DNA from: Natronomonas marina
GTDB taxonomy: Archaea; Halobacteriota; Halobacteria; Halobacteriales; Haloarculaceae
NCBI RefSeq assembly: GCF_024298905.1
Contig: NZ_CP101154.1
Span: forward strand, 2,852,001-2,916,000
Length of the DNA stretch: 64,000 nt
Direction of reading: 5' to 3'
In this document: piece by piece, positions 1 to 64,000 of the stretch
How positions within the stretch are numbered: the stretch's first letter is position 1
How the letters are laid out: every line of letters begins with the position of its first letter
Notes under the pieces: generated by a model
Told to the model about the DNA's origin: nothing
The model's database searches: none
What the model saw: the letters and a program-made list of their open reading frames with translations, nothing else
Made by a program: the position numbers and the translations under genes

Positions 1-186
1 GTCGAGCAACGTCGTCTTGCCCGCGCCGTTCGGCCCGATGATGGCGGTGATGGCTCCCTCGGTGACCGAGAGATCGACCTCCTGGAGGACGTACAGCGCC
101 CCGTAGTAGGCGTCGAGACCCCTGATCGAAACCAGCGGTTCGGTGTCCGGCCCCTCGTTCGGTGCCGAATCGTCGGCGCTGGCCAT
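1..186 (-). CDS. livF: LivF-like ABC transporter ATPase (C-terminal part outside window)
   Basis: Only the first 62 codons are present; the gene runs off the left edge. An acidic 17-residue tail precedes the ABC fold, which starts VSIRGLDAYYG, a wording typical of LivF ATPases of branched-chain amino acid/amide importers. A perfect Walker [10 protein letters not shown], lies at residues 51-59. The ATG sits 2 nt after the stop of the upstream binding-protein gene, so the two are co-transcribed and probably translationally coupled. With the rightward LivH, LivM and LivG genes it would complete one importer. LivF rather than LivG is inferred from the aromatic YYG motif and because a LivG is present at 3793-4554. 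Confidence 0.85.
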   Translation of the reverse strand, partial: MASADDSAPNEGPDTEPLVSIRGLDAYYGALYVLQEVDLSVTEGAITAIIGPNGAGKTTLLD

Positions 187-188
187 CG

Positions 189-1496
189 CTACTGCATCCA
201 GGGCGGGAGCACGTACTCCTGTTCTCCGTCGTGGTCGGCCCACGCTTTCGGAGCGATCATCACCCGCTGGAGTTCGCCGTCGATCTCCTGCCACTGCGTG
301 GACGTCCACCAGTACCCGTCTTCCTTGCCCATCATCGGGGCGTGCGGGTACTGTTCGTCGGGACCCTGCATATTGAGCGTCCCCATCGTCGACGTGAACG
401 TTTCCGTCTCGAGGAACCCTACCAGGTCGTCCAGGTTGAGGGTTTCCGTTCCCGCGACGGCCTCCGCCCACGTCATGACGGCGTCGTGGAAGTACCACGC
501 GTACGTCGCGGGCGGCTTGTCGAATCGTTCGCTGTAGTTGTCGTAATAGGGAATGGTCTTGTCGGTCTTCGGCGCACGAGCGGCGGCCTCGCCGCCGGCG
601 ACCGATAGCGCGTTGTTCCCGCCGACCGTGTCCGGGAAGTTGGCGAGCGTCATCGAGGGGATAACCCCCATGACCCCGAGCGGAATCTCGGATTCGGCCC
701 ACTGCTGGAGCATCGCGGCGTCGTCGCCGACGGTGAACGCCATCATGGCGAAGTTCGCACCGGTGTCGACCGCCTCGCTCCAGATCGGGGTGAAGTCCTC
801 CGTGTCGTGTGGGAACCGGATCTCGTGGACCTCGGCGTCGAGGACGTCACTCACCGCGTCGGCGTGTCCCTCGGTCCACGCCAGGTCCTCGGCGATGGCC
901 ACGACGGACCCGCCGCCGACCTTCGGTCGAGCCACCTCCTGGTAGTTCGTCGCCAGCGTGCGGAACACGTCCGGCGACCGCAGGACACATGTGAAGTAGT
1001 TCTTGTATGTGTCGTAGCTCTCGGCGACACGCTGAGACATCCGGGGGGACGCTGCCCCCGGCCCGAAGAGAATGACGCCCGTATCGGCCGTGACCTGCGC
1101 CTGGACCGACAGCGTCGACTCGCTCGTCATCGGTCCGATGATGACGTCGGCGTTCTCCTGTTCGACCAGCCGTCTCGCCTCCGAAGCGGCCGTATTGGGT
1201 TCGACCTCCGTCGTGCCCTGCTCGATCGTCAGGTCCCGGTCTAAAAGCCCGCCGGCCTCGTTGAGCTTCTCGACCGCGAACTCCGTCCCGTTCTCGGCGC
1301 CCTCGGCCAGCGGATGTGGCTGCGGCGAAAGGAGCCCGACCGTGATCTCGTCGGGCAGGTTCCCGCCGTTGCCATTGCCGTTTCCGTTGCCGTTTCCGTT
1401 GCCGTTACCATTGCCGCCACCGAGACAGCCAGCGAGTGCGCCGCCGACGACGACACTCCCGGCTTGCAAATAATGTCTCCTGCTTACACGCGTCAT
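189..1496 (-). CDS. Liv-type ABC transporter substrate-binding lipoprotein
   Basis: A 435-residue periplasmic-binding-fold (type I, Peripla_BP_6 family) protein that captures a small organic solute outside the membrane. The N-terminus has a Tat motif SRRHYL (residues 5-10), a short hydrophobic stretch and a lipobox LAGC with Cys24 as lipid anchor. A Gly-Asn dipeptide repeat (about residues 25-46) forms a flexible tether, followed by the folded domain beginning DEITVGLLSPQPHP. An in-frame ATG 8 codons upstream exists, but a TATA element at 1521-1528 abuts it and lies 29 nt before the ATG at 1496, so I chose the latter (leaderless). The next gene is the LivF ATPase 2 nt downstream. Ligand is unknown; leucine, amides, urea and aromatic acids are all bound by this family. 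Confidence 0.9.
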   Translation of the reverse strand: MTRVSRRHYLQAGSVVVGGALAGCLGGGNGNGNGNGNGNGNGNGGNLPDEITVGLLSPQPHPLAEGAENGTEFAVEKLNEAGGLLDRDLTIEQGTTEVEPNTAASEARRLVEQENADVIIGPMTSESTLSVQAQVTADTGVILFGPGAASPRMSQRVAESYDTYKNYFTCVLRSPDVFRTLATNYQEVARPKVGGGSVVAIAEDLAWTEGHADAVSDVLDAEVHEIRFPHDTEDFTPIWSEAVDTGANFAMMAFTVGDDAAMLQQWAESEIPLGVMGVIPSMTLANFPDTVGGNNALSVAGGEAAARAPKTDKTIPYYDNYSERFDKPPATYAWYFHDAVMTWAEAVAGTETLNLDDLVGFLETETFTSTMGTLNMQGPDEQYPHAPMMGKEDGYWWTSTQWQEIDGELQRVMIAPKAWADHDGEQEYVLPPWMQ

Positions 1497-1857
1497 ACGA
1501 GTTCGCCTTACGCCCCTCATTATTTAAGCTTTTCCGGTACGACGAACAAAGGTATCAATTCTCGAACGGTGGGATTGCCTGCCGCTGCGACCGACCGAGT
1601 ACCGGGGCGCCAGTGGCGATCCAACGACGGAGGCGGCCGGGCCGTTGCCGAGTTCGGGATTCGAGGGGAACTTCCCGTCCCACCGTGTCACGACGTGAAC
1701 CACGGGGTACGAACGGGGACGGCCTCGTCGACCGCGTCCGGGAATCGCTGCTGGGCGGCGAATGATTGAAATACCATGACGGTGATTTGGGAGTGATGGT
1801 AGCGTCGAAGGCTCTCGTGTACAGCGAAACCGAGAGACGGGTTTGAAACAGTAACAT
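1497..1857. other. Divergent intergenic region between two Liv half-operons
   Basis: 361 bp without a convincing gene, separating the leftward binding protein and the rightward livH. It holds the minus-strand TATA element at 1521-1528 and an inverted repeat, TACCAT (1772-1777) and ATGGTA (1796-1801), with 18 nt between the arms; the longer arms match at 8 of 9 positions. I find no clear TATA element about 27 nt before livH, so its transcript probably starts further upstream. The repeat is a candidate regulator site that could couple the two halves. Confidence 0.5.
1521..1528 (-). promoter_or_regulatory. TATA element of binding-protein/livF operon
   Basis: Reads cttaaata on the minus strand, centred about 29 nt upstream of the ATG at 1496. 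This spacing predicts a leaderless transcript and decides the start against the ATG at 1520. Confidence 0.65.
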
Positions 1858-2721
1858 ATGTCAGCTATTCAAAATATCGTCGTGACCGGGGCGGCACTCA
1901 GCGCCCTCTACGTACTGATCGCGATCGGGTTTACGCTCATATTCAGCATCGGTGGGATCGTAAACCTCGCACACGGCGCGTTCATCATGCTGGGCGCGTA
2001 CGGCGTGTTCTTCATGGTCGGCGGGGGCGTTCCCCTCACGCCCTCGGTCGTGATAAGCGCCGGGTTCGTGTTCGTCGTGGCTATCCTCCTTTTCAGGGTG
2101 TTCTTCGAGCCGATACGGGAGGAGCCGCTGACGGCGTTGATGGTGACGTTGCTCGTCGCGTTCATCATAGAGGAACTGGTCGGCATCTTCGTCACACACG
2201 AGACCCGATCGGTGCCGTCGATTCTCTCGGGCATCGTCCAGCCCCTCGGGGTCACGATACCGCTCAATCGCGTCCTGGCGTTCTTCGTCTCCTGGGTGCT
2301 GATCGTGGGGTTGTGGTACTTCGTCAACCGGACACAGTTCGGACAGGCGATGCTGGCCGTGAGTATCGACCGGAAAGGCGCCGCATCGCTCGGGATCGAC
2401 GTCACCCGGATCGACTATGCCGTGTGGGGGATAGCCGGCACCCTCGCGGCGATATCCGGCTATTTCCTCGGCGCGTTTACGGGGCTGAACCCGCAGATGG
2501 GGTTCGATCCGCTCCTGATCGCGTTCGTGATCGTCGTGATCGGCGGCCTCGGCAGTATCACCGGATCGCTCGTCGCGGCGTACATCGTCGGCCTCCTCGA
2601 GACGGCCGCGGCCTTTCTGATCGCCCCGAGTGCGCAGGGGCTGTTCAGCTTCGGGCTGCTCATCCTGTTCATGCTGTATCGGCCCGAAGGCCTGTTCGGA
2701 AAACGGGAGGTCGAGTTCTGA
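1858..2721 (+). CDS. livH: Liv-type ABC transporter permease LivH
   Basis: A 287-residue integral membrane permease of the BPD_transp_2 family, normal length for LivH. It opens with a hydrophobic segment and the signature GGIVNLAHGAFIMLGAY (LivH proteins have NxAHG here), and ends FMLYRPEGLFGKREVEF, the usual RPxGLFG terminus. About eight hydrophobic segments are visible, including the VVIGGLGSITGSLVAAYIVG loop region that contacts the ATPase. The ATG overlaps a catATG context with no obvious Shine-Dalgarno. It is followed 4 nt later by livM, so these two and livG form one operon. It pairs with LivM to form the transmembrane channel. Confidence 0.92.
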   Translation: MSAIQNIVVTGAALSALYVLIAIGFTLIFSIGGIVNLAHGAFIMLGAYGVFFMVGGGVPLTPSVVISAGFVFVVAILLFRVFFEPIREEPLTALMVTLLVAFIIEELVGIFVTHETRSVPSILSGIVQPLGVTIPLNRVLAFFVSWVLIVGLWYFVNRTQFGQAMLAVSIDRKGAASLGIDVTRIDYAVWGIAGTLAAISGYFLGAFTGLNPQMGFDPLLIAFVIVVIGGLGSITGSLVAAYIVGLLETAAAFLIAPSAQGLFSFGLLILFMLYRPEGLFGKREVEF

Positions 2722-2725
2722 ACCC

Positions 2726-3796
2726 ATGTCCTCGTCCAACGTCTCGCTGGCCTCGCGTGCTCGGCACCAACTGACCAACGGCAAGGGAATCGTCGCGGCC
2801 CTGCTCGTCCTCGGGGGGCTGGTCCTCCCGGTCGGGCTGTCCTCGTTCCAGCTGTTTCTCGCGGGAACGTTCTTCATCCTGGCGGCACTGGCCGTGACGT
2901 GGGATTTCTTCACCGGTCTCTCGGGCTACTTCAGCTTCGGACACATGTTCCTGGTCGGACTGGGCGGCTACTCGAGCGTGATACTCGAACACGAACTCGG
3001 CCTGCCGCTCCTGCTATCGATCTTCCTGGCGACGCTCATCACGACCGTCGTCGGGACGGCCTTCCTCGCGGGGCCGAGTCTGCGGCTGGCCGGCATCTAC
3101 TTCGCCGCGATCACGCTCGTCGTGGCCATCTGGAGCGAGAACCTGGTGATACTCTTCTCCGACGTCACCGGGGGACTCGGCGGCCATCTCTTCGTCGCCC
3201 CCCTGGGCCCCGAACTGACGGGGCTCCTCCCGGTGGGCGCGAGCACCGATCTACTCCTGTATTACTTCATGTTCCTGAACCTCCTGGTCATCACCGGCGT
3301 CCTGCTCGTGGTGACGAAATCGGAGATGGGGGTCGTGTTGCGGGCCATCCAGCAGGACGAACTGCTCCTCTCGTCGCTCGGCATCAACCCGGACAAGTTC
3401 AAGATCACGGCGTTTGCGATCACCGCGTTCTTCACCGGGTTCACCGGCGCCGTCTGGACGCACTTCCTCTCGTCGCTCACCCCCGCGACGCAGCTCTCGC
3501 TCGGCATCATGATCGACATCCTCGTCGCTGCCGTCATCGGGGGACTCGGGACGATCACGGGACCGATCATCGGGATATTCGTCCTCGAGTTCCTCGACTG
3601 GGCGCTCACGACGATACAGACGTCGACCCTCTACCAGAACTCCCTGGGGGGGTACGTCGACATTCGGGAGTTCAGGCGGGTCATATGGATGAGCATCGCG
3701 GTCGTGTTCTTCTACTTCTGGCCGGAGGGGCTCTACCCGCGGATTCGGGAACGGATCGACCGGATCGACTTCAGCGGCGAAGGTGACGATCGATGA
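2726..3796 (+). CDS. livM: Liv-type ABC transporter permease LivM
   Basis: A 356-residue LivM-type permease. After a 17-residue cytoplasmic leader come many membrane segments; SGYFSFGHMFLVGLGGYSS corresponds to the family's GxxSxGHxxFxGxGAY motif and GGLGTITGPIIG to the ATPase-coupling loop. It ends FFYFWPEGLYPRIRER, matching the P-x-G-L terminus. The ATG chosen is 4 nt after the livH stop; an upstream in-frame ATG at 2630 would lie inside livH and adds a nonsense leader. The stop overlaps the livG start (ATGA at 3793-3796), showing translational coupling. Confidence 0.92.
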   Translation: MSSSNVSLASRARHQLTNGKGIVAALLVLGGLVLPVGLSSFQLFLAGTFFILAALAVTWDFFTGLSGYFSFGHMFLVGLGGYSSVILEHELGLPLLLSIFLATLITTVVGTAFLAGPSLRLAGIYFAAITLVVAIWSENLVILFSDVTGGLGGHLFVAPLGPELTGLLPVGASTDLLLYYFMFLNLLVITGVLLVVTKSEMGVVLRAIQQDELLLSSLGINPDKFKITAFAITAFFTGFTGAVWTHFLSSLTPATQLSLGIMIDILVAAVIGGLGTITGPIIGIFVLEFLDWALTTIQTSTLYQNSLGGYVDIREFRRVIWMSIAVVFFYFWPEGLYPRIRERIDRIDFSGEGDDR

Positions 3797-4554
3797 CCGA
3801 GAACGAGCCGTTGCTCCGACTGCGCGACGTGACGAAACGGTTCGACGGCGTCGTCGCGCTGAACGGGGTCGACATCGACGTCAGGCCGGACGAACTGCTC
3901 GGACTGATCGGTCCGAACGGCGCCGGAAAGAGCACACTCATAAACGTCATCACGGGGGTGTTACCCGTGACGGACGGCAGCATCGAGTACGACGGCGAGT
4001 CGATCACGGGCCGTTCCGTCTCCGAAATAGCCTCTCGGGGCGTGTTCCGGACGTTCCAGGACCAGATGCACTTCGAGGAGTTCACCGGCCACGAGAACCT
4101 CGAGGTCGCAAACATGGAAAACCGGGTGCTACGGCTCGATACGTACCTCTCGGCGCTCCGGGGCGGGGGGTCCGACGACGCCGTGGACGTCGGGGAGATC
4201 ACCGGTCTGATCGGGCTGAGCGACGAACAGCTCTCGAAGGCACCCCCGGACATGACACAGATCGAGCTGACCAAACTGGCGATCGGCAGGGCCCTCGTCG
4301 GCGAGCCGGAGCTGCTCATGCTGGACGAGCCGTTCGCGGGCCTCACCTCCGAAGAGACCGACGAGGTATCCGAGATAATCCACCGGATACACGACGCCGG
4401 CACCACGATCTTGGTCATCGATCACAACGTCGGGAAGATCGTCGACGTCACGGATCGCGTCGTCGTCATCGACCAGGGTGAGATCGTCGCCACCGGGAGC
4501 GGCGCCGATATCATCGAGGACGAACGCGTACGATCGGCGTACTTCGGCGAGTGA
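3793..4554 (+). CDS. livG: LivG-like ABC transporter ATPase with atypical signature motif
   Basis: A 253-residue ABC ATPase, LivG length. Walker A GPNGAGKST is at residues 40-48, Walker B LLMLDEP at 174-180, and a switch His in VIDHNV near residue 207. The ABC signature is odd: where LivG proteins have LSxGQ followed by RRLEIARAL, this has MTQIE (residues 154-158) followed by LTKLAIGRAL, so the signature Gly is replaced by Ile and Ser by Thr. The second LivG in the window has a normal LSHGEQ. The partner LivF at the left edge could supply a normal composite site. The gene overlaps livM by 4 nt and ends the operon. Confidence 0.9.
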   Translation: MTENEPLLRLRDVTKRFDGVVALNGVDIDVRPDELLGLIGPNGAGKSTLINVITGVLPVTDGSIEYDGESITGRSVSEIASRGVFRTFQDQMHFEEFTGHENLEVANMENRVLRLDTYLSALRGGGSDDAVDVGEITGLIGLSDEQLSKAPPDMTQIELTKLAIGRALVGEPELLMLDEPFAGLTSEETDEVSEIIHRIHDAGTTILVIDHNVGKIVDVTDRVVVIDQGEIVATGSGADIIEDERVRSAYFGE

Positions 4555-4561
4555 GACGGCG

Positions 4562-4576
4562 ACAGCGGCTGTTTTT
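4562..4576 (+). terminator. Candidate U-tract terminator after livG
   Basis: Eight bases after the livG stop, the inverted pair ACAGC/GCTGT (one base between) runs into TTTTT. Archaeal termination mainly needs the U-tract; the hairpin is probably incidental. Confidence 0.4.
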
Positions 4577-4626
4577 CACCCATCGACCGGGAGGACCGCC
4601 GCGGGAGCCGCCGTCCCCGGACCCGA

Positions 4627-4634
4627 TTTATAAG
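4627..4634 (+). promoter_or_regulatory. TATA element of MaoC gene
   Basis: tttataag, centred 29 nt before the ATG at 4659; predicts a leaderless transcript. Confidence 0.65.
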
Positions 4635-4658
4635 TAGGGCGCGAGCGAACGATAACCG

Positions 4659-5117
4659 ATGACGAAATTCTTCGAAGACATCGAGGTCGGTGCCACGGCC
4701 CGGGCGGGTCGGATCACCGTAACGGAACCCGACATCGTCGAGTTCGCCGAACAGTTCGATCCCCAGCCGTTCCACACCGACCCGGAGGCGGCGGCGGAAT
4801 ACATGTGGGGGGAACTCATCGCCAGCGGGTGGCACACCGCGTCCCTCTGTCATCGGCTGGGCGTCGATGCGATCGAAAGCGAAGACTGGGCCGACGGGAT
4901 CGGGATGGGCGTCACCGATCTCGAGTGGCCCCGTCCCGTCTTCGCGGGCGACTCGATCGCGACCGAAATCGAGGTGGTCGAAACGGAACGGACCCGAAGG
5001 AAGCCCGAATACGGGAAGGTCACCACCCGGTACGTCGGCCGCAACCAACGCGAAGAGGAGGTGATCCGGTACCTGAACAACGCGTTGATCGAGCGATCGG
5101 AGCCGTACGAAGGCTGA
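4659..5117 (+). CDS. MaoC-like hot-dog dehydratase
   Basis: A 152-residue single hot-dog protein of the MaoC family, which hydrates or dehydrates enoyl-CoA/hydroxyacyl-CoA thioesters in the cytoplasm. It begins FFEDIEVGATARAGRITVT and carries the hydratase-2-like stretch FAEQFDPQPFHTDPEAA (residues 28-44), where the family places its Asp and His active-site residues. The middle GELIASGWHTASL is the central helix. It is a monocistronic gene with its own TATA element. It aligns closely with the protein at 11278-11688, so the two are paralogues. Substrate is unknown. Confidence 0.85.
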   Translation: MTKFFEDIEVGATARAGRITVTEPDIVEFAEQFDPQPFHTDPEAAAEYMWGELIASGWHTASLCHRLGVDAIESEDWADGIGMGVTDLEWPRPVFAGDSIATEIEVVETERTRRKPEYGKVTTRYVGRNQREEEVIRYLNNALIERSEPYEG

Positions 5118-5583
5118 ACGAGTCCGATCCTCGGCGTCGAGAACTCGGCGGTCACGACCGAGGCGGGGAGGTTCGTGGCGAGCGCCGGCGGACGCCGACA
5201 CGGTAGTACCGCCGGACTGCGTTCGGCAGAGCTGTGAGACCGGGAAACCGGGAACCGGACCGCTACCGGGACACCGCAAGCGCCGTCCACACAGGGACGA
5301 ACGCGGAGAAAACAACCAGAAATACACACTGTCCGACACGTTCTCGGCGGATTGAGGAACATTGTTCATGATCATCGACTACCTTCCGAACAGAACTTGC
5401 GTGATTATCACACACAGATAACGTCTTTAACATTGTTATTGAATGACCGATCCGGCGGTCGGAGCCTCCTCGCGTCCGGAGGCGAACGGACGCCGCCGAC
5501 CGATGGGAGTCGACTGCTCGGGGGTCGGTGACGGGACCGCCTGGCGGGGGTAGATTTAACCCCTCCGCGGGGGACGTGCGAGT
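5118..5583. other. AT-rich intergenic region with three short inverted repeats
   Basis: 466 bp with no convincing gene. Within an AT-rich patch (about 5340-5440) lie GAACA-t-TGTTC (5357-5367), GTGAT-t-ATCAC (5401-5411) and AACA-t-TGTT (5429-5437). The 9-mer AACATTGTT occurs twice, 71 bp apart. These are candidate operator sites upstream of the acyl-CoA ligase. Its TATA element is at 5554-5560. Confidence 0.45.
5554..5560 (+). promoter_or_regulatory. TATA element of acyl-CoA ligase gene
   Basis: atttaac, centred 27 nt before the ATG at 5584; predicts a leaderless transcript. Confidence 0.6.
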
Positions 5584-7230
5584 ATGGGACGCTACGAAGA
5601 AATCAACGAGACGTACGACTGGGACCAGGCGTGGGATTCGATCGCCGGCGAGAAGGACGGACGGGTGAACCTCGGCCACGAGGTGATCGGAAAGCACGTC
5701 GAGGCCGGTGACGGCGATCGGTTCGCGGTCCGAATCGTCGACTTCGGGACGGGCGAGGCCGAGGAGTTCACCTACGGGGAACTGCAGCGGCGTGCCGGCC
5801 GGTTCGTCAACTACCTCGACGACCTCGGTCTCGAACAGGGCGACCGCGTCGCGGCCATGCTGGAGGCCTCGCCGGAACTGTACACCACCATGTTCGGCTG
5901 CTGGCTGGCCGGCGTCGAGTTCGTGCCGCTTTTCATCCTGTTCGGCCCGGACGCGACCAACTACCGCCTAGAGGACGCCGACGCGAAGGCCATCGTCACG
6001 ACGTCGGCCCACAGCGACAAGGTCGACGTCGCGGGACTCGACGACCTCGAACACGTCGTCCTGACCGACGACGGCGGCGAGGACGGCGAACACGTTCGCC
6101 GGTTCGACGAGATCGACGACCGACCCCCGGAGTACGAGGTCGCCGACACCGACGCTCACGATACGGCCGTCATCCAGTACACCAGCGGGACGACGGGGCC
6201 GCCGAAGGGGGTCGAACTCAAGCACATGATGCCGGTCTCGATGTATCCGCCGTTCACCTTCGCGGCGGACCACCGGCCGGAGGACAACTACTTCGGCGCG
6301 GCGCCGCCGGCGTGGTCCTACGGGCTGTTCGGGTGTACCGTCTACGCGCTCCACTCCGGGATGGGGACGACCTCCTACCGCGGGGAGTTCCGTCCGGGGC
6401 CGTTCGTCGACGTGCTCGAGGAACACGACATCACGAACCTCTTCGCTCCGCCGACGCTGCTCCGGCAGCTCTCGGCACTGGACATCGACTTCGAGAGCGT
6501 CGATCACGACCTGCGGATCGTCGTCACGGCCGGCGAACCGCTCGACCCGGGCACCGTCGAGTGGGTGCGGGGAACCTTCGACTCCAAGATCGTCGACCAC
6601 TACGGGTTCACCGAGAGCGGCACCATGCTCGTCAACAACTACGTCTTCGACGACTGGGAGATAAAGCCGGGCAGCATGGGCAAGCCGACGCCGGGGTTCG
6701 ACGTGCGGGTGTTCGACCTCGAGGAGGACGAGGAGGTCCCCCAGGGAGAGGTCGGCGAGATCGTCTTCGGCACCGACGCGCCGCTGGGCGCCGAGGGATA
6801 CCTGAACCAGCCCGAACGGTCCGAGGAGAAGTGGGGCGGCGACTGGGTCAGGAGCGACGACCTCGCCAGGGTCGACGAGGACGGCTACTTCTGGTTCGAG
6901 GGACGGTCCGACGACGTGATCCTCTCGGCCGGCTACCGCATCGGCCCCACCGAGGTCGAGAACGCCCTGATGGAGCACGACGCGGTCAGCGAGGTGGCGG
7001 TCGTCGGACTGCCCGACGACGAGCGCGGCGAGATCGTCGCGGCCTTCGTCGTGCCGACCGAGGGGTACGAGGGCGGCGACGACCTCGCCGACCGGCTCCG
7101 CCAGTCGGTCAGCGACAACCTCTCGAAACACGAGTACCCCCGTGCGATCCACTTCGTCGAGGAACTCCCCAAGACCGCCTCCGAGAAGATCCAGCGCTTC
7201 AAGCTCCGCGAGGAGTACGGCGAAGAGTAA
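5584..7230 (+). CDS. AMP-forming acyl-CoA synthetase (medium-chain/aromatic type)
   Basis: A 548-residue ANL-superfamily ligase that activates a carboxylic acid with ATP and CoA. Visible core motifs: A3 YTSGTTGPPKG (about 199-209), the A5 motif HYGFTESG, the A7-A8 region FWFEGRSDDVILSAGYRIGP with the hinge Asp, and the A10 lysine in PKTASEKIQR near the C-terminus. The opening NLGHEVIGKHVEAGDGDRFA resembles medium-chain acyl-CoA synthetases and benzoate- or 2-aminobenzoate-CoA ligases, so an aromatic or medium-chain acid is likely but unproven. It stands alone, with its own TATA element and a long regulatory-looking upstream region. Confidence 0.88.
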   Translation: MGRYEEINETYDWDQAWDSIAGEKDGRVNLGHEVIGKHVEAGDGDRFAVRIVDFGTGEAEEFTYGELQRRAGRFVNYLDDLGLEQGDRVAAMLEASPELYTTMFGCWLAGVEFVPLFILFGPDATNYRLEDADAKAIVTTSAHSDKVDVAGLDDLEHVVLTDDGGEDGEHVRRFDEIDDRPPEYEVADTDAHDTAVIQYTSGTTGPPKGVELKHMMPVSMYPPFTFAADHRPEDNYFGAAPPAWSYGLFGCTVYALHSGMGTTSYRGEFRPGPFVDVLEEHDITNLFAPPTLLRQLSALDIDFESVDHDLRIVVTAGEPLDPGTVEWVRGTFDSKIVDHYGFTESGTMLVNNYVFDDWEIKPGSMGKPTPGFDVRVFDLEEDEEVPQGEVGEIVFGTDAPLGAEGYLNQPERSEEKWGGDWVRSDDLARVDEDGYFWFEGRSDDVILSAGYRIGPTEVENALMEHDAVSEVAVVGLPDDERGEIVAAFVVPTEGYEGGDDLADRLRQSVSDNLSKHEYPRAIHFVEELPKTASEKIQRFKLREEYGEE

Positions 7231-7301
7231 CCCCGTCCGCCGACGGTCTCCTCGCAGGCGATCCCGGTTTCGTCACCGATAGTCGATCACCGCCAGGTCG
7301 A

Positions 7302-8078
7302 CTATCCGGTGTTGGTCATTCCACCGTCGACGACGAGCGACTCGCCGTTCACGAACCGACTCAGGTCGCTCGCGAGGTACAGGGCGGCGTCGGCGATGTC
7401 GTCCGGCGTCCCGAAGTGACGGCTCGGGATCGATCGTCGGAACGCCTCTTCGACCTCGCTGTCGACGATCGGGACGTCGTCCGTCGTCATCGCCGTCTCG
7501 ATGACGCCGGGGTGGATCGCGTTGACCCGGATCCCCTCCGGCCCCAGGGCGTCGGCCGCCGCGTTCGTCAGCAGTCGAACCGCGCCCTTGCTCGTACAGT
7601 AGGTCACGAAGTCGCCGCTTCCCTCCAGTCCGGCGACGCTCGAGAGGTTGACGATGGCGCCCCCCTCCCCGTCGACCATCCGTTCGGCGGCCGCCTGCGT
7701 GCCCAGGAACGTTCCCTTCACGTTGACGTCGATCATTCGGTCGAACTCCGCTTCGGACACCTCGAGGAACGCCTCCCGACGGTAAATCGCCGCGTTGTTG
7801 ACCATGATGTCGATCCCGCCGAACGCCGCCGCTGCCTCCATCGCCGCCTCGACGTCGGACTTCGAGGAGACGTCGCATTCGACGAACGCCGACCGGGCGT
7901 CGGTCTCGGACTCGACGAGGTCGTGTGTCGGGGGCCCCTCGTCGAGTCGGGGCTCCTCGCGCACGTCGGCGACGACGACGTCGGCCCCCTCTTCCGCGAA
8001 CCGCCGGGCGATCGCTCGCCCGTTCCCGCTCGCTGCGCCCGTCACGACTGCCGTCCGTCCGGTCAGTAGCGCGTCCAT
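7302..8078 (-). CDS. Short-chain dehydrogenase/reductase (SDR)
   Basis: A 258-residue classical SDR. The nucleotide-binding TGAASGNG is at residues 13-20, the NNAA motif is present, and the catalytic set is Ser in NLSSVAG with Tyr/Lys in YCTSK. The C-terminus VNGESLVVDGGMTNTG is typical of 3-oxoacyl-(ACP/CoA) reductase-like members. The start MDALLTGRTAVVTG was chosen because the longer reading frame upstream is unrelated to the fold. An AT-rich element at 8111-8120 lies about 37 nt upstream. Probably oxidises a 3-hydroxyacyl-CoA or alcohol in a degradation route; substrate not inferable. Confidence 0.88.
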   Translation of the reverse strand: MDALLTGRTAVVTGAASGNGRAIARRFAEEGADVVVADVREEPRLDEGPPTHDLVESETDARSAFVECDVSSKSDVEAAMEAAAAFGGIDIMVNNAAIYRREAFLEVSEAEFDRMIDVNVKGTFLGTQAAAERMVDGEGGAIVNLSSVAGLEGSGDFVTYCTSKGAVRLLTNAAADALGPEGIRVNAIHPGVIETAMTTDDVPIVDSEVEEAFRRSIPSRHFGTPDDIADAALYLASDLSRFVNGESLVVDGGMTNTG

Positions 8079-8182
8079 GAATCTCGCCGTGTGGGGTATC
8101 GCAGCACGGCGCATAATACTGTCGGGCGCTTCCGACACCCGTCGTTTAATGTGAGTGCGCGACCGACGACAAGCGAGTACGT

Positions 8183-9175
8183 ATGAAGATCGATACGACC
8201 CTCGGCGACGTCCCCCTGAACCGCGTCGGAGAGTTGAGCAAGGCGGCCGAGGAGACCGGCTTCGACGGCATCTGGCTGACCGAGATCGAGAACAACCCCT
8301 TCTCGACGATGGCGCTGGCACTCGAGGCGACCTCGACGGTCGAGGTCGGCAGCGCCATCGCGCTGGCGTTCCCGCGGAGCCCGATGGTGACGGCCTACAG
8401 CGCCTGGAACCTCCAGTCCGATTACGGCGGCCGGTTCACGCTCGGCCTCGGGACGCAGGTGAAGGCACACATCGAACGGCGGTTCGGCATGGAGTGGGGC
8501 TCGCCGGGACCGCGATTCCGGGATTACATCCGCGCGCTGCGGGCGATCTGGGAGGCCTGGGAGACGCGTTCCGAACTCGACTACGACGGCGAGTACTACT
8601 CGCTGGACCTCTGTCCGCCGAAGTTCAGGCCCGACGCCTCCGAGGAGCCAGCCGTGCCGGTCTTCCTCGGCGGCGTCAACGAGTTCAACCTCCAGCTCGC
8701 CGGGGCGATCGGCGACGGGCTCCACCTCCACACCTTCCACTCGCCGACGTACGTCCGCGACGAGATCGTGCCGAACCTCGAGGCCGGCGCCGAGCGGTCG
8801 GGGAGCGACCCCGAGGACGTCTCCATCGTCGCCTCGGTGTTTGCGATTCCGGGCGAGACGCCCGCGGACCGAGCCGAACGGCGCGAGGAGGTCCGGCGCG
8901 AGCTATCGTTCTACGCGTCGACACCGACCTACCGCAAGGTGCTGGAGGCCCACGGGTGGGAGGACATCGGCGAGGAGCTCCACGAACTGTCGACCGAGGA
9001 CCGCTGGGACGAGATGGCCGAGGTGGTCACCGACGAGATGGTCGACACCTTCTCCGTGTCGGGCCCGTGGGACGAACTCCGCGACCGGATCGAAGAGCGG
9101 TACGACCGGGTCGACCGGGCGTGGGTCTACACGCCGTTCCGCGGGGAGGACCACTGGGCGGAGTTCCTGGGCTGA
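8183..9175 (+). CDS. LLM-class F420-dependent oxidoreductase
   Basis: A 330-residue luciferase-like monooxygenase-fold protein. The opening MKIDTTLGDVPLNRVGELSKAAEETGFDGIW carries the family's barrel start, and GGRFTLGLGTQVKAHIERRFG (about 86-106) is the phosphate/cofactor-binding stretch seen in F420-dependent members. It resembles the TIGR03617-type subgroup. Archaeal members use F420 hydride chemistry rather than light emission. It is divergent from the SDR gene, with 104 bp between them; an AT-rich tttaat at 8145-8150 lies about 36 nt upstream. Substrate unknown. Confidence 0.85.
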   Translation: MKIDTTLGDVPLNRVGELSKAAEETGFDGIWLTEIENNPFSTMALALEATSTVEVGSAIALAFPRSPMVTAYSAWNLQSDYGGRFTLGLGTQVKAHIERRFGMEWGSPGPRFRDYIRALRAIWEAWETRSELDYDGEYYSLDLCPPKFRPDASEEPAVPVFLGGVNEFNLQLAGAIGDGLHLHTFHSPTYVRDEIVPNLEAGAERSGSDPEDVSIVASVFAIPGETPADRAERREEVRRELSFYASTPTYRKVLEAHGWEDIGEELHELSTEDRWDEMAEVVTDEMVDTFSVSGPWDELRDRIEERYDRVDRAWVYTPFRGEDHWAEFLG

Positions 9176-9247
9176 CGGCGAGGAGTTCCCGAACCGACCG
9201 GTCGGCACGCGCTCTCCAATCGGCCCGAGGCCGGGACACCAGCAACG

Positions 9248-9255
9248 TTTATATC
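9248..9255 (+). promoter_or_regulatory. TATA element of enoyl-CoA hydratase gene
   Basis: tttatatc, centred 27 nt before the ATG at 9278; predicts a leaderless transcript. Confidence 0.65.
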
Positions 9256-9277
9256 TCGGACGCGGGTTCGTCTTCGC

Positions 9278-10066
9278 ATGCGAGAAGTCGGTACCGGCAA
9301 GGCAGCGATCGAGATCGAGGGGAACCGGGCGGACGTCTACGTCAACCGACCCGAGAAGCGAAACGCGATGAGTGAGGACGTGCTTGCCGACCTGACCCAG
9401 GCGTTCAGGGAGGTCGACGCCAACGACGACGTGTGGGCGGTCGCGTTCCTCGGCAAGGGCGATGTCTTCTGTGCGGGGATGGACATCGACATGATGTACG
9501 AGTACGACGCCGACCAGCACTGGGAGCTCCACCAGAAGGTGCACGAACTGTTCGACACCATCGGGGCGATGACCACGCCGGTGGTCGTCGGCATCAAGAA
9601 GGCGGCGATCGCGGGGGCGTTCGAACTCACGCTCCCGGCCGACTTCCGCATCCTCGGCGAGGACGCCAAGTACGGCGTCACGGAGATCAAGATGGGGATC
9701 TACCCCGGCGGCGGGTCGACCCAGCGGCTTCCCAGACTCGTTGGACTCGGCAAAGCGAAGGAGATCGTGCTGCGCGGGGACTTCATCGACCCCGAGGAGG
9801 CCGAACGAATCGGGCTCGTGACCGAGGCGTGTCCGAGCGGCGAGGTCGACGAGCGAACCCGGGAGTTCGCCGACGAGTTGACCGAACGGGCGCCGCTCGG
9901 GATGGAACGGGCCCTCGAGGCCTTCCAGCACGCGTTCGACGACCCGCTCAACAGGGGGCTGGAGGTCGAACGCTACCTCTCGAAGGAACTGTTCTCCACC
10001 CAGGATCGGATCGAGGGCTTCGAGGCCTGGATGGGGGGCCGCGATCCCGAGTTCGAACGTCGGTGA
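9278..10066 (+). CDS. Enoyl-CoA hydratase/isomerase (crotonase family)
   Basis: A 262-residue crotonase-fold protein. The first oxyanion-hole loop is GDVFCAGMDIDMM (about 66-78), and the second is AAIAGAFELTLPADFRI, in which the usual GGG is GAF. The region EIKMGIYPGGGSTQRLPRLVG contains the Glu-x(n)-PGGG motif positioned for the catalytic acid. It ends FEAWMGGRDPEFERR, the usual C-terminal helix of family members. It probably hydrates an enoyl-CoA or isomerises a double bond. Monocistronic, with a clear TATA element. Confidence 0.88.
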   Translation: MREVGTGKAAIEIEGNRADVYVNRPEKRNAMSEDVLADLTQAFREVDANDDVWAVAFLGKGDVFCAGMDIDMMYEYDADQHWELHQKVHELFDTIGAMTTPVVVGIKKAAIAGAFELTLPADFRILGEDAKYGVTEIKMGIYPGGGSTQRLPRLVGLGKAKEIVLRGDFIDPEEAERIGLVTEACPSGEVDERTREFADELTERAPLGMERALEAFQHAFDDPLNRGLEVERYLSKELFSTQDRIEGFEAWMGGRDPEFERR

Positions 10067-10103
10067 CGAACGCCGATCGACGTTCGTGATCGGGGGCCCC
10101 TCA

Positions 10104-10110
10104 ATTTATA
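10104..10110 (+). promoter_or_regulatory. TATA element upstream of short ORF/dehydratase gene
   Basis: atttata, centred about 30 nt upstream of an ATG at 10138. This places the predicted transcript start on the short upstream ORF rather than on the dehydratase. Confidence 0.55.
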
Positions 10111-10137
10111 CCGACGGGTGTACAGGATACAGGGAAG

Positions 10138-10209
10138 ATGTACGAACGCCATCCGGCGGTCGACAGTGCGACGACTGCGGTCGGGCCAACCAGGGTGATA
10201 TCGCCGTGA
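10138..10209 (+). CDS. Leaderless short upstream ORF (23 codons), candidate leader peptide
   Basis: ATG at the predicted transcript start opens a 23-codon frame reading MYERHPAVDSATTAVGPTRV then ISP, with its TGA overlapping the GTG start of the dehydratase (GTGA at 10206-10209). No known function. The overlap suggests translational coupling of leader and gene. It could equally be chance, because the frame is short. Confidence 0.35.
   Translation: MYERHPAVDSATTAVGPTRVISP
10193..10199 (+). promoter_or_regulatory. Shine-Dalgarno site deciding a GTG start
   Basis: GGGTGAT, complementary to the 16S 3' end (ggaggtgatc consensus), lies 6 nt before GTG at 10206. It supports a leadered GTG start, unusual among the mainly leaderless genes here. 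Confidence 0.55.
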
Positions 10210-11246
10210 GCGACTCGGAGTTCACTCCCGGACTGACGCTGGCGACGGGGCCGGAGGGTGCCGCCCAGGAGTGGGTCGGGGCGACCGGCGAGACGACCTT
10301 CGCTCACGAACCGGTCAACGGGGCGATGATCCGACTGTACGCGTCGATGGTCGAGGACGGCTATCCGGCGTACTGGGAGCCGGAGACGGCCGAACGGGTC
10401 TGGGGCGGCGTCCCGTCGCCGCCGGGCATGCTGACCGTCTGGCGACGACCGCTGCTGTGGCGCCCCGACGAGCGGCGGGCCGAGGAGGAGGAACTGTTCG
10501 CCGAGATACCGTTCCCGGCCGAGATGGACACGATCCTCACCGTGGCCGTCGACACGACGTTCGAACGGCAGATCCTGGCGGGAGAGTGGCTGAACTGGCG
10601 CGACGAGATCGTCGACGTGACCGACGAGAAGGACACCGATATCGGCCGCGGACACTTCATCACGATCGAGACGGCCTACCGGGACCAGCGCGGGCGGGCG
10701 GTCGCCACGAACACGAAGACGATCTTCCGGTACGACGCCGGCGACACCGACGACGATGTCGAAGCAGGGGGGTCATTCGCGCGCGGTCGACGGGACGTCA
10801 CCGTCGAGGAATCGCCGGACAGGGCGGGATCGCTCTCGCTCGAGACGCTCTCGGAGGGCGATCCGGTCCCGTCCTATCGGTTCCCCGTCTCCTACGAGAA
10901 AGTGATCTACGACGTGGCCGCGACGCGGGATTTCTACCCGGGACACAACGATCCGGAGTTCGCACGCGCACAGGGCAACGAGACGATCTTCCTCAACAAC
11001 ATCGCGTTCCAGGGGCTCGCCGACCGCCTGGCCCTCGAGTGGGCCGGGCCGCGATGGCGCGTCCGGGATCGGAGCGTTCAGATCCGGGGCGCGGCCCCGG
11101 CAGGGAGTCGTCTCACCGTCGAGGGCGACGTGGTCGGCGTCGATACCGGCGGCGAAAACGCCACGGTCGAGATCGAGGGACGGATACTGCGGGACGAGGA
11201 GAACATCTGCCCCTGTTCGGTCACGATCGAAAGAGAGCAGCCGTGA
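10206..11246 (+). CDS. Fused two-domain MaoC dehydratase (FAS1-like N-half + MaoC C-half)
   Basis: A 346-residue protein with a double hot-dog layout. The N-half (about 1-150) shows the FAS1-like dehydratase pattern (Zn-free hot dog with WRRPLLWRPDER and EIPFPAEMDTILT). The C-half contains the hydratase stretch DFYPGHNDPEFARAQG and IFLNNIAFQGLADRL. Such fusions dehydrate bulky hydroxyacyl-CoAs. The start is GTG, selected by the Shine-Dalgarno and by the preceding leaderless TATA element; the in-frame upstream extension with a CxxC would begin before the predicted transcript start. The split version of the same architecture occurs at 25556-26472. Confidence 0.8.
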   Translation: MSDSEFTPGLTLATGPEGAAQEWVGATGETTFAHEPVNGAMIRLYASMVEDGYPAYWEPETAERVWGGVPSPPGMLTVWRRPLLWRPDERRAEEEELFAEIPFPAEMDTILTVAVDTTFERQILAGEWLNWRDEIVDVTDEKDTDIGRGHFITIETAYRDQRGRAVATNTKTIFRYDAGDTDDDVEAGGSFARGRRDVTVEESPDRAGSLSLETLSEGDPVPSYRFPVSYEKVIYDVAATRDFYPGHNDPEFARAQGNETIFLNNIAFQGLADRLALEWAGPRWRVRDRSVQIRGAAPAGSRLTVEGDVVGVDTGGENATVEIEGRILRDEENICPCSVTIEREQP

Positions 11247-11277
11247 CGGCAGGGCGTCTCCGGCGCCCGGTCGCGTC

Positions 11278-11688
11278 TCACTCCTCGCGCCGCAGGACGT
11301 AGAGCAGCCCGACCATCGACAGGACCGTCTCGTCGTGCTGGTTCGTTGCCTCGAAGGCCGTCTCGACGAGGCCGTACGGGTTGGTCTCGGCGGGTTCGGC
11401 GTCGGTGACCTCAAGCGTCACCGACAGCGTGTCCCCGGCGCGAACCGGGGCCGGCCAGCGGAGGTCGTCCGTCCCGCGCCCGCCGACGTTCCTGATGTCG
11501 TTGAGGAACCCCTCGACGGCGAGCCGGGAGGTCAGCGCGGCGGTGAACCACCCGCTGGCGATGAGTTCCCCGAACACCGACTCCTCGGCGGCCGCCTCGT
11601 CGACGTGCATCGGCTGTGGATCGTAGTTGCGCGCGAACTCGACCATCTCGTCGCGCTGGACGGCCACGCTCCCGCAGTCGCGGGTCAT
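11278..11688 (-). CDS. MaoC-like dehydratase with displaced 5' end
   Basis: From the first in-frame ATG this gives 136 residues, MTRDCGSVAVQRDEMVEFAR, with the catalytic-region stretch YDPQPMHVDEAAAE. It is a paralogue of the 4659-5117 protein, whose start FFEDIEVG lines up with codons reading LYFEDIDVG just upstream of this ATG in the same frame. No ATG, GTG or TTG precedes that segment before an in-frame stop; only CTG at 11724. A GTG at 11734, 30 nt after a TATA-like element, begins one base out of frame and stops after five codons. The 5' end therefore looks frameshifted, or it uses a rare start. Confidence 0.7.
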   Translation of the reverse strand: MTRDCGSVAVQRDEMVEFARNYDPQPMHVDEAAAEESVFGELIASGWFTAALTSRLAVEGFLNDIRNVGGRGTDDLRWPAPVRAGDTLSVTLEVTDAEPAETNPYGLVETAFEATNQHDETVLSMVGLLYVLRREE

Positions 11689-11760
11689 TCCGACGTCTAT
11701 GTCCTCGAAGTAGAGTTCACTCAGTGTTGCTCACCCGCTTCGGGTACCGGACAGTTCGGG

Positions 11761-11766
11761 CATAAG
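11761..11766 (-). promoter_or_regulatory. TATA-like element for MaoC gene
   Basis: cttatg on the minus strand, 30 nt before the out-of-frame GTG at 11734. It supports GTG as the original leaderless start. Confidence 0.4.
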
Positions 11767-11895
11767 CGTTACTGCCGGCGGGACGCGTCGTCCACTCGTG
11801 ACGGCCCGGTATCGGGCGTCTCGTTCCGTCCCGTCTGGCCCCCTCGTCCCCTCACCGACCGGTCGGCCCGTCGGTGGGTCGGAACGGACCGACGC

Positions 11896-12903
11896 TCACA
11901 CCTCCGGGACGACCTCGCGGCCCAGCCGTTCGGTCGTCTCGATCGGATCCGAAACCCTGGGTGCCAGCAGCACCCCGTCGACGCCCATCTCCCGGAGTTC
12001 GTGAAGCTGGTCGACCACCTGCTCGGCCGTCCCGGCGATACCGATCCGGTCGGACATGAACTCCAGCAGGTCGTACTTCTCGATCAGTTCCGCGTTGTGG
12101 GGCTCGTCCAGCGTGTTGTGCACGTCGGGGCGGTACTCCTCGCCCAGTTGCCGTATCGAGCGGGCGGTGTCCTCCGGAAGGTCGTCCAGCTCGCCCTCGA
12201 TGTTCGAGAGTATGTGGGCGGCCGCGGCGAAGATGTGGTGGAGTTCGTCCAGCGCCTCCTCTCTCGTATCGGCCACCTGGAACGGGGCGGTCGTCCAGAA
12301 CTCGATCCCGTCCGGGTCCCTCCCGGCGTCGTCGGCTCCCTGCCGGACCTTCGAGCGGGCCCACGCTATCTTCTCGGGGGTCACCGCCCCGCCGTACACG
12401 ACCCCGTCGGCGATCTCGCCGCCCAGCGCGAGCATCTTCGGCCCGCCACCGACGAGGAAGATCGGCGGCGTCCGTTCGGCGTCCCACCACGAGAAGGTGA
12501 GTTCTTCGCCCTTCCGCTCGGCCCGCCCGGTCCGCAGGAGTTCCCGGATCATCCGCATCGAGTCGTGGACCTCCGACACCGTGGCCGGCGTTAGCTCGGT
12601 GTTCCGCACCGCGCTGTCCCCGGTACCCATCCCGAGGATCGCCCGTCCGTCGGAGATCTCGTCGACCGTCGCTATGGCGCCCGCGGTGACGGTCGGGTGT
12701 CTCGTCACCGGGTTCGTACAGACGACCGGCAGGCGGACCGAGGAGCTGTTTTCGGCGACGAGGGCCATCGTCGAGTACACTTCCCGCTTCATGCACTGGG
12801 AATCGCCCTGCGCGAAGATGTCGATGTTCGCGGCTTCCACGGCGGCGGTCCACCGGCGCATCGTCTCGGGCGCCCGCTGGTCCGCCAGGATTCCGACTTC
12901 CAT
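11896..12903 (-). CDS. LLM-class F420-dependent oxidoreductase
   Basis: A 335-residue luciferase-like barrel protein. MEVGILADQRAPETMRRWTAA is the first strand and helix, and ATVDEISDGRAILGMGTGDSAVRNTEL (about 89-115) is the cofactor-phosphate loop in the position seen in F420-dependent methylenetetrahydromethanopterin reductase-like enzymes. The end reads VSDPIETTERLGREVVPEV, typical of the family. A cccttttacc element at 12926-12935 is 27 nt upstream of the chosen ATG; the longer frame upstream was rejected because it starts before this element. Divergent from the PanE-like gene. Confidence 0.85.
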   Translation of the reverse strand: MEVGILADQRAPETMRRWTAAVEAANIDIFAQGDSQCMKREVYSTMALVAENSSSVRLPVVCTNPVTRHPTVTAGAIATVDEISDGRAILGMGTGDSAVRNTELTPATVSEVHDSMRMIRELLRTGRAERKGEELTFSWWDAERTPPIFLVGGGPKMLALGGEIADGVVYGGAVTPEKIAWARSKVRQGADDAGRDPDGIEFWTTAPFQVADTREEALDELHHIFAAAAHILSNIEGELDDLPEDTARSIRQLGEEYRPDVHNTLDEPHNAELIEKYDLLEFMSDRIGIAGTAEQVVDQLHELREMGVDGVLLAPRVSDPIETTERLGREVVPEV

Positions 12904-13008
12904 GTCACAAACTCCCAAACCATCCGGTAAAAGGGATTCGGTCGTCGGGGTCGCTCGGTCGACGTGCCGGTACACTTACCGTCGAACGGCGAGATACGAA
13001 CGTTCGTC

Positions 13009-13989
13009 ATGAAGATCGCCGTCATCGGTGCCGGTGCGCTCGGCTGTCTGTTCGGTGGGGTCTTCGCGGCCAACGGCGAGGACGTCCGCCTGCTCCACCA
13101 CCGCCCCGAGTACGTGGAACACGTCGCCGACAACGGGGTTCACGTTCACAGTGACGTTCTGGAGGACGCCCCGATATCGGTGGACGTACCGATCACGACC
13201 GACGCGGCCGAGGTCGGACCTGCCGACCTGGTGATCGTGCTGGTCGGGGCACACCGAACCCACGAGGCGGTCGAGGAACACCGGGACTGTATCGGCCCCG
13301 AGACGCGAGTGCTCTCCCTGCAGAACGGCGTCCGGAACTACCCGCACCTTCGGGAACTGGTCGACCCCGAGCGGGTGCTCGCCGGGATCGCGACCCAGGG
13401 TGGCGTGCTGGAGGCTCCCGGCGTCGTCAGACACACCGGGATGAAGACGTCGGTGTTCGGCGGCCCGGACCGCGAGTTCGCGGCCCGGATCGGCGAACTC
13501 TTCGACGAGGCGGGCTTCCCGTACGAGATCGTCGATGACCCACGGCCGGCGCTGTGGCAACGGCAGTTCGTCAAGGTGACGCTGGCCCCGCTGTCGAGTC
13601 TCACTCGACTCCCCACCCCGGAGCTAGCGGAGTCGGATCACCTCGTCGGCGTGATGGAACGTCTCCTGGAGGAGGCGCTGTCGGTCGCAGAGGCCCGGGA
13701 GGTACCACTCGAGGTCGACTCGAAGGACCGACTCCTGCAGTCGATACTGCGGCGGTGTCGGGAGGCGTCGGGGCACAAATCGAGCATGCTGCAGGCCCTC
13801 GAGGCCGGCAAACGGACCGAGATCGACGAGATGAACGGAGCGATCGTCGAGATGGCTGCCGAAACGGACGTCGACGTCCCCTACAATCGGGTGATAACCG
13901 ATCTGGTTCGCGGACTCGAAGAGGGATATCTAGGGACCGACGATTACTCGGTCGACTTGGAGGTGGGCGAGGGGACCTCCTCCGGGTGA
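13009..13989 (+). CDS. Ketopantoate reductase-like (ApbA/PanE family) dehydrogenase
   Basis: A 326-residue NADP(H)-dependent dehydrogenase with a Rossmann fold starting MKIAVIGAGALGCLFGGVFA. Conserved PanE features include LSLQNGVRN (about 102-110), the catalytic Lys in QFVKVTLAP and the C-terminal HKSSMLQALEAGKRTEID helix containing the family's Ser/Glu. Family members reduce 2-dehydropantoate or, in catabolic settings, other 2-oxo acids. With no CoA-synthesis neighbours, a different substrate is plausible. A tacacttacc element about 32 nt upstream supports the ATG at 13009 over the upstream in-frame start. Confidence 0.85.
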   Translation: MKIAVIGAGALGCLFGGVFAANGEDVRLLHHRPEYVEHVADNGVHVHSDVLEDAPISVDVPITTDAAEVGPADLVIVLVGAHRTHEAVEEHRDCIGPETRVLSLQNGVRNYPHLRELVDPERVLAGIATQGGVLEAPGVVRHTGMKTSVFGGPDREFAARIGELFDEAGFPYEIVDDPRPALWQRQFVKVTLAPLSSLTRLPTPELAESDHLVGVMERLLEEALSVAEAREVPLEVDSKDRLLQSILRRCREASGHKSSMLQALEAGKRTEIDEMNGAIVEMAAETDVDVPYNRVITDLVRGLEEGYLGTDDYSVDLEVGEGTSSG

Positions 13990-14070
13990 TCGCCGGTCGG
14001 CGAGCGCGTCACGGGGCTCGTCGCGCCCGCGGAATCGGGAAGCCAGAGCGCGCGTCCGTCGGCGGCCGAC

Positions 14071-14625
14071 TCAGAGGTCTTCGGGCTGTGTCCCGACTCC
14101 CTCGGGCCACCCGATCGGCCTGCTCGCGGACGGCTCGACGGCATCGCGCCTGAGCACCATGGGCGTCCGTTTCAACGACAGCACGAGTTCGTCGTTCTGG
14201 TTGTAGGTTCGCAGTTCCGTCTCGACGATTCCGACGTGGTCGCGCGACTCGGAGTCGCGTTTCTGCAGCACTTCGGATTCGACGAAGAGCGTGTCGCCGT
14301 GAAACACCGGCGCGTGGTGACGGACCTCGTCGTACCCGAGGTTGGCCGTCGCGTTCTGGGAGATGTCGATGACGCTCATGCCGACGGAGATCGCGATCAC
14401 CACGAGCCCGTTGACGAGTCGCTCGCCGAACTCCGTTTCCTCGGCGTAGGGCTCCGTGAAGTGCATCGGGTTGAGGTTCATCGTCAGGTTCGTCAGCCAC
14501 ACGTTGTCCGTCTCCGTGACGGTCCGTCCGTACGGGTGCTTGTAGACGTCCCCGACGGCGAAGTCCTCGAAGTAGCGTCCCTGCCACCCCGAGACGAGCC
14601 GCCGGTCGCGTTCGGTGTCGGTCAT
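14071..14625 (-). CDS. MaoC family dehydratase, mesaconyl-CoA hydratase-like
   Basis: A 184-residue hot-dog dehydratase. The motif GRYFEDFAVGDVYKHPYGRTVTE plus NLNPMHFTEPYAEE (about residues 50-63) matches the MaoC subgroup that includes mesaconyl-CoA hydratase and other CoA dehydratases. The sequence NQNDELVLSLKRTPMVLRR near the end is the conserved strand and C-terminus. A cggatttatc element at 14651-14660 is 30 nt upstream of the ATG (leaderless). Mesaconyl-CoA hydratase is a methylaspartate-cycle enzyme in some haloarchaea, but with no other cycle genes nearby the substrate is only a guess. Confidence 0.78.
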   Translation of the reverse strand: MTDTERDRRLVSGWQGRYFEDFAVGDVYKHPYGRTVTETDNVWLTNLTMNLNPMHFTEPYAEETEFGERLVNGLVVIAISVGMSVIDISQNATANLGYDEVRHHAPVFHGDTLFVESEVLQKRDSESRDHVGIVETELRTYNQNDELVLSLKRTPMVLRRDAVEPSASRPIGWPEGVGTQPEDL

Positions 14626-14771
14626 CCGTGTTCACCACCGGGGCGCCAGGGATAAATCCGTGTGGAAAACGGGACGTCCCCCCCCGTCGGGTCCAGCCAC
14701 GAGGGTCGGGCCCGCGCCCGGGGCACTGGGGCTCCGTAAGAAGGTAGTAACCCCGGCGCCTGTCTCCGACG

Positions 14772-15551
14772 ATGTACGACGACCTCCGGTACGAGACGTC
14801 GAACGGAATAACCACGATAACGATCGACCGCCCGGACGTCCACAACGCGTTCCGCGCGGAGACGATCCGGGACCTCAACGACGCGCTTCGCGCCTTCGGG
14901 AACGCCGACGGCGAGTACGTCGCCGTGCTGACGGGCGCCGGGGGGAGCTTCTGTGCCGGGGCGGACGTGACCGAGATGCCGGACTGGCACGAGATGACCA
15001 AAGAGGCGTACGCCGGCTACCTCTGGGGCGTCCAGAACGTGGTTCGCCAGCTCAGGGGAATGGAGAAGCCGACCATCGCCGCGGTGCCCGGGCCGGCGAT
15101 CGGTGCCGGCTGTGACTTCGCGCTGGCGTGTGACCTCCGCGTCGTCGGGCCCGAGGCCGTCCTTCGGGAGGGGTTCGTTCGCGTCGGCCTCATCCCCGGG
15201 GACGGCGGCGCCTGGCTCCTCCCCCGCCTCATCGGCGAATCGAAGGCCAAGGAGTACCTCCTGACCGGAAAGGACATCACGCCGGAGGCGGCGGTGGACC
15301 TCGGACTCGCCGTCGAGGAGGCCGACGACCCGCTCGCGTCGGCACGCGCTCTCGGGGAGGACGTCCTGAGTCTGCCGGCACACGCGGTCCGACGGACGAA
15401 CAGCCTCGTCGACCCGGAACGCGAGTTCGAGGCCTACTGCGAGCGAGCGATCGAGTACCAGTGGGAGTGTGTCAACGACGCCGAACACCACGAGGCGATC
15501 GATGCCTTCGCCGACGACCGCGAACCGGAGTACGACCGGGACTACGCCTGA
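14772..15551 (+). CDS. Enoyl-CoA hydratase/isomerase (crotonase family)
   Basis: A 259-residue crotonase. The oxyanion-hole loop GAGGSFCAGADVTEMP (about 56-71) and the second loop PGPAIGAGCDFALACDLRV are intact, and EGFVRVGLIPGDGGAWLLPRLIG contains the Glu-x-PG motif region. Length and terminus are normal. It probably hydrates an enoyl-CoA. It diverges from the MaoC gene at 14071-14625, leaving 146 bp in which no strong TATA box is obvious on the plus strand (a weak tagtaac near 14747). Confidence 0.88.
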   Translation: MYDDLRYETSNGITTITIDRPDVHNAFRAETIRDLNDALRAFGNADGEYVAVLTGAGGSFCAGADVTEMPDWHEMTKEAYAGYLWGVQNVVRQLRGMEKPTIAAVPGPAIGAGCDFALACDLRVVGPEAVLREGFVRVGLIPGDGGAWLLPRLIGESKAKEYLLTGKDITPEAAVDLGLAVEEADDPLASARALGEDVLSLPAHAVRRTNSLVDPEREFEAYCERAIEYQWECVNDAEHHEAIDAFADDREPEYDRDYA

Positions 15552-15611
15552 GCGCCGCCGTCGGCGCCGCGGGTTCCGACTCACCCGAGGGGTGGCGCGC
15601 TTCGACCCGTC

Positions 15612-16511
15612 TCAGGCGTCCGGTCGGTCGCCGTCATCGGCTTCGGACAGCCGATACGCCTCGGCCAGGCGTGCGAGCGTCCCCTCGCGGGTCTCGCCCG
15701 ACAACTCCGCCGCGTGTGCGATCCGAAACAGTTCGTGGGTGGCGTCGATGGTCGGCGCACGGTAGCCCGCGTCGGCCGCCGTCTCCAGCATCTCGCGTGC
15801 CTCTCCCAGCCGCCGTTCGGACTCCGACCCCGCCGCGAGCGCGCGGAACGCCCGGTGGACGTACTCGTCGAAGGCGTCCGTGGCGAAGGCGGGATCGAGG
15901 CCCTCGAAGAGCTCCTCCTCCAGTCCGTAGTGTCTCGCGAGCAACGTCGCGTCGACGATCAGCGGGAGTATCCCTTTCGTGATCGCGCTACGGCTCAGTT
16001 TGAGCACCGCGGGCCCCCGGAGGTCATCGCCCATCGAGGCGACGTCGAAGCCGACGGCCAGGAGGCGGTCGGCGACCGGTTCCCGACCGACGCCCGCGAC
16101 GGTCAGACGGACCGTCTCCGGGGGCCCCGAGGCGCCCCCCATTATCGCGCCGTTCAGAAACGTGGTGTTCGTCCCCTCGAACGTTCGGTCGATCCGGGCC
16201 GTCGACCTCGGGGAGACCGAGTTCACGTCGTAGAACCACCGTTCGCGGCCGTCCCCGACCCCGTCGAGCGCCGCCTCGGCGACGTCGACGGCCGTCGCCG
16301 GCCACACACACGAGACGATCAGATCGCTTCGCCGGGCCAGCGCCGCCGGTGAATCCGCAACTGCCGGCGGGCCGTCGGCCAGTCGTTCCCGCAGCGCCGC
16401 CGGCGAGCGGTTGGTCACGGCGACGTCGTAGCCGGCGTCCAGGAACGCGTCGGCGAAGGTCTCTCCCGCCTCCCCGTATCCCAGCACGCCGACGGTATCG
16501 ATGGTCGTCAT
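15612..16511 (-). CDS. NAD-binding 6-phosphogluconate/3-hydroxyisobutyrate dehydrogenase-like protein (DUF1932 type)
   Basis: A 299-residue beta-hydroxyacid dehydrogenase relative. The N-domain Rossmann motif VGVLGYGEAGETFADAF starts at residue 7, followed by YDVNSVSPRSTARI and FLNGAIMGGASG, the substrate-domain start. The C-domain carries LKLSRSAITKGILPLIVDA and lacks the usual GxxGxGxxxK of HIBADH, resembling the DUF1932 C-terminal domain. It should oxidise a hydroxy acid with NAD(P). A gggttaaagc element at 16539-16548 is 32 nt upstream. It converges with the hydratase gene upstream. Confidence 0.8.
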   Translation of the reverse strand: MTTIDTVGVLGYGEAGETFADAFLDAGYDVAVTNRSPAALRERLADGPPAVADSPAALARRSDLIVSCVWPATAVDVAEAALDGVGDGRERWFYDVNSVSPRSTARIDRTFEGTNTTFLNGAIMGGASGPPETVRLTVAGVGREPVADRLLAVGFDVASMGDDLRGPAVLKLSRSAITKGILPLIVDATLLARHYGLEEELFEGLDPAFATDAFDEYVHRAFRALAAGSESERRLGEAREMLETAADAGYRAPTIDATHELFRIAHAAELSGETREGTLARLAEAYRLSEADDGDRPDA

Positions 16512-16646
16512 CGGATGTGGTCGGTTTCGCCGCTCCCGGCTTTAACCCACCCGTTCGCGTCCCGTGGAGTTCGTTCGGGCTGGACGGAGATAGCGAGAGC
16601 GTAGTCTAACCCCGTGAATCCAGACCTCTCGATCAGTCGCTGTATA

Positions 16647-17666
16647 TCACTGATCTCCGCGCTCGTACTCGTCTTTCCAGAGGCCTTTCTCCTCGTAGAG
16701 ATCCGCAGCGGCCGGATGGAACGGGACGTTGTTGAAGGGGTTTTTGACCCAGTACCCCTCGCTGCTGTAGAAATTACCCATCTGGTGAACGTCGGCTAGT
16801 CCACTTCGGTTTTCGAACCCGACAGTCAGGAACTCGCGGAGCGGTTCGTAGCTCTCTTCGCTGGTCGCGATGAAATTGAACACGCCGGTCGGCGTGGGAA
16901 CCGATTCGGGGATGTTCGCGAAGCTCTCCCGCATGTCGGACGGAGGCTCGATCGAGAACATCCGGACCCGCTCGTCGCTTTCGAGCTGACTAACGATCGA
17001 ATCGGGGATATCGAGGACGGTGACGTCGACAGCGCTGGTAGCCTCCTGCATCCAGGCGGGGAGGAACGGTCCGTTCGTAAACGAGAACGAACCGATGTCA
17101 AGCCGGTCCTCGGAAAACGCGGTCGCCTGCTCCGTGAATCCGACGTTCGCTCGGACGTAGTCCGACAGACCGCCGTACTCTTCGAGGACGTACAGCAGCA
17201 TGGTCGCACTCGAACTGCCACGCGGACCGGGGGACACCTGACTGCCGGATTCGATGTCCTCGATGGTTTCCCACTCGCCGTGATTCGTCATGTACGTCCA
17301 CATCAGGTCGAATACGTTGAACAGCTGGTAGTACTCGGCGTCGATGTCCCCGAAGGGCTCCTCTCCGTTGATTATCCGCTGGATCGTCCAGTTGCTGACC
17401 GTCCCGATATCGATGTCGTCTTCGGCGAGCATCCGAGGCGCGGCGTTGTTTGCCTCAACGGGCTGGACGCTCACCTCAACCTGATCGGTGTTCTCGTTGA
17501 CCATCGCCGCGAACCCCTGAAGGAACGAGTAGAAGCTAGTGTTCGGTGTGAAGCCGAACACGAGCGAGTCGGGCCCCGAATCCAGGGCCCCGATACACCC
17601 GGACAGCCCTATTGCACCACCGGCTGCGATGCTTCCCGCGGTTTGAACGTACGTTCGTCGTTCCAT
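16647..17666 (-). CDS. TAXI-family TRAP transporter solute-binding lipoprotein
   Basis: A 339-residue extracellular receptor for a TRAP transporter, of the TAXI (NMT1-like) type. The N-terminus is ERRTYVQTAGSIAAGGAIGLSGC: twin arginines and a lipobox with Cys24 as lipid anchor. The folded domain begins LVFGFTPNTSFYSFLQGFAA and contains DIGTVSNWTIQRII, a TAXI-like substrate loop. It is divergent from the TRAP permease, 59 bp apart, so they probably share the control region. The element CACCACAAA upstream (minus strand, 17697-17705) recurs before the HyuB gene. Confidence 0.88.
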   Translation of the reverse strand: MERRTYVQTAGSIAAGGAIGLSGCIGALDSGPDSLVFGFTPNTSFYSFLQGFAAMVNENTDQVEVSVQPVEANNAAPRMLAEDDIDIGTVSNWTIQRIINGEEPFGDIDAEYYQLFNVFDLMWTYMTNHGEWETIEDIESGSQVSPGPRGSSSATMLLYVLEEYGGLSDYVRANVGFTEQATAFSEDRLDIGSFSFTNGPFLPAWMQEATSAVDVTVLDIPDSIVSQLESDERVRMFSIEPPSDMRESFANIPESVPTPTGVFNFIATSEESYEPLREFLTVGFENRSGLADVHQMGNFYSSEGYWVKNPFNNVPFHPAAADLYEEKGLWKDEYERGDQ

Positions 17667-17670
17667 ATTG

Positions 17671-17703
17671 CCACATAATAACTATCGAGCAAAAGTTTTG
17701 TGG
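17671..17703. promoter_or_regulatory. Inverted repeat in the TRAP divergent promoter
   Basis: CCACA (17671-17675) and TGTGG (17699-17703) form an inverted pair with a 23-nt spacer in the 59-bp region between the receptor and permease starts. This is a candidate operator or bidirectional promoter element. Confidence 0.35.
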
Positions 17704-17710
17704 TGTGATA
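17697..17710 (-). promoter_or_regulatory. Promoter-proximal element shared with hyuB
   Basis: On the minus strand reads TATCACACCACAAA, ending 31 nt before the receptor ATG. The sister site at 23729-23740 reads TATCACCACAAA, ending 34 nt before the hyuB ATG. The shared CACCACAAA sits just upstream of the TATA position in both, as a BRE or activator site would. Confidence 0.5.
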
Positions 17711-17725
17711 ACAATTGAACAGCAC

Positions 17726-19831
17726 ATGACTCGAGTCGGCTGGCTTCCATCGGGCGTGTCACTATCGATTTCGCGGGAGCGTACGCTGGTGGCCACGGTG
17801 TACGTACTGGCCGTCGGACTGTCGCTCTACTGTCTCTACTATGCGTTCTTTACGCCCATCGCCGCCACTCGGTTCGCAAACGGATTCCTCGGAATCGGTC
17901 TCGCGCTCCATTTCTTGTGGCAGATTCGATCGTCCGAATCCGCGACGGAATCGGCGTCGACGGATATGGTTCCACCCGAAACCAACGAAGGGGCCGAAGC
18001 CACGGCCCCCGGTACGGAACCCCGCAACGCGCGGTTCCGTTCCCGAATCTCGGAGTGGGTACGGCGGACGGTGGGCCTCGACCTCGCCGCGTTCCGGTCT
18101 CGAATCGAAGGGCAGTGGTCGGTCGCGTACGTTCTGTTCGCACTCGCGTCACTCGGACTCAGTCTCTACGTTGAGTTGAACTTCGATCGACTGCTTGATA
18201 CCGCGCCTGCCGTCGGGTACACGTCGATGGATATCACCGCCGGCGCCCTCGCTATTTTTCTGGTTACGTACGCGACGTATCTCGCGTACGGGTGGGTGCT
18301 CGCCGGCGTTGTCGTCGGGTCCCTCATCTTCGCGTATCTTGGACCGATCATGCCGGGGGTGCTCCGACATCCCGGCGTCACCCCACGAGAGATGACTATC
18401 GTCGGCGCGATGCAGTTGAGCGGTATCTATGGGTTCATACTCAGTGTCGGTGCCCGGTGGCTATCGTTGTTCATAATATTCGCGGGCATGGCTCGAGAGT
18501 ACGGTGCCATCGACTACATCTCCGACATCGGACAAGAGCTGACCAACGTCTTTCGAACGGGGGTCGTCCATGTGGCGGTAGTGAGCAGCATGATAATGGG
18601 CTCGATCAACGGAAGTGCCGCTGCCAACACTGCAACTACCGGGAGTTTCACGATACCGATGATGAAACGGCAAGGCGTCAGAAGCGACTACGCTGGTGCG
18701 GTCGAAGCCGTCGCGTCGAGTGGGGGGCAGATGCTCCCGCCAGTGATGGGACTGGCCGCCTTCCTCATGGCGGACATCCTGAACATCTCCTACTTCCGAA
18801 TCGTCCAGTACGCGCTTTTCCCCGCGCTCCTGTTTTACTTCACCGTGGCAGTAACGATCCACCTCGCCGTCTACAAGTTCGGCTGGGATACGGAGCCGGA
18901 GGGTCGGTTCGACCTCACCGTCATCTCCAGTGGCGCCCACTTCGTCGTTCCGTTCGGCGTCCTCATCTACACCTTGCTCTGGCTTCGATACACGCCGATG
19001 GCCGCGGGAAAGTGGGCTGTTGTTTCACTCCTCGTCGTCATGCTCCTGAAGAAGGTCACCACTGAGGGAGTCTCTCTGGGAACCGCCAAAACCGGGATTG
19101 GCGACGTGTTCAGAGGTTTCAAACAGGGGGCGCTCGAACTCGCCCCGTTCGTGGGCGTCCTCGGGTCGCTCGGTCTCGCGATCGGTATGCTCAATCAGAC
19201 CGGCGTCACACAGAAAATCAGCGTCAATATAATCGGACTCGCGGGCGGCGGGTTGCTGCTGACCCTCTTTCTGACGATGGTCATCAGTCTCCTGTTCGGG
19301 ATGGGGATGCCGACCATCGCCGCGTACCTCCTTATGGTCGTCTTGGTTACTCCCGCGCTCGTTGAGGTCGGTGTAGAGCCCGTCGTCACTCACCTGTTCG
19401 TGTTCTACTTCGGGATGCTGTCCGCCATCACGCCCCCAGTTGCTATCTCGGTCGTAATAGCGACTGAGATCGCGAGAAGTAGCTTTATCAGCACCGCCAA
19501 ACAGTCGTTACGTATCGGACTGGTGGGGTTCATCGTTCCGTACGTTTTCGTCAGAAACACCAGTTTGCTGTTCTGGTCGTATCCCGAAACGATACTTCAG
19601 TTGGGCATCGTCACGGTTAGTCTCCTGGGTCTTGCGGTCGCCCTGACCGCCTACGACTGGAAGGACGATCTGAACCTTTTCGGCCGGAGCACGTACGGCG
19701 TGCTCGCGATTGTCGGCATGTTCGGTCCGATGCTCGGACGCCTCCTCGCCGTCGGCTGTCTGCTCACGCTGTTCGCACTGGTTTACGTAAACCTCCCGGT
19801 CAGGCAGATGTTGATACGGGCGCCCGCCTGA
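17726..19831 (+). CDS. TRAP transporter permease (fused small and large membrane subunits)
   Basis: A 701-residue membrane protein in the TRAP '4TM/12TM fusion' class, which pairs with TAXI receptors and uses ion gradients. About 16 hydrophobic segments are visible. An acidic, Pro/Thr-rich cytoplasmic stretch (about residues 65-100) follows the first two segments. Motifs of the large subunit include LSGIYGFILSVGARWLSLFI, SINGSAAANTATTGSFTIPMM (about 300-320) and LFGMGMPTIAAYLLMV. The start was placed at MTRVGWLPS because the upstream in-frame codons lie in the promoter region and overlap the divergent receptor gene. Lower GC than flanking genes. Confidence 0.92.
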   Translation: MTRVGWLPSGVSLSISRERTLVATVYVLAVGLSLYCLYYAFFTPIAATRFANGFLGIGLALHFLWQIRSSESATESASTDMVPPETNEGAEATAPGTEPRNARFRSRISEWVRRTVGLDLAAFRSRIEGQWSVAYVLFALASLGLSLYVELNFDRLLDTAPAVGYTSMDITAGALAIFLVTYATYLAYGWVLAGVVVGSLIFAYLGPIMPGVLRHPGVTPREMTIVGAMQLSGIYGFILSVGARWLSLFIIFAGMAREYGAIDYISDIGQELTNVFRTGVVHVAVVSSMIMGSINGSAAANTATTGSFTIPMMKRQGVRSDYAGAVEAVASSGGQMLPPVMGLAAFLMADILNISYFRIVQYALFPALLFYFTVAVTIHLAVYKFGWDTEPEGRFDLTVISSGAHFVVPFGVLIYTLLWLRYTPMAAGKWAVVSLLVVMLLKKVTTEGVSLGTAKTGIGDVFRGFKQGALELAPFVGVLGSLGLAIGMLNQTGVTQKISVNIIGLAGGGLLLTLFLTMVISLLFGMGMPTIAAYLLMVVLVTPALVEVGVEPVVTHLFVFYFGMLSAITPPVAISVVIATEIARSSFISTAKQSLRIGLVGFIVPYVFVRNTSLLFWSYPETILQLGIVTVSLLGLAVALTAYDWKDDLNLFGRSTYGVLAIVGMFGPMLGRLLAVGCLLTLFALVYVNLPVRQMLIRAPA

Positions 19832-19913
19832 AGGAAGCGAGTGGTGGCGCGTAGTCGATTGATCGGCGCATCCCGCAGGGAGGACAGGGCAGTAATTCCC
19901 CCCGCCAGGAGTA

Positions 19914-21947
19914 TTACAACGAGAGGGTGATGTAGCCCTGTCCGGAGATCTTCGCAGTGCTTTCGGGGGGGACGACGGTCGTGGAGACGGTTTCCTCAAG
20001 AATAGCAGGCCCCTCTACTGATGTCGCATGCGGGAGCGGACGCTCGTAGATCTCAGTCTCGGTGAACCCCGTCCGCTCGAAGTAGACCTCCCGGGTTCCA
20101 CGGTGTGCATCCCGATCGCTCGTCGACCCCTCGCGTTCGAGTGCTGACGTGGGAATGCGTGCGTTCGCACGTAGTATCACGATTTCGAACGGTTCGTCGG
20201 CCCGCGCATAGCCGTAAATCCGCTCGTGTCGATCGTTGAACTCCTCGCGGATGTCCTCCAGCATCCCATCGTTGGATGTGGGATTCGGGACGGGGACGGT
20301 AAGTTCGTAGGATTGTCCCACGTACCGGACGTCGGCCTTGTAATCGAGCGTCGCTCGCTCCTCGGCCAGTCCCTGGTCCCGTATCCGGGAGAACAGTTTA
20401 CTCTCGAGTTCCTCGAACTGCTCTCTCAGGAGCCCTTCGTCTGGCTCCCGGCCCCTGTAGGACCGAGACTCGTCCAGCCGAATCGGCGCCACGAGGAGCC
20501 CCTTCGCGGAAAAGACGCCGGGGTCACGCGGGACGATCACCTCCTCGATGTCCATCTCCCTTGCGACGTTAGCCGCGTGGAGCGGGCCTGCCCCGCCGAA
20601 AGCGACGAGGCGGAACTTCCGGGGGTCTTCCCCCCGCTTCAGCGTCACCTTGCGAATGTTACGCGCCAGACTGGCGTTCGCTATCTTGATAGTGCTGAGG
20701 GCCGCTTCGGGGACGGACTGGTCCAGCGGTTCCGCGATCGTTTCCTCGAACCGGTGCTTCGTCGCTGCTACGTCCAGGTCCATCTCCCCTCCCAAGAACG
20801 TATCGTCGTTAATTCGGCCGAGGAGGAGGTTCGCGTCCGTCACCGTCGGCTCGGTGCCTCCTCGACCGTAACAGATCGGTCCCGGGTCCGCACCGGCACT
20901 CTCCGGACCCACTCGTAACGCCTCTCCTTCATCTATCCAGGCGACGCTCCCACCACCGGCCCCGACAGTAACGACGTCGATCATAGTCGTCTTCAGCGGC
21001 AACTGATTTATCTCCCCTTCCGTGGTCCGAACTATTTCCCCGTCGTGGACGACGCTGACGTCCGCGCTGGTCCCGCCCACGTCCATCCCGATCATGTTTG
21101 TCTTCCCGATCTCATCGCTCAACCGTTTGACGGCCACCGCACCCGCCGCCGGCCCGGAGACGAACGTACGGACGGCGTTGTTCACCGCCTCCTGGCTCCC
21201 GAAGAGTCCCCCGCCAGAATGCATCACGTTCAGCGGCGCGTCGACACCGAGTTCGCCTATTCCGCTGTCGATATTGTATATGTAATCACGGATAGTGGTT
21301 TTGAGCCCCTGGTTGAGCACCGTCGTGACCGTGCGGTCGTATTCGCGGATCTCGGGGAATACCTCCGAGGAGAGCGCGAAATCCATCTCCGGATCGACGC
21401 GCTCGATTACCTCACCGACCTGACGCTCGTGGTCCCCGTTCAGATACGAGAACAGCATGGACACGACTATCGACTCGACGCCCTCGCCGGTCAGTTCCTC
21501 GACTGCCTCGACCACCTCCGTTTCGTCCACGTCCTCGAGAACCGCTCCGTTCGAGTCGATCCGTCCGGAGACCTCTTTTCGGAGGTGACGGGGAACGAGC
21601 GTTTGCGGGCTGTCGACGAAGAAATTGAATATCTCCTCTTCGGGCCGCGTCTGATCACCGATCTCGATTATGTCCCGCAGTCCCTGGTTCGTGATGAGCC
21701 CCATTTCGGGTAGCCGCTCTTCGAGGACCGCGTTCGTCCCTATCGTGGTCCCGTGTGAAAAGAACGACACGTCGACCGCGTCCACTCCCGTGGTCTTCAA
21801 CACCTTCTCGACTCCTGCCAGAACGCCGTCTTCGAGTTCTGGAGGCGTCGAATCGACCTTGGTTACATGATACTGTCCACTCGCCTCGTCGTAGATGATC
21901 ACGTCCGTGAACGTGCCACCGGTGTCGACGCCGATTCGGACGCTCAT
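19914..21947 (-). CDS. hyuA: HyuA: hydantoinase/oxoprolinase family ATPase subunit
   Basis: A 677-residue HyuA/5-oxoprolinase N-domain protein, normal length. The N-terminal ASKHA-type phosphate loop VRIGVDTGGTFTDVI (residues 3-17), HGTTIGTNAVLEE, and the second phosphate site MIGMDVGGTSADVSVVHDGE are intact, together with VTVGAGGGSVAWIDEGEALRVGPESAGADPGPICYG. These enzymes use ATP to hydrolyse cyclic amides (oxoproline, hydantoins) or to carboxylate ketones. It overlaps hyuB by 4 nt (ATGA 21944-21947), so a heteromeric complex is expected. Proximity to the TAXI-TRAP transporter suggests that transporter delivers its substrate. Confidence 0.9.
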   Translation of the reverse strand: MSVRIGVDTGGTFTDVIIYDEASGQYHVTKVDSTPPELEDGVLAGVEKVLKTTGVDAVDVSFFSHGTTIGTNAVLEERLPEMGLITNQGLRDIIEIGDQTRPEEEIFNFFVDSPQTLVPRHLRKEVSGRIDSNGAVLEDVDETEVVEAVEELTGEGVESIVVSMLFSYLNGDHERQVGEVIERVDPEMDFALSSEVFPEIREYDRTVTTVLNQGLKTTIRDYIYNIDSGIGELGVDAPLNVMHSGGGLFGSQEAVNNAVRTFVSGPAAGAVAVKRLSDEIGKTNMIGMDVGGTSADVSVVHDGEIVRTTEGEINQLPLKTTMIDVVTVGAGGGSVAWIDEGEALRVGPESAGADPGPICYGRGGTEPTVTDANLLLGRINDDTFLGGEMDLDVAATKHRFEETIAEPLDQSVPEAALSTIKIANASLARNIRKVTLKRGEDPRKFRLVAFGGAGPLHAANVAREMDIEEVIVPRDPGVFSAKGLLVAPIRLDESRSYRGREPDEGLLREQFEELESKLFSRIRDQGLAEERATLDYKADVRYVGQSYELTVPVPNPTSNDGMLEDIREEFNDRHERIYGYARADEPFEIVILRANARIPTSALEREGSTSDRDAHRGTREVYFERTGFTETEIYERPLPHATSVEGPAILEETVSTTVVPPESTAKISGQGYITLSL

Positions 21948-23695
21948 TTGCCACCACCTCCGGTCGCCGCCTCGGCTTGCTCCAGTTCTTCGCGGCGTTC
22001 TTCCGTCTTCTCCCAGTCGACGGCCCGCCGTTCGAGGTCAAGAACGACCCCATAGACCTCGTAGGCCCGTTCCTCGGACACTTTCCCGTCGATCACGTCC
22101 CGCAGGACGCTCTCGGGGTCGCGCTGTAGTGGGGGACCGTAGCCGCCACCACCGGGGGTCTGGACGCTGGCGATATCGTTCTGGCCGAGCGTGACGTTGT
22201 CCTTCGAATCGAGGATGTCCGGATCGTCGCTTTCCGGGTTGATCACGTATCTCGCACTGCTCGCCGATCCCCCTCCGAACAACCCCCAGGGTTGGCTCTC
22301 CTTCCGGTCGGAAAGCACCGAGAACTCCGTTTCGGGGGCGTAAAATTCCAGATCCCGGCGAAGTCCCATCCCGCCCCGGTATCGGCCAGGACCCTGGGAG
22401 TCTTGGCGTAGTTCGTACCGTCGGACGTACACCGGTACCTCGGTTTCTAGCTCCTCTATTGGGCTGTTGGCGGTGTTTTGTGCGTGCGGCTGAACCGCCT
22501 CCAAGCCGTCTTTGGTCGGACGAGCACCGTATCCGCCAGCGAGCGACTCCATGAACACCTTGAACTGATCGTCGCGAGGATCCATCCCGCCGTAGGTTAC
22601 TATACACGCCACACCCTTTGAGGAGGCGATCGTGCGATCCGGCATGACTTCGGCCATGGCTTTCGTGATCAGATCACTGATGCGCATCCCGACCTCCATA
22701 CACCCAACTATCGGCGCGTTTTCCCCCGGATTTACCATCGACCCTTCGGGCAGATGCATGCTGAACGGCCGGTAGAACCCCTCGTTTTTGGGGAGCTCAC
22801 CGCCGCCCAAAAACGACATAATCACCGGGAGACAGCCGGCCAGCGTGATCGCCTCCGGCGCGTTCAGGGGGCCCTTGTTTTGATCCGCCGTCCCCTCGAA
22901 GTCGACCTTGATTTCGTCGTCCTCGATGACGACCGCCAGCGCGAGTTTCACCGGCTCGTTGACGACACCGTCCCCGTCGAGATAATCCTCGGCTTCGTAC
23001 CGCCCGTCGGGGAGTTCCTCGATCGCGGCCCGGACGAGTTCCTCCGTGTAGTCGACCAGCTCACCTAAACGGGCTTCGAAGGATTCTCGACCGTATTCCT
23101 CGAGAAGTTCGAGGTACCGTTCCGTTCCGATCCTGTTCGTCCCCAATTGAGCGTGGTAGTCGCCCTCGCGCTTCTCCGGGGCACGGACGTTGCGAAGGAT
23201 AAGATCCATTATATTGTCGTCGTACTCCCAGTTCTCGACCGCTTTCGTGCCGGGGATGATGAGCCCTTCCGGATATATTTCGGTTTCGTCCGTCGGAAGA
23301 CTGCCGGCGATCGCACCACCGATATCCACATGGTGGGCAATATTGGCCGCGTAGCCGACGATCTCCTCTCGGTGAAATATCGGGGAGATCAGAGTGATGT
23401 CGGGGAGATGTGTACCGCCTCGATAGGGGTCGTTCACCAGGACGCCGTCGCCGGTCTCTAGCTCGTCGACGAGCGGCTTCATGTTCCGGGGGACAGACGA
23501 CACGAGCGAGCCGATGTGGTGGGGTGCCTGCGGCTGTGCCACCAGATTGAAATCGGCGTCGAACACCGCACAGGTGAAATCCTTTCTCGTCTTGATATTG
23601 GTCGAATAGGCGGTACGCTGGAGTGTGACCTCCATTTCCTCGACGACACTCTTCAGTTGATGTCGAAATATTTCTATATCTGTCCGAGGGGGCAT
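21944..23695 (-). CDS. hyuB: HyuB: hydantoinase B/oxoprolinase subunit
   Basis: A 583-residue HyuB protein. Hallmarks include FTCAVFDADFNLVAQPQAPHH, DGVLVNDPYRGGTHLPDIT (about 84-102), GQDNEI-like FEGTADQNKGPLNAPEA, and a glycine-rich end VQTPGGGGYGPPLQRDPESV. HyuB supplies the metal-binding hydrolase or transferase half. First gene of a two-gene operon with HyuA on the minus strand. A TATA-like attataaac at 23721-23729 is about 30 nt upstream and is immediately preceded by the CACCACAAA element. Cys residues of the three-subunit carboxylase gamma are absent here, unlike the HyuB at 49385-51604. Confidence 0.9.
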   Translation of the reverse strand: MPPRTDIEIFRHQLKSVVEEMEVTLQRTAYSTNIKTRKDFTCAVFDADFNLVAQPQAPHHIGSLVSSVPRNMKPLVDELETGDGVLVNDPYRGGTHLPDITLISPIFHREEIVGYAANIAHHVDIGGAIAGSLPTDETEIYPEGLIIPGTKAVENWEYDDNIMDLILRNVRAPEKREGDYHAQLGTNRIGTERYLELLEEYGRESFEARLGELVDYTEELVRAAIEELPDGRYEAEDYLDGDGVVNEPVKLALAVVIEDDEIKVDFEGTADQNKGPLNAPEAITLAGCLPVIMSFLGGGELPKNEGFYRPFSMHLPEGSMVNPGENAPIVGCMEVGMRISDLITKAMAEVMPDRTIASSKGVACIVTYGGMDPRDDQFKVFMESLAGGYGARPTKDGLEAVQPHAQNTANSPIEELETEVPVYVRRYELRQDSQGPGRYRGGMGLRRDLEFYAPETEFSVLSDRKESQPWGLFGGGSASSARYVINPESDDPDILDSKDNVTLGQNDIASVQTPGGGGYGPPLQRDPESVLRDVIDGKVSEERAYEVYGVVLDLERRAVDWEKTEERREELEQAEAATGGGGK

Positions 23696-23728
23696 ATCGT
23701 AGCCTCTTCATTCTATCGTCGTTTATAA

Positions 23729-23740
23729 TTTGTGGTGATA
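23729..23740 (-). promoter_or_regulatory. Shared TRAP/Hyu promoter element
   Basis: TATCACCACAAA on the minus strand immediately upstream of the TATA box of hyuB. See the sister site at 17697-17710. Confidence 0.5.
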
Positions 23741-23965
23741 CCAAGAGGTTCGTGGTGTCGACACGGGCACACCAAGGACGTTTGTGTGGTCTCACGGACG
23801 TGGAGACGCGTGTGTTCGGTGACATCGATCACTGCTGGCGGGGGGTCGGAATCCTCTCCATCCCCGGGGCTGAGCTGGTTATATGACCGAACGGTTCCGC
23901 TGGCCCGCTCCCAGCGTAGGACGACCCTGCCCGACGCGGGGAGTACCCGACTCCAGGGAGCGTAG

Positions 23966-23973
23966 ATTTAATA
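23966..23973 (+). promoter_or_regulatory. TATA element of CaiC-like ligase operon
   Basis: atttaata, centred 30 nt before the ATG at 24000; predicts a leaderless transcript and rejects the upstream in-frame ATG at 23883. Confidence 0.65.
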
Positions 23974-23999
23974 TCGTTGCTCGAGAACTCCGGGGCGTT

Positions 24000-25559
24000 A
24001 TGGATCGAGCTGGCAATAGGACCACCCACGACATCTGGAAGGACCGACAGAAACTCACACCCGACAAGGAGTTCCTCGTCTTCGAGGACGCCGACGGCGA
24101 AACGAGTCGGTTCACCTACGCCGAACTAAACGACGGGATCAATCGGACGGCGAACGCCCTCCGGGACGAGCTCGGTATCGGCGAGGGGGACAAGGTAACG
24201 ATCCACCTCACGAACTCCCCCGAGTACCTGCTTACCTGGTTCGGGGCGATGCGGGCCGGGGCCGTCGTCGTTCACTCGAACGCGAACCACACCGCCGGCG
24301 AGGTGAACTACACGATCGACAACTCCGACTCGGTCGCGGCCATCACCCAGCCCGGCTTCGAGGCGGTCGTCGACGAGGCGGCCGAGGGAACGGCCGTCGA
24401 CACGAAGATACTCGTTCGGACGGACGAGGCGGAGGGGGACAAGCACGTCTTCGACGACCTGATCGACGGTGCGAGCACGGACCCGCCCGACGTCGACCTG
24501 CGTGCCGACGACACGGCCCAGATCATGTTCACCTCGGGAACCACGTCCGCCCCCAAGGGCGTCGTCCACACCCACGCCAACCTGGTGAACGCCAGCATGC
24601 GGATCGGGCAGTCCGCACACGCCCGTCCGGACGACCGGAACCTGACGGCCCTGCCGCTGTTTCACGTCAACGGCCAGATCGTCAGCCTGCTGTCGATGCT
24701 CGGCGTCGGCGGGTCGCTCGTCCTCCTCGAGACGTACGACACCGGGACCTACATGGGGAAGGTACGCGAGTACGAGGCGACGCTGACGAGCCTGATCGGG
24801 ACCCAGGTTCGTGCGCTGCTGATGACGCCCGAACAGCCGGCCGACGGATCGAACGACCTCCGGGAGGTCTTCTTCGCTATCAACATCACCGAAGACGAGA
24901 AGGAGACCTTCGTGGAACGGTTCGACGTCTCGTTGATGAACGGCTACGGGCTCACCGAGACGGTGACGGGGGTCACGATGACGCCCCCGTACAGCGACCG
25001 GCGGTACCCATCGATCGGCGTGCCCCAGAGCGAGCGGGTCATCCACCTCGTCGACGACGACGGGAACGAGGTCCCCGACGGCGAACGCGGGGAGATCGCG
25101 GTCGAGGGCGTTCGCGGCCGGACGATATTCAAGGAGTACTACCAGATGCCCGAAAAGACCGAGGAGGCCTTCACCGACGAGGGCTGGTTCCTCACGGGTG
25201 ACATCGGTCGATTCGACGAGCTCGGCTACGTCTACTTCGTCGACCGGAAGAAGAACATCATCAAGACGCGCGGCGAGAACGTAAGCGAGAGCCAGGTGGA
25301 GAACGCCCTGGAGGAGCACCCGAAGATCGGCGAGGTGGCGGTCGTCGGCGCCCCTCACGAGGTGTACGACGAGGTGGTGAAGGCCTACGTCCTGCCGGCT
25401 GACCCCGAACTGACGCCGGAGGAGGTCGTCGAGTACGCCGAGGAGAACCTCGCCGAGTTCAAGGTCCCCGAGGAGGTGGAGTTCGTCGAGGAGTTCCCGC
25501 GGACGAGCATCGGCAAGGTGGAGAAGGTGACGCTTCGAGAGCAAGAGGGCGCCGAATGA
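24000..25559 (+). CDS. AMP-forming acyl-CoA ligase (CaiC-like)
   Basis: A 519-residue ANL ligase. A3 motif FTSGTTSAPKGVVHTHANL, A5 NGYGLTETVTG, the hinge region YVYFVDRKKNIIKTRGENVSE and the A10 lysine in RTSIGKVEKV are all present. The ENVSESQVENAL wording and the pairing with MaoC-type halves resemble crotonobetaine/carnitine-CoA ligase relatives and other short or branched acid ligases. It starts an operon: the next gene overlaps its stop by 4 nt (ATGA at 25556-25559), so activation and hydration are coupled. The start follows from the TATA element 30 nt upstream. Confidence 0.88.
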   Translation: MDRAGNRTTHDIWKDRQKLTPDKEFLVFEDADGETSRFTYAELNDGINRTANALRDELGIGEGDKVTIHLTNSPEYLLTWFGAMRAGAVVVHSNANHTAGEVNYTIDNSDSVAAITQPGFEAVVDEAAEGTAVDTKILVRTDEAEGDKHVFDDLIDGASTDPPDVDLRADDTAQIMFTSGTTSAPKGVVHTHANLVNASMRIGQSAHARPDDRNLTALPLFHVNGQIVSLLSMLGVGGSLVLLETYDTGTYMGKVREYEATLTSLIGTQVRALLMTPEQPADGSNDLREVFFAINITEDEKETFVERFDVSLMNGYGLTETVTGVTMTPPYSDRRYPSIGVPQSERVIHLVDDDGNEVPDGERGEIAVEGVRGRTIFKEYYQMPEKTEEAFTDEGWFLTGDIGRFDELGYVYFVDRKKNIIKTRGENVSESQVENALEEHPKIGEVAVVGAPHEVYDEVVKAYVLPADPELTPEEVVEYAEENLAEFKVPEEVEFVEEFPRTSIGKVEKVTLREQEGAE

Positions 25560-26062
25560 GTTCCCGGATCGACCCGGCGGCCTACGAGGACGATATCGGC
25601 ACCGTCAGTTCGCGGGAGTTCGGAGAGATCACCCGACGGCAGGTTCGCCGGTACGCCCGAGCGGTCGAGGACGACAACCCGCTGTACACCGACGTCGAGT
25701 TCGCCCGCGAGCAGGGGTACGACGACCTGGTGGTGCCGCCGAACTTCCTCTCGGCGGTCATCGACCCCGGCGCGGGAAAGCCGGCCGACGAGCTCCGGCG
25801 GGACGGAACCGCGCCGGACTCGATCCCGGTGACGATCCCGGAGGACGCGATGCTCATGGGCGGCGGACAGGACATCACGATCAACAGGTACGTGACGGCC
25901 GGCGAGTCCATCACCGAGGAGGAGACGTTCACCGACATCTACCAGAAGGACGCGGAGTTCGGGACACTGACGTTCGTCGAACGGACGTCCGAGTACGTCG
26001 CCGACGAGGCGGCGCCGTGTATCGAGTGCGACAAGACGCTCATCGTGGGGGACGCGCCGTGA
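25556..26062 (+). CDS. FAS1-like dehydratase domain protein (split MaoC N-half)
   Basis: A 168-residue hot-dog protein of the MaoC_dehydrat_N/FAS1-like group. It begins with a helix, SSREFGEITRRQVRRYARAVEDDNPLYTDVEFAREQGYDD, then GQDITINRYVTAGESIT. The N-half binds substrate and normally needs a catalytic C-half, which is the next gene, overlapping by 4 nt (GTGA at 26059-26062). Together they equal the fused 346-residue enzyme at 10206-11246. Probably dehydrates or hydrates the CoA ester made by the upstream ligase. Confidence 0.82.
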   Translation: MSSRIDPAAYEDDIGTVSSREFGEITRRQVRRYARAVEDDNPLYTDVEFAREQGYDDLVVPPNFLSAVIDPGAGKPADELRRDGTAPDSIPVTIPEDAMLMGGGQDITINRYVTAGESITEEETFTDIYQKDAEFGTLTFVERTSEYVADEAAPCIECDKTLIVGDAP

Positions 26063-26472
26063 CCTCGCTGGACGACGTCGCGGTCGGGGACGAACTCCCG
26101 CCGCTGGAGAAGGAGTTCACGAAGCCACAGCTGTTCCGGTACAGTGCCGTTACGTGGAACCCCCATCGCATCCACTACGACACCGAGTACGCACGCGAAG
26201 AGGGCCACCCTGACGTCCTCGTCCAGCAGCACATGCACGGGGCGGTCGTCCAGCAGTTGCTCCTCGATTGGCTCGGGACCGACGGCGAGCTGTGTTCGCT
26301 GTCGTGGCGAAACGTCGGTCGGGCGACGAGCGAGCAGGTGCTGATCGTCGAAGCCGAGGTGACCGACGTCGACCGCGAGGCGAATCGTATCGACTTCGAG
26401 GTCAGCACCCGCACCGAACGGGAACGGTGCGCCGAGGGGGCCGCGTCGGTCCGGCTCTTCGAGAACGACTGA
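26059..26472 (+). CDS. MaoC dehydratase C-half (partner of upstream gene)
   Basis: A 137-residue MaoC hot-dog with the hydratase-2 motif WNPHRIHYDTEYAREEG (about 34-50), where Asp and His catalyse. Start GTG at 26059 overlaps the stop of the previous gene (GTGA), indicating coupled translation; the in-frame upstream GTG at 26017 would extend into the upstream gene. Likely forms a heterodimeric hot-dog dehydratase with the FAS1-like half. Confidence 0.82.
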   Translation: MTSLDDVAVGDELPPLEKEFTKPQLFRYSAVTWNPHRIHYDTEYAREEGHPDVLVQQHMHGAVVQQLLLDWLGTDGELCSLSWRNVGRATSEQVLIVEAEVTDVDREANRIDFEVSTRTERERCAEGAASVRLFEND

Positions 26473-26504
26473 TTCGACCCGCACCGGGGAGACGGTCCCG
26501 CCGG

Positions 26505-27539
26505 TCAGTCCTCCCGCTGCAGTTCGTCGAGTCCGAACAGTTCCAGTAGCCGCTGTCTGTCGAACGACGCCTCGCGTTCGCCGAGCAACTCCTGAACGAC
26601 GCCGTACAGTCCCTGCGGCGTGTAGATCACCACGGCCACGAAGAACGCCCCCAGAAGTAGCGGCCACAGGGAGGTAAACTCAGCCAGGAGATCGGAGATC
26701 AGAACGTAGACGAAGGCGCCGACGAGCGGCCCCCCGAGCGTTCCGACGCCGCCGATGATCGTCATGATGACGATGTCTCCCGACATGAAGAAGTTGTACA
26801 GCTCCGGACCGACGAAGGAGAACAGAAGCGCGTACAGCGCCCCCGCGAGCCCGGACACGAGCCCGGAGAAGACGAACGCGATGAGGAGGTACCGCTCGGT
26901 GTTGTAGCCGAGGTTCTCGGCCCGGACCTCGTTTTCGCGGATCGCCTGGAGGCTGCGGCCGAACGGGGAGTTGACCACGCGTCGGATGCCGAACCAGCAG
27001 ACGACCAGGAAGAACAGACAGAAGACGTAGAACTCGAGTCCGCCGCTGGCCGGGTCGAGCGGGCCGATGCTGCCGTCGACGTTCGGCATTATCAGGCCGT
27101 TGTTCCCGCCGGTCACGTCCGTCCACTGGAGGTTTATGTAGAAGATCATCTGTGCGAACGCCAGCGTGATCATGGCGAAGTAGAGTCCACGGCGGCGCAG
27201 GCTGAGCCACCCGAAGACGACGCTTGCGAGGACGGCAACGACGATACCGAACAGCATGGCGACGTAGAGGGATCGAGCTACGTACTGGAGGAACAGCACG
27301 GTGCCGTAGGCGCTGAGCCCGAAGTAGGCAGCGTGGCCGAACGACGGCTCACCGCCGTATCCCAAAAGGAGGTTGTACCCCATCGCAAAGATGGCGAATA
27401 TCAGCACCTGGCCGACGAGCAGCTCCGAAAACAGGAACGGGAGCGAGACGAAGACCACGGTGGCCACGAGCCACTTTATCCGTGCCGTCGTCACGCCCCG
27501 TATCCCCGTCGGCGCACGGGTCGACGTATCCGGGGTCAT
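26505..27539 (-). CDS. livM: Liv-type ABC transporter permease LivM
   Basis: A 344-residue permease. The signature GYGGEPSFGHAAYFGLSAYGT corresponds to the LivM GxxSxGHxxFxGxGAY motif, and RRRGLYFAMITLAFAQMIFY is the conserved amphipathic section. MTIIGGVGTLGGPLVGAFVYV is the coupling loop, and the C-terminus is charged (ASFDRQRLLELFGLDELQRED). Last gene of the second Liv system, downstream of LivH by 81 bp on the minus strand. No TATA element is evident at its own start, consistent with co-transcription from upstream. Confidence 0.92.
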   Translation of the reverse strand: MTPDTSTRAPTGIRGVTTARIKWLVATVVFVSLPFLFSELLVGQVLIFAIFAMGYNLLLGYGGEPSFGHAAYFGLSAYGTVLFLQYVARSLYVAMLFGIVVAVLASVVFGWLSLRRRGLYFAMITLAFAQMIFYINLQWTDVTGGNNGLIMPNVDGSIGPLDPASGGLEFYVFCLFFLVVCWFGIRRVVNSPFGRSLQAIRENEVRAENLGYNTERYLLIAFVFSGLVSGLAGALYALLFSFVGPELYNFFMSGDIVIMTIIGGVGTLGGPLVGAFVYVLISDLLAEFTSLWPLLLGAFFVAVVIYTPQGLYGVVQELLGEREASFDRQRLLELFGLDELQRED

Positions 27540-27620
27540 GTCACCGCACCACCGTCCGAGCGTCCCGCCGGTCGGAAACGGGTCGACCGGCTCGGTTTCC
27601 CCGGGTCGTGACCGCTGTCA

Positions 27621-28505
27621 TCAGTGGGCCTCCTGGGGAGTACCGAACAGTCCGTGTGGTCGGACGAGCAGTACGACCGCCATGAACGCGTATATCACGG
27701 CGTCCTGGGCGGGCGGGAAGACCACGCCGGTGAGCGTGATGACCAGGCCGATGAACAGCCCCGCGACGATACTCCCCGTGAAGCTCCCCATCCCGCCGAC
27801 GATGACCACCACGAAGGCCGGTATGAGCAGTTCGACGCCCAGTTCCGGGTTGGCGCTCCGGAGCGGCCCCACGAGCGTGCCGGCGACGGCGGCGAGCAGA
27901 CACCCGATGACGAACACCAGCGTGAATATCCGCCTGATGTCGATACCGAGCGTCCTGACGAGGTCCCGGTCGTGGCTCCCGGCCCGGACGACGAGCCCGT
28001 AATCCGTCCGCGTGAGAAACAGGTAGACGGCGGCCACACAGACGATGCCGGCGACGATGACGAACGTCCGGTACAGCGGGTATCCCGTCACGAGCAGGTC
28101 CACGTTTCCGCGGCCCCAGTCCGGGACGGGGTAGTTCATACCGACCGGCCCCCAGCGCAACTGGACGAGTTCGCGGATGATCTCCGCGACGCCGAACGTC
28201 ACCAGCAACTGGAGCAGTACGTTCTCGTGATCGACGCGTCGCAGTATGAAATACTCCAGTACGAAGCCCAGGACGCCGACCGCCAGCATGGCGACGATGA
28301 CCCCCAGTAGCAGACTCTCGGTCAGGAGAAACACGCTCAGGGAGACGTACGTGCCGACCAGCAACAGGTCGCCGTGGGCGAAGTTCACGACGTGCATGAT
28401 CCCGAATATCAGCGACAGCCCCAGCGCGACCAGCACGAAGATCATCCCGAGGGTCACTCCGTTCAGGAACTGCGTGGCCCAAAAATCGACGCTCACGGCG
28501 GTCAT
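27621..28505 (-). CDS. livH: Liv-type ABC transporter permease LivH
   Basis: A 294-residue LivH. GIMHVVNFAHGDLLLVGTYV carries the NxAHG motif, and the end VVLLVRPHGLFGTPQEAH is the family RPxGLFG terminus. About eight membrane spans are visible, including the VVIVGGMGSFTGSIVAGLFIG loop that docks the ATPase. It lies 211 bp after the binding protein stop; that gap contains an 8-bp-arm hairpin (28560-28585). It pairs with LivM. Confidence 0.92.
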   Translation of the reverse strand: MTAVSVDFWATQFLNGVTLGMIFVLVALGLSLIFGIMHVVNFAHGDLLLVGTYVSLSVFLLTESLLLGVIVAMLAVGVLGFVLEYFILRRVDHENVLLQLLVTFGVAEIIRELVQLRWGPVGMNYPVPDWGRGNVDLLVTGYPLYRTFVIVAGIVCVAAVYLFLTRTDYGLVVRAGSHDRDLVRTLGIDIRRIFTLVFVIGCLLAAVAGTLVGPLRSANPELGVELLIPAFVVVIVGGMGSFTGSIVAGLFIGLVITLTGVVFPPAQDAVIYAFMAVVLLVRPHGLFGTPQEAH

Positions 28506-28559
28506 CGGCCGACATCCTCGGTTCGGAGTCCGGTCGAGGGGGGCTGCCCTTCGGTCGTG

Positions 28560-28585
28560 GTCGGCCGCCGTATCGGCCGGCCGAC
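28560..28585 (-). promoter_or_regulatory. Intercistronic hairpin between binding protein and LivH
   Basis: Perfect inverted repeat GTCGGCCG (28560-28567) and CGGCCGAC (28578-28585), 10-nt loop, between the binding protein and livH on the minus transcript. It may stabilise or attenuate mRNA, giving more binding protein than permease. Confidence 0.35.
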
Positions 28586-28716
28586 AGCGCGAGTAGTGGC
28601 TCGCGGGCGACGGCCAGGGGCGTCGCGTCCCCGTTCACCCGTCCGTTCACCCTGCCTGTGGAACCGAACGGCCGCCCGAGCGACACGGTTGTCGTCTCTC
28701 ATCTGTGCCCCGTAGT

Positions 28717-29967
28717 TCACGACAGATCGCAGCCGGTCTCCCCACACGGACGCATGGCGTCCTCCAGCGGCGTGGGGACCTCGACGATCTCGAACCAGTT
28801 CTGTTCCTCCGAGTCGACTTCATCGGCGGGACGGCTCCGGACCACCGGCGTCGGGAACTTCGCTCGATGGTCACAGGCGCGCATCGTCTCGCCGTGCCCC
28901 CACATCTGTGGGAACAGCTCCGTTCCTTCGAGTACCGGCTGGAGATCCGCCGTCTCCGCGCTGCCCGCCTCCGCGACGGCGCTGAGCATCGTCCGCGTGC
29001 CGACGTAGAGGTTCGCCGCGTAACTCAGCGGGACCGTCTCGTACTCCTCCCGGAAGTCCGCGCCGAACCGGTTGGATGGCTCGGTGTCTATCTGCCAGTA
29101 CCACGAGAGGCCGCCGGGGTAGAAGTTCTCGTGTCCGAGGATTCCATCGTTTACGGCCCCCATGGAGATTATCGGGGTCGTGATGTAGGAGGCGATGAAG
29201 TCCTCGTAGATGCCGAACTCCTGGGCCTGGTTTATGAGCTGGGCCGTACTGGCGACGAAACTCACGGCGTCGGCCCCGGAGTCCGCGGCGGACGTCAGCT
29301 GGGCCGAGAAGTCCTGTGTCCCCAGCGGGACGAAGTCCCGACCCAGCAACTCGACGTCGTACTCCTCCAGCAACGTGTTGTCGTGGTACGATGCGACGTT
29401 CTGCCCCCACGAGTAGTCGAACGCGATCTCGTAGATGCTACCGATCTCGCCGCCGTTCTCGTCGAGGACGTACCGCAGCCCGGAGCTGGCCTGCTGGAGC
29501 GTGCTGTTCCCGAAGTTGTACACGCCGGGACGACAGTCCGCGCCGGTCAGCCGGAGGTTCCCCCCGATACATCCGTACGGGACGTCCTCCTGGTTGGCGA
29601 GGTCGGAAATCGAGAGCCCAACGGCGCTGGAGAAGTTGCCGACGAGGAGATCCACGCCGTCGTTGATGAGTTCCTGTGCCCGCGTCCGACCCGTCCCCGG
29701 CTGGGTCTCCGTATCGGCGAACTCCACCGAGACGTCCCGCCCGGCGTCGCCGTCCTCGTTCGCGTGGGCGACGGCCAGTTCGATCCCGTCCCGACAGTTT
29801 TCGCCGACGAAGCCGTAGGGACCGCTCAGCGGGAGCGTCGAGCCGATCCGAAGCTCCTCGCCTCCCGAGTTCCCGAGACAGCCAGCCAGGCTCGCCGTTG
29901 CGAGGCCGGCGGGCACGGATTTCAGTGCCGTCCGTCGAGACACACTATCTACGTTAATCGTTCTCAT
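28717..29967 (-). CDS. Liv-type ABC transporter substrate-binding lipoprotein
   Basis: A 416-residue type I periplasmic-binding protein. The N-terminus MRTINVDSVSRRTALKSVPAGLATASLAGC has a Tat motif SRRTAL and a lipobox LAGC with Cys30 as lipid anchor. The binding domain starts LRIGSTLPLSGPYGFVGENCRDGIELAV. The C-terminus has several Cys (ACDHR and CGETGC) not seen in the other binding protein; disulfide or metal binding is possible but unproven. It is preceded by a TATA box 28 nt upstream and followed by LivH. Ligand unknown. Confidence 0.9.
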   Translation of the reverse strand: MRTINVDSVSRRTALKSVPAGLATASLAGCLGNSGGEELRIGSTLPLSGPYGFVGENCRDGIELAVAHANEDGDAGRDVSVEFADTETQPGTGRTRAQELINDGVDLLVGNFSSAVGLSISDLANQEDVPYGCIGGNLRLTGADCRPGVYNFGNSTLQQASSGLRYVLDENGGEIGSIYEIAFDYSWGQNVASYHDNTLLEEYDVELLGRDFVPLGTQDFSAQLTSAADSGADAVSFVASTAQLINQAQEFGIYEDFIASYITTPIISMGAVNDGILGHENFYPGGLSWYWQIDTEPSNRFGADFREEYETVPLSYAANLYVGTRTMLSAVAEAGSAETADLQPVLEGTELFPQMWGHGETMRACDHRAKFPTPVVRSRPADEVDSEEQNWFEIVEVPTPLEDAMRPCGETGCDLS

Positions 29968-29990
29968 ACCGACCTCATCCCGAGGCGAGT

Positions 29991-30000
29991 ATATTAAACA
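29991..30000 (-). promoter_or_regulatory. TATA element of second binding-protein gene
   Basis: tgtttaatat on the minus strand, 28 nt before the ATG at 29967. Confidence 0.65.
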
Positions 30001-30029
30001 TACCGACGGAAGGCTCGGATATATGTTGA

Positions 30030-30043
30030 GTGGTTTATACCAC
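30030..30043. promoter_or_regulatory. Palindromic site upstream of the binding-protein promoter
   Basis: GTGGT-ttat-ACCAC (30030-30043), nested in a longer inverted pair CTCGG (30014-30018) and CCGAG (30043-30047). It lies about 40 bp upstream of the TATA element and could bind a dimeric regulator. Confidence 0.4.
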
Positions 30044-30234
30044 CGAGGCGGTCAGGGTCCGGATACGTTTCGAGGTGATCGTCGTCGTTTTCGGCCACGG
30101 GAGACGGTTCGGAGCATCCGACGGGGGAGTGATACGGTTCGCCAGCAGTGCGGGGCCGGTACGACGGAGGACGCCCGGCACACCCGAGCGACGTTCGGGG
30201 TGAGCACGATATGTCGCAGCGGCGAACGTACCGT

Positions 30235-31221
30235 TCACACGTCGGGGAGCACGTCGTCACCGAGCGTGTGCAAACACCGAACCACGTCGTCGACGTCCAT
30301 ACCGGGGTAGTGAACCCGGAAGACGACGTTCTCGATGCCGAGGTCCGCGTACGCCTCGAGCTCCTCGAGAACGTCCGACGGCGAGCCGATGAGGAACCGG
30401 TCGGCCGCGACCTCGCGGAACCCCTCCTCGAAGTCGGCGTCCTCGAGCCCCCACGCCGAGTAGCTCTCGTATTTGTCCTGCAGGTACGGCCGAACGGTCT
30501 CGAACGCCGCCTCGCCGTCGGGGAGGACGAACCCCTCCCGGACGACCGTCGGCGGGAGACACGCGTCCCGCCGGTCGTGGTCGGCGACCGCTCGCTCGTA
30601 GACGTCCATCTGGCGGGCGAGTTCGGTCCGTTCGGCCAGGGGCCCGGCGAGCCACGAATCGCCGAGCCGTCCGGCGCGTTCGCAGGCCGCGTCGACGAAC
30701 CCCGCCACGTACACCGGCGGTGCGGGCTCCTGCAGCGGTCGCGGGTTGGTTTCGACCCCGGACAGCTGGTAGTGCTCGCCGTCGAACGACGTCTCGCCGT
30801 CCGTCCACAGCCGTTTCACGACCTCGATCCCCTCCTCGAGGCGACCGACCCTGTCGGCGATGTCGACGCCGAAGGCGTCGTACTCCGCCTCGCGGTACCC
30901 GAGGCCGAACGCGGCCCGGAACCTGCCGCCGCTCAGGACATCGATGGTCGCGCCCATCTCCGCGACGTTTACCGGGTTGTGGAGGGGCAGCAGTATCGCC
31001 CCGGCGCCGATGTCGACCGATTCGGTGGCACTTGCGAGCATCCCGAGTACGGGAACGTTGTGGAAGTAGTGAAACTCCGACGTTACGTGGTGTTCGCCGA
31101 CCCACACCGAGTCGAAGCCGGACTCCTCGACGACGCTTGCGATACGCCGTATCGACGCGGCCGCGGCCCGCGGGGACTCGCCTGCCGGATACTGCGTGGG
31201 CAGACCGGTTCCGATCTCCAT
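30235..31221 (-). CDS. LLM-class F420-dependent oxidoreductase within Liv cluster
   Basis: A 328-residue luciferase-like barrel starting MEIGTGLPTQYPAGESPRAAA. Family features include SVWVGEHHVTSEFHYFHNVPVLGM, the DVLSGGRFRAAFGLGYREAEYDAFG cofactor loop (about 96-120) and the closing VRVHYPGMDVDDVVRCLHTL. The longer in-frame ORF upstream is an artefact overlapping livF. It sits between LivF and the binding protein of the second Liv system, all on the same strand, hinting that it acts on the imported substrate, though each flank has its own promoter-like sequence. Confidence 0.85.
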   Translation of the reverse strand: MEIGTGLPTQYPAGESPRAAAASIRRIASVVEESGFDSVWVGEHHVTSEFHYFHNVPVLGMLASATESVDIGAGAILLPLHNPVNVAEMGATIDVLSGGRFRAAFGLGYREAEYDAFGVDIADRVGRLEEGIEVVKRLWTDGETSFDGEHYQLSGVETNPRPLQEPAPPVYVAGFVDAACERAGRLGDSWLAGPLAERTELARQMDVYERAVADHDRRDACLPPTVVREGFVLPDGEAAFETVRPYLQDKYESYSAWGLEDADFEEGFREVAADRFLIGSPSDVLEELEAYADLGIENVVFRVHYPGMDVDDVVRCLHTLGDDVLPDV

Positions 31222-31334
31222 GCGCCCGTAACGGCGACGGCGGTGTTGTGACTTACGGTGGCGTGGGTCGTGAGACTGGGCGAACGATGTTCTCGAGTAC
31301 CCCTGCGGGGCGGTCGGATACGAACCCCGGAGCC

Positions 31335-32045
31335 TCAGAGCGTGAGATACCGCCGCTGGATCTCCTCGTTCTCCCGTAACTGCTCCGTCGGGCCTTCCTC
31401 CTGAATGACCCCCTCGTCGATCACGTAGCCGTAATCGCTCACGTCCAGCGCGAGGTTGACGTTCTGTTCGACCAGGAGGACGGTGATCCCGTCGTCGTGG
31501 ATCTTCACGAGCCGGTCCCGCACCTTCTCGACGAGCGACGGCATCAGCCCCTCCGTCGGTTCGTCTATCAGGAGCAGGTCCGGCTTCGAGACCAGCGCCC
31601 TGGCGATGGCGAGCATCTGCTGTTCGCCGCCGCTGAGCGTCCCCGCACGCTGGCTCCCGCGCTCGGTCAGGATGGGGAAGTCCGCACCGACGCGCTGAAA
31701 CGCCGCGTCGAACGGCTCGTCGACGTCGTGGGCGATGTAGCCGAGGCGTACGTTCTCGCGGACGGTCAGTTCCGGGACGAGGCGCCGTTCCTCCGGGATG
31801 AGGGCGATCCCTCGGCGAGCCGTCTCGTCCGGGGAGAGTTCGGTCACGTCCTCGCCGTCGAACGTAACCCGGCCGTCCGTTGGAGTGAGGAGCCCCATTA
31901 TCGACTTCAGGCACGTCGTCTTCCCGGCGCCGTTCCGTCCGACCAGCGTCACCAGACTGCCCGCCTCGAGGGTCATCGACACGTCGTACAGTACGTGACT
32001 CTTCCCGTAGTGGGCGTCGACGTCCTGCAGTTCGAGGCGGCTCAC
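31335..32045 (-). CDS. livF: LivF ABC transporter ATPase
   Basis: A 236-residue LivF ATPase with all motifs intact: Walker A GRNGAGKTT, Q-loop region, signature TLSGGEQQMLAIARAL, Walker B LLLIDEPTEGL, and switch His replaced by the LivF-typical Gln in LLVEQNV. Overlaps LivG by 4 nt (32042-32045), which fixes the pairing. Energises the second Liv importer. Confidence 0.93.
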   Translation of the reverse strand: MSRLELQDVDAHYGKSHVLYDVSMTLEAGSLVTLVGRNGAGKTTCLKSIMGLLTPTDGRVTFDGEDVTELSPDETARRGIALIPEERRLVPELTVRENVRLGYIAHDVDEPFDAAFQRVGADFPILTERGSQRAGTLSGGEQQMLAIARALVSKPDLLLIDEPTEGLMPSLVEKVRDRLVKIHDDGITVLLVEQNVNLALDVSDYGYVIDEGVIQEEGPTEQLRENEEIQRRYLTL

Positions 32046-32791
32046 GTCCGTGCACCTCCCAGATAGACGCGCTGGACCTCGCCGTCCTGGCGCACCTCGT
32101 CGGGCGGCCCGCTCACGAGCCGTCGGCCGTTGTGGAGGACGGTTATGCGGTCGGCGACCGACATCACGACCGACATCTTGTGTTCGGTGAGCGCGACGGG
32201 GATCGATTCCCCGAGCTGGTTGATGAGGTCTATCATCTCCATCGTCTCCTCGGGACTCATCCCCGCGGTCGGCTCGTCGAAGAGCAACATGTCCGGATCG
32301 GTGCCGAGCGCGAGCGCGATCTCGAGGACCCGCTGTTCGCCGTGACTCAGGTTGGCGGCCAACGAGTCGGCCTTGTCCGCCAGGTTCAACCGCTCGAGGA
32401 TCTCCATCGACCGTTCGCGTACCTCCTGATTGGAGTCCGCCCGTCGCCAGAAGTTGTAGGGGTTGTAGTTCGACTGGGTGGCGATGTTGACGTTCGTCAG
32501 GACGGGGAGGTTCTCGAAGACGGACGTGATCTGGAACGAACGTACCAGCCCCCGGCCGGATATCTCGTGGGCCGACTCGGCCGTGATGTCGTCGCCCTTG
32601 AACTCGACCGTTCCGTCCGTGGGCGGGAGGTCCCCGGTGATGAGGTTGAACGTCGTCGTCTTCCCCGCGCCGTTCGGCCCGATTATCGCGTGAATCTCGT
32701 CCGGCGAGAAGTCGAGCGTCAACCCGTCTACGGCCGTCACCCCCTCGAACTTCTTTTTGAGGTTGTGGACCGAGAGTATCGGAGCGGCCAT
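32042..32791 (-). CDS. livG: LivG ABC transporter ATPase
   Basis: A 249-residue LivG ATPase. Walker [10 protein letters not shown], signature [16 protein letters not shown], Walker [12 protein letters not shown] and switch His in ALTEHKM are all intact. It starts [20 protein letters not shown]; the longer upstream frame was rejected. A weak TATA-like catatg at 32815-32820 lies about 26 nt upstream. First gene of the second Liv operon, overlapping livF by 4 nt. Confidence 0.93.
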
Positions 32792-32906
32792 ACTATCGTT
32801 CCTCTGGGGGAGGGCATATGACTGTTTGGTCGGGCGCCTCGAGGCCCGCACCGAACGGCTCTCTACGTCGTTCCCCAACGGCTTTCCCGCACCGCGAGAG
32901 GCGGCG

Positions 32907-33869
32907 TCAGGGAACCACGTCGGAGATGGCCCGCGAGATGGTCTCCTCGTCCGGGAGCGTGTACTCCTCCTCCGGCGGGCTGTACGATATCGGGACGTCG
33001 GCCCTCGTGACCCGCTTTACGGGTGCGTCGAGGCTCCAGAACGCCTCGTTGCTGATCCGGCTCGCTATCTCGGCCGCGGCGCCACACGTCCGGTAGCCAC
33101 CGTCGACGACGACGGCCCGGCCGGTCTTCTCGACGCTCTCGAAGATCGTCTGCTCGTCGAGGGGCAGGAGGGTCCGGGGATCGACGACCTCGACGCTCAC
33201 CCCGTCGAGGTCGTCGGCGACCGACCGGGCCATGCGGACGGTCTCGCCGACGGCGACGACCGTGACGTCGTCGCCCTCGCGCTTGACGTCCGCCTCGCCG
33301 AGGGGGATCTCGGGGGTCTCCTCGGGGACCTCCTCGCGGGTGCTCTGGAGTTTCGCCGGCCAGTAGACGACCACCGGGTCGTCCTCGGCGACGGCGCTGT
33401 GCAACAGCCCCTTCACGTCGGTCGGCGTCGTCGGAACGACGACCTTCACCCCCAGGTGCATGAGGACGGGGTAGGTGTAGTCCGAGTGCTGGGCCGAGGC
33501 ACTGCCGGGGGCACCCGCCGACGGGATCGTGATGGTGATCGGTATCGAGACCTGTCCGTCGGTCATGTGTCGGAGCCGCTGGGCGTTGTTGGCGAGCTGG
33601 TCCATCGCCAGGTAGCTCATCGTGTTTATCTGGTGTTCGACGATGGGTCGCTTGCCGTCCATGGCGGCGCCGACGGCCAGCCCGTGGAAACCTTGCTCGG
33701 AGATGGGGACGTCGACGACCCGGTCCTCGCCGTACTCGTCGACGAGGTCGTGGGTCGTTCCCATCAGCGCCAGACGCACGTCCTCGCCCATGACGAACGC
33801 CTCTGGGAACTCCGCGAGCACCTCGTGATACGATTCGACGATCGCGCCGACGTAGCTGGTATCGCTCAT
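32907..33869 (-). CDS. 2-oxoacid dehydrogenase E1 beta subunit
   Basis: A 320-residue E1 beta. GEDVRLALMGTTHDLVDEYGEDRVVDVPISEQGFHGLAVGAAMDG contains the ThDP-activating Glu (E in DVPISEQGFHG region), followed by YLAMDQLANNAQRLRHMTDG and TYPVLMHLGVKVVVPTTPTDVKGLL (transketolase-like pyrimidine-binding and C-terminal domains). The dehydrogenase may act on pyruvate, branched-chain 2-oxoacids or acetoin; the sequence alone does not separate these. Two bases separate it from the E1 alpha stop, so they form one unit. Confidence 0.88.
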   Translation of the reverse strand: MSDTSYVGAIVESYHEVLAEFPEAFVMGEDVRLALMGTTHDLVDEYGEDRVVDVPISEQGFHGLAVGAAMDGKRPIVEHQINTMSYLAMDQLANNAQRLRHMTDGQVSIPITITIPSAGAPGSASAQHSDYTYPVLMHLGVKVVVPTTPTDVKGLLHSAVAEDDPVVVYWPAKLQSTREEVPEETPEIPLGEADVKREGDDVTVVAVGETVRMARSVADDLDGVSVEVVDPRTLLPLDEQTIFESVEKTGRAVVVDGGYRTCGAAAEIASRISNEAFWSLDAPVKRVTRADVPISYSPPEEEYTLPDEETISRAISDVVP

Positions 33870-33871
33870 CG

Positions 33872-34915
33872 TTATCTGTATTTCGGGGCCGGAAAGGCCG
33901 GGTACTCCTGGTCGGCGTAGGCGTTCTCGGGCGCTCGATCCCCGCTCGGAAGGTCGCTCTCGGTTGCGAGGTCGACGGCGCTCGATACCTCCTCGTCGAT
34001 CTCGTCGTCGATCTCGCGCAGCGTCTCCGCGTCGACGCGACCGGATTCGACGAGGGCCTCGCCGAACGTCTCTATCGGGTCGCGGTTCTCCTTCCAGTCG
34101 CGTATCTCCTCGTCGGACCGATAGCTCCGGTCGCTCAGGATAGCCTCCTCGCCGGAGAAGTGGCCCTTGTACCGGTAGGTCTCGCACTCGACGAACTGCG
34201 GGCCCTCGCCCGCTCTCGCGTCGTCGACGGCCTCGGAGATCGTCTCGTGAACCGTCAGGACGTTCTGGCCGGTGATGGTCCGGCTCTCGATCCCGTAGGC
34301 CTCGCCCCGGCTGGCCAGGCTGTCGCCGGCGGCGGCGTACTCGACGTCGGTGCTGACGGCGTACTTGTTGTTCTCGCAGACGAAGATCACGGGCAGATCC
34401 CAGATGGCGGCCATGTTCATCGTCTCGTGGACGACGCCCTGGTTTATCGCGCCCTCGCCGAAGAAGGAGACCCCGACGCGGTCGTCCCCGTCGATCCGGC
34501 CGCTGAGCATGCCACCGGCGACGTGTGGGACGCTGGCACCGACGATCGCGTTGCACCCGAATATCCCCAAAGAGAAGTCGACCATGTGCATCGAGCCGCC
34601 GCGTCCCCGGTTCAACCCCGCCTCCCTGGCCGTCAGCTCCGCCATCATCCCATCGAGGTCGGCGCCCTTCGCCAGGACGTGCCCGTGTCCGCGGTGGGTG
34701 CTGCCGATGATGTCCTCGTCGTCGAGTGCGGTACACGTCCCGACGGCGATGGCCTCCTGTCCGATGTAGGGGTGTATCGGCCCCGGAATCTCGCCCGCCC
34801 GGACCAGCTCGCCGGCGGCGATCTCGAACTCGCGGATCTGCTTCATCTGTCGGTACATCTCCACCAGCAGATCCTCGTCTCGATCACCGATTTGCGATAC
34901 TAACTGCTTTTCCAT
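33872..34915 (-). CDS. 2-oxoacid dehydrogenase E1 alpha subunit
   Basis: A 347-residue E1 alpha. The ThDP/Mg motif is GEGAINQG (153-160) with ENN (181-183); the usual Asp in GDG is Glu here. Other features: SMHMVDFSLGIFGCNAIVGASVPHVAGG, and the substrate loop ECETYRYKGHFSGEEAILSDRSYRSDEEIRD. A strong TATA box (34942-34951) is 31 nt upstream of the ATG, predicting a leaderless transcript for E1 alpha-E1 beta. The long antisense ORF extending to 36502 is an artefact covering E2. No E3 gene is nearby. Confidence 0.9.
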   Translation of the reverse strand: MEKQLVSQIGDRDEDLLVEMYRQMKQIREFEIAAGELVRAGEIPGPIHPYIGQEAIAVGTCTALDDEDIIGSTHRGHGHVLAKGADLDGMMAELTAREAGLNRGRGGSMHMVDFSLGIFGCNAIVGASVPHVAGGMLSGRIDGDDRVGVSFFGEGAINQGVVHETMNMAAIWDLPVIFVCENNKYAVSTDVEYAAAGDSLASRGEAYGIESRTITGQNVLTVHETISEAVDDARAGEGPQFVECETYRYKGHFSGEEAILSDRSYRSDEEIRDWKENRDPIETFGEALVESGRVDAETLREIDDEIDEEVSSAVDLATESDLPSGDRAPENAYADQEYPAFPAPKYR

Positions 34916-34941
34916 GTGTACGGAAACCGTCTTAGTCGGGC

Positions 34942-34951
34942 CATATAAATT
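34942..34951 (-). promoter_or_regulatory. TATA element of E1 alpha-E1 beta operon
   Basis: aatttatatg on the minus strand, 31 nt before the ATG at 34915. The divergent E2 has gttttagt at 35047-35054, 27 nt before its ATG. Confidence 0.7.
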
Positions 34952-35077
34952 CTTGCTTGCCCCGGGTCGAAAACGACGGCTGGCGGCCCACGGCTCCCGG
35001 GTCGTCGGGGGGAGGCGGCCGCCGTTCCGCTGGTGGTCCCCAAACGGTTTTAGTCCGTTTCCGTGTAGAACGCGGCG

Positions 35078-36772
35078 ATGGGAGACATCATTCGGATGCC
35101 CCGGCTTGGCATGCAGATGCAGCAGGGGACGCTGATCGAGTGGCACGTCTCGACGGGGGACGCCGTCGACGCCGACGACCTCCTCGCCGAGATCGAATCC
35201 GAAAAGTCGGTCGGCGAAATCCGCGCCCAGTCGGCCGGCGTCGTCCGCGTGCGCTACCTCCGCGAGGGCGAAGCCGCCGAACCCGGCGCGGCGCTGGCGA
35301 TCGTCGCACCGGCCGGAGAGGACATCGACGAACTCCGGGAGTCGGTCGACGCAGACCCGTCCGCGGCGGGCGCCGAGGACGCTTCCGGGGATGAGCCGAG
35401 TGGTGAGACCGGGGACGCATCCGACGTGAGGGCGACGCCACGGGCCAAGAAACGGGCCCGTGAACTCGGCGTGGACCTGGCCGCGGTCGAGGGTAGCGGT
35501 CCCGACGGCGCCGTGACCGCCGACGACATCGACGCCGCCACGGCCGCAAGCGAGGAAGCCGGCGTCGAATCCGGCGAGGAAGGTGGAGACGAGGCCCCGA
35601 CAGGAACGAGCGGGCCGGCGGTCCGGGAACGGCGGCAACTGGTCGGCGTCCGGCGCACGATAGCCGAACGCCTCCAGCGAAGCCACCGGGAGGCCCCACA
35701 CGTAACCGAACACCGGGACGTCGACGTGGAGCCGATGCTGGCGGCGCTGGAGGCGTGCCGCGAGGAGTACGACCCGGACCTCTCGCTCGTCGACCTGCTC
35801 GTCGCCGCGGTCGCCGAGACGCTGACGGAGCACCCGGAGTTCAACGCCACGCTGGAGGACGACACGCACGTCCTCTACGACGACGTGAACGTCTGCGTCG
35901 CCGTCGATACCGACGCCGGACTGGTCGCGCCCGTGATACGCGAGGTGGGGAGCAAGTCGCTGACGGAACTGGCCGAGTCGCGCAGGGACGTCACCGAGTC
36001 CGCGCAGAACGGGGAGTACGCACCAGAGGACCTCACCGGCGGGACGTTCACCGTCTCCAACCTCGGCGTCCTGGGCGTCGACTCGTTTACCCCGATCATC
36101 AACCCGCCGCAGGTCGCCATACTCGGCGTCGGCCGACCCCACGGCGAGGTCGTCGGCGACGGCGCCGACTCTCGGACCCGCAGACACGTCACGTTCTCGC
36201 TCTCGTTCGATCACCGTGCGGTCGACGGCGCCGACGCGGCGCGGTTCCTCGAGACGCTCGCCAACCTCGTGGGCGACCCCGCCTCGGTGCTGCCCGAGGG
36301 CGTCGAGGTCGACGCTCTCGGTGACGACACCGGCGCCGAACCCACCGCGGCCGACGGCGAGGAGGCGCTCCCGCACCGAACCGCAACGGCCCGCGTCGAG
36401 GACGGACTCTCCGGGACGGCGCGGGTGGCGAACGGCTCGTGGCGGTTCGACGAACCGGAGACGGTCGGCGGGACCGGAACGGCCCCGACGCCGGTCGACC
36501 ACTTCCTCGGGTCGCTCGCGTCCTGTCTGGCCGTCACATGTCGGCTCCAGGCCGACAAGTACGACGAGGAGCTAACGTCGACGGCCGTCGAGGTCGAGGC
36601 GGGCCCCGAGACGGGACGCATCGAGGACCTCGCGGTCACGATAACCGTGCGAACGGACGCCGACGACGACACGGTCGAGCGCGTGGTCGAGGCCAGCGAA
36701 CGAGCGTGCTACGTGTCGGACCTGCTGCGGGACGACCTCGCGGTGGACGTCACCTGGACGCGGGAGGCGTAG
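35078..36772 (+). CDS. 2-oxoacid dehydrogenase E2 fused to a C-terminal OsmC-like domain
   Basis: A 564-residue fusion. N-terminal lipoyl domain (about 1-78) with lipoyl lysine 43 in ESEKS; peripheral E3/E1-binding domain about 118-152 (ATPRAKKRARELGVD); acyltransferase core to about 400 with catalytic FDHRAVDG (His379, Asp383). After an acidic linker, residues about 432-564 match an OsmC/Ohr-type domain: THxxARVxDG start, GTGTAPTPVDHFLGSLASC (Cys483, also Cys488) and ERACYVSDLLRDD (Cys544). OsmC proteins reduce organic hydroperoxides with a Cys pair that can be recycled by lipoyl groups. So the fusion may be a self-reducing peroxidase. Diverges from E1 alpha. Confidence 0.85.
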   Translation: MGDIIRMPRLGMQMQQGTLIEWHVSTGDAVDADDLLAEIESEKSVGEIRAQSAGVVRVRYLREGEAAEPGAALAIVAPAGEDIDELRESVDADPSAAGAEDASGDEPSGETGDASDVRATPRAKKRARELGVDLAAVEGSGPDGAVTADDIDAATAASEEAGVESGEEGGDEAPTGTSGPAVRERRQLVGVRRTIAERLQRSHREAPHVTEHRDVDVEPMLAALEACREEYDPDLSLVDLLVAAVAETLTEHPEFNATLEDDTHVLYDDVNVCVAVDTDAGLVAPVIREVGSKSLTELAESRRDVTESAQNGEYAPEDLTGGTFTVSNLGVLGVDSFTPIINPPQVAILGVGRPHGEVVGDGADSRTRRHVTFSLSFDHRAVDGADAARFLETLANLVGDPASVLPEGVEVDALGDDTGAEPTAADGEEALPHRTATARVEDGLSGTARVANGSWRFDEPETVGGTGTAPTPVDHFLGSLASCLAVTCRLQADKYDEELTSTAVEVEAGPETGRIEDLAVTITVRTDADDDTVERVVEASERACYVSDLLRDDLAVDVTWTREA

Positions 36773-36835
36773 CCGGTCGATCCAGTCGAAGAGACGAATC
36801 CGTTGAGTGGTCCACCGGACGCCCGACGAGGCCGT

Positions 36836-37615
36836 TCAGTCCCCCTCGAGGAGGTCGCGCTTTTCGGCCTCCTCGACGAGGGCGGGAACGCCCCGCTCTA
36901 TCGTGTGCGTGCCGATCGTGAACGCGAGCTGTAGCACCTCGACGATCTCGTCCCTCGTCGCCCCGTGTTCGATGGCGTTGTTGATGTGGATCGCCGCGCC
37001 CGGTTCGTAGAGGTGCGTGGTCGCCACGTCGATCGAGGTGAATATCAGCTCCCGCGTCTTCGCGTCGAGTTCGCCGTCCTGCGCCGGGTGGGCCGAGTAC
37101 CGGGTGTAGTGGTCGAAGAACCCCGGATCGAGCACCATGATCGGCTCCCACTGCTCGGCCCAGAACCCGCGCAACTCCTCGAACTGCTCCTTCAGTCGGG
37201 CGTGTTCGGCCAGCTCCTCGTCGGTGAACTCCTCGGGCAGCCCCAGCGTCTCCGCGACGATCGGAACCCCGTCGCCGAAGGTGTGGACGCCGAGGACGCT
37301 CGCCATCTGGATCACCTCGAGGACCTCCTCGACGCTCGCGCCGTGGTCCAGGGCGTTCCCGATGTGGCGGCGGATGGCGTCCTCGTAGAGGTGCGTCGTC
37401 GAGGTGTTCACCGCGACGTGGACGAGTTCCTTCGTCTTCCTGTCGAGGGCGTCACCCTCCAGCGGGTGTGCGGTGATGTCCGCCAGGATACCGAGAAACT
37501 CCGGGTCCAGCCGTAGCAGGTCGTCGAAGCCGTCGTGCCAGTAGCCGCACCGTTCGATGAACGCCTCTTTCAGTTCCCGTTCCTCCGTCGAGAGGTGTTC
37601 GTCTCCGGAACCCAT
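36836..37615 (-). CDS. Tandem carboxymuconolactone-decarboxylase-family protein without CxxC
   Basis: A 259-residue protein with two CMD/AhpD-like repeats (about 58-122 and 186-250): TTHLYEDAIRRHIGNALDHGAS and TTHLYEPGAAIHINNAIEHGAT. AhpD-type proteins carry a redox CxxC just before the His; here those positions are T/S, so thiol peroxidase activity is unlikely. Possible roles are decarboxylation, isomerisation or binding of an acid. A ctaatatcgg element at 37635-37644 is about 26 nt upstream (leaderless). It converges with the E2-OsmC gene, 63 bp apart. Confidence 0.78.
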   Translation of the reverse strand: MGSGDEHLSTEERELKEAFIERCGYWHDGFDDLLRLDPEFLGILADITAHPLEGDALDRKTKELVHVAVNTSTTHLYEDAIRRHIGNALDHGASVEEVLEVIQMASVLGVHTFGDGVPIVAETLGLPEEFTDEELAEHARLKEQFEELRGFWAEQWEPIMVLDPGFFDHYTRYSAHPAQDGELDAKTRELIFTSIDVATTHLYEPGAAIHINNAIEHGATRDEIVEVLQLAFTIGTHTIERGVPALVEEAEKRDLLEGD

Positions 37616-37760
37616 ACGAAAACAGCGAGTATATCCGATATTAGTTCTTGTGCCGGTCGGTTCCGACCCCTCGTCGGCATCGGTCGGCCGGCGTCGGTCG
37701 GTTCGACGGGCCGTGTCGGTCCGACGGCCGGGAGTCCGCCCGCTCGCATCGGAGACCGGG

Positions 37761-38942
37761 TCAGATCCCGTAGGACCGCGGGAGGCCCAAGACGTTGTTC
37801 GCGATGGAGTTGAGCTTCATGTTGTCCGGTATCGGGGCGATCTTCTGGTGGCGCGAGAGGCTCCACACCGCGGCGATGCCGTACTCGGAGACGAAACTGC
37901 TCCCGCCGAAGGTTTCGACGGCGGCGTCCGCCGCCTGGTAGCCGGCGCGTCCGGCCTTCAGGTGGGCGATGTTCGTCAGTTCCTCGATGCGGTCGGCGCC
38001 GGTATCGTAGGCGGCTGCCGCTCGCTTCACCATGGTACTGGCCGACTCGAGGTCGGCGTACGACTCCGCGAGCGGGAACTGGACGCCCTGATGAGAGCCG
38101 ATCGGTTCGCCCCACACCTCCCGTTCCTTGGCCCGGTCGACCGCCTCCGACAGTGCCCACTTTCCGCGCCCGAGGTGTTCGGCGGCCGTGCTTATCCGTT
38201 CGGGGTTCAGGACATCGAATATCGGGGCGAACCCGCCATCGACCTCCCCCATGACGTTGGACTCGTGGACGCGCAGATCGTCGATGTGGACCGTGTAGGT
38301 CCCTTCGCCCGCCGGCCAGTACATGTCGAGGTCGATCTCCTCGTACTCGATGGCCGGGTCGTCCGGGTCGACGATGAATACCGTGAGGCCATCCGAACGC
38401 CGGTCCACCTCGGAAACGTCGGTGGTGCGCGCGAGGAGCGTGTATCCGTCCGCCTTGTCCAGCCCCGACGTAAACACCTTCTCGCCGTTGACGACGAACT
38501 CCTCGCCGTCGCGGTCCGCGACGGTGGACGTTCGAAGCATGTTCAGCCCCGTGTTCGGCTCGGTCACGCCCAGCGCCCAGTTGACGTCGCCCGACGCGAT
38601 ACCGGGGAGGTACTCCTCCTTTTGCGCCTCGGTCCCGTACTTCGCCGTCACCAGCCCCCCGAAGACCGTGTTCAGCGTGAACTGGCCCAGGGCATCCCAC
38701 CCGCCGGCCTCGCCGAGGGCCTCGATCGCGTACACCAGATCGAGCATCCCCATCCCCTCTCCGCCGTACTCGGTGGGTAGCGGGATACCGAAAAACCCCG
38801 CGTCGGCGATGGCGTCGACGAACTCCTCGGGCTCTTCGCCCTCCATCCGCTTGTCCCGGAAGTACGTCTCACCGAAGCCGTCGATGATGTCCTTCGCCGA
38901 GTCGACGAGTAGTCGATGCTCTTGGCTGGGCCCGATATCCAT
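37761..38942 (-). CDS. Acyl-CoA dehydrogenase (IVD-type active site)
   Basis: A 393-residue FAD flavoprotein. ADAGFFGIPLPTEYGGEGMG is the N-terminal motif and WALGVTEPNTGLNM the FAD-binding strand. The MCAD-type catalytic Glu before GT in the C-terminal EGT motif is missing (region reads IAPIPDNM), whereas the helix-G Glu of IVD/LCAD-type enzymes is present (LNPERIS, Glu248). It therefore uses an alternate base position, as in isovaleryl-CoA dehydrogenase. Electrons would pass to ETF. TATA-like cgttatacg at 38966-38974 is 28 nt upstream. Confidence 0.88.
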   Translation of the reverse strand: MDIGPSQEHRLLVDSAKDIIDGFGETYFRDKRMEGEEPEEFVDAIADAGFFGIPLPTEYGGEGMGMLDLVYAIEALGEAGGWDALGQFTLNTVFGGLVTAKYGTEAQKEEYLPGIASGDVNWALGVTEPNTGLNMLRTSTVADRDGEEFVVNGEKVFTSGLDKADGYTLLARTTDVSEVDRRSDGLTVFIVDPDDPAIEYEEIDLDMYWPAGEGTYTVHIDDLRVHESNVMGEVDGGFAPIFDVLNPERISTAAEHLGRGKWALSEAVDRAKEREVWGEPIGSHQGVQFPLAESYADLESASTMVKRAAAAYDTGADRIEELTNIAHLKAGRAGYQAADAAVETFGGSSFVSEYGIAAVWSLSRHQKIAPIPDNMKLNSIANNVLGLPRSYGI

Positions 38943-38965
38943 ACACGGCCGTTGTTAACCTACCA

Positions 38966-38974
38966 CGTTATACG
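38966..38974 (-). promoter_or_regulatory. TATA element of acyl-CoA dehydrogenase gene
   Basis: cgtataacg on the minus strand, 28 nt before the ATG at 38942. Confidence 0.55.
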
Positions 38975-39098
38975 TTCCGATCCGACGACTCGGGAACGGC
39001 CGAGTACCAGGGCCGAAAGGGGGTATTCGGGCGTTTCGGCGCGAATACTATCGTCACTCACCCCCGAACGTTCTCGAACGGTGGTGTGTCCCCGATCG

Positions 39099-39488
39099 TC
39101 AGGCGGGGTCGGTGCTCTCGTCGATTACGTGATCGTCGGCGACGTTCGGGGCACCGACGGCGAGGAGTTCCGTATCAGCGAGTGCCCGGACCTGTCGCCA
39201 CGAGTCGGGATCGATCACGACGAAGTCCCCCGTGCTCGCCGTAAACACCTCGTCGTCGACCTCGACTTCGATCCGCCCGTCGACCACGAACAGCAGCTCT
39301 TCCTGTTTTTCCTGCCGGTGTCGCCGAGCGGTATCGCCCTCCTCGTAGTAGAAGTAATTGAAACGCATCTCCCGCGGCCGGGAGTCGCCCGCGTCGCGCA
39401 ACTCGTAGCCGATGGCTCGTACCACGGGTTCCGCCGGCGTTCGGGCCCTGTCTTCGGCCTCGTCGAGGTGTATCTTCGAGTACCCCAT
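39099..39488 (-). CDS. Cupin-domain protein
   Basis: A 129-residue single cupin: ARRHRQEKQEELLFVVDGRIEVEVDDEV carries cupin motif 1 in the degenerate form H-x5-E-E and GDFVVIDPDSWRQVRAL motif 2. A cgcttaatgg element centred 28 nt upstream supports the start. Possibly a small metal-binding sensor or dioxygenase-like enzyme; substrate unknown. Confidence 0.75.
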   Translation of the reverse strand: MGYSKIHLDEAEDRARTPAEPVVRAIGYELRDAGDSRPREMRFNYFYYEEGDTARRHRQEKQEELLFVVDGRIEVEVDDEVFTASTGDFVVIDPDSWRQVRALADTELLAVGAPNVADDHVIDESTDPA

Positions 39489-39590
39489 GGGAACGACGTC
39501 TCGAACGGCGCCATTAAGCGTTCCTGATCGACGACGGAGGGGGACCTTTCGGGAACGGGAGGGGTGCCGTGCTCGCGGCCGGGGGCGAGG

Positions 39591-40802
39591 TCACTCGACG
39601 ACGCCTTCCTCGACGAGCCGTTCGATGTCCTCACCGTCGTACCCGTAGCGGGCCAGCAGTTCGGCGCTGCTCTCGCCGAGTCGCTCCGGCGGCGTCGCAA
39701 GCTGGGTCGCAAGCGCGGAGAAGTGGACCGGATGGTCGATGACGTCGGCGTCCTGTCGGTCGGGCCGTTCCATCACGCGGTGGAGATTGCGTTTCCGGAC
39801 GTGGGGGTCCTCCCAGACGGTCTCGGTGTCGTGGATCGGGCCGGCGGGAACGTCGGCAGCCTGGAGGCGTTCGACCCACCGCTCGCTGCTGTCGGTTGCG
39901 AGTTCGGCCTCGATGATCTCGGTCAGTACCTCGACGTTTTCGCCCCGGTCGCTCATCGTCGAGAACCGATCGTCCGCCAGCAGGTCCTCCCGGCCGATGA
40001 CCGAACAGAAGTCCCGCCACAGGGAGGGCGTCCCCGCGGCGATCACCAGCCGGTCGCCGTTGCAGTCGAACACACCGAACGGGGCCAGCGAGGGGTGGTG
40101 ATCGCCGGACCGCGGGAACGGCTCTCCCGTCCCGAACGTGTAGCCGGCACGGACGGTGAGCCAGGATATCGCCGCGTCCAGCATCGGCACCTCGATCCAC
40201 TCGGTCCGTATCGATCCGCGTTCCCTCGCAAAGAGCGCGGCGAGAACGCTCTGTACGGCGTACATCGACGCGATCAGGTCGCCGCTCGGAAGTCCCGACC
40301 AGACGGGGGGGCCGTCCTCCTCGCCGGTCATGCTCATGGCCCCGCTCATCGCCTGGACGAGCATGTCCCAGGCGGGCAGGTTCTCGTAGGGACTGTCCGT
40401 CCCGAACCCGGTGATAGAACAGTAGACGAGTTCCGGGTTGACCTCACGGAGCTCCTCGTAGGAGAGGTTGTACGACTCTATCCGGCCCGGTTTCGTCGAT
40501 TCGACGAACACGTCGGCGTCGCTGACCATCTCCCGGACGATCCGCTGTCCCGCCTCGGACTTGAGGTCGATCCCGACGCTCCGCTTGTTCCGGTTGACGG
40601 CGTCGAAGTACTCCGGGATCGGATCGATGTTCCGGCATCGGTCGCCCCGCCCGACCGCCTCGACTTTGATCACCTCGGCGCCGAGATCGCCGAACGTCAT
40701 CGTCGCAAACGGCCCGGCGACGATCTGTGTGAGATCGACGACCGTGATCCCCGACAGCGGGAGTTCCTCACCACGGTAGCCGTGGAACCCGTTGTTGCTC
40801 AT
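39591..40802 (-). CDS. CaiB/BaiF family (class III) CoA-transferase
   Basis: A 403-residue class III CoA-transferase moving CoA between carboxylic acids. LSGITVVDLTQIVAGPFATMTFGDLGAEVIKVEAVGRGD is the characteristic opening and NLPAWDMLVQAMSG holds the covalent-catalysis Asp146. NRNKRSVGIDLKSEAGQ and the C-terminal VEDPHVRKRNL-type segment are normal. TATA-like actatatcat (40827-40836) is 30 nt upstream. The nearby enoyl-CoA hydratase and acyl-CoA dehydrogenase suggest one degradation route. Confidence 0.9.
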   Translation of the reverse strand: MSNNGFHGYRGEELPLSGITVVDLTQIVAGPFATMTFGDLGAEVIKVEAVGRGDRCRNIDPIPEYFDAVNRNKRSVGIDLKSEAGQRIVREMVSDADVFVESTKPGRIESYNLSYEELREVNPELVYCSITGFGTDSPYENLPAWDMLVQAMSGAMSMTGEEDGPPVWSGLPSGDLIASMYAVQSVLAALFARERGSIRTEWIEVPMLDAAISWLTVRAGYTFGTGEPFPRSGDHHPSLAPFGVFDCNGDRLVIAAGTPSLWRDFCSVIGREDLLADDRFSTMSDRGENVEVLTEIIEAELATDSSERWVERLQAADVPAGPIHDTETVWEDPHVRKRNLHRVMERPDRQDADVIDHPVHFSALATQLATPPERLGESSAELLARYGYDGEDIERLVEEGVVE

Positions 40803-40826
40803 CTACTCGTTTGTGTTTGTCACCTG

Positions 40827-40836
40827 ATGATATAGT
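40827..40836 (-). promoter_or_regulatory. TATA element of CoA-transferase gene
   Basis: actatatcat on the minus strand, 30 nt before the ATG at 40802. Confidence 0.6.
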
Positions 40837-40880
40837 ACCTGCGGTCGGTTCGATCTCCGACGAGAATACGTGGCGCCGCT

Positions 40881-41672
40881 CTAGCGGCCCACGAACTCCG
40901 GCTCGTAATCGTCCTCGGTGAACGCGCGAGCGCCTTCCTGGAAGTCCTCGGTTTCGATCAAGGGCTCGAACAGCCGCCGGTCGTACCGACAGCCCTCCCG
41001 GAGCCCCGTCTGGACGGCCGTGTTCGCGGCGTCCTTGAGCGCCTGTATCGCCAGCGGCGGCTTCGACGCGATCGTCTCGGCGAACTCCGCCGTCGTCGCA
41101 TCGAGGTCGTCGGGAACGCGGTTCACGATGCCGAGTTCCCGTGCCCGTTCGGCCCCGATGTGTTCGCCGGTCATCGCTATCTCCTTGGCGACCGACGGGT
41201 TGGCCAACCGGCTGATGAACTGCACGCCGCCGGCCCCCGGGATGAGCCCGAGATCAACTTCGGGCAACCCGAGCCTCGCGTCCGCGTCGGCGAACCGGAA
41301 GTCACAGGCCATCGCGGTCTCGAGCCCGCCGCCGAGACAGTAGCCCCGGATCTTCGCCACGATCGGGACGGGAAAGTCCATGACGAAGTCGTAGTGGTAC
41401 CGTTCGGAACTCGCTCCCGGGGAGTCGTCGCCGAACTCCGTTATGTCCGCGCCGGCACAGAAGTTCCCCTCGGCGCCCTCGACGACGACGGCGCGCAACG
41501 CGATGCCGTCGGCGTCCTCGTTGTGGCTTTCCAGCCACCGGAGCCCGTCGACGATGTCCGTTCGAAGCTGCTCGCTGAGTGCGTTCAGCGCCTCTGGTCG
41601 ATTCAGCGTCAGGTGACCGATGCCCGTCGTCTCGTCGAACCGAGCCCTCGTCGTCTGGAATTCCTCCTCCAT
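40881..41672 (-). CDS. Enoyl-CoA hydratase/isomerase (crotonase family)
   Basis: A 263-residue crotonase. Oxyanion loop GNFCAGADITEFG (about 69-81), second loop YCLGGGLETAMACDFRF, catalytic Glu regions EVDLGLIPGAGGVQF. Length and end (FTEDDYEPEFVGR) are normal. A gaatcatatc element about 25 nt upstream. Probably hydrates the enoyl-CoA made by a neighbouring dehydrogenase. Confidence 0.9.
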   Translation of the reverse strand: MEEEFQTTRARFDETTGIGHLTLNRPEALNALSEQLRTDIVDGLRWLESHNEDADGIALRAVVVEGAEGNFCAGADITEFGDDSPGASSERYHYDFVMDFPVPIVAKIRGYCLGGGLETAMACDFRFADADARLGLPEVDLGLIPGAGGVQFISRLANPSVAKEIAMTGEHIGAERARELGIVNRVPDDLDATTAEFAETIASKPPLAIQALKDAANTAVQTGLREGCRYDRRLFEPLIETEDFQEGARAFTEDDYEPEFVGR

Positions 41673-41775
41673 AGGTAGTGGTCTACAGCCGGTGATATGA
41701 TTCTTCCGCCGCGCCCCCGGAACGGTGGATCGACGCGGGACCCGACCCGCTCGGTCGCGCCGCCGCCCCGCTCCG

Positions 41776-42213
41776 TTATCGACCCAGGAGGGACTCGTCG
41801 GTGTCGTACACCGCGAAGTCGAGTTCGTCCCGCGGACCGTAGTACTCCGCCTGATCCTGCGTGGTCTCGGAGTAGGCTGCGACGTGCAACAGCACGAGGT
41901 CCTCGTCGCCGGGGTTGTCGAACCAGTACTTCGTCTCTCGCGGAATCACGACGCCCTCGTGCGCTTCGAGCTCCTCGACGACCTCGTCGCCGTCACCGTA
42001 GAACCTGGCCTGCCCCTCCAGCACCATCCAGAACCCGTCCTGGCCGCTGTGGCTGTGCATCACGTTCCCCGCACCCGGCTCGAGGACCTGTACCGTCCCG
42101 CTCAGCAGGTCCGTCTTGCAGAGCCGTTTGATCATCCGGCTGGCCGGTCGCTCGTCGGGTCTCGTGATCTCGAATGACGGCGGCTCGTCCGCCTCTACGT
42201 CGGTTTCTTCCAT
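41776..42213 (-). CDS. Cupin-domain protein
   Basis: A 145-residue cupin: VMHSHSGQDGFWMVLEGQARFYGDGDE carries motif 1 (HxHxn E/Q-like) and EGVVIPRETKYWFDNPGDEDLVLLHVAA motif 2. The TATA-like gctatttcat is about 26 nt before the ATG at 42213, so I chose that start over the upstream in-frame ATGs. Role unknown; cupins near aromatic-acid genes are often decarboxylase or dioxygenase relatives. Confidence 0.75.
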   Translation of the reverse strand: MEETDVEADEPPSFEITRPDERPASRMIKRLCKTDLLSGTVQVLEPGAGNVMHSHSGQDGFWMVLEGQARFYGDGDEVVEELEAHEGVVIPRETKYWFDNPGDEDLVLLHVAAYSETTQDQAEYYGPRDELDFAVYDTDESLLGR

Positions 42214-42288
42214 GGGGGTTGGATGCATCCCTCTATGAAATAGCTTCGGGAGAACGCGGTCCCGACCGGAGCACGACACGGCGGGACG

Positions 42289-43167
42289 CTACGTCTCTTC
42301 GAGGTGTGCCTGCAGCGTCGCCAGTTGTTCGCCGGTCCCCCGCCGTACGAGCCCGGAGCCGCTCTGGACGCGGAACATCTGATACGGCTTCCCGCGGTCG
42401 ATGTACTCCTTGGCCGTTTCCAGCTCTCCGTAGTCGACGTCGCCCCCGCCCTCCGGCTCCATACCGGCTACGGACTGCAGGATCGGCACGTCGTGTTTCG
42501 TCGCGGCCTCGACGAACGTTTCCCGAGCGTCCTGTATCTTCGGGTGGTCGTACTCGCCGGGCTTTCCGATCGAGATAGACATACAGTAGGGCCCGAAGAT
42601 GGTGTAGCCCACCCCCGGGACCGACAGTATCTCGTCGATGTTCGGGATCGCCTCGTAGTCCTCGATGACGACGCCGAGCATGACGTTCTCGTCGCTCTCG
42701 AGGGCGACGGAGCCCTCTCGGGCGCCGAACTCGGTCACGCGGGCGTGGCTGGCGCCCCGGGTGCCGCGATCAGGGGGCGTCACCGCCCCGCCGTGATCCC
42801 AGTCCAGTTCCTCGACGTACTTGAACGAGGCCGCCCTGGCGACTTCCGCGACCTCCTCGGCCGTCTGGACGCGCGGGAGGGTGATATTGCGGATGCCCGT
42901 ATCGAGGATCTTCCGGATCATGACGGGGTCGGTCGTCGGAACCCGGATCAGTATCTCGGTGTCGGCGCAGTCGGCCGCCCGCGCCTTGTGTTCCAGCAGG
43001 TCGGAATCGTACGGGCTCCCGTTGACGTGTTCCGTGTCGAGCCAGACGAAGTCGAACCCGACCCCGCCCAGCAACTCGATCTCTGTCGGGTGGTTTGCGA
43101 CCGTCGTCGCCCCGATCACGACCTCGCCGTCCTCCAGTTTCTCCTTCACCTTGTTCGTGGTTTTCAT
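42289..43167 (-). CDS. HpcH/HpaI family aldolase
   Basis: A 292-residue class II metal-dependent aldolase of the HpcH/HpaI (2-oxo-3-deoxy-type) family. Hallmarks are FDFVWLDTEHVNGSPYDSD, LIRVPTTDPVMIRKILDTGIRNITLPRVQTAEE (metal and pyruvate-enolate site) and a Glu-containing LGVVIEDYEAIPNIDEILSVPG. It should split a 4-hydroxy-2-oxo acid to pyruvate and an aldehyde. A gggtcgcggc region and agtattaagc (43201-43210), about 38 nt upstream, give a short leader; the ATG at 43167 was preferred to the longer frame. Confidence 0.85.
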   Translation of the reverse strand: MKTTNKVKEKLEDGEVVIGATTVANHPTEIELLGGVGFDFVWLDTEHVNGSPYDSDLLEHKARAADCADTEILIRVPTTDPVMIRKILDTGIRNITLPRVQTAEEVAEVARAASFKYVEELDWDHGGAVTPPDRGTRGASHARVTEFGAREGSVALESDENVMLGVVIEDYEAIPNIDEILSVPGVGYTIFGPYCMSISIGKPGEYDHPKIQDARETFVEAATKHDVPILQSVAGMEPEGGGDVDYGELETAKEYIDRGKPYQMFRVQSGSGLVRRGTGEQLATLQAHLEET

Positions 43168-43276
43168 ACTCGATCGCGCTACTCCCAACGGCCGCGACCC
43201 GCTTAATACTTCTACCGTTCGGGGGCGTCGGGAGCCGGGCTCGTCGGCTCCAGCCACCCGTCGCGGAGTACCCACT

Positions 43277-43284
43277 CTTAATAC
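43277..43284 (+). promoter_or_regulatory. TATA element of acyl-CoA dehydrogenase gene
   Basis: cttaatac, centred 29 nt before the ATG at 43309. Confidence 0.6.
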
Positions 43285-43308
43285 GGAGTCTCCCTACGAA
43301 GGCATACG

Positions 43309-44439
43309 ATGCAGGGTCGCACCGAAGAGCAACGTATGCTCGTCGATTCGCTGGAGGAACTGGCCGAAAACGAGTTCGCGGAACGGGCGTTCGACTGGGA
43401 GGGGGAGATCCCCCTCGAGAACGTGGACGTGCTGGCCGACCGGGGGTTCTTCGGGATCAACATCTCCGAGGAGTACGGCGGCGGGGGGATGACCGAGTTC
43501 GAATCCATCCTCGCCATCGAAGCGATCGGTCGGATCTGCCCCGACACCGCGCACTACTACTCCCAGCAGGAACTGCTGGGGCCGCGAGCCCTCGAGATGT
43601 TCGGCACCGAAACGGCCAAGGAGGAGTACCTCCCGCCGGTGACCGCGGGCGAAGACGGGATCGCCATCGCCATCTCCGAACCCGAGGCGGGATCGGACGT
43701 GAAAGCCATGAACACGACCGTCGAGGACAACGGCGACGGGACGCTGGTCGTCGACGGCGAGAAGACCTGGGTGAGCCTCTTCCCGGAGTGTAGCACCGCC
43801 GTGACGTGGGTGAAGTACCCCGAGGGGCTCGGGACGATCCTGTTGCCCCTGGATGCGCCTGGCATCGAGGTCCAGAACCACTACGTGAACATGGTCGGTC
43901 ACACCCAGACGCACTTCGTCATCGACGAGGTCACCGTTCCCGAGACGAACGTGCTGACCCGCGGCCGCGAGGCCTTCGACGAACAGCTGAAGGCGCTCAA
44001 CTGGGAGCGGCTCTCGGTCGGTGCCCTCTCGAACGGTATCGCGCTGTGTGCGCTCGACAAGGCCCTCGACTACGCCGACCAGCGCTCGCAGTTCGGACGC
44101 GATATCGGGGAGTTCCAGGGGATACAGTGGAAGCTCGCCGACATGGCGACGAAGATCGAGACCTCCCGGGCGCTGGTCTACGAGTCCGGGCGTCAGGCGC
44201 TCGAGGCGGGGCGCGTCCCCGACCCGATGCGTAGCTCCATCGTCAAACTGTACTCGCCGAACGTCGCCCAGGAGGTCATCGACGAGTCGCTACAGATCCA
44301 CGGCGGCAACGGCTACCAGCAGGGTCACCCCCTGGAGTACCTCTACAGGCTGGTCCGCGGGTACCGGATCGGCGGCGGGACCGACGAGATCCAGCGCAAC
44401 ACCATCGCAAAGCTGCTGCAGGAGGGCGGCGGGCTCTGA
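43309..44439 (+). CDS. Acyl-CoA dehydrogenase (alternate catalytic base)
   Basis: A 376-residue acyl-CoA dehydrogenase. ADRGFFGINISEEYGGGGM and AIAISEPEAGSDVKAM are the usual FAD-binding motifs. The C-terminal catalytic position reads IGGGTDEIQRN (Gly356 where MCAD has Glu), while helix G has LNWERLSVG (Glu233), the IVD/LCAD arrangement. It acts with ETF. TATA box 29 nt upstream. A perfect 14-bp palindrome follows its stop. Confidence 0.9.
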   Translation: MQGRTEEQRMLVDSLEELAENEFAERAFDWEGEIPLENVDVLADRGFFGINISEEYGGGGMTEFESILAIEAIGRICPDTAHYYSQQELLGPRALEMFGTETAKEEYLPPVTAGEDGIAIAISEPEAGSDVKAMNTTVEDNGDGTLVVDGEKTWVSLFPECSTAVTWVKYPEGLGTILLPLDAPGIEVQNHYVNMVGHTQTHFVIDEVTVPETNVLTRGREAFDEQLKALNWERLSVGALSNGIALCALDKALDYADQRSQFGRDIGEFQGIQWKLADMATKIETSRALVYESGRQALEAGRVPDPMRSSIVKLYSPNVAQEVIDESLQIHGGNGYQQGHPLEYLYRLVRGYRIGGGTDEIQRNTIAKLLQEGGGL

Positions 44440-44443
44440 GCGA

Positions 44444-44457
44444 CCGGCGATCGCCGG
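44444..44457. repeat. Perfect 14-bp palindrome after dehydrogenase gene
   Basis: CCGGCGATCGCCGG, 4 nt after the stop of the acyl-CoA dehydrogenase. With high GC it may be chance; no U-tract follows. Confidence 0.35.
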
Positions 44458-44538
44458 GTATCGACCCTCCCGTTTCGGTGTGGGCCGAACGGCGGCCTCC
44501 CGCGGGGAACGAAAGAGACCACGAAAGCGGGGAGACGG

Positions 44539-45510
44539 ATGCGAACGATCAAGCTCGGAAACGACGAATTCGAGGGGGAGAACAACGCCTATCTCCTGTC
44601 TACGGGTGACGAGCGGGTCCTCGTCGACACGGGCATAGACAGGGCGACCGTCAGACGGGACCTCGAGGGCGGCCTCGAGAGCGCCGGGTGCGGGATCGAG
44701 GACATCGACGCCGTCGTACTGACTCACTGGCACTACGACCACGCCGGTCTCGCCGGCGTCGTCCAGAAGGCAAGCGGGGCGACGGTCTACAGCCACGAGG
44801 TCGACGCGCCGTTGATCCGGCAAGAACGCGAAGCAATGACCGACTTCAGGACCCGTCAGTTCCGACGCTTCCACGAGTGGGGCATGCCCGAGCGGGCCAT
44901 CGGGCGGCTCAGGCGGCTGTTCGAGGAGGAAAGCCCCGAGGTGTCGGGGACGCCGCCGGTCGTCGACACCGTGTCGGACGGCGATCGGTTGCAGTTCGGC
45001 GAAATGACGCTGGAGGCGATCCACACTCCGGGCCACACCGCGGGCCACTGCTGTTTCGCCCTGGAGGGGGCCGGCGATACGGAAGCGTTCGTCGGTGACG
45101 CGTTGCTCCCGGTCTACACACCGAACGTCGGCGGGGGCGACGGCCGTCTGGACCGTCCGCTGAAACGATACCTCGAAACGCTCACCTTGCTCGCTGAGCG
45201 GGGATTCACACGCGTCCACCCCGGCCATCGGGGCGTCGTCGAAGCGCCCGCCGAACGCGCCCGCGAGATCCGCGACCACCACCGGACACGGATCGAGCGG
45301 GTGATAACCGTCCTCGAGGAGCACGGGCCGGCCGACGCCTGGACGGTCAGCGATCACCTCTTCGGTTCGCTGGAGGGGATTCACCTCCTCGAGGGGCCCG
45401 GCGAGGCCTTCGCCCACCTGGAGCACCTCCGCCAGTACGGGATCGTCGAGGACCGGGACGGGACCTACCACCTTCTGGAGGACGATCCCGACGTCGAGTC
45501 GCTGGTCTGA
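44539..45510 (+). CDS. Metallo-beta-lactamase fold hydrolase
   Basis: A 323-residue MBL-fold protein. The metal motif THWHYDHAG (62-70) and the further zinc ligands in HTPGHTAGH and VGDALLP (Asp) are present. The C-terminal segment from about residue 240 (RTRIERVITVLEEHGPADAWTVSDHLF) looks like the winged-helix tail of LACTB2-like thioesterase/nuclease members. Likely a thioester or other ester hydrolase. No TATA element is obvious. Confidence 0.85.
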   Translation: MRTIKLGNDEFEGENNAYLLSTGDERVLVDTGIDRATVRRDLEGGLESAGCGIEDIDAVVLTHWHYDHAGLAGVVQKASGATVYSHEVDAPLIRQEREAMTDFRTRQFRRFHEWGMPERAIGRLRRLFEEESPEVSGTPPVVDTVSDGDRLQFGEMTLEAIHTPGHTAGHCCFALEGAGDTEAFVGDALLPVYTPNVGGGDGRLDRPLKRYLETLTLLAERGFTRVHPGHRGVVEAPAERAREIRDHHRTRIERVITVLEEHGPADAWTVSDHLFGSLEGIHLLEGPGEAFAHLEHLRQYGIVEDRDGTYHLLEDDPDVESLV

Positions 45511-45570
45511 ACTCCGCTGCCGCGTGGCGTCGGCGTTCGCGTCGGAGCGGAAACCACGAATCGGTTGGAT

Positions 45571-45578
45571 TTTTACTA
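45571..45578 (+). promoter_or_regulatory. TATA element of hyuA gene
   Basis: ttttacta, centred 31 nt before the ATG at 45605. Confidence 0.5.
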
Positions 45579-45604
45579 TCGGACCTTATCTGTGAATTCA
45601 TAGC

Positions 45605-47683
45605 ATGCTACGGCTTGGCATAGACATCGGTGGTACGTTCACCGACTTCACGCTGATAGACCCCTCGACCGACGAGGCCACGATCGACAAGGAGCCGACG
45701 ACGGAAGCCCAACCGGAACGGGGTGCGCTGCGGGGAGCGAAACGCATCCTCTCGGAGAACGACGCCCGGTTCGAGGACCTCGAGTCCGTGCTTCACGGAA
45801 CGACGCTCGTGTCGAACACCGTCATCGAACGGACGGGGGCGAAAACGGGGCTGCTCGCTACCGCCGGCACCCGGGATTCGCTGGAGCTTCGTACGGGGCT
45901 CCGGTACGACATGTCCGACTGGAAGATCACGTATCCGGAGCCGCTGGTCCCCCGGCACCGTCGCCTCGAGGTGGACGAACGGATCGACGCCGCCGGGAAC
46001 GTCGTCGAGTCGATCGACCGGGAGGCGGTGTACGAACGGGTCTCGACCCTCGTGGAGGACCACGGCGTCGACGCCATCGCCGTCTCGTTTCTCCACTCGT
46101 ACCTCTCGGGGGAGCACGAACGTGCCGTCGCGGAGGTCGTCGAGGAGCACTACCCCGACGTACACGTTTCGCTGTCCTCGGAGGTGGCTCCCGTCGTCGG
46201 CGAGTACCTCCGGACCTCGACGACGGTGCTGAACGCCTACGTCGCACCGGTCGTCGAAAACTACGTCGAGACGCTGGAGAGCGACCTCCGGACCGAAGGG
46301 TTCGACGGGAACCTCTACATGATGACCTCGACGGGCGGGGTCGTGGGGACGGCGGTCGCAACCGCCGAACCCGTCAGGCTGATCGAGTCCGGGCCGGCGG
46401 CGGGCGTCCTCGCGAGCAAGTTCTACGCCCGGGAGTACGGCTGGGACGACGTCTTCTCGTTCGACATGGGCGGGACGACCGCGAAGGGATCCGCCGTACA
46501 GGACGACGAGGTGCTGATAAACTACCAGGACGACGTCGCCCGCGAATACCGCTTCGAGGAGGGCAGCGGCTACCACGTCGTCTCCCCGCTGATCGACCTC
46601 ACGGAGATCGGCGCCGGCGGCGGGAGCATCGCCAGCGTCACCGAACACGGCACCATCGAGGTCGGTCCCGAGAGCGCGGGCGCCGAGCCCGGCCCGGTCT
46701 GTTACGACCAGGGCGGAACCGAACCGACGGTTACGGACGCACTGCTGTTGCTCGGCTATCTCAACCCCGAGAACTTCCTGGGCGGTCGGATCGACCTCGC
46801 CGAGGGAAAGGCCGAAGAGGTCTTTTCGGATCGACTCGCCGATCCGCTCGACATCTCCGTGCCCGAAGCGGCGTGGCACGTCTACGACCTGGTGAGCACG
46901 AACATGGCGTCGGCCTTCCGCCGGTACACCTCCAGCAGGGGGATCGACATCAGCGGTCTCCGGATGGTGGCGACCGGGGGGGCAGGGCCGACCCACGCCC
47001 ACCGGATCGCCGACGCGATCGGTATCGACGAGATCGTCTGTCCGTACGGTGCCGGCGTCGGGTCGTCGATCGGGCTGACCGAAGCGCCGAAGCTCTACGA
47101 GGCGAGTTCGAGTCGGCACGGCGTGGTGGCCGCGCTGGACGCCGAAACGATCCGAGCGGAGTTCCGCGCGCTACGCGAGGAGGCCGAGGCGGCGCTGGCG
47201 AAGACCAACGCCGACATCGACGACACCGAGACCTCGATCAGTATGGATATGCGACACGTCCAGCAGGGCTACGAGATAAAGGTCCCGTTCCCGGAGCACG
47301 ACCTCGAGGAAGTAACGCCCGAGATCGCCAGCGAGCGGTTCGCCGAGGTGTACCGCGAGCAGTTCAACCGCGACGTGCTCGATCACCCGATCGAGGTGCG
47401 GAACTACCACCTCCAGCTGTCGGAACCGACCGAGGCCGGCCTCCCGAAGCTGACGGGGGTGGGGGGATCGACCCCCTCCCCCAGTGACCGCGAGATGTAC
47501 TTCCAGCGAACCGGGCGACTCGAGGCGCCCGTCCACGCGTGGAACGACCTCGATGCCGGCGAGCGGATCGACGGACCGGTGGTGGTGGAGGCGACCGAGA
47601 CGACCGCCGTCGTCGGCCCGGATTCGACGCTCGAAGTGAAACCCGGCAAGGACCTCCTCATCGATACAGGTGATTCCCGATGA
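45605..47683 (+). CDS. hyuA: HyuA: hydantoinase/oxoprolinase family ATPase subunit
   Basis: A 692-residue HyuA. Phosphate loop LRLGIDIGGTFTDFTLI (residues 2-18), HGTTLVSNTVIER, and the second site SFDMGGTTAKGS are intact, with IGAGGGSIASVTEHGTIEVGPESAGAEPGPVCYD. Its stop overlaps the hyuB start (ATGA at 47680-47683). The substrate could be a cyclic amide or a ketone; the sequence does not decide. First gene of a two-gene operon. Confidence 0.9.
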   Translation: MLRLGIDIGGTFTDFTLIDPSTDEATIDKEPTTEAQPERGALRGAKRILSENDARFEDLESVLHGTTLVSNTVIERTGAKTGLLATAGTRDSLELRTGLRYDMSDWKITYPEPLVPRHRRLEVDERIDAAGNVVESIDREAVYERVSTLVEDHGVDAIAVSFLHSYLSGEHERAVAEVVEEHYPDVHVSLSSEVAPVVGEYLRTSTTVLNAYVAPVVENYVETLESDLRTEGFDGNLYMMTSTGGVVGTAVATAEPVRLIESGPAAGVLASKFYAREYGWDDVFSFDMGGTTAKGSAVQDDEVLINYQDDVAREYRFEEGSGYHVVSPLIDLTEIGAGGGSIASVTEHGTIEVGPESAGAEPGPVCYDQGGTEPTVTDALLLLGYLNPENFLGGRIDLAEGKAEEVFSDRLADPLDISVPEAAWHVYDLVSTNMASAFRRYTSSRGIDISGLRMVATGGAGPTHAHRIADAIGIDEIVCPYGAGVGSSIGLTEAPKLYEASSSRHGVVAALDAETIRAEFRALREEAEAALAKTNADIDDTETSISMDMRHVQQGYEIKVPFPEHDLEEVTPEIASERFAEVYREQFNRDVLDHPIEVRNYHLQLSEPTEAGLPKLTGVGGSTPSPSDREMYFQRTGRLEAPVHAWNDLDAGERIDGPVVVEATETTAVVGPDSTLEVKPGKDLLIDTGDSR

Positions 47684-49359
47684 ACGACCGACCGACCGAC
47701 GATCGACCCGGCGTGAGCAGCCTCGAGAAGGAAATAATCGGAACGCGTCTGCAGACGGCCGCCGAGGAGATATGGGACGCGACCACGCGACTCGCCTTCT
47801 CGATAGCGATGCGGGACATGAAGGACGCCTCGACGAGCGTGATGACGCCGGACGGGACGGCCATCGGCTGGTCACAGCGGAACGTGCCCGCGCTCTCGGG
47901 GAACGTCTCGCGGACGACGCGGATCATCCTCGAAGAGCACATCCCGCCCGAGGACATCGACCCCGGCGACGTGATCGTCACCAACGATCCGTGGATCGGG
48001 AGCGGGCACCTGCCGGACATGAGCGTGATCACGCCCATCTTCCACGACGGCGAACTCGCCGGCTTCGCGGGGACGACCGGACACCTCCAGGACATCGGCG
48101 GGAGCCCCGGCGGCTGGTCGACCGATTCGACGCAGTTCTACTCCGAGGGCGTGCTGGTCCCGCCGACCAAGCTCTACGAGCGCGGCGAGCGCAACGACGC
48201 GGTCGAGACCATGATTCGCGGGAACGTTCGGATTCCGGACACGGTCATGGGGGACATCGAGGCGATGCGCTCGGGCAACGCCGTCGGTGCCGAGCGGATC
48301 CGCGAGACCGTCGAGGAGGCCAGCGTCGACGCCTTCGTCGAGGTGACCGAAGAACACCTCCAGCGATCCGAGGAACGCCTGCGGAACAGGATCCGCGAAC
48401 TCGACGACGGGACGGAATCCGGCGAGATATCGTTCTCACTTGCGGGACACGACCTGATCTTCGAGGTCGACCTCACGGTCGACGGGAGCGATATCGTCGT
48501 CGATACGACCGGCTCCTCCGAGCAGGTCGAAGCCGGCATCAACATCCCCTTCACGAACACGCGGTCCGTCACCGAGTACGTCGTCACCAGCATGCTGATC
48601 GGCTCCGACGTGGCCAAGACAGAGGGCGTGTTCGAACCGATCGAGATCGTCGCCCCCGAGGGATCGATCCTCAACTGCGAACGCCCGTTCCCGACGCTGT
48701 CCCGACACGTCACGTTCGGGCGCTACGAGGCGTTGCTGATGAAGTTGCTGGGACGGTTCGTCCCGGACCAGGCCATCAGCGAGTTCGGCGGCGTCCACGT
48801 CAACACGTTCACGGGCGTCGACGAGAACGGACAGGAGTTCGTCTCGCTGTTCCCGCTTGCGTCCGACATCCCGCCGAGCAAGGGGAAGGACGGTGAACCG
48901 GGCGTCTTCTTCCCGTACGGCGGCCGGTGGGTCCCGATCGAGGTCTTCGAGCAGTACTGCCCGGTGCGGGTCGAACGGAACACGTTCGCGCCGGACACGG
49001 AGGGTGCCGGCGAGTACCGCTCGGCCCCTGCGGTGGAGTTTTCGGTCCACAACCCCTCCGACGTGACGGTCGTCATCGTCTCCGTCGCCGAGAACGCCGA
49101 TCACAACCCGGCCGGGTTCGAGGGTGGCCTCGAGGGGAAAACCGACACCGTGTCCTCCTCCGTCGAGGGGAGAGACGTCCCAGTCGACGGTCGGATCGAA
49201 CTCGAGCCCGGCGAGACGCTCACGTTCAGCCCCGCCTCCTCGGGGGGATACGGGGACCCCGAGAACCGCGACGAGGACCTGATCGAGCGGGACGTTCGCT
49301 ACGGCTACATCACCGAAGAGCGGGCCCGGGAGGTGTACGGACACGAAACCGACGAGTAG
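47680..49359 (+). CDS. hyuB: HyuB: hydantoinase B/oxoprolinase subunit
   Basis: A 559-residue HyuB. Family features include FSIAMRDMKDASTSVMTPDGTAIG, GDVIVTNDPWIGSGHLPDMSVITPIF, and the C-terminal SSGGYGDPENRDEDLIERDVRYGYITEERAREVYG. No zinc ribbon is seen at the C-terminus, unlike the following gene. It is convergent with the next HyuB, 25 bp apart. Confidence 0.9.
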   Translation: MNDRPTDDRPGVSSLEKEIIGTRLQTAAEEIWDATTRLAFSIAMRDMKDASTSVMTPDGTAIGWSQRNVPALSGNVSRTTRIILEEHIPPEDIDPGDVIVTNDPWIGSGHLPDMSVITPIFHDGELAGFAGTTGHLQDIGGSPGGWSTDSTQFYSEGVLVPPTKLYERGERNDAVETMIRGNVRIPDTVMGDIEAMRSGNAVGAERIRETVEEASVDAFVEVTEEHLQRSEERLRNRIRELDDGTESGEISFSLAGHDLIFEVDLTVDGSDIVVDTTGSSEQVEAGINIPFTNTRSVTEYVVTSMLIGSDVAKTEGVFEPIEIVAPEGSILNCERPFPTLSRHVTFGRYEALLMKLLGRFVPDQAISEFGGVHVNTFTGVDENGQEFVSLFPLASDIPPSKGKDGEPGVFFPYGGRWVPIEVFEQYCPVRVERNTFAPDTEGAGEYRSAPAVEFSVHNPSDVTVVIVSVAENADHNPAGFEGGLEGKTDTVSSSVEGRDVPVDGRIELEPGETLTFSPASSGGYGDPENRDEDLIERDVRYGYITEERAREVYGHETDE

Positions 49360-49384
49360 CGTGCCGTTCCGGCAGGAAAGCCAC

Positions 49385-51604
49385 CTACTCGACGACGACG
49401 TCGACCTGAAGCATCACGCCACACCCCGGACAGGCGTGTTCCCGGAGCCGGACGTCCGGTTCCTCCTCCCGTTCCTGAACGAACAGCGACAGCTCTTCGT
49501 ACCGCTCCTCGATCGGCGAGTCGTTCGTGGCAGTGTACGCGAGCCACTCCTCGTCGTCGGGCCCGCCGTAGGGCGCGAACACCTCCTCGCACTCCGAACA
49601 CTGGAGGTACGCGTCCTCGACGACGTCCACGTAGCGGTGGAACTCTGTCCGGGCGGAGACCGACGCGGGTTCGTCCGCCAGCGTCCGGTCGGCCCCCCAC
49701 GAGGTTCGTTCGTCGCGCATCGCCCGGCGCCGTTCGCGGGACTGCTCCTCGTCGACCCGGCCGTCCGAGACGACGACCCCGTAGGTGTTCTCGGCCTGCG
49801 CTTCGGAGACGTACCCGTCACGGAGGTCGGAGGCGACCCGATCGAGGTCCCGCTCGAGCGGATCACCGAGCCCGCTGCCGCCGCCGAGCCGGTTGGCGAA
49901 CACCGTGTCGGCGTCGATCGGGATACCGACGTCCTTGGCGGGAAGCTGCTCGTGTTCGCCGCCGAGGTCCGCGAGGTCGTCGGGGAGTTCGTTCCGGTCG
50001 AGAGCCGCCCGCACGTTCGATCCCTGCACGGTTTCGAAGACTGTCGTTCCCGGCGGATAGCCGCCCATGAGACCCTCGGTTGGTACCTGTGTAGTCGCCG
50101 ACGTGACGGTCTCTTTGCCCTGTTCGGACCCGTGCAGCAGCCACGCGTACTCGATGCCCTGGCCGCCCCGGTACTCGCCGGGACCGCTCGAGTTGCGGTT
50201 GAGCCGCCGCCACAGGTAGAGAACCGGATGGTCGGCCTCGTTCGTCTCGATGTTCGGGATGCCCGCGTTGATCTGCGTGCTCGATGCGCCGCCGGAGTCC
50301 TGTCCATCGTGGACCGCAGTCGCACCGCCACCGGCACCACCCCCGTGCATGTCTAGGAAGACATCCGGTTCGCCGAACTGGTTCATCCCGAAATAAATCG
50401 CCGCGGGGAACGTCTCGTGGAACGGCGCGCAGGCGTGCTCGCGGACGAACTCGCTGTCCGACTGCCGCATCACGCGAGCGATCAGGTTGTGGACCGCTGC
50501 GAGCACGGCGAGCCCCGTCTCCATGTGCCCGGACGACGTCGGCGCCGGCTCTACCGGGTTCGTGATCGTTCCCTCGGGGGCCTCGATCTCGAACGGCTCG
50601 AACATCCCCTCGGTGACGGGGACCTCCGGGGCGAGCTGGTTCGCGATGGGCGTGAACGCGGTTCCCGTGGTGGCGCCGATCCCCGCGTTGATGAACCCGG
50701 GGGCCTGCTCGTCCGAGCCCGAAAAGTCGATCGTCAGCTCGTCGCCGTCGACGGTCAACGTCGCATCGACCTCGTACAGTTCGTTCTCGTGACCGTCGTG
50801 CTCGACGTACTCGGTGTTGCGGTAGGTGCCGTCGGGGAGTTCCTCGATCCGCTTGCGCAGCGCCTGCTCGCTCAGTCGCTTGTTCACATCCAGGTAGTGT
50901 TCGAACGTCTCGAGCCCGAACTCCGCGATGGTGTCCGTCAGTCGCTCCTCACACCGGTTGTTGGCCGCTATCAGCGCGCGGATGTCGTTGAACACCCGGA
51001 TCGGGATTCGAACGTTGGTCGTAATCGTCCGCTGGATGTCCTCGCGAATCTCGCCGTCCTCGACGATCTTGACGCCTGGCCACCGGATGGCCTCGGCGTA
51101 CGTCTCTTCAGCCTGCGGAGCGAAACCCCCCGGAGCGACGCCGCCGATGTCCAGGAGGTGTGACTCGGCCCAGCACCAGGCGACGAGTTCGTCCTCGTGG
51201 AAGATCGGTTTGACGATGCCGGTGTCCGGCTGGTGGGCGACACCCGTCCGGAACGGGTCGTTGCAGATGTACTGATCGCCAGGCTGAACGTCGTCCTGGT
51301 TCTCTATGATGTACTCGACCGCTAGCCGTGCGGGAGCGGCGTGCTCCATCAGGTACCCGGAGTAGCCGATGATCTCGCCGTCCGCGTCGGCCACGAACGT
51401 CGAGAAGTCCATCGACTCGGTGATGACCGGGTTCCCCGACGTCTGTATCATCACGGTCCCCATCTCGTTGGCGATGTTGTACAGCCGACTGCGGAGGATC
51501 TCGGCGAGAACCGGATCGTACTCCTCGTCTATGGATATCGATTCGCCCGCGGTGCCGCCGTGACTCGTGCTCCGGGTCGTACCGGATCGTGGTGTCTTGC
51601 TCAT
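49385..51604 (-). CDS. hyuB: HyuB fused to an acetone-carboxylase-gamma-like zinc ribbon
   Basis: A 739-residue protein. Residues about 1-640 are HyuB (DGDQYICNDPFRTGVAHQPDTG-like core, GGAGGGATAVHDGQDSGGASSTQ), then a C-terminal segment 666-739 with Cys669, Cys672, Cys725 and Cys728. LREHACPGCGVMLQVDVVVE resembles the acetone carboxylase gamma end (LREYYCPSCGTQLEVE). Acetone and acetophenone carboxylases are HyuA/HyuB-type with a separate gamma subunit; here it is fused. A strong Shine-Dalgarno (GGAGGT, 51612-51617) precedes the ATG, and the HyuA stop lies 3 nt away. Confidence 0.88.
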   Translation of the reverse strand: MSKTPRSGTTRSTSHGGTAGESISIDEEYDPVLAEILRSRLYNIANEMGTVMIQTSGNPVITESMDFSTFVADADGEIIGYSGYLMEHAAPARLAVEYIIENQDDVQPGDQYICNDPFRTGVAHQPDTGIVKPIFHEDELVAWCWAESHLLDIGGVAPGGFAPQAEETYAEAIRWPGVKIVEDGEIREDIQRTITTNVRIPIRVFNDIRALIAANNRCEERLTDTIAEFGLETFEHYLDVNKRLSEQALRKRIEELPDGTYRNTEYVEHDGHENELYEVDATLTVDGDELTIDFSGSDEQAPGFINAGIGATTGTAFTPIANQLAPEVPVTEGMFEPFEIEAPEGTITNPVEPAPTSSGHMETGLAVLAAVHNLIARVMRQSDSEFVREHACAPFHETFPAAIYFGMNQFGEPDVFLDMHGGGAGGGATAVHDGQDSGGASSTQINAGIPNIETNEADHPVLYLWRRLNRNSSGPGEYRGGQGIEYAWLLHGSEQGKETVTSATTQVPTEGLMGGYPPGTTVFETVQGSNVRAALDRNELPDDLADLGGEHEQLPAKDVGIPIDADTVFANRLGGGSGLGDPLERDLDRVASDLRDGYVSEAQAENTYGVVVSDGRVDEEQSRERRRAMRDERTSWGADRTLADEPASVSARTEFHRYVDVVEDAYLQCSECEEVFAPYGGPDDEEWLAYTATNDSPIEERYEELSLFVQEREEEPDVRLREHACPGCGVMLQVDVVVE

Positions 51605-51607
51605 TGG

Positions 51608-53728
51608 TCATACCTCCCCGAGACGGGTGACCGCGTGGCGGTCCGTCTCGGCCTCCGTCCGCGAGAGCGCGTAGTTGTAGTACCTGTCCACCGACATCTC
51701 GAACCCGTCCGGCACGAACACCGTCGTCGTGTCCTCCTCGATGATCGCGGGCCCGACGACCGACGATCCAGGGGGGACCGCACCGGGATCGTACACGTCG
51801 ACCTCCCGCCGATCACGCTCGAAGGGGAGGTACACCTCGCGCGAACGGGAGGGAGGTGGGCTCTCTCCGCCGGTCAGTTCCTGTTCTTTCAGCGACCGCT
51901 TGGAGACGGTGCTGGTGCCGGTGACCCGCACCCCGCGCAACACTATCGGCGACTCCACCCACGCCGTTCCCGGGCCGTACTCCTCCTCGTAGAGGTCCGG
52001 GAACCGCGACTGGATGTCCTCCATGTCCGCCTCGGTCAGGTCGCCGTCGGGGAGCGTCACCGGATAGTCGAACAGCTGTCCCTTGAACTTGAACCGTCCC
52101 TGCCGTTCGATCTCTATCTCGTCCTCCTCGAACCCGGCCGCCGTGAGCCGGTCGCGGATCCGGGTCTCGGTTTCCTCGAGCGCCTCGTTGACCCGGTCGA
52201 CCGGCTCGCCCGGGTTCCAGAACAGCGACTCGCTGTAGGTACGCATGTCGTCGGCCTGGAGGAGCCCGTAGGCGGAAAAGATGGACGCGGTGTTGGGGAT
52301 GACGATCTCGTCGATCCCCAGCGTCGAGCAGATGTCCGCCGCGAACATCGGCAGCGCACCGCCGTAGGAGAACATCGTGAACCCGGTCGGGTCACGGCCC
52401 TCCTGGACGGTGACGCTCCGGACGGCGTTGCTCATGGAGTTGATCGCTATACTGTAGATCGCGGCAGCGGCGTCCTCGACGCTCCGACCGAGCGGTTCGG
52501 CCACGTTCTCCCGGAGCGCGCTCTCGGCGGCCTCGACGTCCAGCTGGCGGCGGCCACCGAGGAACGCGTTCGGGCGGATCAACCCGAGCACCAGCGCCGC
52601 ATCGGTCAGCGTCGGGTCCGTTCCCCCCTGGCCGTAGCAGGCCGGGCCGGGATCGGCGCCGACGCTCATCGGACCGATCTGCGGCGCGCCTCGCTCGTCG
52701 ACCCAGGCGATAGAGCCGCCCCCGGCGCCGATGGTGTGGGTGTCGACTTTCATTATCCCGGTCTGTATCTCGCGAACGACCTCCATCTGCTCGGTGATCG
52801 GCAACTCGTCGTCCTCGATGATCGAACACTCGAAGCTCGTTCCGCCCATGTCGGCTGCGATGACGTTCTCGACGTCCAACTGCCGCCCGAGTTCGCGCGA
52901 TCCGATCACTCCTCCGACCGGGCCCGAGTCCGTGAGCTGGATCGGGGTCTCCTTGGCCTCCGCCGGCGTCGTACTCCCGCCGGCGGCCTGCATGAGCGAG
53001 ATGACCGACGTGTCGAGCCCCATCTCCCCGAGTTCCCGTTCCATCTCGTCGACGTATTCGGCGACGTCCGGCGCCGTGTACGCGTTGAGCGCCGTGGCCA
53101 CCATCCGTTCGTACTCCTGGACCTTCGGGTAGACGTCCGCCGACGCGGTCACGTACAGGTCCGGATAGAGGTCCTCGATCAGTTCCTTCGTTCGGACCTC
53201 GTGGTCCGGGTTCTGGAAGCTCCAGAGGTAACATGTGGCGATCGCCTCAACCCCCTCGTTCTCGACGAGATCGCGCGCCGCTTCTTCGACCGCCTCCTCG
53301 TCGAGTTCGACCACGACGTTCCCCTCGTAGTCGACCCGTTCCGGAATCCCCCTGATGCAGTTCCGGGAGACGATGTCCGGAACGTTCACCTGTTCGATCG
53401 GGTCACGTTCCGGACCCCGCGGGGAGCGTGCGATCCTGAGTGTGTCGCGGAACCCCGCCGTGGTCAACAGCCCGACGTTCGCCCCGTCGAGTTCGACGAT
53501 GTCGTTGGTGACGATCGTGGTGCCGTTGACGAAGCGCTCGGTGTCGGCCAGCAGTTCGCCCGGCGGTATCCCGACCTCGTCGGCGACGCCGAGAACGGCG
53601 TTTCTCACCCCCTCGACCAGGTTCTCGGGCACCGTGTCCGTTTTGTGCTGCCACTCTACTCCGTTTTCGTCGAGTACGATGATGTCGGTGAACGTCCCAC
53701 CGATGTCGCAACCGATTCTGTATGGCAT
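51608..53728 (-). CDS. hyuA: HyuA: hydantoinase/oxoprolinase family ATPase subunit (carboxylase type)
   Basis: A 706-residue HyuA. Phosphate loop YRIGCDIGGTFTDIIVL (residues 3-19), NGTTIVTNDIVELDGA, and the second site AADMGGTSFECSIIEDDE are intact, with IGAGGGSIAWVDERGAPQIGPMSVGADPGPACYG. The pairing with the gamma-fused HyuB suggests an ATP-dependent carboxylase of a ketone or a similar substrate. A minus-strand ttttaata at 53758-53765 lies about 34 nt upstream. The HyuB-gamma gene follows after 3 nt. Confidence 0.9.
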   Translation of the reverse strand: MPYRIGCDIGGTFTDIIVLDENGVEWQHKTDTVPENLVEGVRNAVLGVADEVGIPPGELLADTERFVNGTTIVTNDIVELDGANVGLLTTAGFRDTLRIARSPRGPERDPIEQVNVPDIVSRNCIRGIPERVDYEGNVVVELDEEAVEEAARDLVENEGVEAIATCYLWSFQNPDHEVRTKELIEDLYPDLYVTASADVYPKVQEYERMVATALNAYTAPDVAEYVDEMERELGEMGLDTSVISLMQAAGGSTTPAEAKETPIQLTDSGPVGGVIGSRELGRQLDVENVIAADMGGTSFECSIIEDDELPITEQMEVVREIQTGIMKVDTHTIGAGGGSIAWVDERGAPQIGPMSVGADPGPACYGQGGTDPTLTDAALVLGLIRPNAFLGGRRQLDVEAAESALRENVAEPLGRSVEDAAAAIYSIAINSMSNAVRSVTVQEGRDPTGFTMFSYGGALPMFAADICSTLGIDEIVIPNTASIFSAYGLLQADDMRTYSESLFWNPGEPVDRVNEALEETETRIRDRLTAAGFEEDEIEIERQGRFKFKGQLFDYPVTLPDGDLTEADMEDIQSRFPDLYEEEYGPGTAWVESPIVLRGVRVTGTSTVSKRSLKEQELTGGESPPPSRSREVYLPFERDRREVDVYDPGAVPPGSSVVGPAIIEEDTTTVFVPDGFEMSVDRYYNYALSRTEAETDRHAVTRLGEV
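51612..51617 (-). promoter_or_regulatory. Shine-Dalgarno of HyuB-gamma gene
   Basis: GGAGGT on the minus strand, 7 nt before ATG at 51604, inside the end of hyuA. Supports translation of the distal gene from a leadered message. Confidence 0.6.
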
Positions 53729-53757
53729 GCTATGACATGGCTAGATATATTCCTCTC

Positions 53758-53765
53758 TATTAAAA
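53758..53765 (-). promoter_or_regulatory. TATA element of hyuA-hyuB(gamma) operon
   Basis: ttttaata on the minus strand, about 34 nt before the ATG at 53728. A second AT-rich gaatatatc lies closer. Confidence 0.5.
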
Positions 53766-53821
53766 ATTACCACGCCGCGTCGCGGGCGGTTCCGGAGTAG
53801 TTTGCGGGCGTTCGTAACGAC

Positions 53822-54985
53822 CTACCGGACGACGCCGTCCTCACGGAGACGTGCGAGTTCGTCGTCGGTGTAGCCGGCCTCCCGGAGCACGTCGTCCGTG
53901 TGTTCGCCGTGTTCAGGTGCCGGCCCCTCGGCACCCGGGACACCCTCGGATCCCCGTACCGGCGATCCGACCCGTGGGGCTCCGTCCTCAACGACCATGT
54001 CCCTCGCGTCGATCTGGGGGTGCTCGAGGGCCTCCGAGACGGTGTTGACGGCCGCGAACATGGTCTCCTCGCCGCCGATCTCGGCTTCCCACTCGTCGCG
54101 GGTCTTCGCGGCGAACACCTCCTCGATCGCCTCGCGGACGGCCGCACGCTCGTCGGCCGACTCGGACATGTGCTTGTCGAGGAGGTCCTCGCGGCCGACG
54201 CGCTCGCAGAACTCCTTCCAGAACTTCGGCTCCAGCGCCGCCAGCGTCACGTACCGTCCGTCCGCCGTCTCGTAGACGCCGTAACAGGGATACTTCCCCG
54301 TCAGTCGCGTCTCGCCCGGCGCCACGTCCCGACCAGCCAGTACCTCCGGCGCCAGCGCCTGCGAGAACGAGACCACGGCGTCGGTCATCGAGACGTCGAT
54401 GTACTCGCCGCCGGTACCGCCCAGTTCTCGGGACACGACGCCGCTGATCATCGAGAACGCGGCGAACAGCCCGCCGCTCATGTCGCCGACGGGGATTCCC
54501 GGGATCCGGGGCTTTTCGTCGCGGTCGCGGCGCGTCATATCCAACAGCCCGGCCGTCGCCGCGTAGTTCAGGTCGTGGCCGACCCGGTCGCGGTACGGCC
54601 CGTTCTGTCCGTACCCCGACAGCGAACAGTAGACGATCTCGTCGTTGTACTCTTGGACCGCCTCGTAGTCGACGCCCAGCCGTTCGACGACGCCGGGTCG
54701 GAACTGTTCGAAGACCACGTCCGCGTCCTCGACCAGTTCGAAGAACACCTCCCGTCCGTCCTCCGAACTCAGATCCAGGCTGACGCTTCGTTTGCCACGG
54801 TTGATCGCGTCGTAAATGAGGCCGAACCCCTCGTCGGTCGTCGGCGGGGTGTGACGGGCGTAATCACCCATCTCGGTGTCCTCGATCTTTATGACGTCGG
54901 CCCCGGCCTCGGCCAGCAGGTGCGTGGCGTACGGTCCCGGGAGCAGTCGGCTGAGGTCGAGTACGCGGACGTTGTCCAGGCGCAT
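53822..54985 (-). CDS. CaiB/BaiF family protein, alpha-methylacyl-CoA racemase-like
   Basis: A 387-residue class III CoA-transferase fold protein. GHDLNYAATAGLLD holds His137 and Asp138 and PVGDMSGG Asp168, the arrangement of AMACR/MCR racemases (catalytic His and Asp). The opening LDNVRVLDLSRLLPGPYATHLLAEAGADVIKIED is normal. It would interconvert R and S forms of 2-methylacyl-CoAs. A minus-strand actttattag box at 55007-55016 is 28 nt upstream. Confidence 0.86.
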   Translation of the reverse strand: MRLDNVRVLDLSRLLPGPYATHLLAEAGADVIKIEDTEMGDYARHTPPTTDEGFGLIYDAINRGKRSVSLDLSSEDGREVFFELVEDADVVFEQFRPGVVERLGVDYEAVQEYNDEIVYCSLSGYGQNGPYRDRVGHDLNYAATAGLLDMTRRDRDEKPRIPGIPVGDMSGGLFAAFSMISGVVSRELGGTGGEYIDVSMTDAVVSFSQALAPEVLAGRDVAPGETRLTGKYPCYGVYETADGRYVTLAALEPKFWKEFCERVGREDLLDKHMSESADERAAVREAIEEVFAAKTRDEWEAEIGGEETMFAAVNTVSEALEHPQIDARDMVVEDGAPRVGSPVRGSEGVPGAEGPAPEHGEHTDDVLREAGYTDDELARLREDGVVR

Positions 54986-55008
54986 ACACGCAATTCCGGA
55001 TACGGATC

Positions 55009-55016
55009 TAATAAAG
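55009..55016 (-). promoter_or_regulatory. TATA element of racemase-like gene
   Basis: ctttatta on the minus strand, 28 nt before the ATG at 54985. Confidence 0.6.
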
Positions 55017-55056
55017 TCACCGTCGTTCGGGGGCGACAGTGCGCCCGGTTCGTCGG

Positions 55057-55896
55057 TCAGACGAGTTCGTCGACGACGGCCCCCAGTCGGTCGCTCCGTT
55101 GGTATTCGGCCGGGAGGTCCAGCGGCGAGATGCTGATCCGGCCTTCGGCGACCGCCCGGAGGTCCGACCCCGGCGGGTCGACCTGGTCGCCGTATCCGAA
55201 CCGTTCGAGGCTATCGAACCGGAGCCGGAACTCGCCGTCGGTCACCTCCGCGTCCATGCCGTACTTCGGCGTCGGTCGGGTCATCTCAATGGACTTAATC
55301 GGCCGATCCGGTCGTGGACTGTTCACGTTCAGGTAGTCGATCTCCTCGAAGGCGCCCGCATCCAGCGTCCGTTCCACGAGGTCGGCCACGACCCGGGCGG
55401 CCCGCTCGAAGGTCTCTTCGGTGATCGTTCGATCGTAGTTGATGGTGTTGACCGACGTGGCCACGGCCGGAACGCCCGCGTAGGCGGCCTCCATGGCGGC
55501 ACTCGTCGTTCCCGACCGCGAGAGGGTGTCGTGGCCGACGTTCGGGCCCGGATTACAGCCCGCGACGACGACGTCCGGCGGTTCGTCGAGCGCGTGGATG
55601 CCGAGCATTACACAGTCACAGGGCGTCCCGTCGACGGCGTACCCGAGGTCGTGTTCTCGGTGCGGGACCGTACACGAAAACCGGCCTGTGGTGACGTCCA
55701 CGCCGTTTTCGCCTCGTTCCTGGTGTCCCCTCCCCCGGCCGACCGAGACCGCCCGGCCGATCCCGCTTTGCCCGGTCGCGGGTGCGACGACGGTGACGTC
55801 CCCGAGCGACGAGAGCGCCTCGTAGAGCGCAACGAGTCCCGGACTCTCGATTCCGTCGTCGTTCGTCAGCACGATCTGCAGGCCTTCGTTGGTCAT
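55057..55896 (-). CDS. surE: SurE 5'/3'-nucleotidase
   Basis: A 279-residue SurE survival protein, a metal-dependent nucleoside monophosphate phosphatase. The catalytic LTNDDGIESPG (10-20), VDGTPCDCVMLGIHAL and the NPGPNVGHDTLSRSGTTSAAMEA segment with metal-site Asn/Ser are all present. It is not obviously related to the surrounding catabolic genes. A gatttataac box at 55930-55939 is about 39 nt upstream, giving a short leader. Confidence 0.93.
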   Translation of the reverse strand: MTNEGLQIVLTNDDGIESPGLVALYEALSSLGDVTVVAPATGQSGIGRAVSVGRGRGHQERGENGVDVTTGRFSCTVPHREHDLGYAVDGTPCDCVMLGIHALDEPPDVVVAGCNPGPNVGHDTLSRSGTTSAAMEAAYAGVPAVATSVNTINYDRTITEETFERAARVVADLVERTLDAGAFEEIDYLNVNSPRPDRPIKSIEMTRPTPKYGMDAEVTDGEFRLRFDSLERFGYGDQVDPPGSDLRAVAEGRISISPLDLPAEYQRSDRLGAVVDELV

Positions 55897-56040
55897 TCTT
55901 TCCGTCCGTCTTCCGATAGCGACAGGCGGGTTATAAATCTACACCGGATACCGACACTCCTCGTCGGCTTCACGCCGTCTCGAAGCCACCGTCGGCGCGC
56001 TCGGATCGGCTGCGCTCCGGGCCGAAAGCCGGGGACCAAA

Positions 56041-56050
56041 CGTTTTATTG
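56041..56050 (+). promoter_or_regulatory. TATA element upstream of thiolase operon
   Basis: cgttttattg, centred about 28 nt before ATG 56074 of a short upstream ORF. Confidence 0.5.
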
Positions 56051-56073
56051 TCGTCGGGAGCCGGTTCAGATAC

Positions 56074-56127
56074 ATGGTATCGCATGACAAACTCCTCACT
56101 GAAGGAGCACGACCACGATGGTCCTGA
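56074..56127 (+). CDS. Leaderless short upstream ORF (17 codons)
   Basis: Reads MVSHDKLLTEGARPRWS and ends at TGA 56125-56127, overlapping the start of the HMG-CoA-synthase-like gene at 56118 in another frame. Predicted transcript start matches its ATG. No known function; may be chance. Confidence 0.35.
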   Translation: MVSHDKLLTEGARPRWS

Positions 56128-57122
56128 TCGACGGATACGGGGGGTACGTCCCGCTGTATCGCATCGAGCGCGACGAGATTTACTCCCAGTACGGTGGCTC
56201 GGGATCCGGCGAGAGCGCCGTCCCCGGCCACGACGAGAACCACGTCACGATGGCCAGCGAGGCGGCCGGGGTCGCGCTGGATCGAGCCGGCGTGAGCGCC
56301 GAGGATCTCGGTGCCGTCTGTACGGCGAGTATCACCGACCCGTTCGCGGAACACGGCATCGCCGCCAATGTGGCGTTTCGGCTCGGTGCCCCGCAGTCCG
56401 TTCGGACCGGCGACTTCCGGTCGACGGGACGGGCTGCGACGGACGCGCTGTGTTTCGCCCGACAGTTCGTCGCCGCGACCGACGAGCCGGCACTCGTCGT
56501 CGGCGTCGACGTCATGCCCGCCGAACCGGACAGCGAGGACGAACCGTACGCGGGTGCGGGCGCCGGGGCAGTCGTGTTGCGGACCGATGCGGACGATCCG
56601 GGCGGTCGGATCGACGCCGTCGGGCAGAGCACCACCGGATTCGTCGAACGGCACCGGCTCCACGACGAACCCGCCGTTCACGGCGACGGCGCCTTCGAGG
56701 GCGAGTACGGCTTCGGCGAGGCCATAGAGTCGGCCACCGGGTCGGCACTCGCCGAGACCGACGTCGAGTTCGATCACGCCATCGTTACGGCGTCCGACCA
56801 CAGGATGGCGCGCGGCGCCGTCGAGTCGGTGCCGGGAGAGGTGTCCATGGTTTCGACGTTCGACGACGTGGGCTACGCCGGGACGGCATCGTTCTTCCTC
56901 GATCTGGCGTCGTTACTCGAGACCGCATCAGCCGGTGACGGCGCCGTCGCGGCGGCCTACGGCGCCGGCGGTGCGGACGTGGTCGTACTCGAAACCGACG
57001 ACGGCGTCGGAGCCGAGGGATCGACCGTCGCCGCCCAGATCGATGCCAAGGAGTACGTCTCCTACGGGAAGCATCTGCAGTACCGCGAACGGACCGAATA
57101 CCAGGGAGCATCAGGAGTATGA
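56118..57122 (+). CDS. HMG-CoA-synthase-like protein lacking catalytic residues
   Basis: A 334-residue thiolase-fold protein aligned by eye to archaeal HMG-CoA synthase: GYGGYVPLYRIERDEI, VPGHDENHVTMASEAAG, then the active-site loop GDFRSTGRAATDAL where HMGCS has DFEFACKAGTEAM. Gly104 occupies the catalytic Cys position, and the catalytic His (HQPN) is replaced (VTASDHRMARGA). So it looks like a pseudo-enzyme, perhaps a structural subunit. AAGGAG (56102-56107) precedes its ATG; ATGA overlap (57119-57122) couples it to the DUF35 gene. Confidence 0.75.
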   Translation: MVLIDGYGGYVPLYRIERDEIYSQYGGSGSGESAVPGHDENHVTMASEAAGVALDRAGVSAEDLGAVCTASITDPFAEHGIAANVAFRLGAPQSVRTGDFRSTGRAATDALCFARQFVAATDEPALVVGVDVMPAEPDSEDEPYAGAGAGAVVLRTDADDPGGRIDAVGQSTTGFVERHRLHDEPAVHGDGAFEGEYGFGEAIESATGSALAETDVEFDHAIVTASDHRMARGAVESVPGEVSMVSTFDDVGYAGTASFFLDLASLLETASAGDGAVAAAYGAGGADVVVLETDDGVGAEGSTVAAQIDAKEYVSYGKHLQYRERTEYQGASGV

Positions 57123-57535
57123 GCGGACCACGCTACCGACGGACGAGAGAACAGGACCAGCGCCTCGTGGCGTTCGAGTGCCAGGAATGCGGCTGGGTAT
57201 CGTACCCCGAGGAGAAACGAACGTGCAAGAAGTGCGCGGCGGCACCGGCGACCTACGAGCGCGTGCAACTACAGGAGCAGGGCGAGGTGCTGTCCTTCGT
57301 CGAACAGGTGTACCTCCCCGACGACTTCGAGTCGCCGCAGTTGCTCGGGATGATCGACATCCCGCAGGTGGGTGACGGGGAGCCCGCCCGGGTCTACGGG
57401 CTGTTCACCGAGACCGAGCGAGAAGAGATCGAGGTCGGCAGCCAGGTCGACGCACGCTTCCGGGAGCTGTTCGACGACGGTGACCGTCCGATCAACTCCT
57501 TCAAGTTCAGCGTTCCGCGGGAGGAGAAAGCATGA
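57119..57535 (+). CDS. DUF35 OB-fold/zinc-ribbon protein
   Basis: A 138-residue DUF35 protein: zinc ribbon CQECGWVSYPEEKRTCKKC (Cys21, Cys24, Cys36, Cys39) followed by an OB domain with a PRVYGLFTETE-like region. In methanogens a DUF35 subunit scaffolds thiolase and HMG-CoA synthase so that acetoacetyl-CoA is passed directly. It overlaps both neighbours by 4 nt. Confidence 0.88.
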   Translation: MSGPRYRRTREQDQRLVAFECQECGWVSYPEEKRTCKKCAAAPATYERVQLQEQGEVLSFVEQVYLPDDFESPQLLGMIDIPQVGDGEPARVYGLFTETEREEIEVGSQVDARFRELFDDGDRPINSFKFSVPREEKA

Positions 57536-58695
57536 CACGGGACGCCTACGTGGTCGGGGCGGGCATGGTCGACTTCGGGACGCGCTACGGGGACTCCTTC
57601 GACGACCTCCTCGAGGAAGCGTACCTCTCGCTGCTGGACGACGTGGACAAGGGCGTCGATCCGAGAGCGGACATCGACGCGATCTGGTACGGGAGCGTCG
57701 ACCTGGCCGAGGAGGGCCACTCCGGGGCCACCGTCGGGCACGCGACCGGACTGTTCGAGAAGCCCGCCACGCAGGTTGTCAACGCGTGTGCGACCGGAAG
57801 CGACTCGTTCCGGAACGCCACGATCGCGGTCGAGGGCGGCCGGGCGGACGTCGCGCTGGTGATCGGCGGCGAGAAGATGACGGACGACACGGGCGGCCTC
57901 ATCGAACTCGCCGCGGAGGAGCGCGTCTGGCGCGGCCGCGGCGTGACGATGCCCGCCTTCTTCGGGATGCGAGCGACCCGGCACATGGAGGAGTACGGGA
58001 CCACCCGCGAGCAGATCTCGGAGGTCAGCGTCAAGAACCACGCAAACGGGGCGAAGTACCCGCACGCCCACTACCAGTTCGAGTGCTCCGTCGACGACGT
58101 CGAGAACTCGCCGACCGTCAGCTACCCGCTGAACCTCTACGACTGCTGTCCGATAACCGACGGCGCCAGCGCCGTACTGGTCGTCAGCGAGGATCGGGTC
58201 GACGAGTTCACCGACGACCCCGTTCGCGTCGCCGCGACCAGCCTCTCGACCGACTCCTTCCAGCGGGCCGGGGACACGGCGCTGACGCACTTCCCCGCGA
58301 CCCGGAACGCCTCCAGCGGCGCCTACGAGTCCGCGGGGATCAGCCCCGAGGACGTCGACGTCGCCGAGGTCCACGACTGCTTCTCGATCGCCGAGCTGAT
58401 CACCTACGAGGACCTCGGGTTCTGCAAGGAAGGCGAGGGCGGCCAGTTCGCCGCCGAGGGCAAGAGCCGCCTCGACGGCGAGGTGGCGGTCAATCCCAGC
58501 GGCGGCCTGCTGTCGAAGGGCCACCCCATCGGGGCCACGGGCGTCGCACAGATCTCCGAGATCTACGAACAGCTCCGCGGGGAGGCCGGCGACATCCAGG
58601 TGGATGACGCGGAGGTCGGCCTCCAGCACAACCTCGGGATCGGGCGCAACTCGACCGGCTCGGTCAGCTGTGTGACGGTCCTCGAGCGGCCCTGA
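57532..58695 (+). CDS. Thiolase (SCP-x/acetyl-CoA acetyltransferase-like)
   Basis: A 387-residue thiolase with Cys86 in VVNACATGSDSF, His281 in VHDCFSIAE and His331 in GHPIGATG, all active-site residues intact. The AEVHDCF and SKGHPIGATG wording fits the SCP-x/lipid-transfer thiolase group, which splits 2-methyl-3-oxoacyl-CoAs. Overlaps the DUF35 gene (ATGA 57532-57535). Confidence 0.88.
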   Translation: MTRDAYVVGAGMVDFGTRYGDSFDDLLEEAYLSLLDDVDKGVDPRADIDAIWYGSVDLAEEGHSGATVGHATGLFEKPATQVVNACATGSDSFRNATIAVEGGRADVALVIGGEKMTDDTGGLIELAAEERVWRGRGVTMPAFFGMRATRHMEEYGTTREQISEVSVKNHANGAKYPHAHYQFECSVDDVENSPTVSYPLNLYDCCPITDGASAVLVVSEDRVDEFTDDPVRVAATSLSTDSFQRAGDTALTHFPATRNASSGAYESAGISPEDVDVAEVHDCFSIAELITYEDLGFCKEGEGGQFAAEGKSRLDGEVAVNPSGGLLSKGHPIGATGVAQISEIYEQLRGEAGDIQVDDAEVGLQHNLGIGRNSTGSVSCVTVLERP

Positions 58696-58779
58696 CTCGG
58701 CTCGGTTCCTCTGGTCCTCTTTCATCGGTTCGAGTGCGCACCCGACGGTGGATCACGCCCCGCTCGAACCGGTCGGCTG

Positions 58780-59916
58780 CTACTGTTCGAGTATCCGATC
58801 GGCGATGACGTTCCGCTGTATCTCGCTGGTTCCCTCGCCGATGGTGAGGAGTTTGGCGTCCCGATAGTACCGCTCGACCGGGTACTCCTTCGTGTATCCG
58901 ACGCCGCCGTGGATCTGTACGGCCTCCGAACAGACCTCCTCGCAGACCTCGCTGGCGTACAGTTTCGCCATCGCTGCCGCCTGTCTCGTCGAGTCGTCGC
59001 GGTCGGCTCGTGCCGCCAGGTTCCTCGACAGCAGCCGGGCCGCCTCGATCTTCGTCGCCATGTCGGCGAGCTTGTGCCGGATCGCCTGGAACTCGCCGAT
59101 CGGCCGATCGAACTGCTCTCGCGTTCGGGCGTAGTCGCGGGCGGCCTCGTAGGCGGCCCTGGCGATCCCGACGCAGCGTGCGCTGACGTTTATCCGGCCG
59201 ACGACGAGCGCCTTCATCGCCTGGACGAACCCCTCGTTCACGTCACCGATGACGTTCTCCTCGGGAACGCGTAGCCCGTCGTAGTGGACGTCGAAGGAAC
59301 CGAGGCCGTTCAGCCCCATCGTCTCCCACTTCTGGCCGATCTCGAGCCCCTCGCTGTCCGTCTCGACGAAGAACGCCGTGATGTCGTGATACCGTTCGCC
59401 GTCGGGGTCGGTCTTGCCGAACGTGAGGAGGTAATCGGCGTTGTCGACGTTCGTTATCAGCCGCTTCGTGCCGTCGAGGACGTACTCGTCGCCCCGCTTT
59501 TCGGCCGTCGTCTCCATCGAGGCGTTGTCGCTACCGGCGTTCGGTTCCGTCAACCCGAACGCCCCGAGCGATTCGCCGGCAGCCATCGACGGGAGGACCC
59601 GCTCTTTCAGCGGATCGCGGCCGTACTGGTACAACATGTACGAGGAGATGACGTGTACGTTCAGCGCGCTGGCGACGGCGTGAAGGCCGCGGGCGAACTC
59701 CTCGACCGCCAGCGCGTAGCTCGTGAAATCCATGTCCGAGCCGCCGTACTCCTCCGGGAGGAGCATTCCGAGATACCCGAGGTCGGCCATCTCGTCGAGT
59801 ATCCCCAGCGGGGGCCGGTCCTCCCGGTCTATCTCCTCGGCTCTCGGAACGATGGTTTCGTCCGTGAACGTCTCGGCGGCGTCACGGACCCGTTCTTGCT
59901 CTTCGGACAGTTGCAT
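58780..59916 (-). CDS. Acyl-CoA dehydrogenase (EGT-type active site)
   Basis: A 378-residue acyl-CoA dehydrogenase with [32 protein letters not shown] and the catalytic Glu in [12 protein letters not shown]. The gene could start at GTG 59931, but a cccttagg element (59943-59950) is 30 nt before the ATG at 59916, so I chose that. Butyryl- or short-chain type is the nearest resemblance, uncertain. Confidence 0.88.
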
Positions 59917-60025
59917 CGTGGGGAACGACACTGGAGTCCGACTCCTAAGGGTTTGCGGTCACTGAGGCCGGCTCCCGTTCGGGCGAGACGACCGTTCGAC
60001 GGGACGGCACCGGCCGAGGGTATCG

Positions 60026-60033
60026 TTTTATAA
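60026..60033 (+). promoter_or_regulatory. TATA element of SDR gene
   Basis: ttttataa, centred 28 nt before the ATG at 60058. Confidence 0.65.
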
Positions 60034-60057
60034 CCTTCTGCCCCGAGAGGTCCACCC

Positions 60058-60831
60058 ATGCGAACCGAAAGTACGGCAGAGAAGATCGACTTCGAGGGGC
60101 AGGTTGCGGCAGTTACGGGCGGCGCACGCGGTATCGGCAGGGGCGTCTGTGAGGCGTTCGCCGCGCTCGGTGGCGACGTCGCAGTCGTCGACATCGACGA
60201 GGGGAAGGCCGCCGAGACCGCCTCCGAGATCGGTACCGAGTACGGCGTCGAGGCGGCCGCCGTGGAGTGCAACGTCAAGGAGTACGAGCAGGCCGAAGCG
60301 ATGGTAGAGACGGTCCTCGAGGAACTGGGACGGCTGGACGTGCTCGTGAACAACGCGGGCGGTGGACTGACCGAACCGTTCGCCGAGACCGACCCGGCCG
60401 ACTGGGATCACGTAATCGACCTCTGTTACTACGGCACGCTGAACTGCAGCCACGCAGCGTTGCCACACATGACCGATCGGGGGTCGGGCGCCATCATCAA
60501 CTTCGCCAGCGACTCCTACAAGGGGAACGACCCCGGGCTCTCGATATACGGCGGCGTCAAGGCGGCGAACGTCTCGGCGACGAGTACGATCGCAAAGGAG
60601 GTGGGAGAACACGGCGTCCGTGTCAACTGCGTCTCCCCCGGGACGACCCGAACGCCGGCGACGGAAGACTGGCTCGACGAGTACGGCGATTCGGTCGTCG
60701 ACGCCTACGCCTTGGATCGGCTCGGCGAGCCCGAGGACATCGCCGACGCGGTCGTCTTCCTCGCCAGCGACGCCGCCGACTGGATCACCGGGCAGGTGCT
60801 GAGCGTCAACGGCGGCTACATCCGGGGCTGA
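60058..60831 (+). CDS. Short-chain dehydrogenase/reductase (SDR)
   Basis: A 257-residue classical SDR with TGGARGIG (20-27), NNAGGG, and the catalytic Ser in NFASDSYK with Tyr-Gly-Gly-Val-Lys (YGGVK). Resembles 3-oxoacyl-ACP or 3-hydroxyacyl-CoA reductases. It converges with the CoA-transferase gene. Confidence 0.88.
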   Translation: MRTESTAEKIDFEGQVAAVTGGARGIGRGVCEAFAALGGDVAVVDIDEGKAAETASEIGTEYGVEAAAVECNVKEYEQAEAMVETVLEELGRLDVLVNNAGGGLTEPFAETDPADWDHVIDLCYYGTLNCSHAALPHMTDRGSGAIINFASDSYKGNDPGLSIYGGVKAANVSATSTIAKEVGEHGVRVNCVSPGTTRTPATEDWLDEYGDSVVDAYALDRLGEPEDIADAVVFLASDAADWITGQVLSVNGGYIRG

Positions 60832-60879
60832 CGCTGACGTCGCCGGGGACGGTCCGACTCCCCGTGTCGCGTCCTCCGC

Positions 60880-62070
60880 TCACTTCTCGAACGGGGCATC
60901 CGGGCTCTCGATCGTACCCCGCTCGTGGAACACCGCTATCTCGTCGTCCGAGAAGTCGAGGGAGCGAAGGACCGCCTCCGTGTGCTCGCCGACTTCGGGG
61001 AGGGGCCCCGGGGACCGTTCGGTCCCGTGCACCCGCAACGGCGTCGTCGAGACCGTCACTTTCTCCCCGTCGGTATCGTCGATCTCCGTGACGGTCCCGC
61101 GACGCCTGAGGTGTTCGTCCCGGTGGGCCTCGGGGACGGAGTTGACCTCCGAAACCGGGACGTCGTTGGCCAGCAGTACCGACATGAGTTCCTCCCGCGT
61201 GTACTGCCCGAACACCTCCTCGATCGCCGCGTACAGCGCGTCCCTGTGTTCCAGCCTGTCGTCGTCGGTCTCGAAGCGCGGGTCGTCGATCCACCCGGCC
61301 CGGTCGATGGCCTCGCAGAACCGCCGCCAGATTGGCTGGTAGGGGACGGAGAGGTACACCGGATCGTCCGCCGTCTCGAAGACGCCGACCGGGGCGTACC
61401 CGTCGTAGGTGTGGCCGCTTCGAACGGGCGACTCGCCCGTCTTGCTGTAGTGGGTGTACCAGTAGCCCATGAACGCCGCCGCCGTATCGACGAGCGACGC
61501 CTCGACGTGTCGTCCCTCGCCCGTCCGTTCGCGGGCGAAGAGGCCGACCACGATCCCGAGGGCCGCGACGAACCCCGTCGAGACGTCGATCACCGAGGAG
61601 CCGACTCTGGACGGTTTCCGGTCGGGTTCGCCCGTCACGTCCATCAGCCCCGACATGGCCTGGGCGAGCGGATCGAGCGCCGGACGGTCGCTGTACGGTC
61701 CGTCCTCGCCGAACCCCGTGACCGAACAGTAGACGATCCCCTCGTTGTACGACCGGACCGTCTCGTAGTCGTAGCCGAGTCGCTCTATCGTCTCGTTCCG
61801 GTAGTTGTGGACGAAGACGTCGACCTCCTCGATCAGTCGCCGGAGTATCCGGTCGCCGTCCTCGCTCTTCAGATCGACCGCGATCGATAGCTTGTCCCGA
61901 CAGAGGTTGGGAAAGAAAGTTCCGCCGATCAGCCGCCGCTGTGCGCCGCCGCCCGGCGGTTCGACCGAGAGGACCTCCGCACCCAGCTCGGCGAGCGCCT
62001 GGGTGGCCGACGGGGCCGCGGCGCTCTGTGAGATGTCCAGTACGGTGATCCCGTCCAGCGGTGCTTCCAT
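60880..62070 (-). CDS. CaiB/BaiF family (class III) CoA-transferase
   Basis: A 396-residue class III CoA-transferase. PALDPLAQAMSGLMDVTGEP holds the catalytic Asp133, and LCRDKLSIAVDLKSEDGD plus the usual C-terminal features are present. A minus-strand gattaatac box at 62098-62106 is 32 nt upstream. Divergent from the citryl-CoA-lyase-like gene. Confidence 0.88.
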   Translation of the reverse strand: MEAPLDGITVLDISQSAAAPSATQALAELGAEVLSVEPPGGGAQRRLIGGTFFPNLCRDKLSIAVDLKSEDGDRILRRLIEEVDVFVHNYRNETIERLGYDYETVRSYNEGIVYCSVTGFGEDGPYSDRPALDPLAQAMSGLMDVTGEPDRKPSRVGSSVIDVSTGFVAALGIVVGLFARERTGEGRHVEASLVDTAAAFMGYWYTHYSKTGESPVRSGHTYDGYAPVGVFETADDPVYLSVPYQPIWRRFCEAIDRAGWIDDPRFETDDDRLEHRDALYAAIEEVFGQYTREELMSVLLANDVPVSEVNSVPEAHRDEHLRRRGTVTEIDDTDGEKVTVSTTPLRVHGTERSPGPLPEVGEHTEAVLRSLDFSDDEIAVFHERGTIESPDAPFEK

Positions 62071-62241
62071 CGCTCCTTTCGGGTACGGGCCGCTCTCGTA
62101 TTAATCACCGGGGGCACTCGCCGGTACCGTTCGGAGAGGACCGCGAACGTGGAGCTTGTGACGCCGAAAGCGCGAGGGCGCTCGGTGCTCCGTCGTTTCG
62201 ACGACCGCGTATCCGAACACCGCCGGGACGACGGGGCCCGA

Positions 62242-62249
62242 TACTTATT
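62242..62249 (+). promoter_or_regulatory. TATA element of citryl-CoA-lyase-like gene
   Basis: tacttatt, centred 27 nt before the ATG at 62273. Confidence 0.6.
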
Positions 62250-62272
62250 AGACGGCGGGTCGTCCCGGCGGT

Positions 62273-63031
62273 ATGGGAAACCGATTCGAAACGGCCCTGT
62301 CGAGTCACGACGAACGCTCGATATCGGTCCGCGAGAAGGACCTCTCGACGGAGGTCATGGGCGAGATGGAATTCACGGCGGCGCTGTACTACCTCTGGAC
62401 CGGCGACGTCCCGACCGCCGGCGAACGGCGGCTCCTCGATGCGGTGTTGTCGTCGCTGATGGTACACGGGACGACGCCGTCGGCGATCGCGAGTCGGCTC
62501 ACGGCCATGTCGGAGCCCGACGCCGTACAGGCGGCGATAGCGAGCGGTATCCTCGGCGTCGGCTCCCAGTTCATCGGGACGATGAAGAACTGCTCGGAGG
62601 AGCTCCAGGCCGTCGTCAAGGCGGAAGACGGCGACGCCGCGATAACGGAGTTGGTGGCCGAGTACCAGCGGGACGGAACCCCGTTCCCGGGCATCGGACA
62701 CCCGCACCTCGAACCGGTCGATCCGCGGGCGGAACGGCTGTTCGAACTGGCCGACACGGAGGGCGTCGCGGGGGATCACGTCGACGCCGTCCGGGACGTT
62801 CGAGAGGCGTTCGAGAACGCCACCGGCGAGGCCCTGCCGATAAACGCGACCGGGGCCATCGCGGCCGTGACCTCGGACCTGGGGATGTCCCCGACGGCGG
62901 CCCGGGGGCTCGCAGTGATCAGCCGGGCGACCGGCGTCACCGGGGAGGTCCTCGAAGAGCAGGAGAACCCGATGGCGGTCGACATCTGGCAGTACGTCGA
63001 CGGGAACACCGAACCCCCGGCCGACGGGTGA
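62273..63031 (+). CDS. Citryl-CoA lyase-like protein (citrate synthase superfamily)
   Basis: A 252-residue short citrate synthase-fold protein. SSLMVHGTTPSAIASRLTAMS holds His65 and GIGHPHLEPVDPRAERLFELA holds His143, two of the usual catalytic residues. The third, Asp in NVDGA, reads NATGA (Thr193). So it may lack the enolisation Asp, or use another residue. Would split or form a citryl- or citramalyl-type CoA thioester. Confidence 0.75.
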   Translation: MGNRFETALSSHDERSISVREKDLSTEVMGEMEFTAALYYLWTGDVPTAGERRLLDAVLSSLMVHGTTPSAIASRLTAMSEPDAVQAAIASGILGVGSQFIGTMKNCSEELQAVVKAEDGDAAITELVAEYQRDGTPFPGIGHPHLEPVDPRAERLFELADTEGVAGDHVDAVRDVREAFENATGEALPINATGAIAAVTSDLGMSPTAARGLAVISRATGVTGEVLEEQENPMAVDIWQYVDGNTEPPADG

Positions 63032-63058
63032 GCCTCCCGGAGCCGAAGCCGTCCGACC

Positions 63059-64000
63059 TCAGAGGCCGACTTCCGACGCGATAGTCTCCAGTTGGATCTC
63101 GGAGGTCCCCTCCGGGATGCGGAGCAGGCGAGCGTACCGGAACACCCGCTGGATCGGGTACTCGTAGCTCAGCCCGTTCGCCCCGAACACCTGCACCGCG
63201 TTGTCGGCCGCCTCGAACAGCTTCTCGGTCGCGTAGTACTTGGCGATGGCGCTCTGTTTGGCCGGGTCCTCGCCCTGGTCGACGCGCCAGGCAGTCTTCA
63301 ACACGAGGTTCTCCGCCGTCTCCTGCCAGGTAGCGATGTCGGCTATCATGCGGCGAACGTGCTGTCGCTTGCCGATGGGTTCGCCCCACGCCGTCCGCTG
63401 GGTGGCGTAGTCGACGACCTCCTCGAGGAGGTACGACATGAGGCCCGCACACCGGGCGGCTATCCGTAGCCGGCCCTCGTTGAGGAACCGCATCGCGTTG
63501 TAGAACCCCTCGCCCCGCTCGCCGATCAGGTGGGACTCCGGTACGCGACAGTTATCGAACTCGACTTCGGCCTGCATCCCGTCGTTGAACAGGGTCTGGT
63601 TGATGCGCTCGACCGAGAAGCCGGGGTTGTCCGTGTCGAACAGGAACGCCGACACGCGGTCCGGCCCCTCCTTTTCCGGATCGGTGACGGCGAACACCTG
63701 TCCGTAGTCGGCGTAGGGGCTGTTGGTTATCCACATCTTGGTGCCGTCGATGACCCACTCGTCGCCGTCCTTCTCGGCGGTCGTCGCCATGTCGAGGGCG
63801 TCCGATCCCGACGTGCTCTCCGTGAGAACGAAACACCCGCTCTTGCGGCCGGCGACCGCGGGAACGAGATACTCCTCTTTCAGCTCGTCGTCGAGTTCGA
63901 GCAACGTGGAGTGAGGGCCCGCCGCCCCCTCGATCACGTACATCTTCAGGCCGAGGCCCTTCGAGTAGAGGTGAAAGAGCACCCGAACCAGCTCTACCGC
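63059..64000 (-). CDS. Acyl-CoA dehydrogenase (N-terminal part outside window)
   Basis: 313 residues from the 3' end. FVLTESTSGSDALDMATTAEKDG, the IDGTKMWITNSPYADYGQVF stretch and the catalytic Glu in RIPEGTSEIQ are present (EGT type). The N-terminus lies beyond the right edge; the frame is open to base 64000. Converges with the citryl-CoA-lyase-like gene. Confidence 0.88.
   Translation of the reverse strand, partial: AVELVRVLFHLYSKGLGLKMYVIEGAAGPHSTLLELDDELKEEYLVPAVAGRKSGCFVLTESTSGSDALDMATTAEKDGDEWVIDGTKMWITNSPYADYGQVFAVTDPEKEGPDRVSAFLFDTDNPGFSVERINQTLFNDGMQAEVEFDNCRVPESHLIGERGEGFYNAMRFLNEGRLRIAARCAGLMSYLLEEVVDYATQRTAWGEPIGKRQHVRRMIADIATWQETAENLVLKTAWRVDQGEDPAKQSAIAKYYATEKLFEAADNAVQVFGANGLSYEYPIQRVFRYARLLRIPEGTSEIQLETIASEVGL

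What the first reader, a model, noticed from the sequence alone, without database searches (positions are those of the whole stretch)
35078..36772. E2 acyltransferase fused to an OsmC-type peroxidase domain
The lipoyl, subunit-binding and acyltransferase regions (lipoyl Lys43; His379/Asp383) are followed by a full OsmC-like domain (about 432-564) with Cys483/488 and Cys544 in the expected places. Ohr/OsmC peroxidases are known to be reduced by lipoyl groups of E2 proteins, so fusing them would place the oxidant-destroying thiols next to their electron donor. I do not know of this fusion as a described system. It could protect the dehydrogenase or use 2-oxoacid oxidation to fuel hydroperoxide removal.
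Basis: partly seen in the sequence, partly recalled or inferred. Interest (0 to 1): 0.8.

Follow-up and report, generated by a model that had tools for sequence, protein, structure and literature searches.

The report
Dehydrogenase E2 fused to OsmC domain
In many salt-loving archaea the central subunit of a 2-oxoacid (or acetoin) dehydrogenase carries, as part of the same protein, a thiol redox domain of a peroxide-removing family; this offers a ready-made test of whether its lipoyl arm powers oxidant removal, although the redox domain often outlives the dehydrogenase.

Summary
ORF 35078-36772 encodes 564 aa with lipoyl, E3-binding, 2-oxoacid acyltransferase and OsmC domains, all far above Pfam cut-offs. 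It is not an artefact. Of 293 Halobacteriales genomes, 37 carry this OsmC clade: 27 as full E2::OsmC fusions, 10 in reduced form. A bacterial MAG has an E1a-E1b-E2::OsmC operon. Most haloarchaeal fusions sit in an acetoin-dehydrogenase-like cluster, E1a-E1b-AcoX-like-E2::OsmC.

Every OsmC domain keeps both redox cysteines (Cys483, Cys544; 60/60). Cys488 is incidental (1/25). The Arg that activates the peroxidatic Cys in Ohr is absent and its Glu is Asp, so peroxidase activity is plausible but unproven.

New here: OsmC and the dehydrogenase come apart. At least four times, probably five or six, E1 and the E2 core were lost and the lipoyl lysine disappeared, yet OsmC survived under purifying selection. 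OsmC therefore has a function that does not need its own lipoyl group, although other lipoyl proteins remain in those genomes.

Best reading: a thiol redox module, probably a lipoyl-reducible hydroperoxidase, on an orphan dehydrogenase. I found no published description of this fusion.

The parts
35078..36772 (+). E2::OsmC fusion gene, 564 aa
35078..35314 (+). Lipoyl domain (aa 1-79); lipoyl Lys43 codon 35204-35206
   Evidence: Pfam Biotin_lipoyl 1.1e-12; K43 invariant in 26 full-length fusions
35426..35530 (+). E3/peripheral subunit-binding domain (aa 117-151)
   Evidence: Pfam E3_binding 2.6e-13
35627..36289 (+). 2-oxoacid dehydrogenase acyltransferase core (aa 184-404), FDHRAVDG with His379/Asp383
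   Evidence: Pfam 4e-70; D378-H379-R380 invariant, D383 nearly invariant
36290..36370 (+). Flexible linker between E2 core and OsmC (aa 405-431)
   Evidence: pLDDT below 50 at 417-431
36371..36769 (+). OsmC domain (aa 432-564); Cys483 codon 36524-36526, Cys544 codon 36707-36709
   Evidence: Pfam OsmC 2e-15; both Cys invariant; AF2 pLDDT 95 with OsmC-fold PDB matches
33872..34915 (-). E1 alpha (TPP-dependent dehydrogenase), divergent from E2::OsmC across about 160 bp
   Evidence: Pfam E1_dh 5.7e-79, TIGR03182-like but below cut-off
32907..33869 (-). E1 beta
   Evidence: Pfam Transket_pyr and Transketolase_C; PRK09212-like below cut-off

Best explanation
The protein is the lipoyl-bearing E2 core of an orphan 2-oxoacid/acetoin-type dehydrogenase complex with a Cys-pair OsmC redox domain attached to its C-terminus by a flexible linker. 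Most likely mechanism: Cys483 is oxidised by a substrate, probably an organic hydroperoxide; it forms a disulfide with Cys544; the disulfide is reduced by a dihydrolipoyl group. That group is on the E2's own swinging arm or a neighbour's in the complex, itself reduced by E1 plus substrate or by E3 plus NADH. Fusion raises local concentration and ties expression of the redox module to a lipoyl carrier, but the module can also work from other lipoyl proteins (GcvH, another E2) when separated. Shown: architecture, conservation of Lys, His and the Cys pair, fold, linkage to E1, recurrence, survival of OsmC under purifying selection. Inferred: the peroxide substrate, lipoyl as reductant, which lipoyl group.
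For: Pfam OsmC hit and fold. Cys pair kept in 60/60 proteins, aligned to the two Cys of Ohr structures. All 26 full fusions aligned keep the lipoyl Lys, the E2 His and both Cys. E1a/E1b lie beside the fusion in 24 of the sampled loci with a full fusion, besides the window, and in a bacterium as well. Lpd/SucB is the best reductant of Ohr and is reported for OsmC (PMC4486171). PDB entries describe Ohr interacting with dihydrolipoamide and match this fold (6ebd, 6ebg). Genomes with reduced forms still encode another E2 and/or GcvH. OsmC dN/dS in reduced pairs is about 0.18-0.43.
Against: The position of Ohr Arg19 is Leu/Met in most sequences (Arg in 3/25, not in the window) and Glu51 is Asp in 24/25. 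The domain scores below every curated Ohr/OsmC subfamily cut-off and Foldseek ranks 1ml8 (YhfA) first; YhfA is the subfamily excepted from peroxidase activity (PMC4069020). OsmC persists where the lipoyl Lys is lost in cis, so cis-lipoyl coupling is not essential. No activity data exist for any member.
Confidence: 0.5

Rival explanations
1. The OsmC domain is a Cys-pair redox or thiol module that is not a hydroperoxidase, for example a dithiol-disulfide exchange domain between lipoyl groups and another acceptor (low-molecular-weight thiol, persulfide, protein disulfide), acting as an alternative outlet for dihydrolipoyl electrons.
For: Ohr's catalytic Arg missing and Glu replaced, with the clade's own near-invariant motif ER-x-C-[HY]-V around the second Cys; structural closeness to YhfA and Ta0195; both Cys strictly kept, so redox chemistry is still implied.
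Against: No direct evidence for any other substrate; Ohr and OsmC proteins that have been tested are peroxidases (PMC4069020).
Confidence: 0.27
2. The covalent link has little mechanistic meaning: an OsmC gene next to an E2 gene was fused by chance and tolerated, and OsmC does an independent stress job; the lipoyl connection is coincidental.
For: OsmC and E2 dissociate repeatedly: reduced forms keep only OsmC, other lineages of the same E2 family keep only E2, Haloterrigena has OsmC as a separate gene.
Against: The fusion is old, and intact in 27 of the 37 genomes that have the domain, across several families; OsmC-E2 is the very pair with known electron transfer; a related fusion exists in a bacterium.
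Confidence: 0.18
3. The OsmC domain is a redox sensor or regulator of the complex: its disulfide state controls E2 assembly or lipoyl access rather than detoxifying peroxide.
For: Tethering on a flexible linker to the E2 core; Cys pair conserved.
Against: OsmC survives alone after loss of the complex in several lineages, which a regulator of that complex should not.
Confidence: 0.05

Closest known systems
Acetoin dehydrogenase cluster (AcoA, AcoB, AcoC, AcoX) and haloarchaeal orphan OADHCs such as H. volcanii oadhAB3 (HVO_0669/0668)
   Same: E1a-E1b-E2 with an AcoX-like (NAD-kinase-like) gene in most fusion loci; haloarchaeal oadhAB3 E1s are 54%/47% identical to B. subtilis acetoin dehydrogenase subunits with no substrate identified (PMC8305020).
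   Different: E2 has a C-terminal OsmC domain; the window's own locus lacks AcoX and VOC genes and its E1 genes are divergent from E2; no E3 gene in the cluster (the genome's Lpd lies elsewhere). I did not place HVO_0668/0669 in a tree.
Ohr (organic hydroperoxide resistance protein)
   Same: Fold, two-Cys arrangement; Ohr is reduced by lipoylated E2/Lpd (PMC4486171)
   Different: Catalytic Arg absent and Glu to Asp here; E2-fused; only 22.8 bits against the Ohr subfamily cut-off of 88.85
OsmC / YhfA / Ta0195-type OsmC-fold proteins
   Same: Nearest profiles and folds
   Different: Those are stand-alone proteins; the domain is below all curated subfamily cut-offs and has a clade-specific ERxC[HY]V motif
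Alpha/beta hydrolase-OsmC fusions (e.g. L147, 418 aa; probably PDB 9wo1, 400 aa)
   Same: OsmC used as a C-terminal module on a metabolic enzyme
   Different: Partner is a hydrolase (my reading of the L147 translation), no lipoyl domain; its OsmC matches only weakly
Trichomonas hydrogenosomal OsmC with the incomplete glycine decarboxylase complex (title cited in PMC10332631)
   Same: OsmC working with a lipoyl-based complex in peroxide removal (title only; paper not read)
   Different: Separate proteins (from memory)

Membership tests
2-oxoacid dehydrogenase E2 (dihydrolipoyl acyltransferase) | Lipoyl domain with modifiable Lys, E3-binding domain, catalytic domain with DHRxxDG | tested here: met
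   K43, E3_binding, His379/Asp383 present and conserved
2-oxoacid dehydrogenase E2 (dihydrolipoyl acyltransferase) | Partner E1 genes linked | tested here: met
   E1a 33872-34915 and E1b 32907-33869
2-oxoacid dehydrogenase E2 (dihydrolipoyl acyltransferase) | Lys43 actually lipoylated; substrate of the complex | not testable with these tools
   needs mass spectrometry and enzyme assays; NCBIfam equivalogs all below cut-off
Pfam OsmC (PF02566) superfamily | Curated profile score and OsmC fold | tested here: met
   57.4 bits against 27.5; AF2/Foldseek
Ohr peroxidase subfamily | Peroxidatic and resolving Cys | tested here: met
   Cys483, Cys544 align with the two Cys of Ohr structures; 60/60 keep both
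Ohr peroxidase subfamily | Catalytic Arg (Arg19 of XfOhr) | tested here: not met
   aligned position is Leu444 in the window; Arg in only 3 of 25 (role of Arg from PMC5962072)
Ohr peroxidase subfamily | Catalytic Glu (Glu51 of XfOhr) | tested here: not met
   Asp474 here; Asp in 24/25, a conservative change
Ohr peroxidase subfamily | Score above subfamily cut-off (TIGR03561) | tested here: not met
   22.8 bits against 88.85
Lipoyl-dependent peroxidase (functional class) | Hydroperoxide reduction with a lipoylated protein as donor | not testable with these tools
   biochemistry needed
Acetoin dehydrogenase-type cluster | AcoX-like gene with E1a/E1b/E2 | tested here: inconclusive
   Present in most haloarchaeal fusion loci; no match in the window's own genome

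The most novel reading that the evidence does not exclude
A self-contained lipoyl-powered peroxidase machine: substrate oxidation by E1 reduces the swinging lipoyl arm, which delivers electrons directly to the tethered OsmC disulfide, so hydroperoxide replaces E3/NAD+ as electron acceptor of an orphan dehydrogenase; this could help explain why no substrate has been identified for acetoin-type E1s of haloarchaea.
Probability: 0.15. Interest if true: 0.85.

Novelty: new variant of a known kind. Interest (0 to 1): 0.6.

Why it matters
Ohr/OsmC proteins take electrons from lipoylated E2 proteins in vitro, but the physiological coupling is hard to isolate because the same E2s run central metabolism. 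A natural E2::OsmC fusion in haloarchaea, some of which are genetically accessible, makes it directly testable by single-residue mutants (lipoyl Lys, peroxidatic Cys). It also bears on an open question, the function of haloarchaeal 2-oxoacid dehydrogenase complexes, several of which have no identified substrate (PMC8305020). The repeated survival of the OsmC domain after loss of the dehydrogenase shows that it is a selected function and warns against assuming that the two parts work only together.

Tried and rejected
Assembly or frame artefact: rejected, same junction in dozens of genomes. Cys488 as an active-site residue: rejected (1/25). A dedicated minimal lipoyl-OsmC protein: the short proteins looked like a lipoyl carrier fused straight to OsmC, but all have lost the lipoyl Lys, so they are pseudo-lipoyl remnants. 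Plasmid origin: one weak plasmid match (Halobacterium noricense, no annotated feature). Wide bacterial spread: only one bacterial fusion found; 247 genomes of its phylum gave no second. Long open frames with OsmC hits outside the fusion clade were checked; they are overlapping-frame extensions or hydrolase-OsmC fusions, with no E2 match. AcoX as marker of the fusion: rejected; 53 genomes have AcoX-like, about 24 of them with E2::OsmC, others with unfused canonical or dead E2. AhpD-like activity for the neighbouring CMD gene: its sequence has no CxxC.

Full report
OBSERVATION. The ORF at 35078-36772 is open and reads 564 aa. Pfam gives four domains in order: lipoyl, E3-binding, 2-oxoacid acyltransferase and OsmC, the last at 57.4 bits against a cut-off of 27.5. 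In NCBIfam the best OsmC-part matches (OsmC-related selenoprotein family, Ohr) stay below their cut-offs. AlphaFold2 on 26 aligned fusions predicts four confident domains with low-confidence linkers at 96-115, 161-177 and 417-431. OsmC alone folds at pLDDT 94.9 and Foldseek returns E. coli crp-region protein 1ml8 (YhfA; identification from memory), Ta0195, TM0919 OsmC and many Ohr structures, including Ohr with dihydrolipoamide.

GENE CONTEXT. E1 alpha (33872-34915, -) and E1 beta (32907-33869, -) are divergent from E2::OsmC across about 160 bp. The rest of the window is a catabolic island: branched-chain-type ABC transporters, F420/LLM oxidoreductase, CMD-family protein, acyl-CoA dehydrogenases, CaiB-type transferases, enoyl-CoA hydratases (for those scanned; the other names are my reading of the translations). 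The genome has one other E2, in a classical E1a-E1b-E2 cluster, an Lpd elsewhere, GcvH, and two further OsmC-family proteins.

DISTRIBUTION. Searching 293 Halobacteriales genomes with the OsmC domain and reading 40 neighbourhoods, I count 37 genomes with this OsmC clade: 27 full E2::OsmC fusions and 10 reduced forms. None of the 7 other genomes of the window's genus in that sample has it, and the closest relative is Halorubrum sp. 48-1-W (54-56% in the OsmC domain), so horizontal acquisition is likely. A genome-contig scan adds named Natronococcus, Natronorubrum, Natrinema, Halobiforma, Halogranum, Halomarina and others, and one bacterial MAG (L096) with SDR - E1a - E1b - E2::OsmC - LLM oxidoreductase. 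Beyond Halobacteria no other archaeal fusion was seen in the phylum sample (long frames checked), and no second bacterial one in 247 genomes of the L096 phylum.

CLUSTER TYPE. In most haloarchaeal loci the order is E1a-E1b-AcoX-like(-VOC) facing E2::OsmC, often beside korAB. The AcoX-like protein has NAD-kinase-like and DAGK domains; calling it AcoX-like and calling the neighbours korAB is my reading. Of 53 genomes with it, about 24 have E2::OsmC. Twelve of the others were fetched: four have an unfused E2 with DHR, seven have an E2 that keeps the lipoyl Lys but has lost the catalytic His (YDTRA, YDPRV and similar), and in one (L160) only E1a was recognised. In a quick E2 tree the unfused canonical and the dead E2s each form one clade nested among fused ones, with L096 outside. 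This suggests that fusion is ancestral and OsmC was lost at least twice; support is SH-aLRT only and L096 is a long branch, so this is a lead.

CATALYTIC RESIDUES. Lys43, His379, Cys483 and Cys544 are invariant in the full-length alignment and Asp383 nearly so. All 60 OsmC domains examined keep both Cys (the set includes some duplicates of the same genome). Cys488 is found only in the window among 25 sequences. Profile alignment puts Cys483/Cys544 on the Ohr pair and Asp474 on the Ohr Glu, but Leu444 on the Ohr Arg. [quoted passage not shown] The clade has a near-invariant ER-x-C-[HY]-V around the second Cys and a near-invariant Arg434, either of which might substitute (inference).

DISSOCIATION. 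Ten reduced proteins were found in the 293 genomes and a few more in named contigs. Pseudo-lipoyl-OsmC proteins of 200-274 aa (L038, L043, L044, L047, L060, L065, L066, L084, L093) lack the E2 core and the lipoyl Lys and have no E1 or AcoX match in the stretches held (L065 lies at a contig end). L056 lacks a usable lipoyl domain but keeps core and OsmC. L062 has an intact fusion with only broken AcoX pieces and no E1. Haloterrigena-type genomes have a 134-aa OsmC gene beside an E1/AcoX cluster whose E2 is dead. In the OsmC tree the short forms need five changes, four forced by starred branches. OsmC dN/dS in reduced pairs is 0.18-0.43 by Nei-Gojobori, while dN of the lipoyl remnant is two to three times that of OsmC in two of three short-short pairs; in full fusions the two are similar. 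High GC and saturation make these rough. So OsmC is selected after the dehydrogenase is gone. Possible trans lipoyl donors (another E2 and/or GcvH) remain in all those genomes tested.

MECHANISM. Known biochemistry: Ohr of C. glutamicum is reduced best by Lpd/SucB, less well by thioredoxin, and not by the mycoredoxin system (PMC4486171). The simplest model is a Cys-pair hydroperoxidase tethered to a lipoyl carrier. The evidence for a cis electron path is circumstantial (right pair of domains, flexible linker, all full fusions keep Lys). The evidence against an obligate cis path is strong. Loss of the lipoyl Lys tracks loss of E1, which fits the lipoyl group serving E1/E2 first. Peroxidase activity itself is uncertain because of the missing Arg and the closeness to YhfA, the subfamily excepted from peroxidase activity (PMC4069020).

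NOVELTY. Searches of the open-access library found no description of an E2::OsmC fusion; subscription papers, InterPro and UniProt architecture tables could not be checked, and sequence databases may already list the architecture without comment. I rate it a new variant of a known kind.

Noticed in passing
L153:9345-10703, L154:6554-7912, L155:9302-10645, L156:6101-7420, L158:9250-10593, L159:6496-7956, L161:9532-10845; L039:12910-14436: A haloarchaeal clade of E2-like proteins in E1a-E1b-AcoX clusters keeps the lipoyl Lys (ESEKS) but has lost the acyltransferase His (DHR replaced by DTR/DPR/DSR/DAR): a dehydrogenase cluster with a catalytically dead E2.
   Followed up: partly
L096:2147-6372: Bacterial MAG operon SDR - E1a - small ORF - E1b - E2::OsmC - LLM oxidoreductase; the same genome has a stand-alone OsmC (L102) 34% identical to the fused one.
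   Followed up: partly
L034:4305-18000: Around the Halorubrum sp. 48-1-W E2::OsmC operon lie nine tandem or near-tandem paralogs of an SDR; the one scanned matches the mycofactocin-coupled SDR model.
   Followed up: no
window:36836-37615 (-): Two-domain carboxymuconolactone decarboxylase/AhpD-family protein beside E2::OsmC; AhpD is another lipoyl-linked antioxidant family (from memory) but this copy has no CxxC.
   Followed up: partly
L062:3875-4647: AcoX-like gene broken into fragments in a genome whose E2::OsmC is intact but which has no E1 nearby: a snapshot of decay.
   Followed up: partly
window:19914-23635, 45605-49359 and 49385-53728: Three gene pairs that look like hydantoinase/oxoprolinase A and B in one 64 kb catabolic island (judged from translated N-termini only).
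   Followed up: no
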